A stretch of DNA of 64,000 bases, taken from NCBI GenBank assembly GCA_016124755.1, contig WGNA01000006.1:62001-126000 (forward strand). Direction: 5' to 3'. Source of the DNA: Bacteroidota bacterium. GTDB lineage: Bacteria > Bacteroidota > Bacteroidia > NS11-12g > UBA9320. Each line of letters begins with the position of its first letter. Position 1 is the stretch's first letter. Below the pieces are notes generated by a model, which saw only the letters and a list, made by a program, of their open reading frames with translations, was not told the DNA's origin and did not search any database. This document shows, piece by piece, positions 1 through 64,000 of the stretch. The position numbers and the translations under genes were made by a program.

Positions 1-1266
1 TTGCTGTAGTTTCCATCGGATCTGATCCACCCAAATTTCAAGGTTGTGATCCGTGTCGTAAAACGGAGCTTGTTCGAGGCCTTTATCTCCTCTTGTGAAA
101 ACCAACATGGAATCCGCCTGATTGTAATTCATTCGGATTATGGGATGAAAAATGGTTCCGCTGTCGGTGAAGATCGTCATCTCGGTTTCGAGTGCATTGA
201 TCTTTCCATCCTTCATGGTAAAGTGTGCGGAAACTGCCTGAACAACGAGTTTTCCTTCGTAATAAAATTCGAAAGTGGATTTATTGTTCTCATCACCAAT
301 GCCCTGAATATTCTTTCCTTCAATGGCGAAACCACCTTTAAATTTTATACTTCCATTTGTGAAATTATTTAAAGTTAAATCCTTTCGGTCCGCAACAAAC
401 CGAGGATAGGTTGAATTCGAAAAGTCCTGATTTTTATTCGAGATAACACCGCTTGATATTTTATCGGAAAGTGTTCCGGTAACTTTTTCACTTAAAACGC
501 CTTTGTATTGGAATTCAACATTCTTTACCTCCATTTCACCTTTCGTCATATCGATGGAGTAATCCGGAATAGTTGCATACGCAACGGAAGGATTGATGCC
601 AACCCGCGACCAGTTAACAGAGCCGCCTTTTCCTTTCCAACTTTGTTTGAGAACATCGTAGGTTCCGGAGGTGTTGTAAACATTTATTTCGTCATCGGGA
701 CCTTTACATTTGAGATCGAGTCTTTTGATTTCAATAAGAACATCTTCTTCTTTAAAAATAAATTTAAAATCAGCTTTGCCGATGCTCCATGTTTTAGATC
801 TGTCTGAATACAAGGCACCGTCACTAAAAAGATTATAAGATGTCTGAAGTACAGTTTTGTACGCCTGCCGGTTGCTCTTGAGAAGTTTGTAGGTTTCAGC
901 GATCCAGTTATCAAATTTGGCTTGTGCAACAGACGAATCTCTGGCAACCAGAAGAGTCTTCATAAACAAATGAAAATCGGGATCGATGTCGAATTCATTA
1001 ATAAGCATGTATTCGCTCACCCGAATTACCATTGCCTGTTGATCTTCATTAAAGATTCCGCTGTTCCACTTAACTTTCAGGGCATCATACACTTTGTGCA
1101 CTTCGGGTTTCTGAACAGATTTTACATGCGCGCCGAGTTCATCGATATACACTTTCGGGTCTCTGCTGAATCCGCGTGTCTGAGCATTGGAGTGTTGTGT
1201 AAGACCGACAAGAATGATTATCAGAAGAAAGCTTGACAGTTTGAAAAGACCTTTGGAGGCAATCAT
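1..1266 (-). CDS. Unknown secreted protein, C-terminus beyond window edge
   Basis: This reading frame stays open for 422 codons from an ATG at 1266 to the left edge, so the protein is longer than seen here. The N-terminus has a basic start, a hydrophobic stretch (about residues 10-23) and an Ala-Gln cleavage site near residue 28, so it is exported. The rest is rich in beta-strand-like alternation, with no motif I recognise. The ATG overlaps the prmA stop codon as ATGA, which suggests translational coupling to prmA, an odd partner for an exported protein. Family and function are unknown. The frame is certain because no stop interrupts 1.27 kb and the signal peptide sits exactly at the start. 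Confidence 0.85.
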   Translation of the reverse strand, partial: MIASKGLFKLSSFLLIIILVGLTQHSNAQTRGFSRDPKVYIDELGAHVKSVQKPEVHKVYDALKVKWNSGIFNEDQQAMVIRVSEYMLINEFDIDPDFHLFMKTLLVARDSSVAQAKFDNWIAETYKLLKSNRQAYKTVLQTSYNLFSDGALYSDRSKTWSIGKADFKFIFKEEDVLIEIKRLDLKCKGPDDEINVYNTSGTYDVLKQSWKGKGGSVNWSRVGINPSVAYATIPDYSIDMTKGEMEVKNVEFQYKGVLSEKVTGTLSDKISSGVISNKNQDFSNSTYPRFVADRKDLTLNNFTNGSIKFKGGFAIEGKNIQGIGDENNKSTFEFYYEGKLVVQAVSAHFTMKDGKINALETEMTIFTDSGTIFHPIIRMNYNQADSMLVFTRGDKGLEQAPFYDTDHNLEIWVDQIRWKLQQ

Positions 1267-2099
1267 TTTAATAGTTCAATTTTTTGGTACAGCAGACATT
1301 CCCAATCGCCGAGATGGATATTTCTGATTAGTTCAAATCCGAATTGTTTCACATTTTGGTGAACTTCTTCAAGATCGAAATTAAGAAAACCTGCCAGCGC
1401 AAGATGTCCGTTTGGTGATACGCACTTTACCAGATCAGGTAAAAGGGTGAGGTTAATATTTTTGGTAATGTTCGAAAGCACGATATCGAACGTGCTCCCT
1501 TTCGGAATGGCTTCCGTTGAACCACGTGCGAGGGTAACGTTGTGCACGGGGTTATATTTCAGATTTTCACGGGCGCTTTCCACACATTTATCATCGTAGT
1601 CGATTGCCAAGACATCCCTTGCTCCCATGAGGGAAGCGAGAATGGCAAGAACTCCGGTTCCTGTGCCCATATCCAGAACACTTTTGTTTTTAAAATTCAT
1701 GGTTAACATCAGTTGCATCATTAGCCGGGTCGTTTCATGATGACCGGTGCCGAAAGCCATTTCCGGTTTTATAATGATGTCGAAAGATACTTTTTCGGGT
1801 TTTGGATGAAAGTCGGAGCGAACACAAATCCGGTCGTCGATAAATACCGGTTCGTAATTCTTTTCCCATTCCGAGTTCCAGTTCACCTCCTGAAGCAAAG
1901 AATAGGTGAATGAATTTTCCATACGATACCGGGCCAGTGTATCGTAGAGTTGTTTGTGATGAAACAGGTTTTCCGGAATGTAGGCACTTATGGTAGTACC
2001 CTGATCCCAGATGCCTTCGTATCCCAATTCTTCTAATTCCGCGACAACGATGTCTTTTACTTCATCGAGAATCTGAATCTGTACTTCTATGTATGCCAT
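1263..2099 (-). CDS. prmA: Ribosomal protein L11 methyltransferase
   Basis: PrmA transfers methyl groups from S-adenosylmethionine to ribosomal protein L11 in the cytoplasm. The 278-residue protein carries the family signature AFGTGHHETTRL near residue 115, the SAM-binding loop VLDMGTGTGVLAI near 140, an acidic residue for the ribose (AIDYDD), and the catalytic-site motif SNITKNI near 207. The length is near the usual 280-300 residues. I chose the ATG at 2099, which gives MAYIEV, because the upstream in-frame extension adds seven unlikely residues. Its stop overlaps the start of the next gene on the minus strand. Confidence 0.93.
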   Translation of the reverse strand: MAYIEVQIQILDEVKDIVVAELEELGYEGIWDQGTTISAYIPENLFHHKQLYDTLARYRMENSFTYSLLQEVNWNSEWEKNYEPVFIDDRICVRSDFHPKPEKVSFDIIIKPEMAFGTGHHETTRLMMQLMLTMNFKNKSVLDMGTGTGVLAILASLMGARDVLAIDYDDKCVESARENLKYNPVHNVTLARGSTEAIPKGSTFDIVLSNITKNINLTLLPDLVKCVSPNGHLALAGFLNFDLEEVHQNVKQFGFELIRNIHLGDWECLLYQKIELLK

Positions 2100-2483
2100 G
2101 AGTGGTTGGCAATAATACAAGCCTGCGTTTTACGAATGTGGTGTGCGGTTTAAAATGTCGATAAATTGGAAGGCGGTTATTGAATCAAAATGCCGGTTGT
2201 CTTTCCATTTTATTGCTGAGAGCGGACATTGAATGGGTTCTTAGAGATACTCTTGTTTAATCAAACCCGAACTAATTTAGTCTGATTTCATAAGTTGTGT
2301 CTCTTGGGGTGTTTGTGGAGCGGGTAAGAATGATTAAGAAGTGATTGTTGGGTGAATAAAGCAGAACTTCAACTCTTGAGAAAGCCCTTAAGGGCTTCTT
2401 CCTACGCGCGAAAACAAAATTCAACCAACGTCAAATCACTACGATGTCAGGTTTGGCCGAATGCCGTTTTCTGTGATGATCTT
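2100..2483. other. Intergenic gap with a 16-bp palindrome
   Basis: No gene is visible between prmA and the T9SS cargo gene. The only structure noted is a perfect 16-bp palindrome, AAGCCCTTAAGGGCTT, at 2382-2397, about 90 bases past the stop of the minus-strand cargo gene. It has no long T run on either strand, so it is at best a weak terminator; it could equally be a protein-binding site. The promoter for prmA probably lies in the part closest to 2100. Confidence 0.5.
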
Positions 2484-5174
2484 CTACTGAACGCTCAGTT
2501 TAAATACAGAAAAAGAATTATCCGTACCGATAATCTTCACCCAATAGTTTCCGGAGGAAAGTTCCGGTAACCGCATTTCGACTTTCGAAGAATACGGTTT
2601 CGTCCTTAGTATTTCCTTACCGGTAATCTCATAAATAATAATTTCCCCAATGATCTTTTCCCCATCTAAAGTTAATGTTTCATTCACACCGACCGGATTC
2701 GGATATACTTTGAAACCGTCTTTCGAAATGTTATTTATTCCAACAGCATCAATTGTTATTTTTTTGGTAACCGTATCGATGCAACCCCGGAAACTTTCAA
2801 CAATTAACATCGCGTCATACGTTCCATCAACTGCGTAATAATGTTTTACATCGGTGCCCATCAGCGTGTCACTTCCATCTCCGAAGTACCAGATATAATT
2901 GCCCTGACCAATCAAACGCGAAGCAAAGTCAACATTTCTCCAGGTGATTTGATAATCGAAATTGGCATCGGGCATTAGTAGCCATTCCACATCGTGTTTG
3001 TATGGCCCCGAAACACAACCTTGATTGTCGATCGAATATTGAATGTGGATGTTATCGGTAATCGGAGCAACCACTAAATCTTCTCCCGAAGCCAGAAGTT
3101 TCTCACCATCTTCCGAGTACCAGTTCACAATTCCAACGTCGGGTTTTATGTGTAAAGTCGGAACAAATCCGTCGCAGGCTGTTTTGTCTAACACGCTTTC
3201 GGTAACGACCGGGTAGGTGATGTTATTAATATTTAAAGAATGACGAATACTGTCTCGGCAATTTCCCTCAAAAGGCTGGAGATAATAGGTTTGATTTTGA
3301 TGAATGCTGTCAAAAGTTCTCATCCAGCCGGTAAAGATTGGATTTCCTCCGGATTCCGATGAAAACCATTCAACTTCTCCAAACTGATTTGCCTGATTGA
3401 ACAATAGTGTGTCGCCTGTACATCCGCTCAGGTCGTTGAGTTTAATAATTGTCGGGAAATGTTGAACGTCAACGGAAATCGGTAATCTGCTACTCGCACA
3501 ATTACCATTGTAAGCATCAACGTACATGTTAAATTTTCCCCGCGTCTTGGGTGTGAAAAGAAAACTGTCGGCGGTGGATTTTACAGAACCTCCGGCTGCA
3601 ACGCTGTACCATCTCAACTGATTCGAAGAAGAAGATGCTCTGAGATAAAACGGATCACTCAACAGACAAACAACTGTGTCGTTGCTCACGGTTGGTGCCT
3701 GAGGTGCAAAATCATTACTCACAAAAGCAGAAACTTTAACCCGGCTGTTGTGTGTGCATTGTCCGTTAAAAGCCTGAGCATAAAAAAATGTATCGTGATT
3801 CAATGGCCCGACTTGATAAACACTACCCGTGTAGATCGGCAAAATGGTGGTAGAATCTTCAAACCAGCGAACTATACCATAATCCGGATCTGCCGTTAGA
3901 TTGGCTAATGAATTAAGACAAATTGAATCGTTATGGATTTCCGGCTCCCCCGGTGTTTTAGTGACTTCAATGATATACGACTTAAGTTTAGTAGAACACT
4001 GCTTGTTAATTGATTTAGCATACAGTGTATCGTTTTGTTCTAATGCTGATGCGGATTGATAAGCCGGACCCGCAAGAAATGCAGTGTCGAGTGGGGACCT
4101 ATACCACGAAACAAGGCCAGAAGTGAGCGCCATCAGGTTTCCATAATTACCCGAACAGATATTTTTATCTCCGGAAAAATTGATATCACTCGGTTGAAAG
4201 GCGATGTCTTTATAGGTAGTGTCGATGCAACTGTAATTTCCTCGATACGTATATATCGTGCTGATCAAACGAACTCTTGCATTGGTGGGAACGGTGTATA
4301 CATTCTTTCCTTCTACCGAATAATAACTTGCATTGTTGCCATAATAATCCCAACGGTGACAATACAGATCGAGTCCGTACATGATGTATCGGTTGTAAAC
4401 CTTGCTGAAATAAAAGTCTGAAGATTCGTTCTTGAACTTTACGGTATCGCCAACAGTATAGCAATCCTTGAAAGAGAAATTATTGGAGAGTTTGTAATTT
4501 ACAAATGGTTCAAGCACAACATCACAGTTCAAAGGAACACCGCCAATATTGAGATCATCAAACTGATACCAACGACCACCGATTGAACCACATCCCAGAT
4601 TCTCATTATCACCATCTCCGTTCTGATAACTGTTTGTAACTACCGCGACCCGGTTGGTGTCGTTCGAGACCAGAACAATAATAAATGGTTTGGTAGTAGT
4701 GTACGGTGTTGAAAAAACCGCTCGCTTCTGAAGTTTGGTTAACACACCTCCACCAAATGTTGAATCGATAAAAATGGTGTCTGTTCTAATGGCATTTCCG
4801 TACGGCAAACTATCGGCTCCGGCTTCATACAATTGAGCATAAACAGCAACAACCGCTTTACTCTGCATACTTTGCCATGCGTAAAAATCGAACCCACTAA
4901 CCGTTACTTCACCCGGTGCTTCGAAATACTGACCAAGTCTGTAACCCGTCGAAATGTTGATCCCGGTGTATGCAGAAGCTTTGTAACGGGCGTAATCCAA
5001 TGTGTCACCCTGACAAGCGATGAGGGTTCCGCCGCCTTTTTTACCGAGTTTTTGTTCGATCGAATTATTAACGGTATTCAAATCGTCCTTTAATTTAACA
5101 TGAGCAGGAACGAATTGTCCAAAGGCTTTTCCAAACAGCAATAAAATCAGTACAAGGGTCGACGCTTTTTTCAT
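2484..5174 (-). CDS. T9SS type A cargo protein with Ig-like and PKD domains
   Basis: A secreted 896-residue protein. It has a signal peptide (MKKASTLVLILLLFGKAFGQ), an N-terminal region of about 330 residues without a recognised family, then several repeated Ig-like modules of about 80-90 residues in which Cys and Trp recur (patterns such as VRWFEDS and RWYSVAAGG). A PKD-like module follows (WYFGDGSDT), and then a C-terminal sorting domain from about residue 825 that begins VYPNPVGVNETLTL. That last domain is the type A signal recognised by the type IX secretion system, which removes it while anchoring or releasing the protein at the surface. The repeats suggest a structural or adhesive role; no catalytic site is seen. 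Confidence 0.9.
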   Translation of the reverse strand: MKKASTLVLILLLFGKAFGQFVPAHVKLKDDLNTVNNSIEQKLGKKGGGTLIACQGDTLDYARYKASAYTGINISTGYRLGQYFEAPGEVTVSGFDFYAWQSMQSKAVVAVYAQLYEAGADSLPYGNAIRTDTIFIDSTFGGGVLTKLQKRAVFSTPYTTTKPFIIVLVSNDTNRVAVVTNSYQNGDGDNENLGCGSIGGRWYQFDDLNIGGVPLNCDVVLEPFVNYKLSNNFSFKDCYTVGDTVKFKNESSDFYFSKVYNRYIMYGLDLYCHRWDYYGNNASYYSVEGKNVYTVPTNARVRLISTIYTYRGNYSCIDTTYKDIAFQPSDINFSGDKNICSGNYGNLMALTSGLVSWYRSPLDTAFLAGPAYQSASALEQNDTLYAKSINKQCSTKLKSYIIEVTKTPGEPEIHNDSICLNSLANLTADPDYGIVRWFEDSTTILPIYTGSVYQVGPLNHDTFFYAQAFNGQCTHNSRVKVSAFVSNDFAPQAPTVSNDTVVCLLSDPFYLRASSSSNQLRWYSVAAGGSVKSTADSFLFTPKTRGKFNMYVDAYNGNCASSRLPISVDVQHFPTIIKLNDLSGCTGDTLLFNQANQFGEVEWFSSESGGNPIFTGWMRTFDSIHQNQTYYLQPFEGNCRDSIRHSLNINNITYPVVTESVLDKTACDGFVPTLHIKPDVGIVNWYSEDGEKLLASGEDLVVAPITDNIHIQYSIDNQGCVSGPYKHDVEWLLMPDANFDYQITWRNVDFASRLIGQGNYIWYFGDGSDTLMGTDVKHYYAVDGTYDAMLIVESFRGCIDTVTKKITIDAVGINNISKDGFKVYPNPVGVNETLTLDGEKIIGEIIIYEITGKEILRTKPYSSKVEMRLPELSSGNYWVKIIGTDNSFSVFKLSVQ

Positions 5175-5261
5175 AAGGAGATGAATGGTAAAATTATAAA
5201 AAAAGAGTCAACCTTCAATGCATGAAAGAAGGAGAAGGTGGCTTGTAAAAAAGGATTTGAA

Positions 5262-5663
5262 TCAGCTTTCCGGAGTACCGTCGGTAATCCACTTTTCAAT
5301 CTTGGTGATGGTAGTATCCGCCAGTTTGGGACTTCCTTCGGGCATGGCTGAATATCCGCTTTGGTGTTTTATCGCTCCGAGAATTCTGCCTAATGAAACA
5401 AAAGCCACTGCATCGCTGTAACTGGCAAGACTGCCCACTGAAGAGTTTTTGTTGTGACAACCGCTTATTGCACAACTTTTATCCAGAATAGCTTTGATAT
5501 CGCTGTTGTACGTAATTTTAACCACCGGTGTTGTATCTTTCTTGGTGGTATCTGTTGTCTGCGTTGGTGTAGGATCTTCTTTTTCTTTACAGGAATCGAG
5601 AAGAATGGGCGCCACAAACATGGCGATGAGAATAAAAAGGGGTAATTTTTTTAGCATATCCAT
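5262..5663 (-). CDS. Cytochrome c-like lipoprotein
   Basis: A 133-residue lipoprotein. The signal peptide ends in LLDSC with the lipidated Cys at residue 25, followed by a Thr/Pro/Lys-rich linker. A heme-attachment-like motif, CAISGCH, lies at residues 64-70; it has four rather than two residues between the cysteines, as in the 'planctomycete-type' cytochrome c families. A Met (MPEG, about residue 107) could be the distal ligand. This points to a periplasmic electron carrier or a domain that accompanies secreted enzymes. It lies 87 bases upstream of the T9SS cargo gene on the same strand. Heme binding is inferred, because CX4CH is not the classic CXXCH. Confidence 0.72.
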   Translation of the reverse strand: MDMLKKLPLFILIAMFVAPILLDSCKEKEDPTPTQTTDTTKKDTTPVVKITYNSDIKAILDKSCAISGCHNKNSSVGSLASYSDAVAFVSLGRILGAIKHQSGYSAMPEGSPKLADTTITKIEKWITDGTPES

Positions 5664-5754
5664 AAGTTTCCTTGTGCGGCAAATATGTTTTTAAAACCCA
5701 TTAGTTGAGACATACTTTTTTATTGTACATGTTAGAAGTTCGTAAGATTTGGAA

Positions 5755-5783
5755 TAAAAAAAGCCCGCTGTTGAACGGGCTTT
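5755..5783 (-). terminator. Rho-independent terminator of tRNA-Cys
   Basis: On the minus strand the arms AAAGCCCG and CGGGCTTT pair around an 8-base loop and are followed by a T-rich run. It lies just downstream of tRNA-Cys on the same strand. Confidence 0.85.
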
Positions 5784-5788
5784 AGTTG

Positions 5789-5859
5789 AGGTCTCGAGCG
5801 GATTCGAACCGCTGTACGAGCTTTTGCAGAGCTCTGCCTAGCCACTCGGCCACGAGACC
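5789..5859 (-). tRNA. tRNA-Cys (GCA)
   Basis: Read on the minus strand, acceptor arms GGTCTCG and CGAGACC pair, the anticodon stem GAGCT/AGCTC encloses the loop CTGCAAA (anticodon GCA), and the T arm contains GGTTCGAATCC. It is 71 nt to the discriminator base. CCA is not encoded. Confidence 0.96.
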
Positions 5860-5957
5860 CTTTTTCAAAAAGGAACCGCAAAATTAATTTTTTGTTTGAA
5901 TGGCCAATGAGAAAATTAATCTGCCGAATTTTTTTCAATTGCCTGCGACTGCCGATA

Positions 5958-5965
5958 TAAGTTTG
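5958..5965 (+). promoter_or_regulatory. Probable Bacteroidota -7 promoter box (TAAGTTTG)
   Basis: TAAGTTTG matches the Bacteroidota -7 consensus TAnnTTTG and lies 5 bases before the GH3 start codon. Transcription would therefore begin at or beside the ATG, giving a very short or absent leader. No good -33 TTTG is seen at the usual distance. Confidence 0.45.
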
Positions 5966-5970
5966 CATCC

Positions 5971-7458
5971 ATGACGATCCTCTCTGCTCTTGCAAATTGG
6001 TACACTAAAAAACTGATCCGGCGTGCTGAAAATGCCGTTTCAGAACAGGAAAAAACCTTCCGGTATCTGATGTCAAAACTTTCCCAAACTGCTTTTGGAA
6101 GAGATCATGGCATTCACGCAAATACCGGGTATCAGGAGTTTTGTGAGAAAGTTCCGGTACGGGATTACGAAGGTCTCAAATTGTATTTCGACAGAATTGC
6201 CAACGGAGAAAGCGATGTTTGCTGGCCGGGTAAACCTGAATATCTGGCAAAAACTTCCGGAACAACTTCCGGGGCCAAGTATATCCCCATTACCAAAGAG
6301 TCGGTTCCCAATCACATCAACTCCGCCCGCAATGCCATGATCGAATACATGGCGCAAACAGGCAACTCAAAATTCATTTTTGGTAAACTCATTTTTCTTT
6401 CCGGCAGCCCGACGCTCTCTGAAAAAAGCGGAATAAAAACCGGAAGACTTTCGGGAATTGTAAACCACCATGTTCCCGGATATCTCCGCAGAAACCAGAT
6501 GCCGAGTTGGGAAACGAATTGCATTGATGATTGGGAAACCAAGGTGAAAACAATTGCGCAGGAAACCATTGTTGAGAACATGACGCTGATCAGCGGAATT
6601 CCTCCATGGATTCAGATGTACTTCGATGTTCTTCACGAAATGTTGGGTGGAAAAAGGATCAAGGAGATTTTTCCGAATCTTCAGCTACTAATTTATGGCG
6701 GTGTGAATTTTAGTCCGTATGAAAAAAAACTCATGGACAGCATCGGAGGCGAAATCGATACGATTGAACTGTATCCGGCATCCGAAGGTTTTATCGCTTA
6801 TCAAAACGATCAGAACGACCGGAGCATGAAGTTGCTGACCTCGGAAGGAATCTTTTATGAATTCATAAAACTCGAAGATTATCACTCCGAAAATCCGAAG
6901 AGATATTCGTTGAAAGATGTGGAAGCGGAAGTCAATTATGCCATAATCTTAAACAGCAATGCCGGACTCTGGGGATATTCCATCGGAGATACAGTAAAGT
7001 TCACTTCGGTGAATCCGTACAAACTGGTTGTCACGGGCAGAGTGAAACATTTTATTTCAGCATTCGGGGAACATGTGATAGGAGAGGAGGTTGAATTTGC
7101 ATTGATGTCGTATGCGAAAGAAGGCGGAATTGGCATAACGGAATTTACGGTTGCACCTCAGGTGAATCCTGCAGAAGGAGAAGGAATTCCGTATCACGAA
7201 TGGTTTGTTGAATTTGAAAATGAACCGGAAAATCTAAGCGATTTTGCCAATGAAGTGGATCGAAGACTTCAGAATAAAAACATCTATTATAAAGATCTGA
7301 TCACAGGAAAAGTGTTGCAACCCTTGATCATAAGGTCGTTGCCAAAAGGATCATTTATCAACTACATGAAGTCGCAGGGAAAACTCGGCGGACAAAACAA
7401 GGTGCCGCGTTTGTCGAACGACCGGAAAATTGCCGACTGGTTTTCCACCATCCAGTAA
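5971..7458 (+). CDS. GH3 auxin-responsive promoter family protein
   Basis: A 495-residue member of the GH3 family, relatives of the adenylate-forming (ANL) acyl-amino acid synthetases first known from plants. The ATP-binding loop TSGTTSGAK is at residues 95-103, and YPASEGF, the second adenylate motif, is near 270. Bacterial members are common in Bacteroidota, but their substrates are unknown, so the acyl acceptor cannot be named. The length is slightly shorter than plant GH3 proteins (about 600). The gene begins the plus-strand run that continues with rseP and hscB. Confidence 0.88.
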   Translation: MTILSALANWYTKKLIRRAENAVSEQEKTFRYLMSKLSQTAFGRDHGIHANTGYQEFCEKVPVRDYEGLKLYFDRIANGESDVCWPGKPEYLAKTSGTTSGAKYIPITKESVPNHINSARNAMIEYMAQTGNSKFIFGKLIFLSGSPTLSEKSGIKTGRLSGIVNHHVPGYLRRNQMPSWETNCIDDWETKVKTIAQETIVENMTLISGIPPWIQMYFDVLHEMLGGKRIKEIFPNLQLLIYGGVNFSPYEKKLMDSIGGEIDTIELYPASEGFIAYQNDQNDRSMKLLTSEGIFYEFIKLEDYHSENPKRYSLKDVEAEVNYAIILNSNAGLWGYSIGDTVKFTSVNPYKLVVTGRVKHFISAFGEHVIGEEVEFALMSYAKEGGIGITEFTVAPQVNPAEGEGIPYHEWFVEFENEPENLSDFANEVDRRLQNKNIYYKDLITGKVLQPLIIRSLPKGSFINYMKSQGKLGGQNKVPRLSNDRKIADWFSTIQ

Positions 7459-7542
7459 AAGTCGCGTTCTGTCAGATTCTCCCGACGACGGATTTTGAAT
7501 TCGTATTTTCGCGAACGGATTTCTACATCCGCAGAACATTAT

Positions 7543-8868
7543 ATGGAAGGATTAATCATGGCCGGCCAGCTCATTCTGGCACTGGCGATACTGGTAACAT
7601 TTCACGAACTGGGACATTTTATGGCAGCCCGAGCATTCGGAATCCGGGTTGAAAAATTTTACCTCTTTTTTGACGCCTGGGGAAAGAAGCTTTTTAGTTT
7701 TAAACGAGGCGATACCGAATATGGAATTGGTTGGTTGCCACTTGGTGGTTACGTAAAAATTGCCGGAATGATCGACGAGTCTGTCGACACCGAACAATTA
7801 AAAACCGAACCTCAACCATGGGAATTTCGAAGCAAACCGGCATGGCAGCGATTCATCGTGATGATCGGTGGCATCGTGGTCAACCTCATTTTGGGCTACC
7901 TGTTTTTTGTTTTGTACCTGATGAGGTTTGAAGGTGGGTATGTTCCAGTTTCTGCCGTTAATAATGATGGGATTTACACCGGAGTAATCGGCCAGGATTT
8001 AGGATTAAGAGATGGCGATAAATTGATTTCGTTAAACGGGAATGCGTATGAACGTTTTGATGATTATTCTGGACTTGAAGCATTCTTTGGTGGCGATTTA
8101 GTTGTGGAAAGAAAGGGAGAACAAAAGACCATTCACATACCCAGTGATTATTTCAAGGTGTTTAAGAAAAATCCGGGAGCATTCCTCGATTGCAAAGGTG
8201 TTGTTTATGTTTATGAATTAAGTTCAGAACTCACGTATGCAAAAGATGCGGGACTTCTGCCGGGTGATAAAATTGTTTCAACCGACGACACACTTATTAC
8301 CACATTTTCGCATTTCAGCAACATCCTTCAGCACCATAAAAACGGAAAAGTTCAATTGGTAGTTGAGCGGGACGGAAAGGAAAAGATGCTGGTTTCACAA
8401 GTGGATTCCTTGGGAAGAATCGGCTTTAAACCTGATGTAAAAAGCTACGAAAGCGAACTTACTCCTTATACGTTGGGAACAGCAGTTCGATATGCCTTTA
8501 AAGACAGTTGGGATGTGATCTATTATAATGTTGTGGGATTCGGGAAAATTTTCTCCGGTGAAATGAAAGCTCAGGAAAGTGTTCAGAGCATTGTAGGAAT
8601 CGCGACGCTTTATGGTGGAGTTTGGGATTGGGGAAGATTCTGGCGTCTTACTGCAATGATTTCTCTTGTGCTCGCCTTTATGAACGCTCTACCAATACCG
8701 GCTCTTGACGGGGGACACATGATTTTTCTGGTTTACGAAATGATTACCGGAAAGCCTGCACCGGAAAGAGTTTTATTAATCGCGCAATACATCGGAATGG
8801 GGCTGTTACTAACGTTGATGGCACTCACCATTGGTAACGATATTTGGCGAATCATCACCAAACACTGA
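7543..8868 (+). CDS. rseP: Site-2 metalloprotease RseP
   Basis: An intramembrane zinc protease that cuts membrane-bound substrates, classically anti-sigma factors, after a first periplasmic cut. The HExxH motif is HELGH at residues 21-25 in the first membrane segment, and the third zinc ligand lies in NALPIPALDGGH near residues 381-392. Two PDZ-like regions lie between the catalytic halves, and the last helices follow the LDG motif. I chose the ATG at 7543; ATG 7558 (MAGQLI) is also possible. The length of 441 residues fits the family. Its 3' end abuts hscB. Confidence 0.93.
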   Translation: MEGLIMAGQLILALAILVTFHELGHFMAARAFGIRVEKFYLFFDAWGKKLFSFKRGDTEYGIGWLPLGGYVKIAGMIDESVDTEQLKTEPQPWEFRSKPAWQRFIVMIGGIVVNLILGYLFFVLYLMRFEGGYVPVSAVNNDGIYTGVIGQDLGLRDGDKLISLNGNAYERFDDYSGLEAFFGGDLVVERKGEQKTIHIPSDYFKVFKKNPGAFLDCKGVVYVYELSSELTYAKDAGLLPGDKIVSTDDTLITTFSHFSNILQHHKNGKVQLVVERDGKEKMLVSQVDSLGRIGFKPDVKSYESELTPYTLGTAVRYAFKDSWDVIYYNVVGFGKIFSGEMKAQESVQSIVGIATLYGGVWDWGRFWRLTAMISLVLAFMNALPIPALDGGHMIFLVYEMITGKPAPERVLLIAQYIGMGLLLTLMALTIGNDIWRIITKH

Positions 8869-8875
8869 TTTTAGT

Positions 8876-9388
8876 TTGACAGATTACTTCGCTTTTTACG
8901 GTATTGAAAAGGCTTTTCATATTGATGAGAAAGACCTCCGAAAAAAGTATCTGAACATTTCCCGGGAGAACCATCCTGATTTTTTTGGTGGGGACGCGTC
9001 TGCGCAATCCCGAGCAATGGAAATTACCACTCAGAACAATAAAGCATACAAAGTTCTGAGTGATCAAATTCTGCGATCTCGACATTTGCTGGATTTGCTT
9101 GGACATGCCATTACGGAAAAAGACAAAGTACCCGGAGCTTTTTTAATGGGGATGATGGAATTCAACGAACGAATTATGGATGCGTCGGTTGATGAAAATC
9201 TCCGGCAATCTGTTGTGCAGGATTATGAAAAACTCTCGGAAGAACTCAACAATTGCTTTTCAAATCTCACGAAACAATACGATGAGCAACCGGATGAATC
9301 GGTTTTACAGGCGATCCGAAATATTTTACTTCAACAGAAATATTTATTGCGCATAAAAGAATCGCTTGATAAATTCGCACCCCTCTAA
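8876..9388 (+). CDS. hscB: Fe-S cluster co-chaperone HscB
   Basis: A J-domain co-chaperone that delivers the scaffold IscU to the Hsp70 HscA during iron-sulfur cluster assembly. The J domain carries the HPD tripeptide at residues 33-35 (RENHPDFFGG), followed by the HscB C-terminal helical domain. The best start is TTG at 8876, which gives LTDYFAFYGI and 170 residues, the usual HscB size; an upstream TTG at 8831 would overlap rseP heavily. No iscU or hscA lies beside it, so it acts with partners elsewhere in the genome. Confidence 0.85.
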   Translation: MTDYFAFYGIEKAFHIDEKDLRKKYLNISRENHPDFFGGDASAQSRAMEITTQNNKAYKVLSDQILRSRHLLDLLGHAITEKDKVPGAFLMGMMEFNERIMDASVDENLRQSVVQDYEKLSEELNNCFSNLTKQYDEQPDESVLQAIRNILLQQKYLLRIKESLDKFAPL

Positions 9389-9408
9389 CCAAGAGCCATC
9401 AACTTAAT

Positions 9409-9492
9409 GCCCAGGTGGCGGAATAGGTAGACGCGTTGGTCTCAAACACCAATGGTAGCAATATCGTGCCGGTTCGATCCCGGCCCTGGGTA
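9409..9492 (+). tRNA. tRNA-Leu (CAA)
   Basis: A class II tRNA. Acceptor arms GCCCAGG and CCTGGGT pair, the anticodon stem TTGGT/ACCAA holds the loop CTCAAAC (anticodon CAA), a long variable arm follows, and the T arm has GGTTCGATCCC. It is 84 nt to the discriminator A. Confidence 0.95.
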
Positions 9493-9497
9493 CAGGG

Positions 9498-9568
9498 AAC
9501 CTTCCGCCGAATGATCTCGCAGAGAATTTTTTCAGTAAAGCGAGTCATTTGGCGGAAGGTTTTTTTTG
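9498..9568 (+). terminator. Long rho-independent terminator
   Basis: A 17-base outer stem (AACCTTCCGCCGAATGA with TCATTTGGCGGAAGGTT) extends inward through CTCGC/GCGAG and is followed by a T8 run. It ends the hscB/tRNA-Leu transcript. Confidence 0.9.
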
Positions 9569-10026
9569 TCAAAAAAAATCGGGAGAGAAGTTTATCCCGA
9601 AATCACTTCGGGGATCATGATTCCCCATTAACGGTTCATCATTTCTAAATGCTTTAACGGATTTCTTACAGAATTACCGCTGATTAATTGATGAGTTAAT
9701 TTCGTTAATTTTAAATGTTTCTCCGCATAATTACACCAACTGTGGTTCGTATTAACAGTGCAAAATGAATCGTGCGAAGCGGATCTTAAAACAAGAATAG
9801 GATCGCATTGGTGGCCGTCGGAAATGCGGGAATTTGTCATTAGGAAGAAAATCGGGAAAGTGCTTGACAGCTTTCTTTTCGACTTGATTTTTTGCTTACT
9901 TTTTTATCAAGAAAAAAGTGAGAGGAAAAGAGATTTTTCATCGATCCTTAAATCGATTCGCAATTCTGGTGTTTCCAAACGGAGAAACATTTAATTATAT
10001 TCCCGTAACTTCTGTTAAACGACCTA
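9569..10026. other. Intergenic gap with an A/T hairpin
   Basis: No convincing gene is seen. A hairpin at about 9896-9923 pairs ACTTTTTT with AAAAAAGT around ATCAAG. Short reading frames on both strands here have atypical composition and no relatives that I recognise, so I do not call them. The promoter of the next gene is probably close to 10000. Confidence 0.45.
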
Positions 10027-10437
10027 ATGAAAAAGCAAGAACTAATTCAATATGCCGCTCAGGAATTAATGAATAAAGGCAACATAGATGTGATTCCAGA
10101 GATCTTTAATCCATCGTATGTTGCACACGCAGGTAATAAAAAATATTCGGGTCATGAGTTTCTGAGACGCTGGACAAAACAACTTCACAAGGCCATTACA
10201 GAAATTAAAGTGCAACATCTTGATTTTCTGATGGAGGATGAAAATAGCATCACATGGCAACGCTCCTTGTCAGGAAAACACTTAAAGGATTTACGGGGAA
10301 TTCCGGCCTCCGGGAAAAAAGTTCGCTGGACGGAAATGGTGGTGAGCCGGTTTCAAAAAGATATGATTGCCGAGGAGTGGGTAGTGTCGGAGTTAGCCGG
10401 GGAGTTGATGTTGAGGCAACCTATACAAAATCATTAA
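10027..10437 (+). CDS. SnoaL-like (NTF2-fold) ester cyclase family protein
   Basis: A 136-residue single-domain protein. It resembles SnoaL-like polyketide cyclases, which share the NTF2 fold: an N-terminal helix with NKGNIDVIPEIFNPSYVAH, the middle strand pattern ITWQRSLSGKH, and PASGKKVRWTEMVVSRF, where the family usually has PPTGK followed by a polar strand. In bacteria such proteins often have unknown small-molecule substrates, and no cyclisation substrate can be inferred here. The next gene, a lipoprotein, starts 38 bases downstream. Confidence 0.75.
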   Translation: MKKQELIQYAAQELMNKGNIDVIPEIFNPSYVAHAGNKKYSGHEFLRRWTKQLHKAITEIKVQHLDFLMEDENSITWQRSLSGKHLKDLRGIPASGKKVRWTEMVVSRFQKDMIAEEWVVSELAGELMLRQPIQNH

Positions 10438-10475
10438 AGAACGATTCGAGGCATGTGCAAATCAATAAATCAATC

Positions 10476-11363
10476 TTGAAAAAAAATATCTCATTTCTGT
10501 TAATTTTAATGATCTCTTGTAATAAAGAACCGGAATTAGGCGGAGTATGGCTGTGCTACAGCGTTCCCGATGAGGAAACAAGAGTTCATAAAGATGCGCT
10601 GGTCGCGGTGGATTTTGAGCCGGATCAGTTCATAATTCTTCGAATACAGGTATATCGGGATTCGCCGTCTTTTATTCTCGATACATTTCCGTTAAACCAA
10701 TTAAAAGAGGGTTTTCAATTGGAGGATCATACGTTTCGAATGATTAATAAGAAAGGTGTTCCAACCCTTATTTCCGATCAGGAAGATTTTTATTTTACCC
10801 TGGAAATGCCCGATAAATTCAAATCAAATATTACCGAACTTCCTTCTGCTAAATATGATTATCAAGAAGAGTGTTTCCAAATGATTTCTCCGAATGTGAT
10901 TGCTAAATGTAACCAGCCCGGTTTAGTTCACAAATACGAATTTATTACGTTTAAGGATTTGACGTTTGCAAGGGATCTTATTCAACATCAGGTATTATTC
11001 TTTCAGGAAAAAGAGGGAAATTTTTATGTGAACAGGCTTTGGCCGGCCCGGATTAATTACCATTCCAAATTGATGAAATCGGGAAAGACGAATAATTTAT
11101 TAATGGGTAATTGGATTGAAATTAATGATAGCTCTTTTCCTCCAACAGAGCTCCTGCCATGGGAAATGAGTTTTAATGAGGATTATTCTTTTAATGAAAA
11201 TCGGGATGGTGAATTTATTTGGTTCGAGAATCTTGATAATCTGGTTGTACTAAAAGATTCGGTGAATCGGGTTAAACAAGTGTGGTCTATATCAGAGTTG
11301 GATTCTGCACATTTAAAACTGGATTTTGGTTTTAATGGTGTTGCGGAATTTGAAAGAAATTGA
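10476..11363 (+). CDS. Unknown lipoprotein
   Basis: A 295-residue lipoprotein of unknown function. I placed the start at TTG 10476 because it gives MKKNISFLLILMISC, a typical lipoprotein signal with the lipidated Cys at residue 15; GTG at 10455 is the alternative. The mature part begins NKEPELGGVWLCY, then alternates polar and aromatic residues and repeats a motif like 'GNWIEINDSSFPP', which suggests two related beta-rich (lipocalin-like) halves. I do not recognise the family. It follows the NTF2-like gene closely and may be cotranscribed with it. Confidence 0.7.
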   Translation: MKKNISFLLILMISCNKEPELGGVWLCYSVPDEETRVHKDALVAVDFEPDQFIILRIQVYRDSPSFILDTFPLNQLKEGFQLEDHTFRMINKKGVPTLISDQEDFYFTLEMPDKFKSNITELPSAKYDYQEECFQMISPNVIAKCNQPGLVHKYEFITFKDLTFARDLIQHQVLFFQEKEGNFYVNRLWPARINYHSKLMKSGKTNNLLMGNWIEINDSSFPPTELLPWEMSFNEDYSFNENRDGEFIWFENLDNLVVLKDSVNRVKQVWSISELDSAHLKLDFGFNGVAEFERN

Positions 11364-11414
11364 ATGGCTGTTTCTCTCTATATAATTAAAAATATTTTTA
11401 CAATTAAAAAGAAT

Positions 11415-11452
11415 GAGATCCCGGAACGTTGTCCGGGATGACGGCTCCGTGG
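11415..11452 (+). repeat. Short hairpin repeat, copy 1
   Basis: The stem ATCCCGGA/TCCGGGAT (11418-11439) has a 6-base loop and continues with GATGACGGCTCCGTGG. A second copy in inverse orientation is at 46949-46985. The two match over most of 37-38 bases with a few substitutions. Confidence 0.7.
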
Positions 11453-11594
11453 TAAGCTTCTTCTGTACAGTTGGGTGTCACCAATTGATTGTTCCCGGAG
11501 GAAGATCCGGAAACCGACTTAGGATAAACTTCGTATGAATATTTCCGCACCATAAAGTTATTGGTTGTTGATTCTCTCGAAGGCATTCATCTAC

Positions 11595-11672
11595 AATTCC
11601 CCATTTATGCTGACAATGCCGAACCAAAAAATAATTGGTTCAACTTGTTCTATCAAGGCATTCATCAGTAAT
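11595..11672 (-). repeat. Dispersed intergenic repeat, copy C (inverted)
   Basis: On the minus strand this reads ATTACTGATGAATGCCTT, about 35 variable bases, then GGTTCGGCATTGTCAGCATA. Copies A and B of the same two-part element lie in tandem at 49277-49430. Confidence 0.72.
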
Positions 11673-11720
11673 TGCACGTTTTCTTACCTTCCCGTGTTTC
11701 GTTCTTTGCCTTTTCTCTCG

Positions 11721-11728
11721 TAAGTTTG
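11721..11728 (+). promoter_or_regulatory. Probable -7 promoter box (TAAGTTTG)
   Basis: TAAGTTTG fits TAnnTTTG, 13 bases before the ATG. TTTC, 20 bases upstream, could serve as a weak -33 box. It would drive the TonB-C/ruvX/def/ubiA run. Confidence 0.5.
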
Positions 11729-11741
11729 ACCATCCATCAAC

Positions 11742-12215
11742 ATGAGATTGAGAAACCTTTTTTTACTCCTTTGCTTTTTGAGTGCTTTCGCCTCGCAGGC
11801 TCAGATTACAGTAGACAATCCGAAAGAACCGGATGTGCAAACACTTGATAAACCCGACTCGGTTCTGCTTTCCAAAGAGTTCGAATTTTTTCAGTGTGAT
11901 CAGCGGGCAGAATACAAAGGCGGCGATTCGGCATTAACAGCCTTCATTCAAAACAATGTTGTAATGCCCGATTCAAAAACCGGAATGGTACTCGTTCAGT
12001 TTGTAATCGAAAAAGACGGATCGGTAAGCAATGTTCAGTTGCATCCAAAGAGCAATCAGATTTCCCCGAATCATCATCAGGCGGCAATCGAAGTGGTTCG
12101 CAAAACTTCCGGGAACTGGACTCCGGCAACCTATCAGGGTTTTAATGTTCGTATGAAATACCTTGTGCCGGTTCGGTTTGGATTTACAGACCCGAATCTC
12201 CCGAAAGGAAACTAA
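11742..12215 (+). CDS. Secreted TonB C-terminal domain protein
   Basis: A 157-residue protein with a signal peptide ending ASQAQ and, from about residue 60, a TonB C-terminal-like fold: VLVQFVIEKDGSVSNVQL, then AAIEVVRKTSGNWTPATYQG, then MKYLVPVRFGF. True TonB proteins carry a membrane helix and a Pro-rich linker; this one lacks both and ends with the TonB-C domain. It may therefore act as a periplasmic partner of TonB-like machinery rather than as an energy transducer. A second TonB-C protein follows after 9 bases. The role is unknown. Confidence 0.75.
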   Translation: MRLRNLFLLLCFLSAFASQAQITVDNPKEPDVQTLDKPDSVLLSKEFEFFQCDQRAEYKGGDSALTAFIQNNVVMPDSKTGMVLVQFVIEKDGSVSNVQLHPKSNQISPNHHQAAIEVVRKTSGNWTPATYQGFNVRMKYLVPVRFGFTDPNLPKGN

Positions 12216-12224
12216 GACTATTTC

Positions 12225-12635
12225 ATGCAAAGATTCCGGCTTGTTGGCAACATTCTCATTTCCTTATTTGTTCTGAACTTTTCTTCAGCCTTTACCAATC
12301 GTTACAATCAGGATGTTCCGCTGGAAACGATAGCCCGATTCAAAGGGAAGGATGACGCGTTTTCGAAATTTATTATCAATAAAATACGGGTGCCATCTGA
12401 GATGTATAAAAAATATCCGCACATCGACACGCAGGTTAAGGTGAAGTTCGTGGTGACCAAAGATGGCAAAGTTGAAAATGTTGAAGTGGATCCTTCTTCC
12501 AAGAATGTTGATCCGGTTTTGCAAAACGCAGCGATCACGGTAATTCAAAAAACTTCCGGCAAATGGGAACCCGCAACGCAATTGGGAAAGGCCGTTAGAA
12601 TTCAGATGTCTGTTCCTATTACCTTTAAGTGGTAA
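12225..12635 (+). CDS. Secreted TonB C-terminal domain protein, second copy
   Basis: A 136-residue relative of the preceding gene. It has an N-terminal hydrophobic segment (ILISLFVLNFSSAF) and a TonB-C-like region with VKFVVTKDGKVENVEVD, AAITVIQKTSGKWEPATQLG and RIQMSVPITFKW. The matching motif order implies tandem duplication, with divergence. No membrane anchor beyond the signal region is seen. ruvX begins at 12638, three bases after its stop, so these genes are probably one transcription unit. Confidence 0.75.
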   Translation: MQRFRLVGNILISLFVLNFSSAFTNRYNQDVPLETIARFKGKDDAFSKFIINKIRVPSEMYKKYPHIDTQVKVKFVVTKDGKVENVEVDPSSKNVDPVLQNAAITVIQKTSGKWEPATQLGKAVRIQMSVPITFKW

Positions 12636-12637
12636 AT

Positions 12638-13051
12638 ATGGCCCGAATTCTTGCTATTGATTACGGAGCCAGAAGAGTCGGGCTCGCCGTTACCGATCCG
12701 ATGCAGATTATCGCTTCGGAACTCACCACCGTGTCAACCGAAACGACTTTAGAATACTTGAAAAAATATCTCTCAACAGAACCGGTTGAGTCATTTATTG
12801 TTGGTCAGCCCAGAAGAATGAGCGGCGAGTTATCCGACATCGAATCCGAAATAGTAGTATTTATTACTAAGCTGAAAGAACTGTTTCCAGAGATTCCGGT
12901 TTTCCGGTACGACGAACGTTTCACTTCCAAGATGGCCAGTCGATCGCTCATAGAAAGCGGAGTAAAGAAGAAAGACAGACGTGACAAGTCGAGGTTGGAT
13001 TCTATCAGCGCAACTTTAATTTTGCAGGGCTATTTGCAAAGCAGATTATGA
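12638..13051 (+). CDS. ruvX: Putative pre-16S rRNA nuclease / Holliday junction resolvase YqgF
   Basis: A 137-residue RNase H-fold nuclease of the YqgF/RuvX family, which is involved in 16S rRNA 5' maturation in E. coli. Family motifs are ILAIDYGARRVGLAVTDP at the start (first catalytic Asp), FIVGQPRRMSGELS in the middle, and YDERFTSKMA and DKSRLDSISATLILQGYL near the end. I chose ATG 12638 (MARIL) over GTG 12629. The stop overlaps the def start as ATGA, so the two are likely translationally coupled. Confidence 0.93.
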   Translation: MARILAIDYGARRVGLAVTDPMQIIASELTTVSTETTLEYLKKYLSTEPVESFIVGQPRRMSGELSDIESEIVVFITKLKELFPEIPVFRYDERFTSKMASRSLIESGVKKKDRRDKSRLDSISATLILQGYLQSRL

Positions 13052-13596
13052 TTCTACCCATTCGGGCATACGGCGATCCGGTTCTCCGGAAAAAATGCAG
13101 CGACATCGACAGTGATTATCCGGAACTGGAACAACTTCTCGACAACATGTACCAGACAATGGATTCCAGCAATGGTGTCGGACTCGCAGCTCCGCAGATT
13201 GGTTTGCCGATTCGTTTGTTTGTGATCGACAGCACATCGATGTACGAAAACGAAAAAGACGGAATTCGAACCGAGTTTATCAATGCCGAAATAATTGAAG
13301 AAACCGAACAACCCTGGGCTTTTGAAGAAGGTTGTCTGAGCATTCCGAACATTCGTGAAAATGTGGATCGTCACGCCAGAGTGCGCATGCGGTTTATGGA
13401 TCGCAATTTCAAACAGCACGAACAAACCTTTGATGGAATGACGGCCAGAGTTATTCAACACGAATACGATCACATAGAAGGAATTCTCTTTATCGATCAC
13501 ATTACACCGTTGAAGCGCCGTTTATTAAAAGGCAAACTCACGGATATTTCAAAGGGTAAAGTGTCGGTTGACTACCGGATGAAATTTCCGAAATAA
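13048..13596 (+). CDS. def: Peptide deformylase
   Basis: Removes the formyl group from the initiator Met of new proteins, using a bound metal. The three signature motifs are present in order: GVGLAAPQ (43-50), EEGCLS (metal-ligand Cys at 96) and HEYDH (138-142, two His ligands and the catalytic Glu). At 182 residues it is a normal class I enzyme. The ATG overlaps the ruvX stop by four bases. A UbiA-type gene starts directly after the stop. Confidence 0.96.
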   Translation: MILPIRAYGDPVLRKKCSDIDSDYPELEQLLDNMYQTMDSSNGVGLAAPQIGLPIRLFVIDSTSMYENEKDGIRTEFINAEIIEETEQPWAFEEGCLSIPNIRENVDRHARVRMRFMDRNFKQHEQTFDGMTARVIQHEYDHIEGILFIDHITPLKRRLLKGKLTDISKGKVSVDYRMKFPK

Positions 13597-14463
13597 ATGG
13601 ATCAACCGCATCCACTTCGGGTCTTTCGCCCGTTGAATCTGCTGATCCTGCTGGTGTTGCAGGTAATTACTTTTTACTGGTTGAATTTCGACCGGATTCC
13701 GTCGGATCTGAAGAATGTATATCTGTTTATTTTAATTCTCGGAACTCAGTGCATTGCAGCCGCCGGTTATCTTATAAACGACCATTACGACCGCGAGGCA
13801 GATGCTTTTAACAAACCAAACAAACGACCAATTGAACGTTGGTCGGTGTTGAATGTCTTTATCGTTTACGGTATTTTAAATTTTATCGGATTAACCTGTG
13901 GTTACCTTCTCGGATTCCGATGGTTGATCATCTTTACTGCTGTGGTTGCTTTGCTTTGGTTGTACTCCTTAAAAGCGAAACATCTTCCCATTGCCGGCAA
14001 CCTGATTATTTCCTGGTTCGGAGGATTGAGCGTTTATCTGGTGTATGATGTGTTCGGAACTCAGCAAAGGAATTTCGTTATTTTTTATGCTTTGTTTGCT
14101 GCACTAATTACCTTTTTGAGGGAGCAGGCAAAGGACATCGAAGACATGCAGGGCGATGAACTTGCGGGTTACAAAACACTTCCGATTGTAACAGGTTTTA
14201 GTTTTTCTAAATCCATTCTGTTTATTACAGCTACCTTTATCTGTGCGATGTACATAATGATTCAGTACGATCAGATCGCGCACATGTTTACCGGAAAACT
14301 TTTGCTGATTTACATTGCATACCAACTGTTTTGCATTGCAATACCGATGTTGATTTTGGTTTTTAAAATTCAGATGGCGCGTTCTTCCGCCGATATGAAA
14401 AATGTGAGTTCATTACTCAAATACATCATGGCAACCGGTATGTTGTCGATGCTTTTTTTCTGA
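13597..14463 (+). CDS. UbiA family prenyltransferase
   Basis: A 288-residue integral membrane protein with eight or so hydrophobic segments. It has the two Asp-rich Mg-pyrophosphate motifs of UbiA enzymes: NDHYDREAD (NDxxDxxxD, near residue 61) and REQAKDIEDMQGD near residue 175. UbiA enzymes join prenyl chains to quinone rings or other acceptors. The acceptor here is not clear from sequence; menaquinone, heme or archaeal-type lipid roles exist in the family. It starts on the base after the def stop, so it is in the same operon. Confidence 0.88.
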   Translation: MDQPHPLRVFRPLNLLILLVLQVITFYWLNFDRIPSDLKNVYLFILILGTQCIAAAGYLINDHYDREADAFNKPNKRPIERWSVLNVFIVYGILNFIGLTCGYLLGFRWLIIFTAVVALLWLYSLKAKHLPIAGNLIISWFGGLSVYLVYDVFGTQQRNFVIFYALFAALITFLREQAKDIEDMQGDELAGYKTLPIVTGFSFSKSILFITATFICAMYIMIQYDQIAHMFTGKLLLIYIAYQLFCIAIPMLILVFKIQMARSSADMKNVSSLLKYIMATGMLSMLFF

Positions 14464-14496
14464 AAGAGATTTGTTGATTTACCTCGAGTAATTTTT

Positions 14497-15174
14497 CTAT
14501 TCTTCCAACAAATCCGGGCGCAATTTTAAAGTTCTTTCTAATGCCTGATGATCATTCCACTTTTCGATTTCTGCAAAATTTCCGGACAATAAAATATCCG
14601 GTACCTTCCAACCTCTGTATTCGGCAGGTCTTGTATAAATAGGAGGGGAGAGCAAACCGTCCTGAAAGCTGTCGGTAAGTGCCGAAGTTTCATCTGAAAT
14701 TACTCCGGGAATTAATCGCACCATCGCATCTGAAACAACCGCCGCTGCCAATTCGCCACCGGTTAAAACATAATTGCCAATCGAAATTTCCATCGTAATA
14801 AAATGTTCCCGGATTCGCTGATCAATGCCTTTATAATGTCCGCACAGAATAATGATATTTTCTAAAAGTGATAACCGGTTCGCCGTGGGTTGATCAAATA
14901 ACTTTCCGTCGGGCGTCATATAAATCACTTCATCATAAGTTCTTTCTTTTTGTAGAGATTCAATGCAATTAACAATTGGTTCGATCATCATCACCATTCC
15001 GGCATTGCCTCCGTAAATTTTATCATCAATTTGTTTGTAGTTACCGATGCCGAAATCCCGCAGATTGTGAACATGAATCTGAGCAAGTCCTTTGTCAGAA
15101 GCACGCTTTAAAATGGATTGATTAACGGGCCCGTGAAGAAGTTCCGGAAGTACCGTTATGATGTCGATTCGCAT
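14497..15174 (-). CDS. trmD: tRNA (guanine-37 N1) methyltransferase
   Basis: TrmD methylates G37 next to the anticodon and prevents frameshifting. The 225-residue SPOUT enzyme has the characteristic knot motifs [12 protein letters not shown] (near residue 110) and [12 protein letters not shown] (near 135), followed by the linker [16 protein letters not shown] before the C-terminal helices. It is separate from rplS (24.8 kb), although many genomes keep rpsP-rimM-trmD-rplS together. It converges on the UbiA gene with a 33-base gap. Confidence 0.95.
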
Positions 15175-15263
15175 GTTGCAAAATTAAATTAAGCCCGATC
15201 GATATAAAGAATTACGGAGTTTTTAACTCATTAGCAGAAAGGAACTTCCACAAAAAAATTAGC

Positions 15264-15295
15264 AAAAAAAAACCCCGGTACCTAGTACCAGGGTT
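15264..15295 (-). terminator. Strong terminator downstream of dnaN
   Basis: On the minus strand the arms AACCCTGGTAC and GTACCGGGGTT enclose a 3-base loop and are followed by a run of nine Ts. It lies 150 bases past the dnaN stop. Confidence 0.88.
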
Positions 15296-15446
15296 GTGCT
15301 GTTGGCTTTCAGACTCGTTTAAAAGTCTTAGTTCAAAGTAAACCAGTTTCTTGATATACGTATGTCATGAAATAATCAGAAAAGAAAAGTAACAGGCAAC
15401 CTTTTTCAATCTGACACAAACCTGTTTATTCATGACAAAATTCTAA
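15296..15446 (-). other. Possible small RNA or micro-ORF between dnaN and its terminator
   Basis: This is a 150-base stretch on the minus strand between the dnaN stop and a strong terminator. It is either a long 3' untranslated tail or a separate short transcript. It contains one tiny reading frame, 15333-15368, ATG to TGA, coding MTYVYQETGLL. No ribosome-binding site is evident, and I do not recognise it as a known RNA family. The tail length and strong terminator are what make it worth recording. Confidence 0.3.
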
Positions 15447-16574
15447 TCAGACAGAAGTGGAATTTAACATCATCGGCATCACCAACATGAGCAGATCTTC
15501 ACCTTCTTCGTTCTCATCCGGAAGAAGAATTCCTGCGCGGCTTGGTTCCGACATTTCTAATTTCACGTTTACACAATCCATGTTGTTCAGCATGTCGAGA
15601 ACGAGACGGGAGTTAAATCCGATTTCCATATCAACACCGTCGTATTCACACGAAAGTCTCTCGGTAGCTTCATTCGCAAGATCGATGTCTTCTGCAGAAA
15701 TAACCAATTCGCTTCCGCTGATTTTAAGCCGGATCTGATGGGTTGTTTTATTCGAGAAGATGCTGATACGTCGAACACTGTTCAGAAAATCGAGTCGGTT
15801 GATCTGCATCACGTTCGGATTTTTTGCCGGGATAACGGCGTTGTAATCCGGGTAACGCTCGTCGATAAAACGGCAGATCAGGCGCACACCTCCGAAAAGG
15901 AATGATGCATTGGTGTTGTTGTAATCAATCTGAACCGGGAGATCATCATCAGACAGAGTTGATTTCAAAAGATTCAATGCTTTTTTAGGCAGAATGAAAT
16001 TTTGTTCAACTCCGGGCTTCACATCTTTACGGGTGAGTTTTACCAATCGATTGGCATCGGTTGCCACAAAGTTCACCTGCTCTTCGCTCAACTGAACATA
16101 AACACCAGTAAGGTTGAGTCGCAGATCATCTGTTCCGGTTGCGAAAATGGTTTTGGAAATGCAATTCAAAAGAACTCCGGAAGGCAATGTTAAAGTGGCA
16201 CTTCCATCGATGTCGGGATTTTTGGGGAAATCATTTCCCGGTTGTCCGGCTAATTTGTACCGGCCGTTTTCTGATCGCAGTTCGATACCATTACTTTTTT
16301 CATCTAATGTAAAAGTGATCGGTTGATTCGGAAGTGCTTTTAGCGTATCCATTGTGAGCCGGCTTGGTACGGCGACCATTACATCGGCATCGGCTTCAAC
16401 CTTCAGGCTGGTCGACATGCTCGTTTCCAAATCGGTACTGGTGATGGTGAGAACACCGTCTTTAATGTCGAATAAGAAGTGATCCAAAATGGGTAGGATC
16501 GGTTTCGACGCAATGGTTCCGATAACCTGCTGCAGTTTCTCAAGCAGCGCAGAAGTATTTACGATAAACTTCAT
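15447..16574 (-). CDS. dnaN: DNA polymerase III sliding clamp (beta subunit)
   Basis: The beta clamp encircles DNA and keeps the replicative polymerase on the template. The 375-residue protein shows the three-domain clamp layout: MKFIVNTSALLEKLQQVIG at the N-terminus, VMVAVPSRLTMDTLKALP around residue 65, NFILPKKALNLLKS near 190, and the C-terminal LLMLVMPMML motif. It is not next to dnaA or gyrB here. It diverges from moxR across a 168-base gap that must hold both promoters. Confidence 0.96.
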   Translation of the reverse strand: MKFIVNTSALLEKLQQVIGTIASKPILPILDHFLFDIKDGVLTITSTDLETSMSTSLKVEADADVMVAVPSRLTMDTLKALPNQPITFTLDEKSNGIELRSENGRYKLAGQPGNDFPKNPDIDGSATLTLPSGVLLNCISKTIFATGTDDLRLNLTGVYVQLSEEQVNFVATDANRLVKLTRKDVKPGVEQNFILPKKALNLLKSTLSDDDLPVQIDYNNTNASFLFGGVRLICRFIDERYPDYNAVIPAKNPNVMQINRLDFLNSVRRISIFSNKTTHQIRLKISGSELVISAEDIDLANEATERLSCEYDGVDMEIGFNSRLVLDMLNNMDCVNVKLEMSEPSRAGILLPDENEEGEDLLMLVMPMMLNSTSV

Positions 16575-16742
16575 TCCTTTTTCAGTTACTGTATTGTCTG
16601 GCGAAATTATACCAAGCCGCTATAAAATTGACAACTCATGTGAATAAGTTGATTTCTATGTATAAAGAATTTGGTGCGGATGGCACTTCGCAGAATTCAG
16701 CAGATAGAAATCCGGAAGTATTATATTTCCGAACTGTAAACT

Positions 16743-17798
16743 ATGTCTATGGAAGAAAGGGAAGAAGCCGCTGATATGCCGGTAGAAAATACAACCGGAG
16801 AAACAAACACAACAGAGGAAATAAAGGCGTCTGTTTCGGCAGTAGATCACGAGCTTGATCAATTACTGAAAGTTTGCGGACAAATCAGAACCGAATTGGG
16901 GAAGGTAATTGTTGGGCAGACCGAGATGATGGATCTTATGTTAATGGCACTTTTAGTCCGGGGTCATCTGTTATTGGAAGGTGTACCGGGAGTGGCAAAA
17001 ACGTTAACCGCCAAACTCTTCGCCAAAACAATAGATGCGCAATTTTCCAGAATTCAGTTCACACCGGATCTGATGCCCAGCGATATTCTTGGAACAAACG
17101 TTTACAACGCGAAAAATCATGAGTTCGAATTCAAACCCGGACCCATCTTCGCCGATCTTGTTGTTGTGGATGAGATTAACCGCGCCCCGGCCAAAACGCA
17201 GGCAGCCATGTTTGAAGTGATGCAGGAAATTCAGGTTTCGGTTGATGGGGTTACTAGAAAACTCGGAGATTCCTTTATGGTGTTGGCAACGCAAAACCCT
17301 GTAGATAATGAGGGAACCTATAACTTACCGGAAGCCCAACTCGACCGCTTTTTATTTAAGGTAAATATCGACTACCCTACTCCGGAAGAAGAACTCGAAA
17401 TTTTCAAAAGATTTCAAAACGATTTTGATATGCGGGAAGTGGAATCGGTGCAAAAAATTGTTCCGATTGCTACACTCTCTGCCCTCCGCAGAATTGTTGA
17501 GCAAGTGGTAATCAGCGAGGAATTAATCCGCTATATACGCGACATTATTCTCGAAACCAGAAGTACCGGAGATTTGTATCTGGGCGCTTCAACGCGTGCT
17601 GGTATCTGGATGGTAAAAGCTTCCAAAGCCGCCGCCGCAATTGCCGGAAGACGTTTTGTAACTCCCGACGATATACGGCGAATTACCTTCCCGGTACTCA
17701 ACCACCGCATTATTGTTTCACCGCAACGCGAAATGGAAGGAGTAACCTCACACGATATTCTTCAGCAAATTATTGAAAAGGTAGAAGTGCCGAGATAG
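16743..17798 (+). CDS. MoxR-family AAA+ ATPase
   Basis: A 351-residue AAA+ ATPase of the MoxR group, chaperone-like proteins that help assemble or activate protein complexes with VWA-domain partners. The Walker A motif is GVPGVAKT (80-87) and Walker B is LVVVDEINR (139-147). QNPVDNEGTYNLPEAQLDRFL, near 190, is the MoxR sensor region. The first 35 residues are acidic and Thr-rich. The gene is coupled to a DUF58 protein, the usual partner. The batA-E genes often found beside them are absent. Confidence 0.93.
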   Translation: MSMEEREEAADMPVENTTGETNTTEEIKASVSAVDHELDQLLKVCGQIRTELGKVIVGQTEMMDLMLMALLVRGHLLLEGVPGVAKTLTAKLFAKTIDAQFSRIQFTPDLMPSDILGTNVYNAKNHEFEFKPGPIFADLVVVDEINRAPAKTQAAMFEVMQEIQVSVDGVTRKLGDSFMVLATQNPVDNEGTYNLPEAQLDRFLFKVNIDYPTPEEELEIFKRFQNDFDMREVESVQKIVPIATLSALRRIVEQVVISEELIRYIRDIILETRSTGDLYLGASTRAGIWMVKASKAAAAIAGRRFVTPDDIRRITFPVLNHRIIVSPQREMEGVTSHDILQQIIEKVEVPR

Positions 17799-19132
17799 TG
17801 AAAAAGGTCAACTTCTTTCTAACCGAAAGGGCCTATGTAGCTTTTGGATTGGTTGTCGTCTGGTTTATTCTGATGGCGGCTTTTCCCGATTTCGCTTTTT
17901 ACAGCGGATGGATTTTACTCGCAGGTGTGTTGGCTCTAACCGTTTTCGATGGGTTTAAATTATTTAGTTCTAAAATTATTCTAAAGGCATCGCGATCTGT
18001 AACCAAGGTTCTTTCATTAAGCGACGAAAATGAAGTTTCCGTTTCGATGTCAAATCTCTCGTCTTCCAATCTGGCGATCAGCTTCATTGATATTCTTCCG
18101 GATCAACTGCAGATTCGCGATTTTAAAATCCGATTATCGCTTGGAAGCGGAGAACATAAGACGGTTTCCTACCAGATTATTCCAAAGACACGGGGAGAAT
18201 ATCACTTCGGTGATTTGTACTTTTTTGTAAGATCTTCTTTTCCGGGACTTGTTGAACGGCGGGTGATTATTCCGGCAAAACAGATGACTGCTGTATTTCC
18301 GTCCATTAAACAAATGCAGGAAATAGAACTGCAGAGTTTTTCCAAAATCTCGATTAATCAGGGTGTGAAGCGCATCCGGAGGATTGGTCACAGTTACGAA
18401 TTCGAACAAATTAAATCGTATGTGCGGGGCGACGATTATCGGAGTATTAATTGGAAAGCAACCAGCCGCCGGCAGTCATTAATGATTAATCAATACGAAG
18501 ATCAACGGTCGCAGCCGGTATATTTTGTAATTGACAAAGGGCGCAGTATGAAAATGCCTTTTAACGGATTAACATTGGTGGATTATGCGGTAAATACAAC
18601 TTTAGCCATCAGCAATGTTGCGCTGAAAAAAGGAGATAAAGTAGGTATGATCACATTTGATAAAAGCATTGACTATGTGCTGAGATCTTCCGACAAAACC
18701 GGCCAACTCGCAATGATCAACCATGCGCTTTACAATCTCGAACAAAGCGATGTGGAAAGCGGATTTGAAAATCTTTATGCCGGAATCACGGCAAATGTGC
18801 GGCAACGGAGTTTGCTTTTTCTGTTTACCAATTGCAATACATTGCACAGTTTAAAAAGAATACGACCGGTTTTGCAATTGTTGAATCGTCAGCACTTGTT
18901 GGTCGTGATTATGTTTGAAAACACATTGATTGCAGAACTGGCAAAACGAAAAGCATATTCGGCTGAGGAAATTTATGAGGTAACCATTGCTGAGCAGTAT
19001 TTATACGAACAAAGACAGATCGCTTTAGAATTGAACACCATTGGAATTCAGACCATCGTTTCGGCACCCGAAGATTTATCGATTAATACCATTAACAAGT
19101 ATCTCTCGCTGAAAGCAAGGGGAATGATCTAA
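17798..19132 (+). CDS. DUF58 (VWA-like) membrane protein
   Basis: A 444-residue protein with two membrane helices within residues 14-55, then a beta-rich region, then the DUF58 core with RRIGHSYEFEQIKSYVRGDD, where the DxSxS-like loop of VWA domains appears as DKGRSM. It works with the MoxR ATPase encoded just upstream; in this family pair the ATPase is thought to act on the VWA-like partner at the membrane. The start is a GTG that overlaps the moxR stop by one base. It is the last gene of a short operon and converges on a glycosyltransferase. Confidence 0.88.
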   Translation: MKKVNFFLTERAYVAFGLVVVWFILMAAFPDFAFYSGWILLAGVLALTVFDGFKLFSSKIILKASRSVTKVLSLSDENEVSVSMSNLSSSNLAISFIDILPDQLQIRDFKIRLSLGSGEHKTVSYQIIPKTRGEYHFGDLYFFVRSSFPGLVERRVIIPAKQMTAVFPSIKQMQEIELQSFSKISINQGVKRIRRIGHSYEFEQIKSYVRGDDYRSINWKATSRRQSLMINQYEDQRSQPVYFVIDKGRSMKMPFNGLTLVDYAVNTTLAISNVALKKGDKVGMITFDKSIDYVLRSSDKTGQLAMINHALYNLEQSDVESGFENLYAGITANVRQRSLLFLFTNCNTLHSLKRIRPVLQLLNRQHLLVVIMFENTLIAELAKRKAYSAEEIYEVTIAEQYLYEQRQIALELNTIGIQTIVSAPEDLSINTINKYLSLKARGMI

Positions 19133-20322
19133 AGGGAATCGTAAAAGTTCAGCAGCTTTTGAATCACGCTTTCGTTCGAATATTCGTCAACAATGAGTTT
19201 TCGTGCATTCTCACTGAGTTTTGAAGAGAGTTCGGGTTGAGATTTTAACAATCCGAAGGCCTCTGTAAATTGTTGAGGCGTGTCGGCAATCAGAATATTT
19301 TCTCCATTCGAATAATGAATTCCCTGCGCACCGATCGTGGTGCTGATTACAATTTTTCCGGCAGCCATCGCTTCTAATATTTTCAAACGGATACCACTCC
19401 CTGATTTTAGCGGAACGATCGTAATCATTTTATCTTCAATAAAAATCGGAGCGTTCTCCACTTCACCTGCCATTTCTACTCCGTCGATTATCTGAGCTTT
19501 CATGGTTTGAGGCATTCCCTTTCCGGCGATAAATAACTGTAGTTCAGGAAATGTTTGATGAATCAACGGCCAGATGTCTTCCAGAAACCAGTTTACCGCT
19601 TCCAGATTCGGCAGCCATTCGAGACTTCCGATGTGAAATACTTTTTTTAGATCAGCAGAATTCGAGGGTTTCCAAAGTTGAATATCAATTCCGGCGGGAG
19701 AGGGGAAGATCGGTTTTATACAGTGCATTTGCCGGAAGAGTACACCGTCTTCAGGGGTAACCGGAACAATGGCATCGTAACGATTCACCAATGAAGCTTC
19801 GAATTTTTTTAATCGTCGGGTGAGCAAATTGAGGTACCACTTTTTTGCAGGATTTGATTCGTTCATCGCCAATCGCTCCCAAATCTGATACTCCACATTA
19901 TGTTGCCTCAGAATCACCTTTGCATTTTCCGAATATTTTAAAATAACATCCGTATAAACTGCAGGAAAAGTTCCTTCTACCTGAATTACATCAAAGGTTT
20001 CAGACTTCAGCAGGTCTTCAATTTTCTGTTCGAAAGCTTTGTCGTAAAAGCGGATTACGTTGTACGATTTATTGGTGAAGAGATTTAAGAATGCCGGAAC
20101 CGGACGAACATCTGTGTTGATGTTGTGAACAATGAACCGGCAATATTGAGATAGTTCTTTTCCCGCCTCGGTTAAATTGATTTTATGTTTCTGAGCGTGC
20201 AAGGTGAGAAGGGTAACCGAACACCCTGCTTCCGAAAATCCCCGTGTGTAATTATAAATTCCGATGGTTCCACCTTCATTCAGGGGAAAGGGAATCCGGT
20301 TAGAAATCTGAAGAATCTTCAT
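19129..20322 (-). CDS. Glycosyltransferase (GT4-like)
   Basis: A 397-residue glycosyltransferase of the GT-B fold. The N-terminal half opens with MKILQISNRIPFPLNEGG, and the acceptor side ends before FHIGSLEWLPNLEAVNWFL. The donor-binding half has GKIVISTTIGAQGI and YSNGENILIADTP. The sugar and acceptor are unknown, but the link to the LPS-export gene suggests surface polysaccharide or LPS. The start at ATG 20322 overlaps the upstream lptF/G stop as ATGA; a longer in-frame extension upstream lies inside that gene and is unlikely. Confidence 0.85.
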   Translation of the reverse strand: MKILQISNRIPFPLNEGGTIGIYNYTRGFSEAGCSVTLLTLHAQKHKINLTEAGKELSQYCRFIVHNINTDVRPVPAFLNLFTNKSYNVIRFYDKAFEQKIEDLLKSETFDVIQVEGTFPAVYTDVILKYSENAKVILRQHNVEYQIWERLAMNESNPAKKWYLNLLTRRLKKFEASLVNRYDAIVPVTPEDGVLFRQMHCIKPIFPSPAGIDIQLWKPSNSADLKKVFHIGSLEWLPNLEAVNWFLEDIWPLIHQTFPELQLFIAGKGMPQTMKAQIIDGVEMAGEVENAPIFIEDKMITIVPLKSGSGIRLKILEAMAAGKIVISTTIGAQGIHYSNGENILIADTPQQFTEAFGLLKSQPELSSKLSENARKLIVDEYSNESVIQKLLNFYDSL

Positions 20323-21974
20323 GCGGATTTTTTGAACAATCTGCTGATTCTGCGGAACATACGCACATACGCTTCCCGATCGAATAAAGCGGAATCTGTA
20401 CTCGCTTTGTAAGTAAGAAATAATGCGAGCGGAACGAAGAACAAGGAACTGAACCAGGCGCCTGCCCACACTTCTAATACTCCTTCACGAGCCAGTTTTT
20501 CGCCGACTGTTTGCATGATGAAGTAAACGATGAACATCAGAATGGCAGCAATCAACGGTGCGCCAAATCCGCCTTTCCGAATAATTGCTCCCATTGGTGC
20601 GCCCACAAAAAACAAAAGAAGACAACTAAAGGCTAATGTAAATTTCTTGTGCCATTGAATGTCGTAACGACGCATTCGCTCGCTCAACTGCCGGATTTCA
20701 ATTCTGGTACTTTCGGTAATGCGATGCATATTCCGTGAACTCTGAATCGCATTTTCAATCAGACTTGAAGTGGAAAGTTGCCGTTCGGGAGGAGTTCGGG
20801 ATTTATGATGATTTGCCTTTGAACCAACAATGCTGCTAGTGATAACCGGTCCGTATGTGGAATCCCCTTTTGCTCCGATGGAAACGATTTGCCCGCCTAA
20901 ATCAGAAGAGCTATCGATCGAGTAGGCTTGCTCTTCAATGTGGTCTGTATCCGAATCTACTTCCGGATTTTCGCCGGCATTGTAACGGGAGTATGATCGT
21001 TCGATTAAACCAAAATATCCGGAGCCATCCGTTTTAATCTTACTCAGATCGTATTTTTTTTCAACCCAGTCTGAGTCATGATTGAAATGATAATAGGCTT
21101 CGAGATACGATTTCAGAAATTCCTTTCGCTCACCGATAACAATTTCAAGTGAATCAATTCGCACCCGAAGTTCACTGATGTTGAGCATTTCGTAATTGTC
21201 TTTGAACAATTCGGGACTACTTCTTTTTAGTTCAAGCTCACTTAAATCAATGGCCATGTCGTATTCGGAGAACGACATTTTATTATGCTGAAATCGCTTT
21301 TCGTATTGAGGATTTTCGGTCATCTCCTCATACCGAACCCCATCGATCAGGTTCAGTTTCATATACTTTTTATTCTCGGTAATTTCCATCTTGCCGCGTT
21401 TGGCAATGATGATTGTGGTTCCCTTTCCGTTGGGTGTTCGGGCGTAAATCAGAATGTCGTCGAGTGTCTGATTGTCTTTGTGTTTATGTCCGACCTTTAT
21501 TGCATAACCCTGTAAATCCTTGAAGAAAATGCCATCCTGCAAATTCATCGCAGGCTTTTTATTGGTAACGTCGTAGAACAAGGCGCCCCAACTCAGATTG
21601 GCGCGTGGGATCAAAACATTAGAAGAATAAAATGCAATTGCAGAAATGCCCATCATTAACAGAAACATCGGGCGCATGGTTTTTAACAGAGAAACACCGG
21701 ATGATTTGATGGCAACCAGTTCATATCGTTCACCCAGATTTCCGTATGTCATGATGCTGCTGAGCAGAACCGCTAAAGGCAATGCCCGCGGAATCAGATA
21801 CGGAATGGAATAAAGAATAAACTCAAGAATGATGTACCATTCTAAACCTTTGCCAATGAGTTCTCCGATGTATTTCCAAAGAAATTGCATCAGAAATAAA
21901 AAAATGGAAATGAAGAAAGTGGCTATGAAAGGCCCGATAAAAGACTTGATGAGCAGCAGGTGTAATTTCTTCAC
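20319..21974 (-). CDS. LptF/LptG-type LPS export permease
   Basis: A permease subunit of the Lpt ABC transporter (YjgP/YjgQ family), which extracts LPS from the inner membrane. The N-terminal helices (IATFFISIFLFLMQFLWKYI) and the family segment RYELVAIKSSGVSLLKTM near 95 are clear, as are further helices near 430-520. At 551 residues it is about 190 longer than the E. coli proteins because of a large central soluble section (residues 130-420). F or G cannot be told apart. The start is non-ATG: GTG 21974 (MKKLHLLLIKSF) preferred, TTG 21995 possible. It is coupled to the glycosyltransferase downstream. Confidence 0.88.
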   Translation of the reverse strand: MKKLHLLLIKSFIGPFIATFFISIFLFLMQFLWKYIGELIGKGLEWYIILEFILYSIPYLIPRALPLAVLLSSIMTYGNLGERYELVAIKSSGVSLLKTMRPMFLLMMGISAIAFYSSNVLIPRANLSWGALFYDVTNKKPAMNLQDGIFFKDLQGYAIKVGHKHKDNQTLDDILIYARTPNGKGTTIIIAKRGKMEITENKKYMKLNLIDGVRYEEMTENPQYEKRFQHNKMSFSEYDMAIDLSELELKRSSPELFKDNYEMLNISELRVRIDSLEIVIGERKEFLKSYLEAYYHFNHDSDWVEKKYDLSKIKTDGSGYFGLIERSYSRYNAGENPEVDSDTDHIEEQAYSIDSSSDLGGQIVSIGAKGDSTYGPVITSSIVGSKANHHKSRTPPERQLSTSSLIENAIQSSRNMHRITESTRIEIRQLSERMRRYDIQWHKKFTLAFSCLLLFFVGAPMGAIIRKGGFGAPLIAAILMFIVYFIMQTVGEKLAREGVLEVWAGAWFSSLFFVPLALFLTYKASTDSALFDREAYVRMFRRISRLFKKSA

Positions 21975-22044
21975 TTTCCTAAAATAGCCGCGCAAAGATA
22001 GAGCGATCCGGCAGTTGGCAATTGCCTTTCGACCGGATCCGATT

Positions 22045-24663
22045 TTATCCCGCCAGTTCCTTTTCGAGTGCTTCTATTTTGGAAAGTGTATCCGACTGTT
22101 TCTGGCGCTCCCGACCCACAACATCGGCCGAGGCGTTGGCAACAAACTTCTCATTGGAGAGCTTCTTCTCGATGCCGGTTAAGAAACCTTTCAGTCTTTC
22201 AATTTCTGATTTGAGTTTCTCTGTGTCTTTTGCCGCAAATTCGAAACCCTCAAATTGAAGATAAACCTCGTCGGTTCCATTGAGTTCTTTCAATCCTTCT
22301 CCGCTATCTCCGAATTGAAGTGATGAAACATTTGCAAGCTTGTTAATGGCAACCGACAGATTTGAATAATCAGTTACATTCTCTGTTTTAATGCTAATAC
22401 CGGCTTCGATTTTCGGAGAAATACCGTTTTTATTTCGCACCGAACGAATTAGCGTAATCAGGTTCATCGCCTTTTCAAAAGATGTGGAATCCGATTCACT
22501 TTGTGATTGAACCGGCCAGCTTTGTTTGTTAATGAAGTCGTTGGCTCCCGGATTTAGTTGCTGCCACAAATGCTCGGTAATAAAAGGCATAAAAGGATGC
22601 AACAAACGCAATAGCTGATCGAAATGCTGATTCACTTTTTCTAAATGTGCCGCCGGAATCGGAGAGCCATACGCCGGTTTCATCCATTCTAAATACCACG
22701 AACAGAAGTCGTCCCAAATCAATTTATAGGTTGTCATCAGCGCATCCGAAACTCGATATTTCGAAAAGTGGTCGTCGATGGTTTCAATAGCATTTGAAAT
22801 TCTTGCCGACATCCAGTTGTGAACTTTATCAGCAGTTCCGGAATAAAATTCATCGTTGTTTTCACCGGTTTCCCAACCGCTGATTAACCGGTAGGCATTC
22901 CAGATTTTATTGGAAAAATTTCTACCCTGTTCGCAAAGACTTTCATCAAACAACAAATCGTTACCGGCCGGTGCTGCGAGTAACAAACCCATGCGCACTC
23001 CGTCGGTTCCGTATTGATTCATCAGTTCAATCGGGTCGGGAGAATTGCCGAGTTGTTTCGACATTTTTCTTCCGATTTTGTCGCGAACGATGCCGGTGAA
23101 ATACACATCTCCGAATGGTTTTTCATTCCGATATTCATATCCCGCCATTATCATTCGGGCAACCCAGAAAAAGATAATGTCCGGTCCGGTTACGAGAAGA
23201 TTCGTCGGGTAATAATATTTAATGTCGGCGTTTTCTGGTTCATTAATTCCGTTGAAAACACTCATCGGCCATAACCACGAAGAGAACCAGGTATCGAGAA
23301 CATCTTCATCCTGATTCAACTGATCGGCTGTTATTCCCGGAATTTTTTCCTGAGCTTTGGCTAATGCCTGTTCAGGAGTTGACGCAACCACGAAACTTCC
23401 ATCGGGTAAATAATACGCCGGAATACGCTGTCCCCACAACAACTGACGACTAATGCACCAGTCTTTCAGATTCTCCAACCAGTGGCGGTAGGTGTTTTTG
23501 AATTTAGCCGGATGAAGTGAAATGGTATCGTCCAGAACCGATTGCAGAACCTCCGGGTTTTTATCAATGAAAGCCTGCATGTTCACAAACCATTGCTGAC
23601 TGATACGCGGTTCAATCATGGCATTGGTTCGTTCCGAAAAACCAACTTTATTTTTAATCGCCTCGATCTTTACCAGATTGCCGAGTTCGTCAAGGTCTTT
23701 TGCAATTTGTTTCCGAACGGCAAAGCGGTCCATGCCGATGTAGTTTCCGGCAATTTCGCTGATCGTTCCGTCTTCGTTAAAGACATCAATCACCGGAACA
23801 TTGTGTTTTAAACCGAGATTGTAATCGTTGATGTCGTGTGCCGGAGTAACTTTTAAAGCACCGGTTCCATATTCAATATCAACATACTCGTCGAATATGA
23901 TCGGAACTTCCCGATTCGAAATCGGCACGATGGCTTTCTTTCCTTTTAAATGAAAATACCGTTCATCGTTTGGGTTAACACAAATAGCAGTATCGCCTAA
24001 AATAGTTTCAGGACGAGTGGTTGCAATCTGGATGTATCCATCTTCATCGACCAATTTATACCGTACGTAATACAAATTGGAATCAACTTCACGATGTATT
24101 ACCTCTTCATCTGAAAGAGCGGTTTTGCCGGCCGGATCCCAGTTCACCATACGCACACCTTTGTAGATCAAACCTTTTTCGTAGAGATCAACAAAGACAT
24201 CAATTACCGATTTGTAGAGATCGTCTTCCATGGTGAAACGCGTGCGATCCCAATCACATGAACACCCGAGTTTGCGAAGCTGACTCAGAATTATTCCACC
24301 GTATTTTTCTTTCCACTCCCAGGCATACGAGAGAAATTCTTCACGGCTCAGATCTTTTTTGTTGATGCCCTTTTCCTTCAACATTGCAACAACTTTGGCT
24401 TCTGTGGCAATGGAAGCGTGGTCGGTTCCCGGAACCCAACAGGCATTATAACCCAGCATGCGTGCCCGACGAATCATGAGATCCTGAATCGTATTGTTCA
24501 GCATGTGGCCCATGTGCAGAATACCGGTGACGTTTGGTGGCGGGATCAGAATGGTATAAGGCTCACGTTCGTCTGGAACTGAGCGGAATAATCCATTCGA
24601 TTCCCATTGCTGGTACCAGTATTCTTCAAAGGATTTCGGGTCGTATTGTGCGCTGATTGACAT
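22045..24663 (-). CDS. valS: Valyl-tRNA synthetase
   Basis: Charges tRNA-Val. The 872-residue class Ia synthetase has the HIGH motif as HMGH in PPPNVTGILHMGHMLN, and the KMSKS region reads KMSKQLGNSPDP, so the last Ser is Gln, a substitution I have seen in this phylum. TTRPETILGDTAI marks the editing domain, and the C-terminal coiled coil (about 800-872) is the valine-specific arm. I chose ATG 24663 (MSISAQYDPKSFEEYWYQQW) over a TTG ten codons upstream. Confidence 0.96.
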   Translation of the reverse strand: MSISAQYDPKSFEEYWYQQWESNGLFRSVPDEREPYTILIPPPNVTGILHMGHMLNNTIQDLMIRRARMLGYNACWVPGTDHASIATEAKVVAMLKEKGINKKDLSREEFLSYAWEWKEKYGGIILSQLRKLGCSCDWDRTRFTMEDDLYKSVIDVFVDLYEKGLIYKGVRMVNWDPAGKTALSDEEVIHREVDSNLYYVRYKLVDEDGYIQIATTRPETILGDTAICVNPNDERYFHLKGKKAIVPISNREVPIIFDEYVDIEYGTGALKVTPAHDINDYNLGLKHNVPVIDVFNEDGTISEIAGNYIGMDRFAVRKQIAKDLDELGNLVKIEAIKNKVGFSERTNAMIEPRISQQWFVNMQAFIDKNPEVLQSVLDDTISLHPAKFKNTYRHWLENLKDWCISRQLLWGQRIPAYYLPDGSFVVASTPEQALAKAQEKIPGITADQLNQDEDVLDTWFSSWLWPMSVFNGINEPENADIKYYYPTNLLVTGPDIIFFWVARMIMAGYEYRNEKPFGDVYFTGIVRDKIGRKMSKQLGNSPDPIELMNQYGTDGVRMGLLLAAPAGNDLLFDESLCEQGRNFSNKIWNAYRLISGWETGENNDEFYSGTADKVHNWMSARISNAIETIDDHFSKYRVSDALMTTYKLIWDDFCSWYLEWMKPAYGSPIPAAHLEKVNQHFDQLLRLLHPFMPFITEHLWQQLNPGANDFINKQSWPVQSQSESDSTSFEKAMNLITLIRSVRNKNGISPKIEAGISIKTENVTDYSNLSVAINKLANVSSLQFGDSGEGLKELNGTDEVYLQFEGFEFAAKDTEKLKSEIERLKGFLTGIEKKLSNEKFVANASADVVGRERQKQSDTLSKIEALEKELAG

Positions 24664-24692
24664 TGTGTTTTGTGGAAATTCTAAGGTTGACA

Positions 24693-24730
24693 AAAATAAA
24701 AAAGCCTTCCCGATGTACCGGAAAGGCTTT
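24693..24730 (-). terminator. Terminator downstream of rplS
   Basis: On the minus strand AAAGCCTTTCC pairs with GGGAAGGCTTT around a short loop and is followed by T-rich sequence. It ends the rplS transcript before valS begins. Confidence 0.85.
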
Positions 24731-24750
24731 GAATATTGTGGATGTAAAAA

Positions 24751-25095
24751 CTACACCCTCTTCTCTTTGATTCTCGCTTTTTTACCGGTTAATTCTCGGA
24801 GATAGAAGATACGTGCACGACGGACCTTACCACGACGATTAACCTCGATTCTGTCGATGAGTGGGCTGTGTACCGGGAAAATTCTTTCTACTCCGATACC
24901 ACTTGAAATTTTTCGAACAGTGAAAGTTTCAGTTGAACCATCTCCACGACGCTGAATAACTGTTCCCTGAAAAGGCTGGATACGCTCCTTGTTACCTTCC
25001 TTGATTTTGTAATATACGGTAACATTGTCACCGGCGTTGAATTCCGGATGGTTGTTCACCAATGCTGCCTGTTCTATTTTCTTAATGAAATCCAT
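24751..25095 (-). CDS. rplS: Ribosomal protein bL19
   Basis: A large-subunit ribosomal protein at the 30S-50S interface. The 114-residue sequence shows the family pattern: [56 protein letters not shown] and [14 protein letters not shown] chose ATG 25095 ([12 protein letters not shown]), the usual L19 start. It stands alone here and is followed by its own terminator. Confidence 0.97.
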
Positions 25096-25211
25096 ATCCT
25101 TCGATAAATAGGGCTGCAAAATTATATTTTTTAGCTCACGAAAACAGCGATGATCAAAATATTTTTAAATGAAGTTGTGGGTAACCTCAATAGTGATTAA
25201 AATTTTGCTCA

Positions 25212-27899
25212 TCACTTCGGTTTTATGATGCCGGTTTTCTTCTTCAACTCTTCTTCGAGTTTCTTTTTAGCAGCTTCTTTTGCCGCTTCCTGTTCCTGTT
25301 TTATGCGTTCTTCCGCTTTTCGTTTTTCCTCTTCAATTGCCTTTTTCGCAGCATCTTCTGCTTGTTGTTTTGCCTTTTCTGCTTCGATTCGGGCTTTCTC
25401 CATTTCAGCACGTGCCTTATCTTCTGCTTCTTTTTTCCGGAGATCAATTTCGTTTTTCACCTGATCTTTAATCTGATCTTTCAGACCTTTTTTGAGATTC
25501 TGGAAATTGAGTTTAACCTCGGGCTTCAGAAAAGTTCCCAGAATATCGATGTTGAATAACAGATCGTTGAAGTCGCCGGTGGCCAATTCTGTGAGTTTGT
25601 TTTTAGGGATGAGCGACTGATAGGTCTGCGCGTTGGCTTCATACAATTCTTTCGGTACGGTTAAAAGCCCTTTAAAACTTATGGTCTTGTCTAAAGCAGT
25701 ACTTCCTTCAATATTTAGTTTGGTGTCGCCCACCGGAATTTCGAACGGATTGAGATGAACCGTTCCGTCTTCAATGCTAAAGCTTAGTAACAGGTCTTTA
25801 AGTTTTAATGGTTTGGAGAAGTTGTCGTTTTTAAGTTTATCGCCCAACACGTTCATAACCTTCAGACCTTTTAAATCACAATCAAACAAATCGAGAATTC
25901 CACTGCAATCGATAGCCGATAAGTCAGGAGAAAAATCTTCCAGCAATTTGGTATTGACTTTAAATGTGGTGGAGAATTTTCCTTTGGCGTACTCGGCTAT
26001 TGGAGCCAGTAAACGAACAGTTTCGAAGGATTTGAAAATAGTTGCGATGTCGAATTCCCGGGCGGTTAAACTTAAATCAGTTGTTACGTTTTTAGGGTCT
26101 GATGTGTTGTACGCTCCGGAAAGACTGAGATGTCCACCCATAAACTGAGTACTGAGCTGATCAATATTTACGATGCCGTTTTGTGTATTCGCATTTAACA
26201 CGGCCATGTCGAAAGTTCGCCCGCCGTACTCAAGGTGGTTGATGTTGCCATCGAAATTCAACTGAATATTTTTAGGAATAAGTGCATCGGCGGTTGAAAA
26301 AGCAGCAGTTTCCGAAGCTGTTGCATTTGATGTAACAGGCTCAGGCTTTACAAAATCCTGATCCCGGAATTGTTCGGATGCAAGGCGCAGATCACCGGCA
26401 AGTGTTTCGCCATTTAACAGATAACCAAAGAAGTTTCTGAGTTTGCCTCCCAGTAAGAGATCCGATTTACCGGATTGAATTTTTAAGGTTGGAACCGAAA
26501 CCTCACTTTTATTAAAACTAACTTCAGCCACTGGAATGTCGATGGGATTTGGAAGATCCGTTGATTTGTATTCGAGTTCAGATGCTTTGATAATTCCGGT
26601 GGAAGAAAACCGGTTGAAATCTTCATTTTTTGCAGCCGAATAATTTCCGTCGAATGTTACATCCGCTGCAACATCACCTTTCATCGAAAGTCCGAGATCC
26701 TGAGGAAGAAATTCGGCGAAATCTTTTAGATGAATTTTCCCTTTTACAAACCCTTTCATGTATGGATCGGAAACGGGTGTTTTAACTAAAAGCTGTGTTT
26801 TAAATGGTTCATTTTTCAGCGAGAAACTCAGATCCGAAAGGTTCACCACCAGATGGTCGTCGATACCATCGGGATTCTCAACATTAATATTAAGATGTAT
26901 GGAGGAGAGAGCGTCGGCAATTTTGCTGTACCGTAGAAATCCGTCTTCAATTAATAATTTGAGCTGATACGCCGGAAATTCGGTGTCGCTGTAAACTCCT
27001 TTAAAATAACCGGAAAAAGCCATTTTGCCTTTGGTCTCAAAATCCTTGAGATCCGTTCTGTACAGATCGGGAATCAGACTCAGAAACTCTTTCATTTCGG
27101 CTTTGTTACTTGCAAATTCCAGATTGTAATCAATGTCGTCGTTTTCGGTAAATTTCAAATCTCCGTTGAGAGACAGGTTGAGTTCACCGGTATAAAGTTC
27201 ATTGTCTTTAAATGTAAATATGAAGTTTTCGATATCTGAGAGAATAACCGCATCAGCGCGCACCGGGAGATGGTTTACATACGGAATTCCTTCATAGGAA
27301 ATTAATGCATCTGAAGTGGAGAAATTAGTTGTGGCATCGAATACATTTTCAATAAAATTTCCGGTTACAGCACCGTCGATATCTTTCACATCCACTACAA
27401 TATCGCCAACTTCATCTGCATATCGGAAGCGTGTATCTTCTAAAATGATTTTTTTGAAATCAGCCGACATCGCAACTGAGGAAGTTGTGTCTTCTGTTGG
27501 TTTGGTAATATCCCAGTTGTAAAATGAATCGCGGGCAATCAGATTAATATACGTGGATTTTAATTCAAGCCCGTTGATTGTTGCTTTATTCGATTTAATA
27601 AGATCACGGAGATTGATACTCGTTTTGATGGAGCCTGCATAAAGCAAAGTATCTCCGGCGAATTTATCGAGACCGGTAATGACTAAATTTTCAATTTCAA
27701 CCGACAGGCTTGGGAAACTTTGTATAATACCAATGCTGACATTTTTATCGAAATCAACATTGGCATTCACCTGATCGTTTATTTCGGTTTTGATAATCTT
27801 AACGATATCATCTCTGAAGATAAAAGGCACGGCGATAACCAAGCCTGTTAATAATAAGAGTACGATGAGTACAATGGTAATAATGCGTTTAAATTTCAT
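25212..27899 (-). CDS. AsmA-like envelope protein
   Basis: An 895-residue protein with an N-terminal anchor (IITIVLIVLLLLTGLVIAVPF) and a long periplasmic part that fits the AsmA/TamB-type bridge-like lipid transport proteins, for example LSVEIENLVITGLDKFAGDT and repeated strand pairs. The last 85 residues are a highly charged Lys/Glu/Ala helical tail (from about residue 810) that ends TGIIKPK. In other bacteria AsmA-like proteins move phospholipids or affect outer-membrane assembly; the role here is inferred from the family. ATG 27899 (MKFKRI) is preferred over a start ten codons upstream. Confidence 0.82.
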   Translation of the reverse strand: MKFKRIITIVLIVLLLLTGLVIAVPFIFRDDIVKIIKTEINDQVNANVDFDKNVSIGIIQSFPSLSVEIENLVITGLDKFAGDTLLYAGSIKTSINLRDLIKSNKATINGLELKSTYINLIARDSFYNWDITKPTEDTTSSVAMSADFKKIILEDTRFRYADEVGDIVVDVKDIDGAVTGNFIENVFDATTNFSTSDALISYEGIPYVNHLPVRADAVILSDIENFIFTFKDNELYTGELNLSLNGDLKFTENDDIDYNLEFASNKAEMKEFLSLIPDLYRTDLKDFETKGKMAFSGYFKGVYSDTEFPAYQLKLLIEDGFLRYSKIADALSSIHLNINVENPDGIDDHLVVNLSDLSFSLKNEPFKTQLLVKTPVSDPYMKGFVKGKIHLKDFAEFLPQDLGLSMKGDVAADVTFDGNYSAAKNEDFNRFSSTGIIKASELEYKSTDLPNPIDIPVAEVSFNKSEVSVPTLKIQSGKSDLLLGGKLRNFFGYLLNGETLAGDLRLASEQFRDQDFVKPEPVTSNATASETAAFSTADALIPKNIQLNFDGNINHLEYGGRTFDMAVLNANTQNGIVNIDQLSTQFMGGHLSLSGAYNTSDPKNVTTDLSLTAREFDIATIFKSFETVRLLAPIAEYAKGKFSTTFKVNTKLLEDFSPDLSAIDCSGILDLFDCDLKGLKVMNVLGDKLKNDNFSKPLKLKDLLLSFSIEDGTVHLNPFEIPVGDTKLNIEGSTALDKTISFKGLLTVPKELYEANAQTYQSLIPKNKLTELATGDFNDLLFNIDILGTFLKPEVKLNFQNLKKGLKDQIKDQVKNEIDLRKKEAEDKARAEMEKARIEAEKAKQQAEDAAKKAIEEEKRKAEERIKQEQEAAKEAAKKKLEEELKKKTGIIKPK

Positions 27900-28010
27900 G
27901 GTGTAACCTCCGGATGCAAAGGTATACATTCGGCTAACCCTTGGTAAATAAGTAGAAATACACAGGATTAATTTTCTGTTACATTTGGCTAAAATTTTTT
28001 AAAACATAAA

Positions 28011-28042
28011 AACCTCAATGCTTTTCTAATGCATCAAGGTTT
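28011..28042 (-). terminator. Second hairpin after the GldLM-like operon
   Basis: On the minus strand AACCT/AGGTT and GCAT/ATGC pair around an internal bulge, followed by a T5 run. It backs up the stronger hairpin just upstream. Confidence 0.6.
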
Positions 28043-28087
28043 AAAAAAAAGGGAGTGGCCAAAAATGATTAGCGACAAGCCACTCCC
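28043..28087 (-). terminator. Strong terminator of the GldLM-like operon
   Basis: On the minus strand GGGAGTGGC pairs with GCCACTCCC around a 19-base loop and is followed by T8. It closes the three-gene operon 28.1-32.5 kb. Confidence 0.9.
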
Positions 28088-28103
28088 CGTATCTAAGCGA
28101 AAG

Positions 28104-30329
28104 TTAGAATCTGAATTTTCTTGTCAGTGTTACTCCAAAATAAGAGTAACCGTCATTTTTAGCACTGGAAGACCTTCTTGTTCCGGGCTTTATTCCATTG
28201 GGATTTGAAAGCTGAACGGCAATAGTGCCCAAATCCGGATTGGCCTTTTCCATATATTCATCGGTCTGAAATTTTCCTGTACTTACATCGTCCAGATAAT
28301 CGGTAAAGACTTTATTATAGGTATAGGAAACACCGATGGTAGTGTATTTATTAAGATGTTTTGTGAGCTTGATTCCCATTGGAATTCCTACTCCGTATTT
28401 ACTGTAAGGTGTGGCCTGACCTTCGGTTCTCAATGGACGGAGATCGTACCATCGTCCTTCGTTGTTTATCTGAGATTGCGGATTAAAATAATATCCGGTA
28501 ATACCGATAAAGGCAGAAGGAACAATACTCCGCATTTTGCGGTATCGACTGAGTCGGTACTCACCAATAATTCCCAGATCGTAAATGGTAGTTCTTACAG
28601 AAAGTCCTCTGGCGAAGTTGGTTCCCCGTTTCGCTCCGAGAATTGAAGACCTGTCGTCGGCACCGGCTATCACCAAGTTATTCTGGGCAATCTCAATGCG
28701 GATTCGTTCGGTGAAGTTGTAACCAAACCGGAACCCGAGATTAGGCCGAAGGTTGTTTAGAGATATCGCCACATTGGTGTAGGCCAAGTCTCCGAAATAA
28801 AGAGTAGTTCCGCCAAATACGGCAACGTCCCAGTATTTTGAACGCCACATGGTGTCATCCGGATCCAGTTCCGGAACTACATTTTTTAAGGTGGTATCCC
28901 TCAACTCGTCTACGGTTGGTAACGGGAATTCACCTTCATCATAAAGTCTGGGTGTTGTTTGCTCCACTCTTGGAATTTTGAGGAAGCTTTCGTACCCGGA
29001 AAGAAACACATTATTCTTGATCAGGAAATTTTTTAAACCCACGTGTACATCGGGAACCATAAAGCCATTTTCGTCGACCAGACCCTGAACCATGATGTAA
29101 CCGTTAGGTCGCATCTTGATAATACGGTCGTGAATCGAAACCTGAACCTTTTGATTCATGTTCGAAAATTCGAGTTTGTGGTTAAGCGATTCGTAGCGGA
29201 GTGTGTCGTCCATCAGATAGATGTAGGTCACCTGAAATTTATCGCTAACTGTCACCGGACGGTTGGCAATCATTTCAATCTGGCTTGTGTATTCATTCAC
29301 TGTTACATCCTTGTGCAGATCATCAATGCGAACACCATCAACCGCAATTTTATAAATATGTCCGTTTGTAGTTGAATAGGGTTTTAAAGGAAGGTCGTTA
29401 TATAAAAGGAGTGGAGCTCTTTGAGATGAAATCATTTGTTTCATCATTTCATCCAGATCTTTAGTCGCGTTTTCACCAAAGAAATTTCCATTTACATCCA
29501 AAAAATCGGCAGATCCTACGGCTGTAATATTTACCGGAAAAAATTCTACCGTATCTTCCAGTACGAGGCTTCCGTAATTAAAACAGAATGAGTTCCCTTT
29601 TATTATCGGCTCCATTCCTCTGGTAAGCACAGCATTTTCATTCAGGAAAACCGGAGTAGTAAAAATACCGTTTAATGAACGTCCGATGAATTCGTTTCTG
29701 GAGAAGACATTGTCCTTTAAAACAAGTTTCAGCAGATCTGCTGTGGCTTCAGCGAACATCACACTTCCACTGTTATTCGAAAATGTGTTGCCCTGAATGA
29801 GTAAGGTAACGGGATCGTTGGTTAACACTTTGTCGAGTTCCCGGAACTCAATATAAACTCCGTTCTCGATGTGATGTTGAAACTGACTGTTTTTGATTTC
29901 AACATTTCGTCTCGACCAATTCTTCTCAAAGAGAAACGGTTTTAAAACACCTTCGAATCGGGTATAATTTACTTTTATGTTTTGCTGATTTGCTTCGCTT
30001 ATTACGAAACCGACTCCAGGCTGATCCGCTTTGTAGTTTTTAAATTCAATGAATTTATTTGGAGCACCTTGCAGGTCAAGTCCGCCTTTTATCTGAATCG
30101 CGGCTTTCGGATAGAACAAAATTGTTTTGCCGGCGCCAAGTGTGAGAGTCGCATTTTCTTCCACCACTACTTTTCCTTTCACGATAATCGTGTCGGCTGC
30201 CAGAGAAAGATCTCGGTTGATAGTAGCCGGCAATATTTGCCTGGTGGTTTGCGCATTTGCTGCAGTGAAACCCAGCGTGATCAAAGTTATCACCCAGGCC
30301 CTTATCTCTGTTTTTAAATACCTTTTCAT
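28104..30329 (-). CDS. Outer-membrane protein: beta-helix plus PorG/DUF6089-like barrel
   Basis: A 741-residue exported protein (signal peptide to AANA, residue 26). Residues 40-290 look like a right-handed beta-helix: short repeated strand-turn units such as VEIKNSQFQHHIENGVYI, LLIQGNTFSNNSGS and LVLKDNVFSRN. Residues 320-430 look like Ig-type strands. From about 499 a barrel begins with WDVAVFGGTTLYFGDL and NLGFRFGYNFTERIRIE, the pattern of DUF6089/PorG proteins, and it ends in Phe (FGVTLTRKFRF). PorG is the T9SS outer-membrane protein that holds the PorK-PorN ring, so this is a likely outer-membrane partner for the GldL/GldM-like pair encoded just upstream. The domain assignments rest on my reading of sequence patterns. 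Confidence 0.75.
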   Translation of the reverse strand: MKRYLKTEIRAWVITLITLGFTAANAQTTRQILPATINRDLSLAADTIIVKGKVVVEENATLTLGAGKTILFYPKAAIQIKGGLDLQGAPNKFIEFKNYKADQPGVGFVISEANQQNIKVNYTRFEGVLKPFLFEKNWSRRNVEIKNSQFQHHIENGVYIEFRELDKVLTNDPVTLLIQGNTFSNNSGSVMFAEATADLLKLVLKDNVFSRNEFIGRSLNGIFTTPVFLNENAVLTRGMEPIIKGNSFCFNYGSLVLEDTVEFFPVNITAVGSADFLDVNGNFFGENATKDLDEMMKQMISSQRAPLLLYNDLPLKPYSTTNGHIYKIAVDGVRIDDLHKDVTVNEYTSQIEMIANRPVTVSDKFQVTYIYLMDDTLRYESLNHKLEFSNMNQKVQVSIHDRIIKMRPNGYIMVQGLVDENGFMVPDVHVGLKNFLIKNNVFLSGYESFLKIPRVEQTTPRLYDEGEFPLPTVDELRDTTLKNVVPELDPDDTMWRSKYWDVAVFGGTTLYFGDLAYTNVAISLNNLRPNLGFRFGYNFTERIRIEIAQNNLVIAGADDRSSILGAKRGTNFARGLSVRTTIYDLGIIGEYRLSRYRKMRSIVPSAFIGITGYYFNPQSQINNEGRWYDLRPLRTEGQATPYSKYGVGIPMGIKLTKHLNKYTTIGVSYTYNKVFTDYLDDVSTGKFQTDEYMEKANPDLGTIAVQLSNPNGIKPGTRRSSSAKNDGYSYFGVTLTRKFRF

Positions 30330-30344
30330 AATAGTAGTAGTTGT

Positions 30345-32036
30345 TTATTGAACGGTATAGGTTAGAGGGGCAACATCAATGTCTTTCCCCAGAGAGGACT
30401 TAGCCTTAATGTTGCTAAAGATAAGTATATCTCCGGTTTTTACCTTTTTTAAAGCATCCAGAGAAACCGTGTTTAATGAATTTCCTGAGTTGGAAATGGG
30501 TTGGAGAATAGATGTATGGTTGTTATAAATCACCGTGAAATCAAAGTGAGAAACATAAAACTGCTCACTTACGAGATACTCCTGTGATTCGATCTGAACA
30601 TTCTTCACATTTCCAATTTCTTCAACTGTCAGCACGCTTCCGTTCGATTTGCCGAGAATCACAGCCGACGGTGTTGATAGTTCCCGAACCACAAATTGCT
30701 TTTCGGCGACCTTCACAAATCCGTATGGCATCTTGGCAAATATTTCAACCAATACAATCCCGGGACGATAAACACGAGCATAGAAGTTACTGCCTTTTTT
30801 CAGGATCTGTCCTTCGGAGATTTTTGCCGTAAGACCTTCCGTATCTTCAAATTCCGATGTTTTTACATTGAGGCTATTGTCAATTCCGACGTAGAGCGTC
30901 CCCATCTGATTGTTTTGCAGAACAGGATCGAGATCCATCACTTTAATGAACTTGTCGGTTGACTTATCACCGCTGTTAAACTTAATGCTGTAATATCCTT
31001 TAACCTTTGGAACAAACATGAAGTTCCCGGGTGAAGTCATGGTAACGTTTTCAATTTCTCCGTCCGGGTTGCGAAGTCGCACACTCACCGGCATTGTGTT
31101 TTTACCGTTCTCGTAATTCACATGAAAGCGAACCGGTTTTCCAACAGCATATACCGAATCCGAAACCGATTCAACACTTAAAAATGCAGGACTTTTGGGC
31201 CCTTTAGGTGTTTCGGGAGTTTCTACTTTTTTAGGTGTTTCTTCTTTAGGAGTTTCTTTAGAAGTTTTGCCATTGGGATTAGTGGAGGCTTTATACGATT
31301 TAATGTGTTCCAGATTGCCTTTTAGCTCATTGTTTTGCATAATGATTTTGGCAATTTCCTCCGGAACAACTCTGGGTTGAATAGAAGCAACCTGCTCAAT
31401 AATTTTACCCACCGTGAAAGTTCTTGCTTCTTCAACACGGCCTTTGAAGTGAGACAAATTCAGCAAGGCAACGTTCAACGGATTTTTCTTGAAGTAAAAG
31501 TGTTCGATTGAAACAAAATCACCATCAGATCTTCGCATCATTTCAGGTAATGGCATTATAGAATCCAGAATGGCAGCATCTTCTGCAGAGAGAAGTTCGA
31601 TGAGATCTTGTTTATACTTTCTCAGACTGGAAACGAGATTGGTCGCATTTCCTTCAGAGATCATATAAGAATTGGATGGGTTTTCACTTTTACCGTTTTT
31701 CAGATAATCGTACTTGTTAAAACCGCTTCTCTTGATCAGTTCCAGTTTCATTTCTTCGATGTTCTGAATCTGAGCATCGGAGAGTTCATCAACAGCTATA
31801 ATCTTGAGTTTGGTTTTGTTAAAGAGTTCGGCATCCTTCTGAACATAGCTCAACACGAGCATATTGTATTTTGAAGAATGTCTCTCAACTTCATTGCACA
31901 AATGGTTTAATGAGGTGTTCGTGATATAGGTTGTGTCAACAAAGTCGGAAGGGATAAACGAAAAGAGGAAAGCCAGAAAAATCAGATAGAGCAGATTGAT
32001 GGCCTTCTGACGGAGTTTTTGAGACTTACTTTCCAT
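30345..32036 (-). CDS. GldM-like periplasmic motor/stator protein
   Basis: A 563-residue GldM/PorM-type protein. The N-terminus LRQKAINLLYLIFLAFLF matches the GldM transmembrane helix, and Arg9 sits exactly where the functionally important Arg9 of Flavobacterium johnsoniae GldM lies. The C-terminal domain has the GldM pattern: MGTLYVGIDNSLNV, then VVRELSTPSAVILGKSNG. Between the N-terminal part and the C-terminal domains lies an unusual Lys/Pro/Glu-rich linker (residues 255-290, KEETPKKVETPETPKGPK). The start is ATG 32036, four bases after the GldL-like stop. With its partner it would form a proton-driven inner-membrane rotor. It is a paralogue, not the canonical gene, because no gldK or gldN is adjacent. 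Confidence 0.85.
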   Translation of the reverse strand: MESKSQKLRQKAINLLYLIFLAFLFSFIPSDFVDTTYITNTSLNHLCNEVERHSSKYNMLVLSYVQKDAELFNKTKLKIIAVDELSDAQIQNIEEMKLELIKRSGFNKYDYLKNGKSENPSNSYMISEGNATNLVSSLRKYKQDLIELLSAEDAAILDSIMPLPEMMRRSDGDFVSIEHFYFKKNPLNVALLNLSHFKGRVEEARTFTVGKIIEQVASIQPRVVPEEIAKIIMQNNELKGNLEHIKSYKASTNPNGKTSKETPKEETPKKVETPETPKGPKSPAFLSVESVSDSVYAVGKPVRFHVNYENGKNTMPVSVRLRNPDGEIENVTMTSPGNFMFVPKVKGYYSIKFNSGDKSTDKFIKVMDLDPVLQNNQMGTLYVGIDNSLNVKTSEFEDTEGLTAKISEGQILKKGSNFYARVYRPGIVLVEIFAKMPYGFVKVAEKQFVVRELSTPSAVILGKSNGSVLTVEEIGNVKNVQIESQEYLVSEQFYVSHFDFTVIYNNHTSILQPISNSGNSLNTVSLDALKKVKTGDILIFSNIKAKSSLGKDIDVAPLTYTVQ

Positions 32037-32040
32037 GGTA

Positions 32041-32541
32041 TTAGAATCTATAGTTCTCAAATTCTCTCAATTTCTCATTCGCATTTGCGATTTTGATCTT
32101 GAGACTGTTGATCTCCTTCTGATAGTCAAGCGTTGAATCATTTACGATTTCATAATTCGATTCAAGCTTTTCAACATACTTCGTGAGTTTTTGAGTGGCG
32201 TTGTTTAATACATCCACCGAGTTGTTCAATGCCAGAATCGATTCCATCATCTGGCGAATCTGTTGCTCGTGGGTAATCTCAACTCCATCGGCAGAAATAA
32301 TGGGTTCCTCCGCTTCTGCTTTTTCTCTGGATAATTGAGGGAAGACACGGTCCCAATGGAAAACCTTGGGAACCTGTACGGGTTGTGACCCTGAAATAAT
32401 AAAGATCAGAGCCTCGCCGATCAGTCCGATCACGAACAATATGTCCGCGCCATTCCAACCAACAAATTTGAACAGAGCTGCAATAAGAATAATCGCTGCT
32501 CCGAGTCCATAAAAGAAGTTTAGTAAATCAAACTTTCGCAT
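32041..32541 (-). CDS. GldL-like inner-membrane motor protein
   Basis: A 166-residue GldL/PorL-type protein. Two membrane helices (residues 12-27 and 33-50) are joined by a short turn in LFKFVGWNGADILFVIG. Helix 2 carries Glu43 in GEALIFIISGSQPV, the conserved glutamate type that binds protons in GldL. The cytoplasmic tail is a coiled coil (about 95-160). Canonical GldL usually has LFKxxHWPGA, so Gly replaces the His here. It is the first gene of a minus-strand operon with a GldM-like gene. Known GldLM pairs form 5:2 proton-powered motors for T9SS and gliding. Confidence 0.85.
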   Translation of the reverse strand: MRKFDLLNFFYGLGAAIILIAALFKFVGWNGADILFVIGLIGEALIFIISGSQPVQVPKVFHWDRVFPQLSREKAEAEEPIISADGVEITHEQQIRQMMESILALNNSVDVLNNATQKLTKYVEKLESNYEIVNDSTLDYQKEINSLKIKIANANEKLREFENYRF

Positions 32542-32787
32542 GTGTGATAAGTTTTAAAATGTTGTCGCTGTTTAACTAATCACATCAGGTTTTTCAAACG
32601 GTATGCCACCGGATTTTGGGTGACTCAATGTTTATGTTAGGCTGTAGTATCTACAAATAGGTTTTTAGGTATAAAGTGTTGAAAAATAGTATTTTAAAGA
32701 ACGTTAATCGCGATGTTTCGTTTGCTGATCCATCGAATCGCAGGTTAAATGCTAATCCGGAATATTCCCATTATTAGAAACATTCCG
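32542..32787. other. Promoter region of the GldLM-like operon
   Basis: A 246-base AT-rich gap upstream of the GldL-like start. No clear TAnnTTTG with proper spacing was found; TACCGTTTG on the minus strand near 32600 is the nearest approximation. No gene is seen. Confidence 0.35.
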
Positions 32788-34419
32788 TTAATTATTCCCT
32801 TTATGAAACGGATATTCATATTGGGTTGGTGAAACAAAAGTTTCCTTTATGGTGCGCATACTAACCCATCTCATGAGGTTCACTTTCGCTCCGGCTTTGT
32901 CATTCGTTCCGGATCCTCTGGCTCCTCCAAATGGTTGTTGCCCCACTACTGCACCTGTGGGTTTATCATTAATATAAAAGTTACCGGCAGAATTAGACAA
33001 CATACGAGTTGCCACTTCCACGGCGTAACGATCTTTTGAGAAGATGCTTCCGGTTAATGCGTACATACTCGACTCATCCAGAATTTTCATGGTATCCTCA
33101 AACTTTTCGTCTTCATATACATATAAGGTGAGCACAGGCCCGAAAATTTCCTCGCACATGGTGGTGTATTTCGGATCCTTTGCAAGCAACACAGTCGGTT
33201 CTATGAAATAACCAACTTCTGAAGAGTAATTTCCTCCGTGGACGATTTCAATTCCGTCTCTTTTTGCATTGGCTATGTAACCTGAGATTTTATCAAAGGC
33301 TTTTTTGTCGATTACCGCATTTATGAAATTCGTCAAATCCTCAACCGGTCCCATTTTCATATCATCCAACATCGAACAAAGTCTGGATTTAACTTCCGGC
33401 CATAAACTCTGCGGGATATAAGCGCGTGATGCAGCAGAACACTTTTGCCCCTGAAATTCGAAAGCTCCGCGCGCAAGTGCAACGGCCACTTCCTGAGGAT
33501 CTGCAGATTTGTGAACCATAACGAAATCCTTTCCGCCTGTTTCTCCAACGATTCTCGGGTAGCTTCGGTAATTGGCAATATTGTTTCCGATCTCTTTCCA
33601 CAAATGCTGGAAAACACCCGTTGAACCGGTAAAATGCAATCCGGCAAAGTCGGGATGTTTGAAAATTACATCTCCTGCCACCGGCCCGGAAACATAAACC
33701 AGATTAATCACACCATCAGGTAAGCCTGCTTCTTTAAAGACTTTCATGATTACCTGAGCCGAATAGATCTGAGATTCTGCCGGCTTCCAAACTACAGTGT
33801 TTCCCATCAAAGCCGGAGTTCCCGGAAGGTTCCCTGCAATCGAGGTGAAATTAAAAGGTGTTAAAGCGAAAATGAATCCTTCCAAAGGCCGGTATTCCAA
33901 ACGGTTCCAAACACCGGGTGAATTTTCCGGTGGTTGTTCCGAATAGATCTCGCTCATGTATTGAACATTGAAACGGAAGAAATCTATTAGTTCACAAGCC
34001 GCATCAATTTCTGCCTGATACGGATTTTTACTTTGGCAAAGCATGGTCGCCGCATTAATCTCAGCACGGTATGGTCCGGCAATTAACTCCGCAGCTTTTA
34101 AAAATATAGAAGCTCTGTTTTCCCAACTCAGGTTTGCCCATTCCGTTTTAGCAGCTAGTGCAGCATCAATCGCTTGCTTCACATGACTCGCATCTCCCTG
34201 ATGATATTCTCCTAAGGTGTGTTTGATATCATGTGGTGGATGAATCGAATGTGTATTCCCGGTTCTGATTTCAACACCATTAATATACATAGGTATATCG
34301 CGGTGTTGATTTCTGAGTTCCTGGATTTTGTTTTTTAATTCGAGAGTTTCAGGATTTCCGGGCGCATACGATTTAACAGGTTCGTTTTTGGCAACCGGGA
34401 CTTTGAAAAAGCCGTTCAT
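32788..34419 (-). CDS. pruA: L-glutamate gamma-semialdehyde dehydrogenase
   Basis: The second step of proline breakdown: oxidises glutamate semialdehyde/P5C to glutamate with NAD. The 543-residue aldehyde dehydrogenase has the catalytic Cys in GQKCSAASRAYIP (about residue 328), the general base Glu in GETGGKDFVM (about 291), and the NAD motif FTGSTGVFQHLW (about 265). The length fits stand-alone PruA; the PutA proline dehydrogenase half is not fused. It ends a minus-strand run and is preceded by a pseudouridine synthase gene. Confidence 0.95.
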   Translation of the reverse strand: MNGFFKVPVAKNEPVKSYAPGNPETLELKNKIQELRNQHRDIPMYINGVEIRTGNTHSIHPPHDIKHTLGEYHQGDASHVKQAIDAALAAKTEWANLSWENRASIFLKAAELIAGPYRAEINAATMLCQSKNPYQAEIDAACELIDFFRFNVQYMSEIYSEQPPENSPGVWNRLEYRPLEGFIFALTPFNFTSIAGNLPGTPALMGNTVVWKPAESQIYSAQVIMKVFKEAGLPDGVINLVYVSGPVAGDVIFKHPDFAGLHFTGSTGVFQHLWKEIGNNIANYRSYPRIVGETGGKDFVMVHKSADPQEVAVALARGAFEFQGQKCSAASRAYIPQSLWPEVKSRLCSMLDDMKMGPVEDLTNFINAVIDKKAFDKISGYIANAKRDGIEIVHGGNYSSEVGYFIEPTVLLAKDPKYTTMCEEIFGPVLTLYVYEDEKFEDTMKILDESSMYALTGSIFSKDRYAVEVATRMLSNSAGNFYINDKPTGAVVGQQPFGGARGSGTNDKAGAKVNLMRWVSMRTIKETFVSPTQYEYPFHKGNN

Positions 34420-34469
34420 CAGGGTAATAATCTGAATTTAGTTGATACTTTTATTAAAGATCTCAGAAC

Positions 34470-35174
34470 TTAAGATCCAACTCCTTCGAAAGACTCGAAA
34501 AACTTCCAGTTCATCTCATCCGGCAAAGGGCAGCGCAAAATTATCTTTTCTTTTTTTACAGGATGCAGGAATTCAAGGCTTTTGGCGTGAAGGTAAATCA
34601 TGTTACCTCTGCCGGATTTGCTTCCGTACTTTACATCGCCAACTATGGGCAATCCGATCTTTGACAATTGCACCCGAATCTGATGCGGGCGACCGGTTAC
34701 CGGTAAAACCTCCAATAAAAACTTGTGATTGGCAGTACCTATATAATGGTATGAAAGTTCCGCTCTTTTCGAACCTTTTACTTCTTTAAGATGTGCTCGT
34801 GCTTCGTTTTTTTGAGAATCTTTTGTTAAAAAATGAATGAGCTTTCCATACAACTGATCCGGTTTGTGATCGACCAATGCGAGATATTTCTTCGTGATTT
34901 TTTTATCTCTGAATAACTCGTTCATCCTAACTAAAGCCTTACTCGTTTTAGCAAAAAGAACCAGCCCGCTCACCGGTCGATCGAGGCGGTGAATAGTTCC
35001 CACGAAGGCATCGCCGGGCTTGTTATATTTTTTTCTAAGGTATTCACCAACGATTTCATTCAGTGCCGTATCGCCACTTTCATCACTTTGAACCAACATT
35101 CCGGAAGGTTTGTTGATCGCAATCAAATGATTGTCTTCAAAGAGCACCGCATCTTCAATTCTCCAGTGATCCAT
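34470..35174 (-). CDS. RluA-family RNA pseudouridine synthase
   Basis: Makes pseudouridine in rRNA or tRNA. The 234-residue protein has the catalytic motif HRLDRPVSGLVLFAKTSKAL (HRLD at residues 63-66) and the family segments AINKPSGMLVQSD at the N-terminus and VLPVTGRPHQIRVQLSKIGLPI. There is no N-terminal S4 domain, so it is shorter than RluC or RluD. The exact target cannot be told. It follows murB after 6 bases and is in the same operon. Confidence 0.9.
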   Translation of the reverse strand: MDHWRIEDAVLFEDNHLIAINKPSGMLVQSDESGDTALNEIVGEYLRKKYNKPGDAFVGTIHRLDRPVSGLVLFAKTSKALVRMNELFRDKKITKKYLALVDHKPDQLYGKLIHFLTKDSQKNEARAHLKEVKGSKRAELSYHYIGTANHKFLLEVLPVTGRPHQIRVQLSKIGLPIVGDVKYGSKSGRGNMIYLHAKSLEFLHPVKKEKIILRCPLPDEMNWKFFESFEGVGS

Positions 35175-35180
35175 TCTTTA

Positions 35181-36173
35181 TTAATTAATAATGTTTACTT
35201 CCGGATCCAGTTGAATCCCGAATTTTTCTTTAACCGTTGAAATTACCCGGTTTGCATGTTCTAAAATTTCCTTTCCTGTTGCTCCACCGTAATTTACAAT
35301 TACTAACGCCTGTTGCTTATGACTTCCGGTATTTCCAAAAACTTCTCCTTTTAAACCGGATTGTTCGATGAGCCAACCTGCCGGTATTTTAACCGAATCT
35401 CCCGAAAGATAACCCGGAAGATTTTCAAATTTTGATTTTAAGGAATTGAATAATTCGGAACTGATAACCGGATTTTTAAAAAAGCTTCCGGCGTTTCCCA
35501 AAACCGCAGGATCCGGTAATTTACTTCTGCGTATTTTGATCACTGCATCGGCAACATCCCGAATGGTATATTCCCGATTGATGGTTGAGAGTTCCTCTTT
35601 AATTGCACCGTACTCAATATTGAGTTTGTGTTTTTTAGTAAGTTGAAGAACTAAATGTGTGATGATAAAATCGCCTTTTAGTTCCTTTTTAAAGATACTG
35701 TCCCGATAACCGAATCGACAAGTTGTATTATCGAAAAACATCCAATCACCGGTTGATATCTGATATGCTGTGACTGATTCCAGCACATCTTTTATTTCAA
35801 CTCCGTAAGCACCAATATTCTGAATCGGCGCAGCACCTGCACATCCCGGAATTAGTGCGAGATTTTCGATTCCACCCCAATTATTCGCAATGGCAAACTC
35901 AACCACTTCATGCCAGATTTCCCCGGCACCAATTCTCAGCCAAACATGGTTTTCGTCTTCCCGTATTTTTTCCTTTCCGGTAATCCGGTTCAGAATAATT
36001 GCTCCGTCAAAGTCATGACTGAAAAGAACATTGCTGCCACCTCCCAGAATCATGAAATGTTGATCACCCAATGTGTTTAACAGGTTTTCGATTTCCTGTT
36101 CCGATTTTAATTCATAAATCTCCCGTGCGGAAACATCAATCCCAAAGGTGTTAAGGCTTTTTAATGATTTCAT
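35181..36173 (-). CDS. murB: UDP-N-acetylenolpyruvoylglucosamine reductase
   Basis: Second step of peptidoglycan precursor synthesis: NADPH-dependent reduction of UDP-GlcNAc-enolpyruvate. The 330-residue type I enzyme has the FAD-binding ILGGGSNVLF (about 43-52), IPGCAGAAPIQNIGAYG (about 107-123), YRDSIFK (type I signature) and GNAGSFFKNP with the active-site Ser (about 226). It lies between a GT2 glycosyltransferase and an rRNA pseudouridine synthase, with gaps of only 5 and 6 bases. Confidence 0.95.
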   Translation of the reverse strand: MKSLKSLNTFGIDVSAREIYELKSEQEIENLLNTLGDQHFMILGGGSNVLFSHDFDGAIILNRITGKEKIREDENHVWLRIGAGEIWHEVVEFAIANNWGGIENLALIPGCAGAAPIQNIGAYGVEIKDVLESVTAYQISTGDWMFFDNTTCRFGYRDSIFKKELKGDFIITHLVLQLTKKHKLNIEYGAIKEELSTINREYTIRDVADAVIKIRRSKLPDPAVLGNAGSFFKNPVISSELFNSLKSKFENLPGYLSGDSVKIPAGWLIEQSGLKGEVFGNTGSHKQQALVIVNYGGATGKEILEHANRVISTVKEKFGIQLDPEVNIIN

Positions 36174-36178
36174 TCGGA

Positions 36179-36928
36179 CTAATGTTTTTGTGATAATTCC
36201 TGAAAGTATTTATATCGCAGCCATTTCGATCGGGCAGAGTTTCTGGAAATAATGAATCCCGGATCTCCATCCATAAAGCCTAATTTGAGGAAATAACATT
36301 TGATAAAAGTTTTGATATAGCCCCAGACACCATCAAGCCAAGTCACCTTTTTCCCGTTCATCTTTTTTCCCTCGGCAGCCAGCCGGGCATATTTGTGAAT
36401 GGTCTGCATTTGGTGATCACTGTCGCGCACAGTTTGATGTATGATATGGCCGCGGAGTGAAGTTACCGACCCTGTTGTTTCCAACATTTCGTGAACCGGA
36501 CCGCCGCTCCAATTCGAATTTCTGCGATCGAAAATGCGGATTTTCCAATCGGGATACCAACCACAATGTTTGATGAAAATATCACCGAAGTAGTTTTTGC
36601 GTCGCATCTGACAAGGAGGAACAAATCCCCGAATTTTCAGATCCAATAATTCGTTTTGTAATTGTTCATCAAGGCGTTCATCAGCATCAATACTTAAAAT
36701 TGTATTGTAGGCGGCCAAGGTATTTGCGAAGTTTTTCGTTTGGGCAAAACCTTCCCATTCCCGCTGATGAAAATTAACTTTCCACTGTTCGCAGATCTCT
36801 TTTGTTCGATCGGTGCTAAAGGAATCGAGAACGACGATTTCATCGGCAATACCTTTTAATGATTGAAGACAACCCTCGATGGTGGTTTCTTCATTAAGTG
36901 TGATCACAACCGCTGAAAGTTTCTGCAT
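36179..36928 (-). CDS. GT2 family glycosyltransferase
   Basis: A 249-residue GT-A glycosyltransferase. It begins KLSAVVITLNEETTIEGCL, with the metal-binding DxD-like LSIDADERL near residue 81 and SIEVV-type donor contacts upstream. The size and pattern resemble LPS core or lipid A related GT2 enzymes (WaaE/KdtX-like). It heads the GT2-murB-pseudouridine synthase-pruA run, which supports an envelope role. The donor sugar is unknown. Confidence 0.85.
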   Translation of the reverse strand: MQKLSAVVITLNEETTIEGCLQSLKGIADEIVVLDSFSTDRTKEICEQWKVNFHQREWEGFAQTKNFANTLAAYNTILSIDADERLDEQLQNELLDLKIRGFVPPCQMRRKNYFGDIFIKHCGWYPDWKIRIFDRRNSNWSGGPVHEMLETTGSVTSLRGHIIHQTVRDSDHQMQTIHKYARLAAEGKKMNGKKVTWLDGVWGYIKTFIKCYFLKLGFMDGDPGFIISRNSARSKWLRYKYFQELSQKH

Positions 36929-36971
36929 TACCGGCTGTGGTTGTTGGATTTAAAATTACGTATGAAATAAA

Positions 36972-37298
36972 TTAATTCCCCGAAACTGAATCATTCATCA
37001 TATTTCCCATATTCTCCATATGGCCATGGTGATGTTTGGATTGCATTGAATCGCCACACGCACTTTTCGATTTGCATTTGGTTGAATCGGAGCAAGCTTC
37101 CTTTCCATCACAATGTCCGCCCTCATGGCAATGTTCCATCCCGCATGTTCCTCCGCACTTTGCGTGATTTCCATCCATCATACATTTGTGTTCCTGATCC
37201 CCCTGGCCCGGATTAACCGGAGTTTTATTACATGCAGAAAACAACATGGCAACAACAATGAATGCTGCAAATGGAATTAGTTTAAACGTGAATTTCAT
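36972..37298 (-). CDS. Cys/His/Met-rich lipoprotein
   Basis: A 108-residue lipoprotein. The signal peptide (MKFTFKLIPFAAFIVVAMLF) ends at a lipidated Cys in SAC, and the mature part is packed with Cys, His and Met: KCMMDGNHAKCGGTCGMEHC, HEGGHCDGKEACSD, SKHHHGHMENMGNMM. Such a composition suggests binding of copper, zinc or nickel in the periplasm. No named family is recognised. ATG 37298 is preferred over an upstream start. It lies 43 bases upstream of the GT2 gene. Confidence 0.75.
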   Translation of the reverse strand: MKFTFKLIPFAAFIVVAMLFSACNKTPVNPGQGDQEHKCMMDGNHAKCGGTCGMEHCHEGGHCDGKEACSDSTKCKSKSACGDSMQSKHHHGHMENMGNMMNDSVSGN

Positions 37299-37360
37299 AC
37301 CCATCATTTGTGCAAACTTAGAGTATTTTTGACATCCGGTAGGAGCGTTATAAACACGTT

Positions 37361-37741
37361 ATGAGAACTTTTCTGCTTTGGCTTTTTTTTATTCTGATCG
37401 CCTTTAGTCTTTTGTTTTTTGTTGCGGTGATCAACATCGATTATAGTACCGGTGTGCGTTCCGGAACACTTATGAAGATTAGTGAAAAAGGAGTGTTGTT
37501 TAAAACCTGGGAAGGTCAGCTCAACACCGGAGGTTTTACGGAAGACAATGGCGACATCACTTCCAGCATCTGGCATTTTAGCATTCGTAAATCTCAACCC
37601 GAAATTCTGAAAGAAATTGAAAAGGCCATTGACGATGGTCATCGCGTGAAACTGTATTATCACGAAAAATACGTGCATCTTTTCTTTCTCGGGGACACGA
37701 AATATTTTGTTTATAAGGTGGAGAAAGTAGGAGCGAAGTAA
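37361..37741 (+). CDS. Small membrane protein, family of uncertain role
   Basis: A 126-residue protein with one N-terminal helix (LLWLFFILIAFSLLFFVAV) and a soluble part with YSTGVRSGTLMKISEKGVLF, WEGQLNTGGF and HEKYVHLFFLGDTKYFVYKVE. This matches a Bacteroidota family often labelled '6-phosphogluconate dehydrogenase' in databases, a label the small size and lack of a nucleotide-binding fold make very unlikely. Function unknown. It diverges from the Cys-rich lipoprotein and converges on cinA. Confidence 0.75.
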   Translation: MRTFLLWLFFILIAFSLLFFVAVINIDYSTGVRSGTLMKISEKGVLFKTWEGQLNTGGFTEDNGDITSSIWHFSIRKSQPEILKEIEKAIDDGHRVKLYYHEKYVHLFFLGDTKYFVYKVEKVGAK

Positions 37742-37749
37742 CTCCTTAC

Positions 37750-38994
37750 TTATTCCAACTCACCAACTATTAACTTCCGTAACATCTCCAATCCCAGATG
37801 TCCTGACCGCTCAATGTTCTGAATCCGGTTTCCTTTTAGCTGATATTTTTTAGAATAAATTCGATCGCGACTGCACACGGCAATCCATACGGTTCCAACC
37901 GGTTTGTCTTTGGTACCGCCGTCTGGACCAGCAATTCCCGAGAGCGCCAGACTGTAATCCGTATCGTATTTCTGTCGTACAGACTTTGCCATTTTTTCAA
38001 CCACTTCCTCGCTCACTGCCCCGACCTGCCAGAGTATTTCGGAATCTACGCCCAACACTTCGGTCTTGTTTTCATACGAATAGGTGACCACTGAACCCGG
38101 GAAATAAGCAGACGATCCCGCAACCGAAGTAATCATGTGTGCAACGTAACCACCGGTGCAACTTTCGGCGAGCGACATGGTTTGCTTTCGTTGTTTTAAA
38201 ATTTTTCCCACCAGTTGCTGAATGGTAATATCCTCCTCACTAATCACAACTTCGCCCAGAATGGTTTTAATTTTCTCTGCCAGATTCTCAACTTCTTTAT
38301 TCAAATCGGTAACTCCGGAATATTTTGCGGTTAAACGAAGGCGTACAAAATTGTAATTCGGTAAATACGCCAGCTTAATGTAGGAGGGGAGATTATCTTC
38401 AAAATCGGTGAGTTGTTCACTAATGATTGATTCAGGAACATTGGCTGTGAGTAGCGTTTTAAAAACAATTTGTTCGTCGGAAGAAGTAGTGAGCATCGGC
38501 AGCACATGATCTTCCATAAGTCCTTTCATTTCATAAGGAACTCCGGGCATACTTACGATGGTTTTTCCATGGGTTTTAAACATCATTCCGGGAGCAGTTC
38601 CGAATCGATTCGTTAAAGGAGTGCACGCAGAGGGAACCATAGCCTGGTTGCGGTGCGCTTCTTTCATCGGTTTGTTTAAAGCGGTAAATAATCCGGAAAT
38701 ATGATTGAATACCTCCTCATTAAAAACCAGTTCGCAATTGAAAAAACTACAAAGTGCAGCCTTGGTGATATCGTCGCGTGTGGGGCCAAGTCCTCCGGTC
38801 ATTAGAACCAGATCGGCATCATGCAGACTGCTTTCTAAAGCAGAATGAATAGCTTCGGTTTTATCGGAGATGCTCAGAATTCGTCGCACTTCATAACCGG
38901 TTTCGTGAAGCTTACCGGCCATCCATGCCGAATTGGTATCTACAACCTGACCAATTAAAATCTCGTCTCCGATGGTAATAATATCTGTTTTCAA
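37750..38994 (-). CDS. cinA: CinA family protein (nicotinamide-nucleotide amidohydrolase/competence)
   Basis: A 414-residue two-domain protein. The N-terminal MoaB/COG1058 domain has IGDEILIGQVVDTNSAWMA and GGLGPTRDDITKAAL, and the C-terminal CinA domain has LAESCTGGYVAHMITSVAGS and ALSGIAGPDGGTKDKPVGTV. The C-terminal part in other bacteria is an NMN deamidase, and the whole protein can act as ADP-ribose pyrophosphatase in NAD recycling. The length is full for the family. The link to competence is historical and not supported by the context. Confidence 0.94.
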   Translation of the reverse strand: MKTDIITIGDEILIGQVVDTNSAWMAGKLHETGYEVRRILSISDKTEAIHSALESSLHDADLVLMTGGLGPTRDDITKAALCSFFNCELVFNEEVFNHISGLFTALNKPMKEAHRNQAMVPSACTPLTNRFGTAPGMMFKTHGKTIVSMPGVPYEMKGLMEDHVLPMLTTSSDEQIVFKTLLTANVPESIISEQLTDFEDNLPSYIKLAYLPNYNFVRLRLTAKYSGVTDLNKEVENLAEKIKTILGEVVISEEDITIQQLVGKILKQRKQTMSLAESCTGGYVAHMITSVAGSSAYFPGSVVTYSYENKTEVLGVDSEILWQVGAVSEEVVEKMAKSVRQKYDTDYSLALSGIAGPDGGTKDKPVGTVWIAVCSRDRIYSKKYQLKGNRIQNIERSGHLGLEMLRKLIVGELE

Positions 38995-39128
38995 TTTTGA
39001 GCTTGATTGTCGGCAGCGAAGTTAAGGTCTAAAAGGCTGACGGCATTGTAAACCGGATAACGTATTAAAGCGATTTTGAAAACAAAAGAATAATTTCGCG
39101 GGCTAACTAATGCCCAATCGTAACACGA

Positions 39129-39461
39129 ATGAAAAGTCCTAAGGGAAATCAGAAAATACAGGAGCTTTTAAAGGAAGTTGCCGAAGATTTTAATGCGGAA
39201 AAAATTGTTGAAGCACTACAGGAAATCCGCGAAATTGCCCGTCAGGAAAAGAATCCTGCGCTGGTGAAAATCTGCCGTTTGTGTTACGAGTACATTCAGG
39301 AAAACGGCCATTTCGACATCGAATTCGTTGATGAAGAAGAGGGAATAGAAATGAGCGATCTTGAATATTTGCTCGAACTGATGCTTCATTCAGATCGTGA
39401 GGTAAACATGGTGGAGATTCGGGAAATACGCGATCTGTTAACCGAGGAACTTTACGGATAA
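39129..39461 (+). CDS. Small acidic protein, function unknown
   Basis: A 110-residue protein without a signal peptide or membrane segment, rich in Glu/Asp and predicted to be largely helical (IQELLKEVAEDFNAEKIVEA, SDLEYLLELMLHSDREVNM). It may be a small regulatory or scaffold protein, but no family comes to mind. Its stop overlaps the ATG of the next gene (TAATG), so they are translated together. The Bacteroidota-like use of a TAnnTTTG-like box upstream (TAATTTCG) is weak. Confidence 0.72.
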   Translation: MKSPKGNQKIQELLKEVAEDFNAEKIVEALQEIREIARQEKNPALVKICRLCYEYIQENGHFDIEFVDEEEGIEMSDLEYLLELMLHSDREVNMVEIREIRDLLTEELYG

Positions 39462-40171
39462 TGCGCCTTCGCTGCTGGTTTTCTCTGTTTCTGTTTGTAC
39501 TAATGGCTGGTTCTGGATCAGCTCAGCGAATTGCAGAATACAAATTCGATGTTGAATACATACGATCGATGAAGGCCGGAACTCAGCAGTTGGGGGTAGG
39601 TATGAGCCGCGATCTGTTTAACTTTATGGATAACAAGTTGCGACTTGGTTTTGGGATTCGCGCCATTGCAGGAGACTACAACAATATTTCTTTCACCACC
39701 GCACATCCCGATCTTCGGAAAACTGACGGGAAAGTGGATACACTATATCCCGGAAGAGTGCAGAATTTTGCCTTCAACTTTACAGCACATGGTGAATACT
39801 ATGTAAGAAGTTGGTTTTCCGCCGGACTTCATCTGGATCTGATCGGAATAACAACTGGCAGCAAGGTTGAAGCGGAATATCATCTGGGCCCGGTATCAAA
39901 GGCGGGGGGGACTGTTACTCAAAAGAATGTTGAAGCTGCACCCACTTCGGCAAATGCGTTTTCGATGCGCAATCAGAAAGGCACTATGAACAATCTGCTG
40001 TATCTGAGATTTGAACCGAAAGAAACCTATTCCATTCGGGTTGGAGTTGGTTTCGCATTGACGGAATACAGCACAAACAAAGCTCTCGGACCTAATAATC
40101 AGTTTCGGTTCGAGGCAAACAGGGCAGCCTATTTTATTGGCTTCACCCTGAATAAATTTGACGAAATTTAA
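39461..40171 (+). CDS. Outer-membrane beta-barrel protein
   Basis: A 236-residue exported protein with a signal peptide ending GSAQR. Alternating strands (YKFDVEYIRSM, LRLGFGIRAIAGDY, AFNFTAHGEYYVRSWFSAGL, YSIRVGVGFALTEY) end in a terminal aromatic strand (AAYFIGFTLNKF), the shape of a small outer-membrane barrel. No substrate or partner is evident. It is coupled to the acidic protein upstream and precedes prfB by 20 bases. Confidence 0.75.
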   Translation: MRLRCWFSLFLFVLMAGSGSAQRIAEYKFDVEYIRSMKAGTQQLGVGMSRDLFNFMDNKLRLGFGIRAIAGDYNNISFTTAHPDLRKTDGKVDTLYPGRVQNFAFNFTAHGEYYVRSWFSAGLHLDLIGITTGSKVEAEYHLGPVSKAGGTVTQKNVEAAPTSANAFSMRNQKGTMNNLLYLRFEPKETYSIRVGVGFALTEYSTNKALGPNNQFRFEANRAAYFIGFTLNKFDEI

Positions 40172-40191
40172 TTTCAATATTCAAGTTAAAC

Positions 40192-41287
40192 ATGACTTCA
40201 GAACAACTGATGGATTTAAAAGGCCGGGTAGAGGCCTTGGGGAGGTATCTTTGACGTGGCCAGGAAGAAGGCACTCATAGAACAGGAAGAGATAGAAACC
40301 AGAGATCCCTCATTCTGGGATAATCCTAAAAAGGCGGAAGCTCATCTCCGCGAAATCAAGAAAAAGAAAATCTGGACCGATGCGTACGATCAGGCGGAAT
40401 CGTTGATGGCTGATCTCGACGTACTCTGGGAGTTTAAACAAGAAGGCGAAGCTACTGATCAGGAAGTTGATGATCAGTACAAAGAATCGTTGAAGTATGT
40501 TGAAGACCTCGAGTTCAAAAATATGATGAGCAACGAGGAGGATCAGCTCGATGCAGTTGTTGAAATTAACGCAGGTGCCGGCGGAACCGAGAGCAACGAC
40601 TGGGCGAGTATGCTCATGCGGATGTATCTCATGTTCGCTGAACGGAACGGATTTAAAACGTCGATTCTCGATGAGGTTGACGGTGATGTTGCCGGAATTA
40701 AATCGGTGAGTATCGAGATTTCCGGACCCTTTGCTTACGGTTATTTAAAAGGTGAAAACGGCGTACACCGGCTGGTTAGAATTTCACCATACGACAGCAA
40801 CGCCCGACGACATACTTCGTTCGCATCCATTTACTGTTATCCGGTGGTTGACGATTCGATCGAAATTGACATCAATCCATCCGACATTACCTGGGACACT
40901 TATCGAAGCAGTGGAAAAGGAGGCCAGAATGTGAACAAGGTTGAGACGGCTGTTCGTTTGCGGCATGAGCCTTCGGGTTTGGTTATAGAATGTCAGCAGG
41001 CGAGATCGCAATTAGCCAATAAGGAACAGGCGCTCAAGATGCTTAAATCTCAGTTGTACGAGATTGAGTTGAGGAAACGAAATGAAGCCCGTGCGGAAAT
41101 TGAAGCCGGGAAAATGAAAATAGAGTGGGGGAGTCAGATCCGCAACTACGTTTTGCATCCGTATAAGTTGATCAAGGATGTACGAACCGGAGAAGAAACG
41201 AGCAATGTTCAGGCAGTGCTTGACGGAGATCTCGAGGATTTCGCAAAGGCTTTTCTGATGAAAAACAGCGAACATCATCAGGAATAA
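40192..41287 (+). CDS. prfB: Peptide chain release factor 2 with programmed +1 frameshift
   Basis: RF2 releases proteins at UGA and UAA. The gene is read in two frames: the first 20 codons end at an in-frame TGA at 40252-40254, preceded by the RF2 frameshift site CTT TGA C and an upstream GGGGAGG that pairs with 16S rRNA. Skipping one base joins YL to [13 protein letters not shown], giving 364 residues, the normal RF2 length. The domain has SPY (residues in [19 protein letters not shown] in E. coli) for stop recognition and GGQ in [13 protein letters not shown] for peptide release. ATG 40192 is the start. Low RF2 raises frameshifting, so expression is autoregulated. Confidence 0.95.
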
Positions 41288-41325
41288 TTTTTTTCGGCTG
41301 CAATTTTTTAAGTTCTCTGAATTTA

Positions 41326-41333
41326 TAAATTTG
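41326..41333 (+). promoter_or_regulatory. Possible -7 promoter box for tRNA-Leu
   Basis: TAAATTTG fits TAnnTTTG, 71 bases before tRNA-Leu(GAG). It lies inside an imperfect GGCTGCAA/TTGCAGCC dyad (41296-41339) that could instead act as the prfB terminator. No clear -33 box is seen. Confidence 0.35.
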
Positions 41334-41404
41334 CAGCCTTGTTTTTCGGAAGTCGAAAATGCGGACGAAAAACTTCAATACATCAAATAGATGTGTTGTC
41401 CCTT

Positions 41405-41487
41405 GCCCAGGTGGTGAAATTGGTAGACACGCTATCTTGAGGGGGTAGTGACCTATGGTCGTGCAGGTTCAAATCCTGTTCTGGGCA
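41405..41487 (+). tRNA. tRNA-Leu (GAG)
   Basis: Acceptor arms GCCCAGG and TCTGGGC pair, the anticodon stem CTATC/GGTAG holds the loop TTGAGGG (anticodon GAG), there is a long variable arm, and the T arm has GGTTCAAATCC. It is 83 nt; CCA is not encoded. Confidence 0.94.
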
Positions 41488-41568
41488 CCCATTTTCAGTG
41501 AAGAGTGAGTCAACATCACTGATCAAATTCCGGATGAAAATCCACGACTCCAAAACAGTTCTTTAATT

Positions 41569-41655
41569 GCCCAGGTGGTGAAATTGGTAGACACGCTATC
41601 TTCAGGCGGTAGTGAACGAAAGTTCATGCAGGTTCGAGTCCTGTTCTGGGCACCA
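41569..41655 (+). tRNA. tRNA-Leu (CAG)
   Basis: A close relative of the tRNA 80 bases upstream, with the same acceptor and D arms. The anticodon stem CTATC/GGTAG holds the loop TTCAGGC (anticodon CAG). The mature end is at 41652, and CCA is encoded (41653-41655). Confidence 0.94.
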
Positions 41656-41871
41656 AAACTTCGAATTGAATTCTGCATCTTTTAACTTCAAAATTTTAGA
41701 ATCAAAGTCTTTTAAAATCGGGAATTTTTAGGTTCGGTAAAGGCGTGCCTTAACCCTACAAGATCAGGGATAGAAGTAGATTACTTCATAAATTCGGTCT
41801 TACGCTCTCATCTCTTTTACTCTTAAATAAGCCATAGGCTTTTGGCAAAACTCTCCAACTTCCCCGCTCTC
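41632..41871 (+). repeat. Tandem duplication downstream of tRNA-Leu(CAG), copy 1
   Basis: This unit begins in the tRNA T arm and runs through the tail to TTCCCCGCTCT. It recurs about 260 bases downstream (copy 2 from 41891), with high but imperfect identity and a few single-base indels. Confidence 0.8.
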
Positions 41872-41890
41872 AAATCATTGAACTTCCGGG

Positions 41891-42120
41891 ATTCGATTCC
41901 TGTTCTGAACTCCAAAACTTCAAACTGAATATCTGCATCTTTTAACTTCAAAATTTTAGAATCAAAGTCTTTTAAAATCAGGAATTTTTAGGTTCGGTAA
42001 AGGCATGCCTTAAACCTACAAGATCAAGGTTAAAAGTAGCTTACTTCTTTAAGTCGGTCTTACGCACTTTGCTCTGTCGCTCTTAAATAAGCCATAGGCT
42101 CTCCAACTTCCCCGCTCTCC
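41891..42120 (+). repeat. Tandem duplication, copy 2, with tRNA-Leu 3' relic
   Basis: The copy opens with a decayed T arm and acceptor: ATTCGATTCCTGTTCTGAAC, compared with GGTTCGAGTCCTGTTCTGGG in the intact tRNA. The shared tail includes ATCTGCATCTTTTAACTTC and TCTTAAATAAGCCATAGGCT. No gene is seen in 41656-42136. Confidence 0.8.
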
Positions 42121-42136
42121 AAAATTCACTAAACCT

Positions 42137-42178
42137 GTTACCGTTACAGTTACCGTTACAGTTACCGTTTCCGTTACC
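42137..42178 (+). repeat. Hexamer tandem repeat (GTTACC/GTTACA)
   Basis: Seven hexamers in a row: GTTACC and GTTACA alternate, with one GTTTCC. It lies directly against the stop of the RND adaptor gene. Confidence 0.88.
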
Positions 42179-42179
42179 T

Positions 42180-43301
42180 TCACTCCTTCGGCATCTTCGG
42201 TTTTTCCGCTCCTTCCTCTTCCTTGGGTTTGCCTTTCAGTTTTGATTTCAGATCAATACCGTCAAGAATCTCTACATTAATTCCATCAGAGAGTCCGAGT
42301 TTTACAAATCGCTTTTCAAAAACCTGAGGAGTGGTTTCCACCTCAACGTACGGTTTTTCATTTTCGAATTGAATCAGTGCTTCTGAAATACACATTACAC
42401 TATCGCGGCGATCGAGAACAATGTCGGCATTGGCACTGTAACCGGCCCGGATGTACACATCATCCATATCGTCAACTGTGGCTTTAATTTCAAACTGAAT
42501 GGCCCCCTGATCTTCGATTCCTTTTGGTGAAATATATTCTAAAGTAGCATGAAGTGTTTGATTTTCGATTGCGCCGAGTGTTAGCAAAATTGGCATTCCC
42601 AACTTGAGTTTTCCGACTTCCGATTCGTCAACCTTGCCTTCAAATATCATTTTATTCATGTCGGCTACGGACGCTATTGTAGTTCCGGCATTAAAGTTAT
42701 TAGCTTCGATTACGCTAAAACCAACTTCTACCGGAACGTCGAGCACTGTGCCGGTAATGGTTGACCGAACCGTTGTGTTTGATGACCCTTTTGAACGGGT
42801 AGAAACTCCATCCCGGATAATAACCAGGTTATCTTCAGCAGATGAAAGTTCTTCTTTTGCGCTTTCAAGATTCCGGCTGATGGTTTGAAACTCCTGATCG
42901 GAAATAACACCTTGTTTGTGAAGAGGCTGATTGCGATCGAAATCCTTTTCGGCATTTTTAAGATTAATCTTCGCAATGTTTACCCTGTTCTCCGCATTGT
43001 TGAGACTCGACATATTCGGGATAACCCGGATGCGGGCAATCGGATCACCCTTCTTTATTTTTTGTCCGGGCTCAACATACAACTCATCAATAATTCCGCT
43101 GAGCTGTGGTTTTATCTCAATTTCATTCTCCGGAATTACAGAACCGGTTGCCACGGTTTTTTTAATAATGTCGGAATGAAATGCGGTCTCGGTCTGATAA
43201 ATAACCGGTTTCTTTCTGGATTTATTAAAGAGATAATAGAAGGTGGAAAAAAACAGAACCACCATAAGGATCCCTAAAAAGATTTTCAGAATTCGTTTCA
43301 T
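42180..43301 (-). CDS. Periplasmic adaptor subunit of an efflux pump (HlyD/MacA-like)
   Basis: A membrane-fusion protein that links an inner-membrane pump to an outer-membrane channel. The 373-residue sequence has an N-terminal membrane anchor (ILKIFLGILMVVLFFSTFYYL), a lipoyl-like half (VATGSVIPENEIEIKPQLSG, then IRSTITGTVLDVPVEVG), a helical hairpin (residues 100-160) and a beta-barrel part (ILLTLGAIENQTLHATLEYI). MacA-like proteins usually sit beside MacB and TolC genes; neither is here. ATG 43301 (MKRILK) is preferred to an upstream start. The C-terminus is Lys/Glu-rich. Confidence 0.87.
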   Translation of the reverse strand: MKRILKIFLGILMVVLFFSTFYYLFNKSRKKPVIYQTETAFHSDIIKKTVATGSVIPENEIEIKPQLSGIIDELYVEPGQKIKKGDPIARIRVIPNMSSLNNAENRVNIAKINLKNAEKDFDRNQPLHKQGVISDQEFQTISRNLESAKEELSSAEDNLVIIRDGVSTRSKGSSNTTVRSTITGTVLDVPVEVGFSVIEANNFNAGTTIASVADMNKMIFEGKVDESEVGKLKLGMPILLTLGAIENQTLHATLEYISPKGIEDQGAIQFEIKATVDDMDDVYIRAGYSANADIVLDRRDSVMCISEALIQFENEKPYVEVETTPQVFEKRFVKLGLSDGINVEILDGIDLKSKLKGKPKEEEGAEKPKMPKE

Positions 43302-43413
43302 CAGGATATTAATCAGACCGGCGCAAATCTGTTGCATTCCGACTCATCGGACAACAGGGAATAACCGACCTCGATAAATCGGGGAGATTTTTCTATCAGG
43401 CAGTTGGGTTCTC

Positions 43414-44310
43414 TTATGAGAAAGATTCCGTTGCCCAATAGCTTTTAGCTGTTTCTTTTGGGTTGATTGCCATAATCGGAGTCTTCAGTGTTCCGTCGAT
43501 TACCTGTTGTGCAAAGGAACCGAGGAAGAAGTCCATAACACCACCTTCTTTCTGAGTCATAATCATTACCAGATCGGCATTAATTTCTTCAGAATATTTA
43601 ATGATGTCTTTTCCGAAATGATCCGGATATTCCTGATCGTCGAGCAACTTCGTTACGTAATTTACATTGTACTTGGCGAGGTAACCTTCAACCTGATTAA
43701 GACTGGCTCTCACTTTTGGCATAAATTCTTCGCGTTCCACCTCCATGATCACATGAATTTCGGAATTGTATTTATGCGCGAGGTGAACTGCCCACCAAAC
43801 TTTCTGACGTGATTCTTTTGTGAGGTCAATCGGCAGAACAATTTTCTTGTAGTTGGGTGACGATGGAAATTCTTTAATAATAACCACCGGTACCTGAGAA
43901 GATTTTAAAACCTTCATGGTGGTACTGCCCATAAAATGCTCAACTCCGCTAAGACCGTTAAAGCCCATAACAATGCTGTCGCATTCAATGCTTTGAGAAA
44001 CTTCGTTGATTTGTTTGTACGCTCTTCCTTCGCGGATTAATGTGTTCACCTTAATCTTTGGGTGTGCTTTTCGAATTTCATCAGCCTTTTCTTCCAACTG
44101 CTTATTTATGTTGGCCGTTAGTACTGATTTTTCCATGCTGCCTCCGAACCAGGCATGGAATAATGTTTCTTCGATTACGTACAGAAGGGTAATTTCATTA
44201 TCAAACAGGTCTGCAATGTGCACTGCATGTTCAACGGCGTTGTTTGAAGCTGTAGAGAAATCGGTTGGAACCAGAATGATATGGCCCCTTGGAGTTTTAA
44301 TCGAGTCCAT
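43414..44310 (-). CDS. Universal stress protein (two UspA domains)
   Basis: A 298-residue protein made of two UspA-type domains. The first holds IILVPTDFSTASNNAVEHA and the nucleotide loop MGFNGLSGVEHFMGSTT; the second has VLPIDLTKESRQKVWWAVHL and MTQKEGGVMDFFLGSFAQQV. In the first the G-2x-G-9x-G(S/T) pattern of ATP-binding Usp proteins is present in good part. Such proteins respond to stress and energy limitation, and the partner here is unknown. Divergent from the nucleoside phosphorylase. Confidence 0.9.
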   Translation of the reverse strand: MDSIKTPRGHIILVPTDFSTASNNAVEHAVHIADLFDNEITLLYVIEETLFHAWFGGSMEKSVLTANINKQLEEKADEIRKAHPKIKVNTLIREGRAYKQINEVSQSIECDSIVMGFNGLSGVEHFMGSTTMKVLKSSQVPVVIIKEFPSSPNYKKIVLPIDLTKESRQKVWWAVHLAHKYNSEIHVIMEVEREEFMPKVRASLNQVEGYLAKYNVNYVTKLLDDQEYPDHFGKDIIKYSEEINADLVMIMTQKEGGVMDFFLGSFAQQVIDGTLKTPIMAINPKETAKSYWATESFS

Positions 44311-44360
44311 GGATTTATGTTACTTTCGGGCAAAAATACCGATTCCGATACGGAAATCCG

Positions 44361-45215
44361 ATGAAAGATTCTGAACTGATTCTCAGGCAAGACGGCTCCA
44401 TTTATCACCTCGCAATCAAGCCGCATCAACTGGCAAATCGAATAATAACTGTTGGAGATCCAGATCGGGTTTCGATGGTCAGCAAATACTTTGATCATAT
44501 TTATTCAACCGCTAAAAACCGGGAATTTGTAATTCATACAGGAAGAATCGGCAACACAGATTTAACTTGTATGAGCACCGGAATGGGCTCTGGAAATATT
44601 GATATTGTAATGAATGAACTCGATGCTTTGGTGAACATCGATCTCGAAAAGCGACATCATAAAACGCAACACACCGCACTTACCATTGTTCGGGTTGGAA
44701 CTTCCGGAAGTATCAGCGATGAAATCCATCCCGGAGAAATATTGTATAGTTCAGTTGCGATCGGACTTGAAGGAATAATGTTGTGGTATCGTCAATCGGA
44801 GAGGAACAAAACGGAGGAACAATGGCATGAAGCTTTGAATAAAACTGAATTGCCAATCGATCCTTATGTAACAACACCGGATGCGGAATTGGAAAATCAT
44901 TTTTCCGGAATTTTCAAAAAAGGAATCACACTCACAACCGCCGGATTCTATGCGCCTCAATCAAGATCGCTGAGACTGGAACCTGTAGTTGATGATTTGA
45001 TTGGAAATTTAATGCAGGTTAGAAAGGGGGCAGAGCGAATTACCAATATCGAAATGGAAACCGCTGCCATTTATGGATTAGCTGCAGGAATGGGGCATAA
45101 GGCCATGTCTGTAAACGCGATTCTGGCAAACCGGATCACAGGTGAATTCGCTTCCAATCCGGATCAGATTGTTATTGAGGCTATCGAAAAAACACTGAGC
45201 ATTCTTTGCAACTAA
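44361..45215 (+). CDS. Nucleoside phosphorylase (uridine phosphorylase-like)
   Basis: A 284-residue enzyme of the NP-I family, which splits nucleosides with phosphate. Motifs are ITVGDPDRVSMVSKYFD (phosphate loop, near residue 30), CMSTGMGSGNIDIVMNEL (near 70), VRVGTSGSISDEI (near 107) and NIEMETAAIYGLAAGMG (near 230), the sequence set of uridine/purine phosphorylases. The exact base cannot be assigned; the pattern is nearer to Udp. The next gene overlaps its end by 10 bases. Confidence 0.88.
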   Translation: MKDSELILRQDGSIYHLAIKPHQLANRIITVGDPDRVSMVSKYFDHIYSTAKNREFVIHTGRIGNTDLTCMSTGMGSGNIDIVMNELDALVNIDLEKRHHKTQHTALTIVRVGTSGSISDEIHPGEILYSSVAIGLEGIMLWYRQSERNKTEEQWHEALNKTELPIDPYVTTPDAELENHFSGIFKKGITLTTAGFYAPQSRSLRLEPVVDDLIGNLMQVRKGAERITNIEMETAAIYGLAAGMGHKAMSVNAILANRITGEFASNPDQIVIEAIEKTLSILCN

Positions 45216-46300
45216 AGGAGGTACAATCAACCAAAGACTGGAAACAGTTTTTTAAAGTTCCCGAACATATTTATCGAGACGATGAAGACTACATACCTCA
45301 CATACGTCAGGATATCCGGAAAATATTCAGTGTTAAAAATCCGGAAGCAGAAAAGGGCAAATACAAGCTTTGGTTCCTGCTGAAAGGAAAGATAGCAATT
45401 GGAAGAATCGCAGCTTTTTACGGTCATTCCCACCACGCCGGAATCGGTTTTTTTGAATGTATAAATGAAATAGAGGCTGCCAATCTTTTGTTTGAAGCTG
45501 CGGAGAATTTCTTGAAATCACATGGAAACTCCTACGTAGAAGCTCCCGTAAATTATGGTGAAAGAGACCGGTATTGGGGTTTGCTTATAAAGATGCAAAG
45601 CCGGCCCTCGTATCAGGAGAATTATAATCCACCATATTATAAGCATCTTTTTGAGAATCGGGGATATCACGAAACGATGCTGCAATCGACGCAGGAAATA
45701 AATCCTGACACCTTTAATCTAAACCTGTTGTCGAAACTTGAAGATCGATGGATCACCAGACCGGGATTTAAAATCGAAAGAATTAACAAAAAACATTTAC
45801 CGGGTTTCGCAGTCGATTTTGCCGAAATTTATAATGACGGCTGGCAACATCACGAACATTTTGAGATGTTGAATACACAAGATGTTTTAGAGTTAATGAA
45901 AATGATGCGACCTGTGATGCGTGAAGATTTGATATGGTTCACTTATTTGGATGAAGAACCGGTAGGTTTTTATGCCTCGCTGCCCGATGTTAATCAGATT
46001 TTTTGCAAACTGAATGGAAATATGAACTGGTTTGGGAAACTAAAATTTTTGTGGTTTCGCAACCGGATTCATGTTGATCGTATTCGCGGAATTGCATTCG
46101 GAGTAAAACACCGGTTTCAGGGAACAGCGATTTTCGCTCCGATGATTATGCAGATCTACCGGATTATTTTGAATGACCCTTTTTTAAAAAGCGCTGAACT
46201 GTCCTGGGTCGGTGATTTTAATCCGAAGATGCTAGCTTTAATCAAACAACTCGGTGCCCGGGAAACCAAGGTTCATGCGACTTACGGGAAGAAATTGTAG
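45206..46300 (+). CDS. GNAT-like protein, function unknown
   Basis: A 364-residue protein read from a TTG start that overlaps the preceding gene. The N-terminal part (LKEVQSTKDWKQFFKVPEHIY) and the acetyl-CoA-type core (GKIAIGRIAAFYGHSHHAGIGFFECI, then VEAPVNYGERDRYWGLLIKM) resemble a Bacteroidota GNAT family often labelled only 'hypothetical'. The C-terminal half has RNRIHVDRIRGIAFGVKHRFQG, a second acyltransferase-like pattern. The substrate is unknown. The purine-rich AAGGAGG inside codons 4-6 is part of the reading frame, not its ribosome-binding site. Confidence 0.78.
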   Translation: MQLKEVQSTKDWKQFFKVPEHIYRDDEDYIPHIRQDIRKIFSVKNPEAEKGKYKLWFLLKGKIAIGRIAAFYGHSHHAGIGFFECINEIEAANLLFEAAENFLKSHGNSYVEAPVNYGERDRYWGLLIKMQSRPSYQENYNPPYYKHLFENRGYHETMLQSTQEINPDTFNLNLLSKLEDRWITRPGFKIERINKKHLPGFAVDFAEIYNDGWQHHEHFEMLNTQDVLELMKMMRPVMREDLIWFTYLDEEPVGFYASLPDVNQIFCKLNGNMNWFGKLKFLWFRNRIHVDRIRGIAFGVKHRFQGTAIFAPMIMQIYRIILNDPFLKSAELSWVGDFNPKMLALIKQLGARETKVHATYGKKL

Positions 46301-46350
46301 CGTCGTTGTTGATACGGCGGCAGACTTTCCGAATTTTTTTTTCAGAGGTG

Positions 46351-46380
46351 TTGTCAGGAATTTGAATAAAACTATTTTTG
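46351..46380 (+). promoter_or_regulatory. Promoter of tRNA-Lys (-33 TTG, -7 TATTTTTG)
   Basis: TTG at 46351-46353 lies 19 bases before TATTTTTG (46373-46380), which fits the Bacteroidota TTTG-N19-TAnnTTTG promoter. The tRNA starts 21 bases after the -7 box. Confidence 0.62.
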
Positions 46381-46401
46381 CACCCTCAAAAAACGAGAAA
46401 C

Positions 46402-46477
46402 GATTCCGTAGCTCAGCTGGTAGAGCATTACACTTTTAATGTAGTGGTCCTGGGTTCGAGTCCCAGCGGGATCACCA
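46402..46477 (+). tRNA. tRNA-Lys (TTT)
   Basis: Acceptor arms GATTCCG and CGGGATC pair, the anticodon stem TTACA/TGTAG holds the loop CTTTTAA (anticodon TTT), and the T arm is GGGTTCGAGTCCC. The mature end is at 46474, and CCA is encoded. Confidence 0.96.
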
Positions 46478-46482
46478 ACAAA

Positions 46483-46515
46483 CAAAAAAGCCTCTGAATC
46501 TCAGAGGCTTTTTTG
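46483..46515 (+). terminator. Bidirectional terminator, copy 1
   Basis: AAAAAAGCCTCTGA and TCAGAGGCTTTTTT pair around a short loop, with T runs on both strands. It directly follows tRNA-Lys and recurs at 46901-46935. Confidence 0.92.
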
Positions 46516-46530
46516 TTAACACCAACAACC

Positions 46531-46791
46531 ATGTATTTTGTCTATGTAATTTATTCGGAATCCAGAGATCTGTTCAATAAAGGAATTACGGAAGACCCGG
46601 CAGATCGACTTGCCCGACACAACCGTGGAGAGAGTCATTTCACAAGTTTCGGAATTCCATGGAAATATGTACTCCTGATCCCAAAACCGAATCGGAAAGA
46701 GGCATATGCTTTAGAACGTAAGCTGAAAAATTTGTCACGCGAGCGACTTAAAATGTTTATTGCCAAATACTCCACTGACGACCTCCTTTAG
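46531..46791 (+). CDS. GIY-YIG domain protein
   Basis: An 86-residue GIY-YIG nuclease-like domain alone. The conserved elements are YFVYVIYSESRDLFNKGIT (GIY then YIG written VYV and KGI), an Arg in LARHN, a catalytic-position Glu in the tail (KRKEAYALERKLKN), and the helix after it. UvrC-like single-domain proteins of this kind are common in Bacteroidota and often have no assigned job. ATG 46531 (MYFVYVIYS) is preferred over a non-ATG 6 codons upstream. It is flanked by a duplicated tRNA end and terminator, which may mean it moved in. Confidence 0.8.
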   Translation: MYFVYVIYSESRDLFNKGITEDPADRLARHNRGESHFTSFGIPWKYVLLIPKPNRKEAYALERKLKNLSRERLKMFIAKYSTDDLL

Positions 46792-46804
46792 GTCGGTGTC
46801 AGCG

Positions 46805-46889
46805 TCCTGACGATCCTTGGATTTTAAAGACACAGATAGTTGAGAAGCGGCTTTATCCTGACATCCGACCACAGGGAGGATCGTCAGGA
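46805..46889. repeat. 13-bp inverted repeat pair
   Basis: TCCTGACGATCCT at 46805-46817 is the exact inverse of AGGATCGTCAGGA at 46877-46889. The pair lies between the GIY-YIG gene and the second copy of the tRNA end. The spacer is 59 bases. Confidence 0.7.
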
Positions 46890-46935
46890 AGCGGGATCAC
46901 AAAAAGCCTCTGAACCTTCAGAGGCTTTTTTGTTT
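46890..46935 (+). repeat. Duplicated tRNA-Lys 3' end plus terminator, copy 2
   Basis: AGCGGGATCAC (46890-46900), as in the acceptor end of tRNA-Lys, is followed by a near-copy of the bidirectional terminator, AAAAAGCCTCTGAACC/TTCAGAGGCTTTTTT. Together with copy 1 it forms a direct repeat that brackets the GIY-YIG gene. Confidence 0.75.
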
Positions 46936-46948
46936 GAGATTATTAAAA

Positions 46949-46985
46949 CCACGGAGCGTCATCCCGGACTCCATTCCGTGATCTC
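46949..46985 (-). repeat. Short hairpin repeat, copy 2
   Basis: On the minus strand it reads GAGATCACGGAATGGAG then TCCGGGATGACGCTCCGTGG. It matches copy 1 except for a few bases and one missing G. The stem is weakened by the substitutions. Confidence 0.68.
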
Positions 46986-47006
46986 AACAATATCTTGAAT
47001 TCATAC

Positions 47007-47044
47007 AAAACAAAAAGGACCGCCGAAGCAGTCCTTTTTGTTTT
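47007..47044 (-). terminator. Terminator of the metal-binding lipoprotein gene
   Basis: AAAACAAAAAGGAC and GTCCTTTTTGTTTT pair over 14 bases with a 10-base loop, and T runs lie on both sides. It is downstream of the minus-strand lipoprotein and could stop transcripts from either direction. Confidence 0.88.
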
Positions 47045-47091
47045 ATGAATTTTTAACAGAACCAAACGGTTCGTATACTCAGGAAGAAGCA

Positions 47092-47418
47092 TTATTGATC
47101 AACCGAATCACCTCCCATGTGCACATGATTTTTCATAATTGTATCGTCTTCCATGTTTTCCATCGGTTCAGATTCTGAAGGTTCCTCTCCTTTATAATCC
47201 GGATTTTTTACATAGTCCATTTCACATACAGGACATTTACCTGGCTCGCTTCCTCCACTGCCGGGACAATGCATCGGGCAAACGTAAGCAGATGTGTATT
47301 CTGGCCCGGATGTGTCAGGTTCCTCGGTTTGAGTGGTTTTGTTACCGCACCCTGAAAAAGCAAATGCTACGGCTAAGAATAATACGAAGATTCCAAAAAG
47401 AGATGTATTTCGTTTCAT
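47092..47418 (-). CDS. Heavy-metal-binding-domain lipoprotein
   Basis: A 108-residue lipoprotein. The signal peptide (MKRNTSLFGIFVLFLAVAFA) ends in SGC. The mature protein carries a domain of the heavy-metal-binding type: YVCPMHCPGSGGSEPGKCPV then CEMDY. The pairs of Cys with His and Met (CPMHC, CPVCEM) fit binding of copper or zinc, as in the N-terminal domains of metal efflux adaptors. An acidic tail follows. ATG 47418 is preferred to an upstream start. No efflux pump is beside it. Confidence 0.85.
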   Translation of the reverse strand: MKRNTSLFGIFVLFLAVAFAFSGCGNKTTQTEEPDTSGPEYTSAYVCPMHCPGSGGSEPGKCPVCEMDYVKNPDYKGEEPSESEPMENMEDDTIMKNHVHMGGDSVDQ

Positions 47419-47827
47419 TTCGAATGAGATTTTCACTCCAAAATTAAGCGAATTCAACCGAGTTCAAAGAAACGACCTGCTCACGAACAATTGCTCATCC
47501 AAAGATCTCCAGGCTAAAGCCACCCCTTCCCCAACGAAAGTTCCGAATTTTTTCCCTTGTTGTCAAAAAAACAGTTTTACTTAAGTGTTTATCAGTTTTT
47601 GATTTCCGTTAAAAAGGGTTACGCACATGAAACAGACTATGTTTCTTATCAATGCCGGGAATTAGGATTTTACGGCAAACCAATGCTCAGAAATGTAAGA
47701 ATCTGAAAATGTAAAGTAATTCCAGCCAACATTTTCTTTAGATAGGATGCAACCAAATCGGTTTCATCAGGACTAATAAACCGAAACCTCTCCAAAGAGA
47801 AAATCATCCGATAAAATACAAACCTTT

Positions 47828-47853
47828 AAAGTCGCCTTCGGGCGGCTTTTTTG
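47828..47853 (+). terminator. Hairpin with T run, possible small-RNA terminator
   Basis: AAGTCGCC and GGCGGCTT pair around a TTCG loop and are followed by T6. No plus-strand gene lies upstream for over a kilobase. Confidence 0.7.
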
Positions 47854-47875
47854 TTTCTGTCAACTGGTCTGAGGG

Positions 47876-47908
47876 TTTGGAAGTAGCGAATAAAAAATTG
47901 TTTCTTTG
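47876..47908 (+). promoter_or_regulatory. Promoter of the E2 gene (TTTG-N21-TTTCTTTG)
   Basis: TTTG at 47876-47879 lies 21 bases before TTTCTTTG at 47901-47908, near the Bacteroidota consensus. The start codon is 41 bases on. Confidence 0.55.
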
Positions 47909-47949
47909 CACCTCGTTTCAGGGCACTCAGCCCTCCAACAAAATACCGA

Positions 47950-49275
47950 ATGGCAGAGTTTGAATTGATCATGCCCAAGATGGGCGAAAGCATTGCAGAA
48001 GCGACCATTATTCGCTGGTTGAAAGAAGAAGGCGAAAGTTTCGAAGCCGATGAAGCGGTACTCGAAATTGCCACCGACAAAGTGGATTCGGAAGTTCCCG
48101 CACCCCAGGCCGGAGTGCTCAGCAAAAAGCTTTTTGGTGAAGGTGATGTGGTTAAAGTTGGCGCGGCTGTCGCGATTCTCTCCGGTGAGGGAAGTACATC
48201 TGCACCTGCAACTGCCCCGGCCGTTTCCGAAACAAAATCTCCGGAAGCAGAAGTTCAGAAAACAGTTGATTCTGCGAGGGAATCTGCAGCTTCGGTTGCC
48301 GCACCTGCGGGCGATAGATTCTATTCTCCTCTGGTGATGAACATCGCCAGAACAGAAGGTGTTTCCATGTCGGAACTCGAAACAATGCCCGGTACAGGTA
48401 AAGACGGACGCGTGACCAAACGCGATATACTGTCTTATGTTGAAGATAAATCAGCCGGTAAAATCAATCTGGCTCCCACACCAGCTCCGGCAGCGAAACC
48501 GGAAGCGCCGAAGGTTCAGTCTGCAACTGCTTCTCAGCCGGTTGCGCCATCTGTTTCGATTAATGCCGGCGACGAGGTAATTGCTATGGATCGTATGCGA
48601 AAACTCATCGCAGATCACATGGTTATGTCGAAACACGTATCTCCACACGTAACTTCTTTTGTTGAAGCTGATGTCACTAATCTGGTGAACTGGAGATTAA
48701 AAAACAAAGATGTCTTCCAGAAACGCGAAGGTGAAAAACTCACATTTACACCTTTAATAATAGATGCGTTGGTGAGAGCTATAAAGGATTTCCCGATGAT
48801 CAATATTTCGGTTGACGGCGATAACATTATTCGGAGAAAGAACATCAATATCGGAATGGCTGCGGCCCTCCCAAGCGGAAACCTGATTGTTCCGGTTATT
48901 AAAAATGCGGATACAAAAAATCTGGTAGGACTTGCCCGCGAGGTGAATGATCTGGCAACCAGAGCACGAAATAATCAACTCAAACCGGATGAAATTTCAG
49001 GTGGAACATACACGCTCACTAATGTGGGAATATTTGGTAATGTGATGGGAACTCCGATTATTAATCAACCTCAGGTAGCAATTATGGCAGCCGGTGCAAT
49101 CCGTAAAAAACCAGCGGTAATTGAAACCGAATATGGCGATGTAATCGGCATCCGTCACTTCATGTATCTCTCTCACAGCTACGACCACAGGGTTGTGGAC
49201 GGGGCACTCGGAGGTATGTTCGTACGTCGGGTTGCCGACTATCTCGAGCAGTGGGATATGGACCGGGAGTTTTAG
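47950..49275 (+). CDS. 2-oxoacid dehydrogenase E2 (dihydrolipoyl acyltransferase)
   Basis: The core acyltransferase of a pyruvate, 2-oxoglutarate or branched-chain dehydrogenase complex. The 441-residue protein has one lipoyl domain (lipoyl Lys in EIATDKVDSEVPAPQAG, about residue 43), a Pro/Ala-rich linker, the E3-binding domain (FYSPLVMNIARTEGVSMSEL, then TGKDGRVTKRDIL), and the catalytic domain with SHSYDHRVVDGALGGMF (HRVVDG). No E1 or E3 gene is adjacent, so the substrate cannot be set; the linker and domain count fit a branched-chain or pyruvate type. Confidence 0.93.
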   Translation: MAEFELIMPKMGESIAEATIIRWLKEEGESFEADEAVLEIATDKVDSEVPAPQAGVLSKKLFGEGDVVKVGAAVAILSGEGSTSAPATAPAVSETKSPEAEVQKTVDSARESAASVAAPAGDRFYSPLVMNIARTEGVSMSELETMPGTGKDGRVTKRDILSYVEDKSAGKINLAPTPAPAAKPEAPKVQSATASQPVAPSVSINAGDEVIAMDRMRKLIADHMVMSKHVSPHVTSFVEADVTNLVNWRLKNKDVFQKREGEKLTFTPLIIDALVRAIKDFPMINISVDGDNIIRRKNINIGMAAALPSGNLIVPVIKNADTKNLVGLAREVNDLATRARNNQLKPDEISGGTYTLTNVGIFGNVMGTPIINQPQVAIMAAGAIRKKPAVIETEYGDVIGIRHFMYLSHSYDHRVVDGALGGMFVRRVADYLEQWDMDREF

Positions 49276-49276
49276 T

Positions 49277-49340
49277 ATTACTGACCAATGCCTTTGTACA
49301 TCTGTTTATCCGGTTGGGCATTGTCACCATAAATTGGGGA
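49277..49340 (+). repeat. Dispersed intergenic repeat, copy A
   Basis: Two parts: ATTACTGACCAATGCCTTTG, then GGTTGGGCATTGTCACCATA and AATTGGGGA. It has a few base differences from copies B and C. Confidence 0.72.
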
Positions 49341-49356
49341 ATACGAGAATTGGAGA

Positions 49357-49430
49357 ATTACTGACGAATTCATAAGTAATTTTGGTTATCCAAGTATTTT
49401 AAGGTTCGGCATTGTCAGCATAAATTGGAG
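49357..49430 (+). repeat. Dispersed intergenic repeat, copy B
   Basis: ATTACTGACGAATT, a variable middle, then GGTTCGGCATTGTCAGCATA and AATTGGAG. In direct orientation with copy A, starting 16 bases after its end. The stretch to kdsB (49431-49553) shows nothing further. Confidence 0.72.
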
Positions 49431-49553
49431 TAAATAAATTAAAGGAATTACAGGATTTGGCTAAAATGATCTGTCTGTAGCATCCTCGATACGGATCCCC
49501 AAAATGAAAATTTTAAAACTGCCCGTTAAACCCCATCATCATATTAATAAATA

Positions 49554-50324
49554 GTGTCAAGTCTCATCATAATACCTGCCCGATACGAATCAACACGATT
49601 TCCGGGAAAGCCATTAGAACTGATCGCCGGCAAAAGCTTGATTCAACGCGTTTACGAACAATGTTATAAATCGAACGCCGACGACATCATTGTTGCAACA
49701 GATGACGAAAGGATTTTCGATCATGTTTTGAGCTTCGATGGCAATGTTTGCATGACTTCCAAAAGTCACCTGAACGGAACCGAAAGAATGATCGAGGCGT
49801 TCGAAAGGTTGATGGATGAAGGCGAGGAATACGACATTGTAATCAATGTTCAGGGAGACGAACCGCTTGTTGATCCCGACGATATTAACCGGTTGATCGA
49901 AATGATGGAAGAGGAGGAAACCTCTGATGTAGGAACCTTAGTTCACCGGATGAAAACCTGGGATGAAGTAAATTCAACGAATACGGTTAAAGTCGTTACC
50001 ACTTCTTTTGATGAAGGAATTGCTGATGCTCTTTATTTCTCAAGACTTCCGATTCCGTTTATCCGCGACGAAGAAATGCGAAAAAGTGCTTCTCCGGATA
50101 ACTACTTCCGGCATATCGGCTTGTATGCTTTTCAGGCTGAATCCCTTTTAATGCTGAAAAATACATCGTCAACACCACTCGAGCAATTCGAGCAACTTGA
50201 ACAACTTCGTTGGCTACAGGATCATTATGTGATCACGGTTTTGGAAACAGAATCTGAATCTATCGGAGTGGATTCACCGGAAGATATCGCAACTGTTGAA
50301 AATATCTTGAAAAGCGCGCGCTGA
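49554..50324 (+). CDS. kdsB: 3-deoxy-manno-octulosonate cytidylyltransferase
   Basis: Activates Kdo as CMP-Kdo for LPS core assembly. The 256-residue protein begins LIIIPARYESTRFPGKPLEL (CTP-binding), has MTSKSHLNGTERMIEA near 75 and VINVQGDEPLVDPDDI near 98 (metal and substrate Asp), and ends with a conserved TVLETESESIGVDSPEDI. The start is GTG 49554. It shows that the organism makes Kdo-type LPS, and it is consistent with the lptF/G and glycosyltransferase genes in this window. Confidence 0.96.
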   Translation: MSSLIIIPARYESTRFPGKPLELIAGKSLIQRVYEQCYKSNADDIIVATDDERIFDHVLSFDGNVCMTSKSHLNGTERMIEAFERLMDEGEEYDIVINVQGDEPLVDPDDINRLIEMMEEEETSDVGTLVHRMKTWDEVNSTNTVKVVTTSFDEGIADALYFSRLPIPFIRDEEMRKSASPDNYFRHIGLYAFQAESLLMLKNTSSTPLEQFEQLEQLRWLQDHYVITVLETESESIGVDSPEDIATVENILKSAR

Positions 50325-50352
50325 TCTCAACACGCCCGTGCATTTACAACCT

Positions 50353-50360
50353 TACCTTTG
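50353..50360 (+). promoter_or_regulatory. Probable -7 promoter box of pyrG
   Basis: TACCTTTG fits TAnnTTTG, 61 bases before the pyrG ATG. A -33 box is not clear. Confidence 0.45.
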
Positions 50361-50421
50361 AACCCCGTACAATTATGAACGGGCAAGTCTCATTGCCCCT
50401 TGCATATACAGCGACAGGACA

Positions 50422-52035
50422 ATGAACAAAGCAAAGTATGTCTTCGTAACCGGTGGTGTTACATCCTCTTTAGGAAAAGGAATTATCGCCGCGTCTCTGG
50501 CAAAACTTCTTCAGGCCCGAGGTTACAGAGTTACCATCCAGAAATTCGATCCGTATATTAACGTGGATCCGGGAACGATGAATCCGTATGAACACGGGGA
50601 GTGTTATGTAACCGACGATGGCGCCGAAACAGACCTCGACCTCGGACATTACGAACGCTTTTTAAATGTTCCCACTTCTCAGGCGAATAACGTAACCACA
50701 GGCCGCATTTATCAGACGGTAATCAATAATGAGCGGACCGGAAAATATCTTGGTAAAACAGTTCAGGTAATTCCGCACATCACGGACGAAATTAAACGAA
50801 GGATGTTGTTGCTTGGGCAGACCGGAGATTACGATATTGTAATTACTGAACTCGGAGGAACTGTTGGAGATATTGAATCCCTGCCGTACCTCGAATCACT
50901 GAGGCAACTCCGATGGGAACTCGGCGTGGATGATACATGTGTTATTCATTTAACCTTGATCCCTTATCTGAAAGCAGCCGGCGAATTAAAAACCAAACCG
51001 ACACAACACAGTGTAAAAGGACTTTTGGAATTGGGCGTTCAACCGGATATTCTGGTTTGTCGTACTGAGCGAAAACTCAATCAGGATATCCGCCGAAAGA
51101 TTGCTTTATTCTGTAACGTAAAGCAGAACGCTGTAATCGAATCGATGGATGTTGAAACGATTTACGAAGTTCCTTTGGTAATGCAGAAAGAGAAACTGGA
51201 TAAGGTGACACTTTCGAAATTAAAACTCAGTTCTAAAAGCGAACCGGATCTCGAACACTGGAAAGATTTTCTCTTTAAACTGGATCATCCGAAATCGGAA
51301 ATTAATATTGGTCTGATCGGAAAGTATGTTGAATTGCAGGATGCATACAAATCCATCAACGAGGCTTTCATTCACGCCGGAGCCATCAACGAATGCAAAG
51401 TGAATGTTCACAGCATTCATTCGGAAGGAATCGATTCTTTTAATGTTGGTGAGAAATTGGCCAATCTTGACGGAATCCTCATCGCTCCCGGATTTGGTGA
51501 CCGCGGAATCGAAGGAAAAATTGAAGCCATTAAATACACACGCGAAAACAATATTCCGTTCTTCGGAATTTGCCTGGGGATGCAATGCGCGGTGGTTGAA
51601 TTCTCGAGAAATGTGGTAGGTTTCAAAGACGCTCACAGCACTGAGATGAATCCCAAAACCAAACACCCGGTGATAGACCTTATGGAGAGTCAGAAAAAAC
51701 TCAAACAGAAAGGCGGAACCATGCGGTTGGGGTCATACAAATGTGAACTTGCTAAAGGAACTCTGGCAAATAAAATTTATGGTAAGTCAACCATTTCTGA
51801 ACGACATCGCCACCGTTACGAATTCAACAATGAGTTCATGGAGCCACTGAAAAAAAACGGAATGGCAATGACCGGAATTAATCCGGAGAACAATCTGGTT
51901 GAAATCATAGAAATTCCGTCACATCCATTTTTTATTGGTGTGCAGTTTCATCCCGAATTAAAATCCACTGTTGCCAATCCGCATCCGTTGTTTGTTCGTT
52001 TTGTTCGGGCAGCGTTGGAATATTCGCAGAGTTAA
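50422..52035 (+). CDS. pyrG: CTP synthase
   Basis: Makes CTP from UTP, ATP and glutamine. The 537-residue protein has the synthase domain with [20 protein letters not shown] (P-loop-like) and [19 protein letters not shown], and the class I amidotransferase domain with the Cys in [15 protein letters not shown] (nucleophile), plus the C-terminal His/Glu in [12 protein letters not shown]. Its length is normal. It follows kdsB, which uses its CTP product, but the two are separated by 97 bases and a promoter. Confidence 0.97.
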
Positions 52036-52113
52036 TTTCATCTTTCATCCGGCTATCTGTAAAAGGTAATTCAAATTGCCCATCCTTTAATTTTTCAACT
52101 TTACTTTCGCACC

Positions 52114-52428
52114 GTGCAAAGGTTTACGAGATTTCTGATTGCCTTTTGGTATCTGGCGTTGCCGGGAATCGACCTGGTGCACCACATTCAGGAAACCGAA
52201 CACTTTGTTCAATGCGAAGTAAACGGAACACACATTTGTTCGAATATTTACGAACATCCCGACTGTGATCTTTGTACACTTCAGCACAGACCATTTACCG
52301 CTTCTTCGGGTGCGATTTTTTCTAATCCATTTTTAGAAGCAATTGAATTAGCAGGTGTTGAAGTAATTAGTCCCGAAAAGGCTTACGTATTAAACTATTC
52401 TAATCGCGGTCCTCCGGTATTTTCGTAA
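52114..52428 (+). CDS. Small protein with His/Cys cluster upstream of a TonB receptor
   Basis: A 104-residue protein read from a GTG. It has a short hydrophobic N-terminus (FLIAFWYLALPGIDLVHHI), then VQCEVNGTHICSNIYEHPDC and DLCTLQH, a His/Cys-rich cluster that could bind a metal. Small proteins of this shape often sit upstream of metal-uptake TonB receptors in Bacteroidota. Its place before a TonB receptor and lipoprotein supports a shared role, but a 333-base gap separates them. The family is not recognised. Confidence 0.6.
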   Translation: MQRFTRFLIAFWYLALPGIDLVHHIQETEHFVQCEVNGTHICSNIYEHPDCDLCTLQHRPFTASSGAIFSNPFLEAIELAGVEVISPEKAYVLNYSNRGPPVFS

Positions 52429-52761
52429 GTAATAATTGAATAACTAATATTCAATTTCTAACAGCGCTCAAAACGATAATCTTAAGCTTTAATCCAAAAG
52501 TTGTTATCGGATTTTAGAAAACAAATTGGTAATTATTCCTAATTCTCAAATTTGTTTTAATACCATCTGATTTCAACGCTTACCGATCTGTTTAAGATTT
52601 AATATCTCCTGAGCAATCTCTTTTAGTTTTAATAATAATCTGAAAACCGGAAATCCTCCGGCAACTGATTCACCTGTTTATTTCTGTCTGAATCTGCAAA
52701 ATTTCAGACTGCGATAAGTTCGGTTTTAATAGTCGTGCGGGAGGAAATACAATCATTATAA
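52429..52761. other. Control region of the TonB receptor operon, two inverted repeats
   Basis: No gene. AATTGAATA and TATTCAATT form a perfect 9-bp inverted repeat with a 5-base spacer (52434-52456). A second, AAACAAATT/AATTTGTTT (52519-52557, 21-base spacer), may end the small upstream gene or bind a regulator. I see no clear TAnnTTTG box, so the promoter is not placed. Confidence 0.5.
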
Positions 52762-55170
52762 ATGAAACAGGCTTTTTTACTTGTTCTAATTTTCATCACA
52801 CATTCTTATGTCTTAGCTCAAAAGACTGATACATGCCATTATGAACTGAACGGTGTAATTCTCGACGAAGACACCAAAGATCCGCTGCCCTATGTTCAGG
52901 TGAATATTAAGGGAACGCAGCAGGTAACCATTACCGATGTTAAAGGGCAATTTCATTTTACCGGATTGTGTAATGAGAAGAACGTACTCATTATTTCCTG
53001 TTCAGGTTATTGCGATACTACTTGTGAACAGCATCACGAACACGGTAAGTCGCCTCATATTTATTTAAAACAAAAAGTGAATTCTCTCTCAGCGGTAACT
53101 GTTTCTGTGGCGAAACCCAAAGAAGCCGGCACTACCAGTATTTCTCAACAATCGATTAATAAAGAAACACTGGATGATAAACCGACTCAAACGTTAGCCG
53201 GGGCTATTTCTGAAATAGACGGTGTCACTTTTACCTCAACAGGTACGAATGTTCAGCTTCCGGTTATTCACGGATTGTATGGTAACCGGGTGTTAATCCT
53301 CAACAACGGACTCAAACACGGTTTTCAAAATTGGGGATCGGATCACGCACCGGAAATTGACATCTCAAGTGCCAATAATATTACGGTTGTTAAAGGTGCT
53401 GCCGGAGTTCGTTTTGGCCCGGAAGCGTTGGGAGGAGCTATTATAGTTGAAGCCGATCCGCTGCATTTGAATGAAGATATGCGGGTAGATATCGGTACCG
53501 GTTATCAAACAAACGGAAGAGGCTATAATGTAAAAACCGGTTTCGGTAAAGGAATGAAAAAGTGGAGTTATTACGTTGGTGCCGGTTATACAAAAATTGG
53601 CGACCGGCACACTCCGGATTATTCCATGACCAATTCCGGCAAACAGGAAATTTCAGCCAATGCCGGAATCCGGTATCATCTGGAGAAGTGGGATTTCAGA
53701 ATGTATTACAGTTACGTTTCTCAGGATCTTGCTTTGTTGAGATCTTCTATTGCCGAAAGCGGAAACCTTTTGATTCGTGCCATTGATTCGGAACAACCCC
53801 TTTTTATCCGGCCGTTTTCGTATGATATCAACGAGCCAAACCAGCTAACACAACACCATTTAGGGAAAGCAGAAATCAACTGGTGGTATTCAAAGGATTC
53901 CAAAATCACGCTGAGGATCGGGCAACAGTTTAATAAACGTTCGGAATACGATGTAAGGCGAAACGCATATCTGCCGATCATCGACCTCAATCTGGCAACG
54001 ACGGATGTTCAGTTGGAGTGGAAACATCCGGATTGGAAAAAGCTCGACGGTTTGGTTGGCTTGCAACTCTTTTCACAGAACAACGACAACAACCCCGGCA
54101 CCGGAACCACGCCTTTTATACCGAATTACAATTCAATCCGGTACAGTGGTTTTGTGATCGAAACTCTTAAGAAAACAAAGAGTACGTATGAACTGGGTAT
54201 CCGCTTCGATTACATCAATAATAATGTACGGGGCAGAGAAACAAGTCAGGCGATTTTTCGCGACAACTATCATTTCTCGAACCTGACATCCTCTTTGGGA
54301 TACCTCCTCAGACTTTCAGACAATTCAACGTTCAGAACCAATCTGGGAGCGGCTTGGAGAACTCCGAACATGGCCGAGCTGTACAGTTTTGGTCAACACG
54401 GTTTCAAAACTTCGTTCGGATTGCTCCGATACAGTTCTGATGAGAACGGCGCTTTGGTCACCAGCAGGGTTACACTCATGAATCAAAGTGCCGTAAAACC
54501 CGAGAAAGGATTAAAATGGGTTAATGAATTGGAGAGTCAGCAAGGCAAAAACAATTTAGCCGTTACCGCTTACACACATTACATTCAACATTTTATTTTC
54601 AACCGGCCTGTGGCAGTAATCGGAACCATAAGAGGTCCTATGCCGGTTTTTATTTACGATCAGGTGGATGCCCTTTTTATGGGTGTTGACTTTACGTGGC
54701 GAAGAGAATTGTCGGATAAACTTTCGGGTACTTACGGCATTAGTTATCTGTGGTCACACGACATTGAGAAAAATGAAGCCCTGATCAATCAGCCTCCAAT
54801 ACGCACACATCTTAAATTAGCCAGAGAAGTACACGGATTGGGTATTTTTAAATCCTCAAAGTTCACAATCTCACCAAGCTATACCTTTAAACAATTTCAG
54901 GCACCGCGCACCATCAGACCCGAACAGCTTATCGACGGTTCTGTTCAGATAACCACGGAATCTGAAATATTCGACTTCAAGAATGCACCTAACGGCTATT
55001 TCCTGCTGGACGTTTCCTGGAGTTTTAAATGGAAAGGAATAAGGTGTGGCGTGTCGATTCAAAATTCTTTAAACACCCGATATCGGGACTACCTCAATGA
55101 AATGCGGTATTTCTCAAACGAGGTGGGAAGAAATTTTCAATTCACAATTAATTACACAATCAAACCTTAA
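52762..55170 (+). CDS. TonB-dependent receptor, probable metal uptake
   Basis: An 802-residue outer-membrane receptor. It has a signal peptide (MKQAFLLVLIFITHSYVLAQ), a carboxypeptidase-like domain (residues 26-115: LNGVILDEDTKDPLPYVQV), and a plug with QTLAGAISEIDGVTFTSTGT and LPVIHGLYGNRVLILNNGLK. A 22-strand barrel follows, ending in FQFTINYTIKP. A His-rich run, CEQHHEHGK, lies in the N-terminal domain, unusual and consistent with zinc or copper binding. The gene is followed 11 bases later by a lipoprotein with the same probable role. The substrate is not proven by sequence. Confidence 0.88.
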   Translation: MKQAFLLVLIFITHSYVLAQKTDTCHYELNGVILDEDTKDPLPYVQVNIKGTQQVTITDVKGQFHFTGLCNEKNVLIISCSGYCDTTCEQHHEHGKSPHIYLKQKVNSLSAVTVSVAKPKEAGTTSISQQSINKETLDDKPTQTLAGAISEIDGVTFTSTGTNVQLPVIHGLYGNRVLILNNGLKHGFQNWGSDHAPEIDISSANNITVVKGAAGVRFGPEALGGAIIVEADPLHLNEDMRVDIGTGYQTNGRGYNVKTGFGKGMKKWSYYVGAGYTKIGDRHTPDYSMTNSGKQEISANAGIRYHLEKWDFRMYYSYVSQDLALLRSSIAESGNLLIRAIDSEQPLFIRPFSYDINEPNQLTQHHLGKAEINWWYSKDSKITLRIGQQFNKRSEYDVRRNAYLPIIDLNLATTDVQLEWKHPDWKKLDGLVGLQLFSQNNDNNPGTGTTPFIPNYNSIRYSGFVIETLKKTKSTYELGIRFDYINNNVRGRETSQAIFRDNYHFSNLTSSLGYLLRLSDNSTFRTNLGAAWRTPNMAELYSFGQHGFKTSFGLLRYSSDENGALVTSRVTLMNQSAVKPEKGLKWVNELESQQGKNNLAVTAYTHYIQHFIFNRPVAVIGTIRGPMPVFIYDQVDALFMGVDFTWRRELSDKLSGTYGISYLWSHDIEKNEALINQPPIRTHLKLAREVHGLGIFKSSKFTISPSYTFKQFQAPRTIRPEQLIDGSVQITTESEIFDFKNAPNGYFLLDVSWSFKWKGIRCGVSIQNSLNTRYRDYLNEMRYFSNEVGRNFQFTINYTIKP

Positions 55171-55181
55171 TCAATTAAAAA

Positions 55182-55796
55182 ATGAACAAATTAAATTCAA
55201 TAAAAAAATTAGCTATTTATACAATGTTGGTCGGAGTGATCACCATTTCCGGATGTAAAGACGACGAAGCTCCGGCACCGGAAAATGAAGAAGAAGTAAT
55301 AACCGATGTAAAACTCATTTTCACCAATAATGCAAATGCTAACGATGTGGTGGAAGCGATGGCACAAGATCCGGATGGAGAAGGAGTGCAGGAATTAACC
55401 GTTTTGGATTCAATAAATCTCGACACGGGAAAAACCTACACGCTCACTTTCGAAATCATAAACAACTTAGAAACCCCGGGAGGTGATATCGGAAAAGAAA
55501 TCCTGAATGAAAATGATGCACACCAGTTTTTTTTCGCATTTACAAATAATGCTTTTGTAAATCCCGCCGGTGATGGAAATGTTGACAAAGCATCTGACCC
55601 GCTGAATTATAATGATTACGACAAAAACGGAAATCCGGTTGGTCTTTCGACAACCTGGACGACTTCTTCTGTTCCGCTTTCCGGAGGATTTTTTACCCTT
55701 CGGCTACAGCATCAACCGGATATAAAAAGTTCGACAACCGGTGCTAATGATGGCGACACAGATCTGCTACTCCAATTCGTTTTGAACATTAAATAG
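55182..55796 (+). CDS. Lipoprotein partner of the TonB receptor
   Basis: A 204-residue lipoprotein whose signal (IKKLAIYTMLVGVITISGC) ends at a lipidated Cys at residue 26. The mature part is acidic, with strands such as VKLIFTNNANANDVVEAMAQ, a HQFFFAFT segment and a conserved end GDTDLLLQFVLNIK. In Bacteroidota a lipoprotein like this often follows metal-receptor genes and is labelled as a periplasmic-binding-like protein. It is probably the cell-surface or periplasmic partner of the receptor. A terminator follows. Confidence 0.78.
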   Translation: MNKLNSIKKLAIYTMLVGVITISGCKDDEAPAPENEEEVITDVKLIFTNNANANDVVEAMAQDPDGEGVQELTVLDSINLDTGKTYTLTFEIINNLETPGGDIGKEILNENDAHQFFFAFTNNAFVNPAGDGNVDKASDPLNYNDYDKNGNPVGLSTTWTTSSVPLSGGFFTLRLQHQPDIKSSTTGANDGDTDLLLQFVLNIK

Positions 55797-55827
55797 TTTT
55801 AGATTTTCATCAGAATTTCGAATTAAT

Positions 55828-55862
55828 AAAGAGCCTTTCTTTTTAGGGAGGCTCTTTGCTTT
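55828..55862 (+). terminator. Terminator of the TonB receptor operon
   Basis: AAAGAGCCT and AGGCTCTTT pair around a 12-base loop. The run after the stem is TTT-GCTTT, so it is of moderate strength. Confidence 0.78.
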
Positions 55863-55906
55863 GGTGCTGAAACCCTTGCTTACGACAATTGAATATGATT
55901 CGTATT

Positions 55907-55924
55907 TGGTGTATTTTTACACCA
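55907..55924 (+). promoter_or_regulatory. Likely ParD operator (inverted repeat at the start codon)
   Basis: TGGTGTA and TACACCA form a perfect 7-bp inverted repeat with a TTTT spacer. Its last base is the A of the parD ATG, a position well suited to autorepression by the antitoxin. Confidence 0.65.
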
Positions 55925-56163
55925 TGGCAAGGCTGAGCATCTCTTTTACAAAACCCAATGACGATTGGTTAAATCTTCAGATTGAAAGCAAAGAATATTC
56001 AAGTAAGAGTGAATTAGTTAATGATCTGATCCGGCAGGCCAGAAAACAGCAGGCGGAAGTTGACTGGATCAGAACACGATTGGAGAATGCGGAACAAAAG
56101 GGATTTACAACCGATAGTAAGGAAGAAATTTTAAGGCAATCGAAGTCGTTGCATAATGGCTAA
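55924..56163 (+). CDS. parD: ParD-like antitoxin
   Basis: A 79-residue type II antitoxin of the ParD/CopG type. The N-terminal ribbon-helix-helix part (MARLSISFTKPNDDWLNLQI) binds DNA, and the C-terminal tail (ESKEYSSKSELVNDLIRQAR, then SKEEILRQSK) wraps the toxin. ATG 55924 is chosen because it starts the family sequence; an upstream in-frame GTG would add 21 unlikely residues. Its stop overlaps the start of a parE-like gene by 8 bases, the normal parDE layout. The toxin gene is frameshifted. Confidence 0.88.
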   Translation: MARLSISFTKPNDDWLNLQIESKEYSSKSELVNDLIRQARKQQAEVDWIRTRLENAEQKGFTTDSKEEILRQSKSLHNG

Positions 56164-56442
56164 TTTTATTCTGAGTGAACAAGCCAAAGAAGATCTTATT
56201 CGAATTCACCAATATGGAATCATCACTTTTGGAATGGCTCAAGCCGACAAATATTTTTAATCCTTTTTCTTCAGTTTGAATTAATTGCGGAACAACCATT
56301 CGCATTTGAATCGGTTGACTATATAAGAAAAGGATACAGAAGATGCGTTTGTGGAGTCGACAGTATTTTCTTCCGAATCAATGAAGATACAATAGAAATT
56401 ATGGCAATAATCGGAAGACAGGATTTGAAGAACATTCTATAG
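56156..56442 (+). pseudogene. parE: ParE-like toxin, frameshifted
   Basis: The ATG at 56156 starts MANFILSEQAKEDLIRIHQY and runs to ADKYF, where a stop occurs at once (TAA near 56258). The rest of a ParE toxin is readable in another frame from about 56275: FELIAEQPFAFESVDYIRKG then YRRCVCGVDSIFFRINEDTI, down to GRQDLKNIL and TAG at 56442. The change is a net one-base shift near 56255-56275, in a T-rich run. It is either a real inactivation or a base-call error. In ParE the C-terminal Arg-rich strand binds gyrase; it is intact in the second frame. Confidence 0.85.
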
Positions 56443-56585
56443 CATCACTCTCAGAAATATTCGATAGCCAGTACCACTTAGAACTGGAATTTGACTTTCC
56501 CATTTAACTTTCAATATTCACAACAATGGTAATAGCATATTACCAACATTCCATTTTCGCCTTAAACTCAGCCCGAGTCAAATCT

Positions 56586-56593
56586 TACTTTTG
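56586..56593 (+). promoter_or_regulatory. Probable -7 promoter box of the ABC-F gene
   Basis: TACTTTTG is a perfect TAnnTTTG, 5 bases before the ATG, so the leader would be very short or absent. A -33 box is not clear. Confidence 0.5.
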
Positions 56594-56598
56594 CAGCC

Positions 56599-58518
56599 AT
56601 GATTTCGCTCAACAATGTTTCGTATGAATTCGCAGGAAGATATCTGTACCGCGATGCCTCGTGGCACATTAAACCGCGTGAGCGAATCGGTTTGGTAGGA
56701 AAAAACGGAAGCGGAAAAACTACGCTTCTTCGTCTTATTACCGGCGATTACGAATTGCGGGAAGGAACTATTTCCAAGACCAAGAGCCTGAGAGTAGGAT
56801 ATCTCCATCAGGAAATGTCGGAAACCAAAACCGACAAGAGTATTCTCGAGGTGGCTAAAGAAGCTTTCATCGATGTGATTGAAATGGAAGCGGAAATGAA
56901 TTCCATTTACAAAGCGATGGAAGAAGAGGTGACCGACGAAATGCTGGAACGACTCGGTCATTTGCAGGAAGAATTTGAACGGCGCAACGGTTATCAGATC
57001 CAGAGTATGACGGAAGAAATTCTGGAAGGACTCGGGTTTAAAACAGCAGATCTCAGTCGTCCGTTGCAGGAGTTTAGCGGTGGTTGGCGAATGCGGGTAA
57101 TTCTCGCCCGGATGCTCCTCGAAAAGCCGGATTTGTTAATGCTTGATGAGCCCACGAACCACCTCGACCTTCCGTCCATAGAATGGTTGGAGAATTATCT
57201 CATTACGTATGAAGGAACCGTAATCATTGTCTCTCACGACCGGTTTTTCCTGAATCGCATGGTTACTAAAATCGTAGAAGTTACCCATCAGAAATTGTAT
57301 CAGTGGGAAGGGAATTACGATTTTTATTTAAAAGCTAAACTCGAACGCGACGAACTTCAGCAGCGTCAGTACGAGAATCAGCAGCAATACATTAAGGATC
57401 AGGAAAAATTTATTAACCGGTTTCGGGCTAAAGCTTCCAAAGCAACAGCCGTTCAGAGCCGGATTAAAATGCTCGACAAACTTGATCTGATCGAAGAAGT
57501 GGAAAGCGATGGAGCCGTAGTAAACCTCAAATTCGACATCAAACGCGAGTCGGGAAAGGTGATCATGGAACTCAACGATATTTCCAAGGCATTTGGCAAC
57601 AACCGTATTTTGAGTCATACCAGAGAGAGCATAATACGGGGAGATAAGATTGCGCTCATCGGTGCAAACGGAAAAGGAAAATCAACCCTGTTACGCATTA
57701 TTGCCGGAACTGAAACGCACGACGGAGAGCGAAAAGAGGGTTACAATGTGCTTACTTCCTTTTTTGCACAGCACCAGTTACAGGCGCTTCATCTCGACAA
57801 TGAAATTCTTCAGGAACTTATGGAACACGGATCGGGATTATTAGAAACCGAAATCCGAACGGTTCTGGGATGTTTCCTTTTTACCGGTGAAGATGTATTT
57901 AAACCTATCCGGGTGTTGAGCGGTGGCGAAAAATCGAGGGTTGCCCTGGCTAAAACCTTAGTGGAAAAAGCCAACTTTCTTCTACTCGATGAGCCCACAA
58001 ACCACCTCGACATTCAATCGATTGAGGTTTTGGTTCAGGCGTTAAAGAATTATCAGGGGAGTTTCGTTCTGGTGAGTCACGACCGGTATTTTGTTTCGGA
58101 AGTAGCAAATAAAATCTGGTGGATCGAAGACGAACAGATCAAAGAATATCCGGGCACATACAGAGAGTATTTGTATTGGCGCGAGAAAAATGCAGCAGAG
58201 AATAAACCGGAACCGGAAATCAAAAAAGTAGCTGAGAATGTAAAGGGCAAACCGGCCGATCCGAATAAGGAATCTGCACAAAAGCTCAGAAGATTGAAAA
58301 ACAGTTGGGATGAAATGGAGCAATCTCTTGCGGTTTTAAAATCGAAACAAAAAGATCTGGAAGCAGAGCTGGCCTCGGAAGAAGTGATGAACGACGTTGC
58401 GAAACTCACTTCGCTTTCGGAAGATCACAGTCGGCTCCGTAAAGAAATCGACGTGATTGAAACCGACATGGAAGTGTTGTTGGAGGAGATAATAATTTTA
58501 GAAGAAGAAGTAGGCTAA
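56599..58518 (+). CDS. ABC-F family ATPase
   Basis: A 639-residue soluble protein with two ATP-binding cassettes and no membrane part. The first cassette has GKNGSGKTTLLRLI and FSGGWRMRVILARMLLEKPD with LMLDEPTNHLDLPSIEW; the second has GANGKGKSTLLRIIAGTETH and LSGGEKSRVALAKTLVE with LLDEPTNHLDIQSIE. A charged linker region (about 240-310) separates them, and the tail from about 545 is a coiled coil. ABC-F proteins act on ribosomes, either in translation or antibiotic protection, and I cannot say which. The two-part linker fits Uup or EttA-like members. Confidence 0.93.
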   Translation: MISLNNVSYEFAGRYLYRDASWHIKPRERIGLVGKNGSGKTTLLRLITGDYELREGTISKTKSLRVGYLHQEMSETKTDKSILEVAKEAFIDVIEMEAEMNSIYKAMEEEVTDEMLERLGHLQEEFERRNGYQIQSMTEEILEGLGFKTADLSRPLQEFSGGWRMRVILARMLLEKPDLLMLDEPTNHLDLPSIEWLENYLITYEGTVIIVSHDRFFLNRMVTKIVEVTHQKLYQWEGNYDFYLKAKLERDELQQRQYENQQQYIKDQEKFINRFRAKASKATAVQSRIKMLDKLDLIEEVESDGAVVNLKFDIKRESGKVIMELNDISKAFGNNRILSHTRESIIRGDKIALIGANGKGKSTLLRIIAGTETHDGERKEGYNVLTSFFAQHQLQALHLDNEILQELMEHGSGLLETEIRTVLGCFLFTGEDVFKPIRVLSGGEKSRVALAKTLVEKANFLLLDEPTNHLDIQSIEVLVQALKNYQGSFVLVSHDRYFVSEVANKIWWIEDEQIKEYPGTYREYLYWREKNAAENKPEPEIKKVAENVKGKPADPNKESAQKLRRLKNSWDEMEQSLAVLKSKQKDLEAELASEEVMNDVAKLTSLSEDHSRLRKEIDVIETDMEVLLEEIIILEEEVG

Positions 58519-58521
58519 ACG

Positions 58522-58983
58522 TTATTTCCTTCTAAAAAAATCGAACTCAATTTTTTTGTTTTCTCCATCGCTTACAAGAGCGTGAAGTGAGTCTTTGGTA
58601 ATCCGGTAATTAATATACTTCGGAAAATCATGTACCGGATTTACCGCTTCAAATCCGTCGTCGGTTTGTGTATTAATTTTAAAGTGCACCGGCATGGGAT
58701 TTTCATCCGTGTCTGCGATGTAATACCAAAAGCCGTCAATTTTCTGAATGCTGAGTTTTTCCTGAAAGAGCGTGTCGTTATTACGAGTTAAAAGCCCGAA
58801 ACCCACGAGCAGACTATCATTGGTGCGACTCCATTTTTCGGTGTGCAAAAGACTGTCTTTGTGATCTGTGTTTTCCCAGGTTCCGATGAGCATGTCGAAA
58901 GGTTTGCGATGAGATCCTTTTCGCAGAACACAACCTGAAATTAAAAGAATGAGCAGAATCGGGGTTATCGTTTTTGATATCAC
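58522..58983 (-). CDS. DUF6265-like lipoprotein
   Basis: A 153-residue lipoprotein. The signal ends at LLISGC (Cys 18), and the mature part opens RKPFDMLIGTWENTDHKDS, then EKWSRTNDSLLVGFGLLTRN, then VHDFPKYINYRITKDSL and a final basic FDFFRRK. It resembles the lipocalin-like DUF6265 family of Bacteroidota. The ligand is unknown. It converges on the ABC-F gene and diverges from the next lipoprotein. Confidence 0.78.
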   Translation of the reverse strand: MISKTITPILLILLISGCVLRKGSHRKPFDMLIGTWENTDHKDSLLHTEKWSRTNDSLLVGFGLLTRNNDTLFQEKLSIQKIDGFWYYIADTDENPMPVHFKINTQTDDGFEAVNPVHDFPKYINYRITKDSLHALVSDGENKKIEFDFFRRK

Positions 58984-59086
58984 AAGACAAAAGTATGAGC
59001 AACAAACTTATAGCAGCCAATTGGATAATTCCGTTCTCGTCGTATTTTGCAACCCAATGAACAATGTATTAAGAGTAAATAATTCT

Positions 59087-59581
59087 ATGAAAAACCTGGC
59101 CCTGTTTACAATGCTGTTTGCTGCCTTTACCTTTCAGGCGTGTAAAGATGATGAACCGGTAACTACCACAACCACCACAACTGATATTCGCGACGATGCT
59201 GTAGGTGAATACAATACACACCTTACCATTTATAATGCTAAAACACTTGCGCTCAAGAAAGAGTATGACCTCTTTCTGGTTGTACAGAAAAGCAGTAAAG
59301 ACACTAAGTCGGTTAATTTTTATATCGACGGATTGAGTCTTTTTATGACCGGAAGTAATTTCAGACAGATTACCGGAGCGACCGCTTTTGATATTCCCGA
59401 ACAGGAAGTTAAGGACTATGGAAATTTAAAAGGATCCAACTACATTAATGTTACTGGAGAGACCGGAAGATTTCAGGGAGTTTGCTATCCTTCAGATAAG
59501 AAGATCACTGTTTATTGCGAGAAGGACAACGGCGGAACTTCCGACAACGACCTTTACGAATTCAAAATGACGAAGAAGTAA
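59087..59581 (+). CDS. Unknown lipoprotein
   Basis: A 164-residue lipoprotein. The signal MKNLALFTMLFAAFTFQAC leads to a Thr-rich run (VTTTTTTTD) and a beta-rich mature part: DAVGEYNTHLTIYNAKTLAL, FYIDGLSLFMTGSNF and GRFQGVCYPSDKKITVYCE. It has no recognised family. ATG 59087 is preferred because it begins the signal; ATG 59057, also in frame, adds ten polar residues. It stands alone. Confidence 0.72.
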   Translation: MKNLALFTMLFAAFTFQACKDDEPVTTTTTTTDIRDDAVGEYNTHLTIYNAKTLALKKEYDLFLVVQKSSKDTKSVNFYIDGLSLFMTGSNFRQITGATAFDIPEQEVKDYGNLKGSNYINVTGETGRFQGVCYPSDKKITVYCEKDNGGTSDNDLYEFKMTKK

Positions 59582-59662
59582 AATCAGGTCGTCAGGCCAC
59601 AATCATTTTTCCCGAATGATGCAACTGTTAGCCTGAATAGTCATCATCTTTATGATGCCGTG

Positions 59663-61600
59663 ATGCGCCGACCGTTTTTACAAATCTTAATCGTCTTTCT
59701 CATGATTCCTCTGGCAACCAGAGGTACGCATATCATGGGAGGTGATTTGTATTATCACCACATTACCGAAGACAGTTTCCGGATTACCATGCGGTATTTT
59801 GTCGACTGTGTAAATGGGAACGCCAGTGCGATCAGTTCGGATAAAATTGCCTATTTCGGTTTTTTTGATGCGAAGACTAATTCGTTGATCACCACACATT
59901 CGGTTGTGAGAACCGGACCGGTGAAGGTTTCCGAAATAAATTACAAGTGTGTAACCAATTTACCGAATGCCTGTGTAGATCAATACGAATACACATTTAC
60001 CAAAAAGATTGATCCGGGCGAAAACGGAATTATCGTTTCGTTTCAACGCTGCTGTAGAAACTATACAATTTCGAACCTCTACGATCCCGGAGGCACCGGC
60101 ATGACGTTGATGGCATTTATTCCTCCCAAAGGCGTGGTGAACGACAACCCGGTTTTTAAATCTTTGCCTCCTAATTTTTTGTGTAATGATGCCCCGTTGG
60201 TTTTTGATCATTCCGCCACCGATGCCGATGGCGACTCTTTAGAATACGAACTATACAATCCGTTTCTCGGAGCGTCTTCTCTGGATCCGCAGCCGTCGCA
60301 ACCCAGCCGGCCTCCGTATGCCCCTGTCGCCTATTTATCACCCTACAATGTAATGGACATGATGGGAGGTAAGGAGCTTTTAAAGATTGATCGCAGCACT
60401 GGATTGCTGACTGTTTTTCCGAATGAAGAAGGTCAGTTTGTGGTCGGAATTAAGGCAATCGAATATCGCGACGGAAAGGTGATCGGTATGTCGTATCGCG
60501 ATTATCAGTTTAATGTTTTGTATTGCAAACTCACAGTGAAAGCAAAATTTGAAGTGCCGCAGATTACCTGTAAAACCACTTCGGTTGCATTTGTTAATTC
60601 GAGCGATTCGTCGGATGTTTATCATTGGGATTTTGGAATTGGTAATCTGGATTCAGACACATCAAACCTCAAAAATCCGGTATATACGTATTTGAAATCG
60701 GGTGATTACAGCGTAAAATTAATTGCCCAAAAAGCAAATTGTTCCGACAGCGTAACCCATTCATTTTCCATCGGTGGATTGGATATACTGAGTGCCGATT
60801 TTACAGTTTCACCCAATCAAATTTGTGTTGGAGATACCGTATTTATTACAGACAACAGTTCGAAGGCCAGCGATTGGTATTGGAGTTTTAGCGACAACAC
60901 ACCGCTACTTCATAATGTAAAAACCACATTTCATCAGTTTACGGAAGACGGTGATTTCGAAGTTAAATTGCAGTTGTTCGATACGGCGGAATGCACGTTA
61001 AATGATACCGCAACCCGAATAGTTCATGTTATAAAAAGAGCGGTAAAGTCACCTTTATTTTCAGCCGAATCAAACGATGTCTGCCATCCTTCAGCTTTAA
61101 TACTTAACATGCCATCGGAAGAAATTAAGCACTGGAAATGGGAGATTGAATCCGACAGCGGATCGTTCGAAGATCGGGTGACGGTTCTGAAGAAATTTGA
61201 AAATCCCGGAAATTATTTCATACGAATTACCCCGCTCGACACACCCGAATATTGCACGACGTTCCCGGTTCTCGATACATTCCTGTACGTTGAATCGGTG
61301 GAAACACCTGAGGCAAAGGTTACGCTTTATAATATCTACACACCGAATGATGATGGCTTTAACGAATGTTTTTCTCCCGGGCTCGACCCTGCCGCTTGTT
61401 ATTCTATTCGTTGGAGAGTTTACAACCGTTGGGGAGAATTGTTTTTTAAGTCTGATGAAGACGGAGCCTGTTGGAACGGATTGGTGAGGAACAATCAGCA
61501 CGTTGTTCCGGCAGGGACGTATTTCGCACTTTATGAACTAATGGATGAGTCGGGAAAAGAGATTGATTCTATTTCCGGCACCATTACTTTGATCCGATAA
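59663..61600 (+). CDS. T9SS type B cargo protein with PKD domains
   Basis: A 645-residue secreted protein. After a signal peptide (LQILIVFLMIPLATRG) an N-terminal part (about 25-290) opens THIMGGDLYYHHITEDSFRI and has disulfide-prone Cys residues (QRCCRNY). Two PKD-like modules follow (VYHWDFGIGN, then DWYWSFSDN), with YVESVE leading to a C-terminal type B T9SS sorting domain: YNIYTPNDDGFNE, YNRWGELFFKSDEDG, ACWNGLVRN, VVPAGTYFALYEL. ATG 59663 is preferred; GTG 59660 is three bases upstream. A second T9SS client for this window, with a different sorting signal type. Confidence 0.9.
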   Translation: MRRPFLQILIVFLMIPLATRGTHIMGGDLYYHHITEDSFRITMRYFVDCVNGNASAISSDKIAYFGFFDAKTNSLITTHSVVRTGPVKVSEINYKCVTNLPNACVDQYEYTFTKKIDPGENGIIVSFQRCCRNYTISNLYDPGGTGMTLMAFIPPKGVVNDNPVFKSLPPNFLCNDAPLVFDHSATDADGDSLEYELYNPFLGASSLDPQPSQPSRPPYAPVAYLSPYNVMDMMGGKELLKIDRSTGLLTVFPNEEGQFVVGIKAIEYRDGKVIGMSYRDYQFNVLYCKLTVKAKFEVPQITCKTTSVAFVNSSDSSDVYHWDFGIGNLDSDTSNLKNPVYTYLKSGDYSVKLIAQKANCSDSVTHSFSIGGLDILSADFTVSPNQICVGDTVFITDNSSKASDWYWSFSDNTPLLHNVKTTFHQFTEDGDFEVKLQLFDTAECTLNDTATRIVHVIKRAVKSPLFSAESNDVCHPSALILNMPSEEIKHWKWEIESDSGSFEDRVTVLKKFENPGNYFIRITPLDTPEYCTTFPVLDTFLYVESVETPEAKVTLYNIYTPNDDGFNECFSPGLDPAACYSIRWRVYNRWGELFFKSDEDGACWNGLVRNNQHVVPAGTYFALYELMDESGKEIDSISGTITLIR

Positions 61601-61663
61601 AATTCTTTGATTTTTTCTAAAGGTAAACTGTTCTAATTTAGCCGGACTAAACCACCCATTCTT

Positions 61664-62194
61664 ATGGCTAAACCATCGCCCGAAAGCATTCCCGTTTATT
61701 ATCGACCCTATCTCGAAAAGGTGAAGTCTGCAAACGTTCTGCAGGCATTAGATGAAGGTTTCGAAGATTTGAGAACAGAACTCAACACGCTCAACAAAGC
61801 CCAGTTCGATTTCGCTTATGCACCCGAGAAGTGGACTGTGAAACAAGTGCTCCAGCATCTTTTAGACTCGGAAAGAATTATGAGTTACCGGGCATTGAGA
61901 TTTGCCCGTGGTGACAGAACCGAGTTGCCCGGATTTGATCAGAACGAATATGTGAACGGTCCCGGAATAAAAGTCAGATCGATACAATCCATGAAAAACG
62001 AACTTCTGGTTCAGCGAAATTGTACCCGACTTTTATTTGAGAGTTTTACCCCGGAAGAATTGAAGCGGGAGGGCATTGCCAATGGATATGTTATGAGTGT
62101 AAATGCGATTGGTTTCATCATTACCGGTCACACATTGCACCATTACCAAATTCTCAGGGATCGTTATTTTGCGGCGGAGAATTTTCCGACGTAA
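61664..62194 (+). CDS. DinB-like metal-dependent protein
   Basis: A 176-residue four-helix-bundle protein of the DinB/YfiT superfamily. The His triad expected of the family appears in QHLLDSERIMSYRALRFARG (His near residue 67) and in ITGHTLHHYQILRDRYF near the C-terminus. The N-terminal part has WTVKQVLQHLL. Members include thiol-dependent transferases and damage-induced proteins of unclear function. It precedes a membrane-protein gene by 6 bases. Confidence 0.85.
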   Translation: MAKPSPESIPVYYRPYLEKVKSANVLQALDEGFEDLRTELNTLNKAQFDFAYAPEKWTVKQVLQHLLDSERIMSYRALRFARGDRTELPGFDQNEYVNGPGIKVRSIQSMKNELLVQRNCTRLLFESFTPEELKREGIANGYVMSVNAIGFIITGHTLHHYQILRDRYFAAENFPT

Positions 62195-62200
62195 AATCAA

Positions 62201-62749
62201 ATGAATATTACGCTCACCACATTTTTTCTGGCCATACTTGGTTTTTTGGTAATCCGGTTTGCAACACGCATCGCCTTGAAACTTCTGGGTTGGGCTTTAC
62301 TCATCTCTCTGGGAATCTTTCTCCTCTTTTATTTTGGAATCGGCCCGTTTCATGAAAACCCGGTTTCCATCAATACACTCAAAGAACATTACTGCGAACC
62401 GAATCAGGATTCTTTAAAAAACAAATGTGATTGCATTGTTCGCATCGTTGAAAAAGATATTCATAAACGTTGGTCTGATGCGGAACTTGAGGAATTGAGC
62501 GACAACCGAACCGAAATGGGCTACATTTTTACCCGGAGTTTTGAGGCAAGTCAGGATCAGATAAAAGAGTGCTTAGAAAAAAGAAATGCCGGAAATGAAT
62601 TACAGGAATTCAAAAGAGATCTTATTCCCGTAAAGAACGAGTGGCTTAAAAAATTAGATGACTGGAAAGAAAGAATTCAACAAAAATCTGAGCAGGCCGT
62701 TGATTCGTTCATCAACAGAAAGCATGAAATCGACCGTAGGTATGAATGA
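62201..62749 (+). CDS. Small membrane-anchored protein, unknown
   Basis: A 182-residue protein with two hydrophobic segments in its first 50 residues (TTFFLAILGFLVIRFATRIA, then LLGWALLISLGIFLLFYFGI), then a charged helical part with four Cys in the first half (EHYCEP, NKCDCIV). No family is recognised. It may be a cotranscribed partner of the DinB-like gene. Confidence 0.68.
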   Translation: MNITLTTFFLAILGFLVIRFATRIALKLLGWALLISLGIFLLFYFGIGPFHENPVSINTLKEHYCEPNQDSLKNKCDCIVRIVEKDIHKRWSDAELEELSDNRTEMGYIFTRSFEASQDQIKECLEKRNAGNELQEFKRDLIPVKNEWLKKLDDWKERIQQKSEQAVDSFINRKHEIDRRYE

Positions 62750-62753
62750 TGAT

Positions 62754-63131
62754 TTAAGCGCCGAGAGCGTTTCTTAAATCCTGAACCTGACTTTCCCAGA
62801 GAAGTGAAGTTTCTTCCGCCTCATCTTCATCTGCATAATCTGTAACTACCAATGCGATATCTCCGGTGAGTTCATCTTTCCGGATTTCCATTTCGAAGAA
62901 TTCCTCTTCTATCGAATCTTCCCATTGAAAGCGAACATATTTACCGTTTACCTTTTTAATGAGTTCGGCGTTCATTTCATCGCCTTCCCAAATAAATGTA
63001 TATCGCTTGCCTTTTACATTCACGTCATCGGCAAACCATTCAAGCAACCCCGAAGGAGTTGAAATGTAGTTGAACAAGATATTGGGCGAAGATTTGATCA
63101 TAAACTCCATTTCCAACTTGACTCTATTCAT
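62754..63131 (-). CDS. START-like / SRPBCC domain protein
   Basis: A 125-residue helix-grip-fold protein: KLEMEFMIKSSPNILFNYIS, TPSGLLEWFADDVNVKG, FIWEGDEMNAELIKKV and GKYVRFQWEDS, then ESQVQDLRNAL at the end. This is the AHSA1-like START family, which binds small hydrophobic ligands or acts as a co-chaperone. The ligand is not evident. It converges on the membrane-protein gene with a 4-base gap. Confidence 0.83.
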   Translation of the reverse strand: MNRVKLEMEFMIKSSPNILFNYISTPSGLLEWFADDVNVKGKRYTFIWEGDEMNAELIKKVNGKYVRFQWEDSIEEEFFEMEIRKDELTGDIALVVTDYADEDEAEETSLLWESQVQDLRNALGA

Positions 63132-63193
63132 ATCAAAAACCTCTAATGTTTCAAAGTAAACACTATTTGCAAAATAAAAAAGACCGGCACTAT

Positions 63194-63201
63194 TAATTTT
63201 G
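63194..63201 (+). promoter_or_regulatory. Probable -7 promoter box of the PAP2 gene
   Basis: TAATTTTG fits TAnnTTTG, 10 bases before the ATG. The nearest TTTG is 24 bases upstream, a little far for a -33 box. Confidence 0.5.
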
Positions 63202-63211
63202 CCGCGACCTC

Positions 63212-63883
63212 ATGCTTCACAAACAGCTATACGAACATCGCTTTGCATATTTCATTTGGTTGTGTTTTTTCCTTACAGGGATTGGCCTGATCACTTTTAC
63301 CAAACCCGAATTTGCCATTCTCGGGCTCAATAAATTTTATTCATACACACTCACCGTTTTCTTCGAATGGGCAACCCGATTCGGTGAAGTGCTGGGTTTC
63401 GGCATCGCTTTTTTCTGGATCTTGCTATCCGGATCTTACCGGCAGTTTTTCGGGTTTCTTATGGCGTGCCTCATTACATTAATATTAGTGTGGATTCTCA
63501 AACATCATGTGTTTCCGGATGCTATTCGTCCGATTGTATATCTCGAAAAACTCGGTCTTGAATTGCCAAACCGGAGTTCTTTTAGTCTGAACCGGCAATT
63601 CAGTTTTCCCTCTGGGCATACCACTTCTGCCTTTACCTATTTCTTTTTTGTGGCCCTTTGCCGTAAGGTAAAACCGGAAGTTTTTTTGGCTGTAATGATT
63701 GCCGTTTTGGTGGCAACCTCTCGTGTTTATCTCGCTCAGCATTTTGTGATCGATGTTACAGCCGGAAGTGCAACCGGAGTAGTCGTGTCATCTGTTTCTT
63801 ATTACTTGTGGGATTATCGATGGAAAACCAATTCCGAATTTCTGAACCGAAAAATTATCAACCCGGGTCGTGCGAAAAATTAA
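63212..63883 (+). CDS. PAP2-family phosphatase (phosphatidic acid or undecaprenyl-PP type)
   Basis: A 223-residue membrane protein with six or so hydrophobic segments. The three PAP2 motifs are partly visible: PSGHTTSAF (motif 2, His near residue 134), SRVYLAQHFVIDVTAG (motif 3, His) and an upstream Lys/Arg segment (LKHHVFPDAIRP). Such enzymes remove phosphate from lipid phosphates, including undecaprenyl pyrophosphate or lipid A. It overlaps the next gene (an ArnT-like glycosyltransferase) by 14 bases, which supports a role in lipid A or undecaprenyl-linked sugar metabolism. Confidence 0.87.
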   Translation: MLHKQLYEHRFAYFIWLCFFLTGIGLITFTKPEFAILGLNKFYSYTLTVFFEWATRFGEVLGFGIAFFWILLSGSYRQFFGFLMACLITLILVWILKHHVFPDAIRPIVYLEKLGLELPNRSSFSLNRQFSFPSGHTTSAFTYFFFVALCRKVKPEVFLAVMIAVLVATSRVYLAQHFVIDVTAGSATGVVVSSVSYYLWDYRWKTNSEFLNRKIINPGRAKN

Positions 63884-64000
63884 TCCGTATGTACTCATCG
63901 CCATCGGTGTAATGGTGTTGTACGTTCCGTTTCTCGGATCAACTCCGCTGTTCGATTGGGATGAAATCAATTTCGCCGAATCTGCCCGTGAAATGATTGT
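63870..64000 (+). CDS. ArnT-like (GT39/PMT) glycosyltransferase, partial
   Basis: The start of a membrane glycosyltransferase cut by the right edge; 43 codons are visible. It starts with GTG 63870, inside the PAP2 gene. The first helix (NPYVLIAIGVMVLYVPFLG) and DWDEINFAESAREMIV, with the Asp-Glu pair typical of ArnT/PMT enzymes, identify the family. It transfers a sugar from a lipid carrier, as ArnT does to lipid A. Only the N-terminus is visible. Confidence 0.82.
   Translation, partial: MRKINPYVLIAIGVMVLYVPFLGSTPLFDWDEINFAESAREMI

Follow-up and report, generated by a model that had tools for sequence, protein, structure and literature searches.

To our knowledge, GldLM has been described solely as the motor that powers the type IX secretion system (T9SS) and gliding. 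In the window, namely the 64,000-nucleotide stretch of Bacteroidota DNA considered here, genes encoding a GldL-like and a GldM-like protein (gldL' and gldM') are followed by a gene encoding an outer-membrane protein (OMP; the partner), raising the question of whether this pair forms a motor separate from that of the T9SS and, if so, what such a motor would drive. A first-pass annotation of the sequence had described three minus-strand genes in close order, starting after a 246-base gap and ending in two terminators. Each element of this description was recovered, with the three ORFs lying 4 and 15 bases apart and the gap upstream of gldL' having the claimed length (Table 1). Of the two hairpins behind the OMP gene, both assigned by eye, one was rated as good, comprising a 9-bp stem formed by GGGAGTGGC and GCCACTCCC, a 19-base loop and a T8 tract, and the other, lying further downstream, is weaker and A/T-rich. 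Both were missed by an automatic terminator scan, since the longest loop permitted in that scan is 8 bases. Behind the operon terminator lies a gene encoding an AsmA-like protein (window:25212-27929), a placement also seen in several genomes of the window's family (f1). In G005, an f1 genome in which the partner gene is missing, an AsmA-like gene directly follows gldM'.

Table 1. Features of the three-gene operon, numbered from the first base of the window.
Feature	Position	Strand	Description	Basis
gldL'	32041..32541	-	inner-membrane motor subunit, two-helix, 166 aa	PF22827, TIGR03513, residue table
gldL' tail			cytoplasmic, short, coiled-coil	
gldM'	30345..32036	-	periplasm-spanning motor shaft, 563 aa from ATG 32036	TIGR03517, AlphaFold2, Foldseek, tree
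OMP (partner)	28104..30329	-	741 aa	NF052316, AlphaFold2, Foldseek, cysteine survey
terminator-like hairpin	28043..28090	-	3' of OMP gene	read directly by eye
upstream intergenic region	32542..32787	.	246 bases 5' of gldL'; probable promoter region	

The T9SS sorting domains earlier noted in the window (2484-5174 and 59663-61600) proved to be real upon profile scanning, and the canonical T9SS motor that they had been taken to imply was indeed found. The host genome (4.05 Mb, rated 100% complete) contains one other GldL scoring over the cut-off, encoded on contig C23 in a cluster of two porP-type genes, gldK, gldL, gldM and gldN; the genes of this cluster were named from their sequences, with the cluster then serving as reference for reading the canonical loci of other genomes. 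The window pair is, therefore, not the sole candidate T9SS motor of this organism. Rather, because a complete gldKLMN set is present elsewhere in the same genome, gldL'M' encodes a second, paralogous motor. As had been claimed, gldK and gldN are absent from the module, both standing beside the canonical gldLM on contig C23. The same duality holds in other genomes containing the triplet, with 15 of 16 encoding a canonical GldL that exceeds the cut-off; in the exception, G020 (84% complete), canonical-type GldM matches were found on contig C112. In the seven other triplet genomes in which canonical loci were read, namely, G003, G009, G137, G141, G184, G329 and the genome of L069, gldK, gldL, gldM and gldN occur together. 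In the canonical cluster of G184 (L219:3103-8121), one additional copy each of gldN and gldM, in this order, comes after gldL-gldM-gldN, and tandem gldN copies are present in the canonical clusters of G137 (L217) and G009 (L223).

GldL' matched PF22827 (1.6e-18) and TIGR03513, where its score of 75.4 bits exceeds the curated cut-off of 68.3. Residues Y11, K25 (in TM1) and E43 (in TM2) of GldL' correspond to Y13, K27 and E49 of the Flavobacterium johnsoniae protein, such that the helix-2 glutamate pointed out in the first-pass annotation is E43. By F. johnsoniae numbering, all 14 GldL' proteins retain Y13 and E49, and 13 of them K27. In F. johnsoniae, GldL E49 is essential, being required for secretion and for the conformation of GldM, and E59 is needed for SprB movement and not for secretion (PMC8986121). 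At the E59 position, the closest relatives of the window protein present Gln, with the residue varying in other GldL' proteins. The canonical His30 is replaced in all 14 GldL' proteins, by Gly in 11 (including the window protein) and by Asp or Glu in three, and is present in every canonical GldL row of the residue table except L221, with row L167 (L167_Lc) corresponding to the module copy of G020 and not to a canonical protein. Given that His30 is replaced throughout, proton handling by GldL' could differ.

GldM' scored 89.5 bits (2e-25) against TIGR03517, under the curated equivalog cut-off of 180, and of its Pfam domains, GldM_1st and GldM_4th exceeded their cut-offs, with GldM_3rd falling below. 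The Arg9 previously noted in helix 1 is present and, together with Y17 of the same transmembrane helix, is invariant among relatives. The AlphaFold2 model of GldM' (mean pLDDT 73) comprises the transmembrane helix, a helical D1 domain, a disordered linker (residues 224-283) and three beta domains reaching to the end of the protein. In agreement with the expectation that the predicted structure be GldLM-like, this model, obtained for the GldM' chain alone, matched PorM (7cmg, 3.1e-22) and GldM (6ey4, 1.2e-19) in a Foldseek search, with the GldLM structures 7sau and 7sax also being matched. Both the domain order and the fold of GldM are thus kept in GldM', as seen by Pfam and Foldseek.

The two motor copies were also compared phylogenetically. 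In the resulting tree, which comprised 48 GldM proteins, 14 module copies (drawn from families f1, f32, f36 and f40 and from L069) were split from 34 canonical copies by a single branch with support of 99/98, placing GldM' outside the canonical clade; L069 and L047 form long branches, and their exact places are hence unsure. The canonical GldM proteins of G137, G141, G184 and f1 members group with other canonical ones, and a recent duplication of canonical gldLM as the source of the module was rejected on the basis of the 99/98 split. In a barrel tree prepared by a quick method, 13 fused barrels formed one group distinct from 101 stand-alone PorG-like proteins (SH-aLRT 92). As judged from these sequences, GldM' is an ancient, separate clade represented in four or more families of the class, and both trees are compatible with the module having arisen once and its genes having then been inherited, or transferred, together.

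As for the partner, assignment as a PorP/SprF-type protein was rejected, no such profile having been matched; instead, the C-terminal half of the protein, as had gone unnoticed in the first-pass annotation, is related to the PorG family (NF052316, 4.5e-17, 62.5 bits, below the cut-off of 130). A sequence search returned no PDB homologue of the partner. Following an N-terminal hydrophobic helix corresponding to a signal peptide, the AlphaFold2 model (mean pLDDT 80) predicts a beta-helix of many short strands (residues ~30-320), an Ig-like domain (~325-437), a disordered linker (~440-498) and eight long strands (499-739) forming a PorG-type barrel. The latter matched OmpA-type eight-stranded barrels in Foldseek; the beta-helix was called from the AlphaFold2 secondary-structure pattern together with a sub-threshold Pfam match, with the best PDB matches covering only the barrel. 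In the established topology of such proteins, a domain found N-terminal to an eight-stranded barrel is periplasmic. As such, the N-terminal domain of the partner would share the compartment in which the GldM' shaft ends.

PorG of the T9SS is linked to GldK, the moving track, through a cysteine in its periplasmic C-tail, and modelling has placed the PorM tip in the cleft separating PorN subunits (PMC12635249). The partner ends two residues past its last strand, leaving neither a periplasmic tail nor a tail cysteine. Indeed, this cysteine has been lost more generally, with none of 12 fused barrels presenting one after the barrel (that of L040 contains a cysteine inside the last strand) vs. 62 of 101 stand-alone PorG-like proteins and five of six in the window's genome, these counts coming from related and hence not independent sequences. 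The window's genome encodes at least six other PorG-like proteins. Six stand-alone barrels of this genome (G000; L146-L151), partly in tandem, map to C39:44203-46017, C4:124741-126458, C14:8388-9143 and C34:42829-43593; five present a cysteine near the C-terminus (e.g., CPKFK or CPRFN), and the C34 copy contains none.

The distribution of the triplet was assessed in f1, among 395 genomes of the class, in a named collection and in a phylum-wide sample. Ten further f1 genomes contain gldL'M', with the OMP gene lying directly behind in eight. In one of these eight, G002, the OMP gene is broken into two frames (L041:10991-13196), with the frame break and stops pointing to a pseudogene or, alternatively, to an error in the sequence. 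In the other two, G004 (78% complete) and G005 (90% complete), gldL'M' stands alone. A search for a beta-helix-plus-barrel protein elsewhere in either genome found none, and relocation of the partner was accordingly rejected. In G004, a convergent gene encoding a 1,229-residue TraB/PrgY/gumN-domain protein (L046:1724-5413) occupies the partner's place. Outside f1, four of the class genomes (G184, G329, G141 and G137) yielded complete or nearly complete partners with the OMP profile, and the named collection yielded a full match in one MAG (L069, CANGDH010000007.1) as well as a partial match located at a contig start (L084). In L069, the GldL-like protein (4963-6477) is 504 residues in length, its long C-terminal region belonging to no known family, and a gene for a LuxR-type regulator is found just upstream of its gene.

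The module is, therefore, spread across f1, f32, f36, f40 and the named MAG L069, with other neighbors varying between lineages. In much of f1, an upstream aldehyde dehydrogenase (P5CDH-like) gene and other neighbors are common to the genomes; linkage through shared synteny alone was, however, rejected, given that neighbors differ in L042, L141, L143, L144 and L069 with the triplet intact. For all 13 partners with visible upstream DNA, gldL'M' lies directly upstream on the same strand, and for 13 of 15 gldM' genes, the partner lies directly behind, such that the triplet, as anticipated, stays together in other genomes even where its surroundings have changed. At the same time, the module is rare, with module-type gldM' appearing in seven and a full or near-full partner in eight of the 395 class genomes. 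Scores across the class leave a clear gap, with GldM' proteins yielding E-values of 1e-68 or better vs. 1e-32 or worse for canonical GldM. In the phylum sample, module-type gldM' was found in the window's own genome only, and the search for fused partners returned, apart from that genome, only stand-alone PorG barrels. A search of the open-access literature returned no description of the module. Together, these results leave little doubt that the locus encodes a GldLM-type motor module that is conserved, distinct from the canonical one and equipped with an outer-membrane partner of its own. The data are compatible with the earlier suggestion that this second motor may serve another purpose.

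A variant arrangement offers a hint as to what the motor may contact. The partner of G137 consists of a beta-helix protein lacking the barrel; a 4-base overlap joins its gene to the following one, which encodes a beta-propeller/OmpA protein. At L143:9003-12331 in this genome, the overlapping gene is of the PD40 beta-propeller/OmpA type and is followed by genes for further PD40/OmpA/SPOR and PD40/TPR proteins. In G184, the gene after the module encodes an OmpA-family barrel. The G137 arrangement implies that the constant part of the module consists of gldL', gldM' and the beta-helix, with the connection to the outer layer being exchangeable. The fact that the beta-helix remains constant with the motor points to this region as the element upon which the motor would act.

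In the working model that we favor, five GldL' copies would surround a GldM' dimer (a presumed 5:2 assembly), forming a second, self-contained GldLM-type proton motor. Proton flow, via the TM2 glutamate and GldM' Arg9, would rotate the GldM' shaft, the tip of which may directly engage the periplasmic beta-helix/Ig region of the operon partner, with the C-terminal PorG-type eight-stranded barrel of that protein predicted to sit in the outer membrane. An outer-membrane protein would in this manner receive force with neither the GldK/GldN track nor the disulfide between PorG and GldK that the T9SS and gliding machines use, presumably so that an outer-membrane or surface component is moved or worked. 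The output could lie in moving or pushing a surface component, in handling a subset of T9SS clients or in working on the envelope. Direct action of GldM' on the partner in the absence of GldK and GldN seems reasonably likely, as does the model as a whole, which is favored by the canonical gldKLMN present in the same genomes, the separate GldM' clade, the single group of fused barrels, retention of the triplet amidst changed neighbors, the conserved motor residues, the structural matches of the models, the missing tail cysteine and the exchangeable barrel in G137. Speaking against the model, His30 is replaced in all GldL' proteins, G004 and G005 contain gldL'M' without any beta-helix partner, and every triplet genome checked closely contains a canonical T9SS cluster, making in-trans dependence on GldK/GldN possible.

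Such dependence lies at the heart of another explanation, whereby GldL'M' would be an accessory T9SS/gliding motor that drives GldK/GldN in trans or powers a sub-population of translocons, with the OMP serving as a variant PorG for a subset of clients. The family membership of the barrel, the possible need for the gldKLMN present in every closely examined triplet genome and the other PorG-like proteins of the host, suggestive of diversified T9SS output, are all consistent with this. Still, the module lacks gldK and gldN, the partner lacks the tail cysteine for linkage to GldK, GldM' scores under the equivalog cut-off, and it forms an old clade of its own and is no recent duplicate; we consider an accessory role to be rather unlikely. 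A decaying or non-functional gldLM duplicate that happens to lie beside an unrelated OMP gene could account for the rarity of the module in the class and for the interrupted OMP gene of G002, yet is contradicted by the intact reading frames, the conserved motor residues and the maintenance of three-gene order in at least four families with different neighbors, and is hardly credible.

Ton and Tol systems combine two inner-membrane motor genes with one outer-membrane acceptor, a layout that the module resembles. By analogy, GldM' might pull on or release the OMP so as to constrict or stabilize the outer membrane or to gate transport, with no track being moved and no secretion taking place. The beta-propeller/OmpA proteins encoded downstream in G137, which could bind peptidoglycan, and the OmpA-family barrel next to the module in G184 would suit such a role. 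However, the Pfam scan revealed no relation to the ExbB/TolQ or TonB/TolA families, and the fold found is that of GldM, an elongated multi-domain shaft, such that an envelope machine of this type appears improbable. This explanation shares the direct-contact step with the model favored here, differing mainly in output. Returning to that model, the chances are about even that the module represents a third use of GldLM, beside T9SS energization and gliding, namely, an independent transenvelope machine in which the GldM' shaft directly drives a barrel-fused beta-helix with neither a GldK/GldN track nor disulfide attachment, and which is inherited across Bacteroidia as a three-gene module.

How GldM rotation is transmitted to outer-membrane proteins is still debated. 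If the favored model is true, that coupling could most simply be studied in this reduced GldLM, which has a single dedicated outer-membrane partner and works without a track, and GldLM motors, like MotAB, ExbBD and TolQR, would have been recruited for more than one job. Relative to the canonical GldLM of the T9SS and gliding, the module retains the GldL fold with Y13, K27 and E49, as well as R9, Y17, D1 and the beta-domain shaft of GldM. It differs in lacking gldK and gldN, in forming a separate old clade, in the replacement of His30 and the shorter tail of GldL', in the disordered linker after D1 of GldM' and in having its own outer-membrane partner. That partner shares with PorG (NF052316) an eight-stranded barrel, family-level sequence similarity and the FTDYLDDVS motif; by contrast, it scores below the family cut-off, is fused to a periplasmic beta-helix and Ig-like region of ~410 residues, lacks the post-barrel tail and its cysteine, and belongs to a group formed by the fused barrels. 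The beta-propeller and OmpA protein whose gene overlaps the barrel-less beta-helix gene of G137 resembles PorE-type (PG1058) TPR/beta-propeller/OmpA proteins in domains alone and has no place in the operon of the window. Finally, as in the Ton (ExbBD-TonB) and Tol (TolQR-TolA-Pal) systems, an inner-membrane proton motor would act on a dedicated outer-membrane partner, yet in the module this would be realized with proteins that present no sequence match to those families and with a shaft of different architecture.
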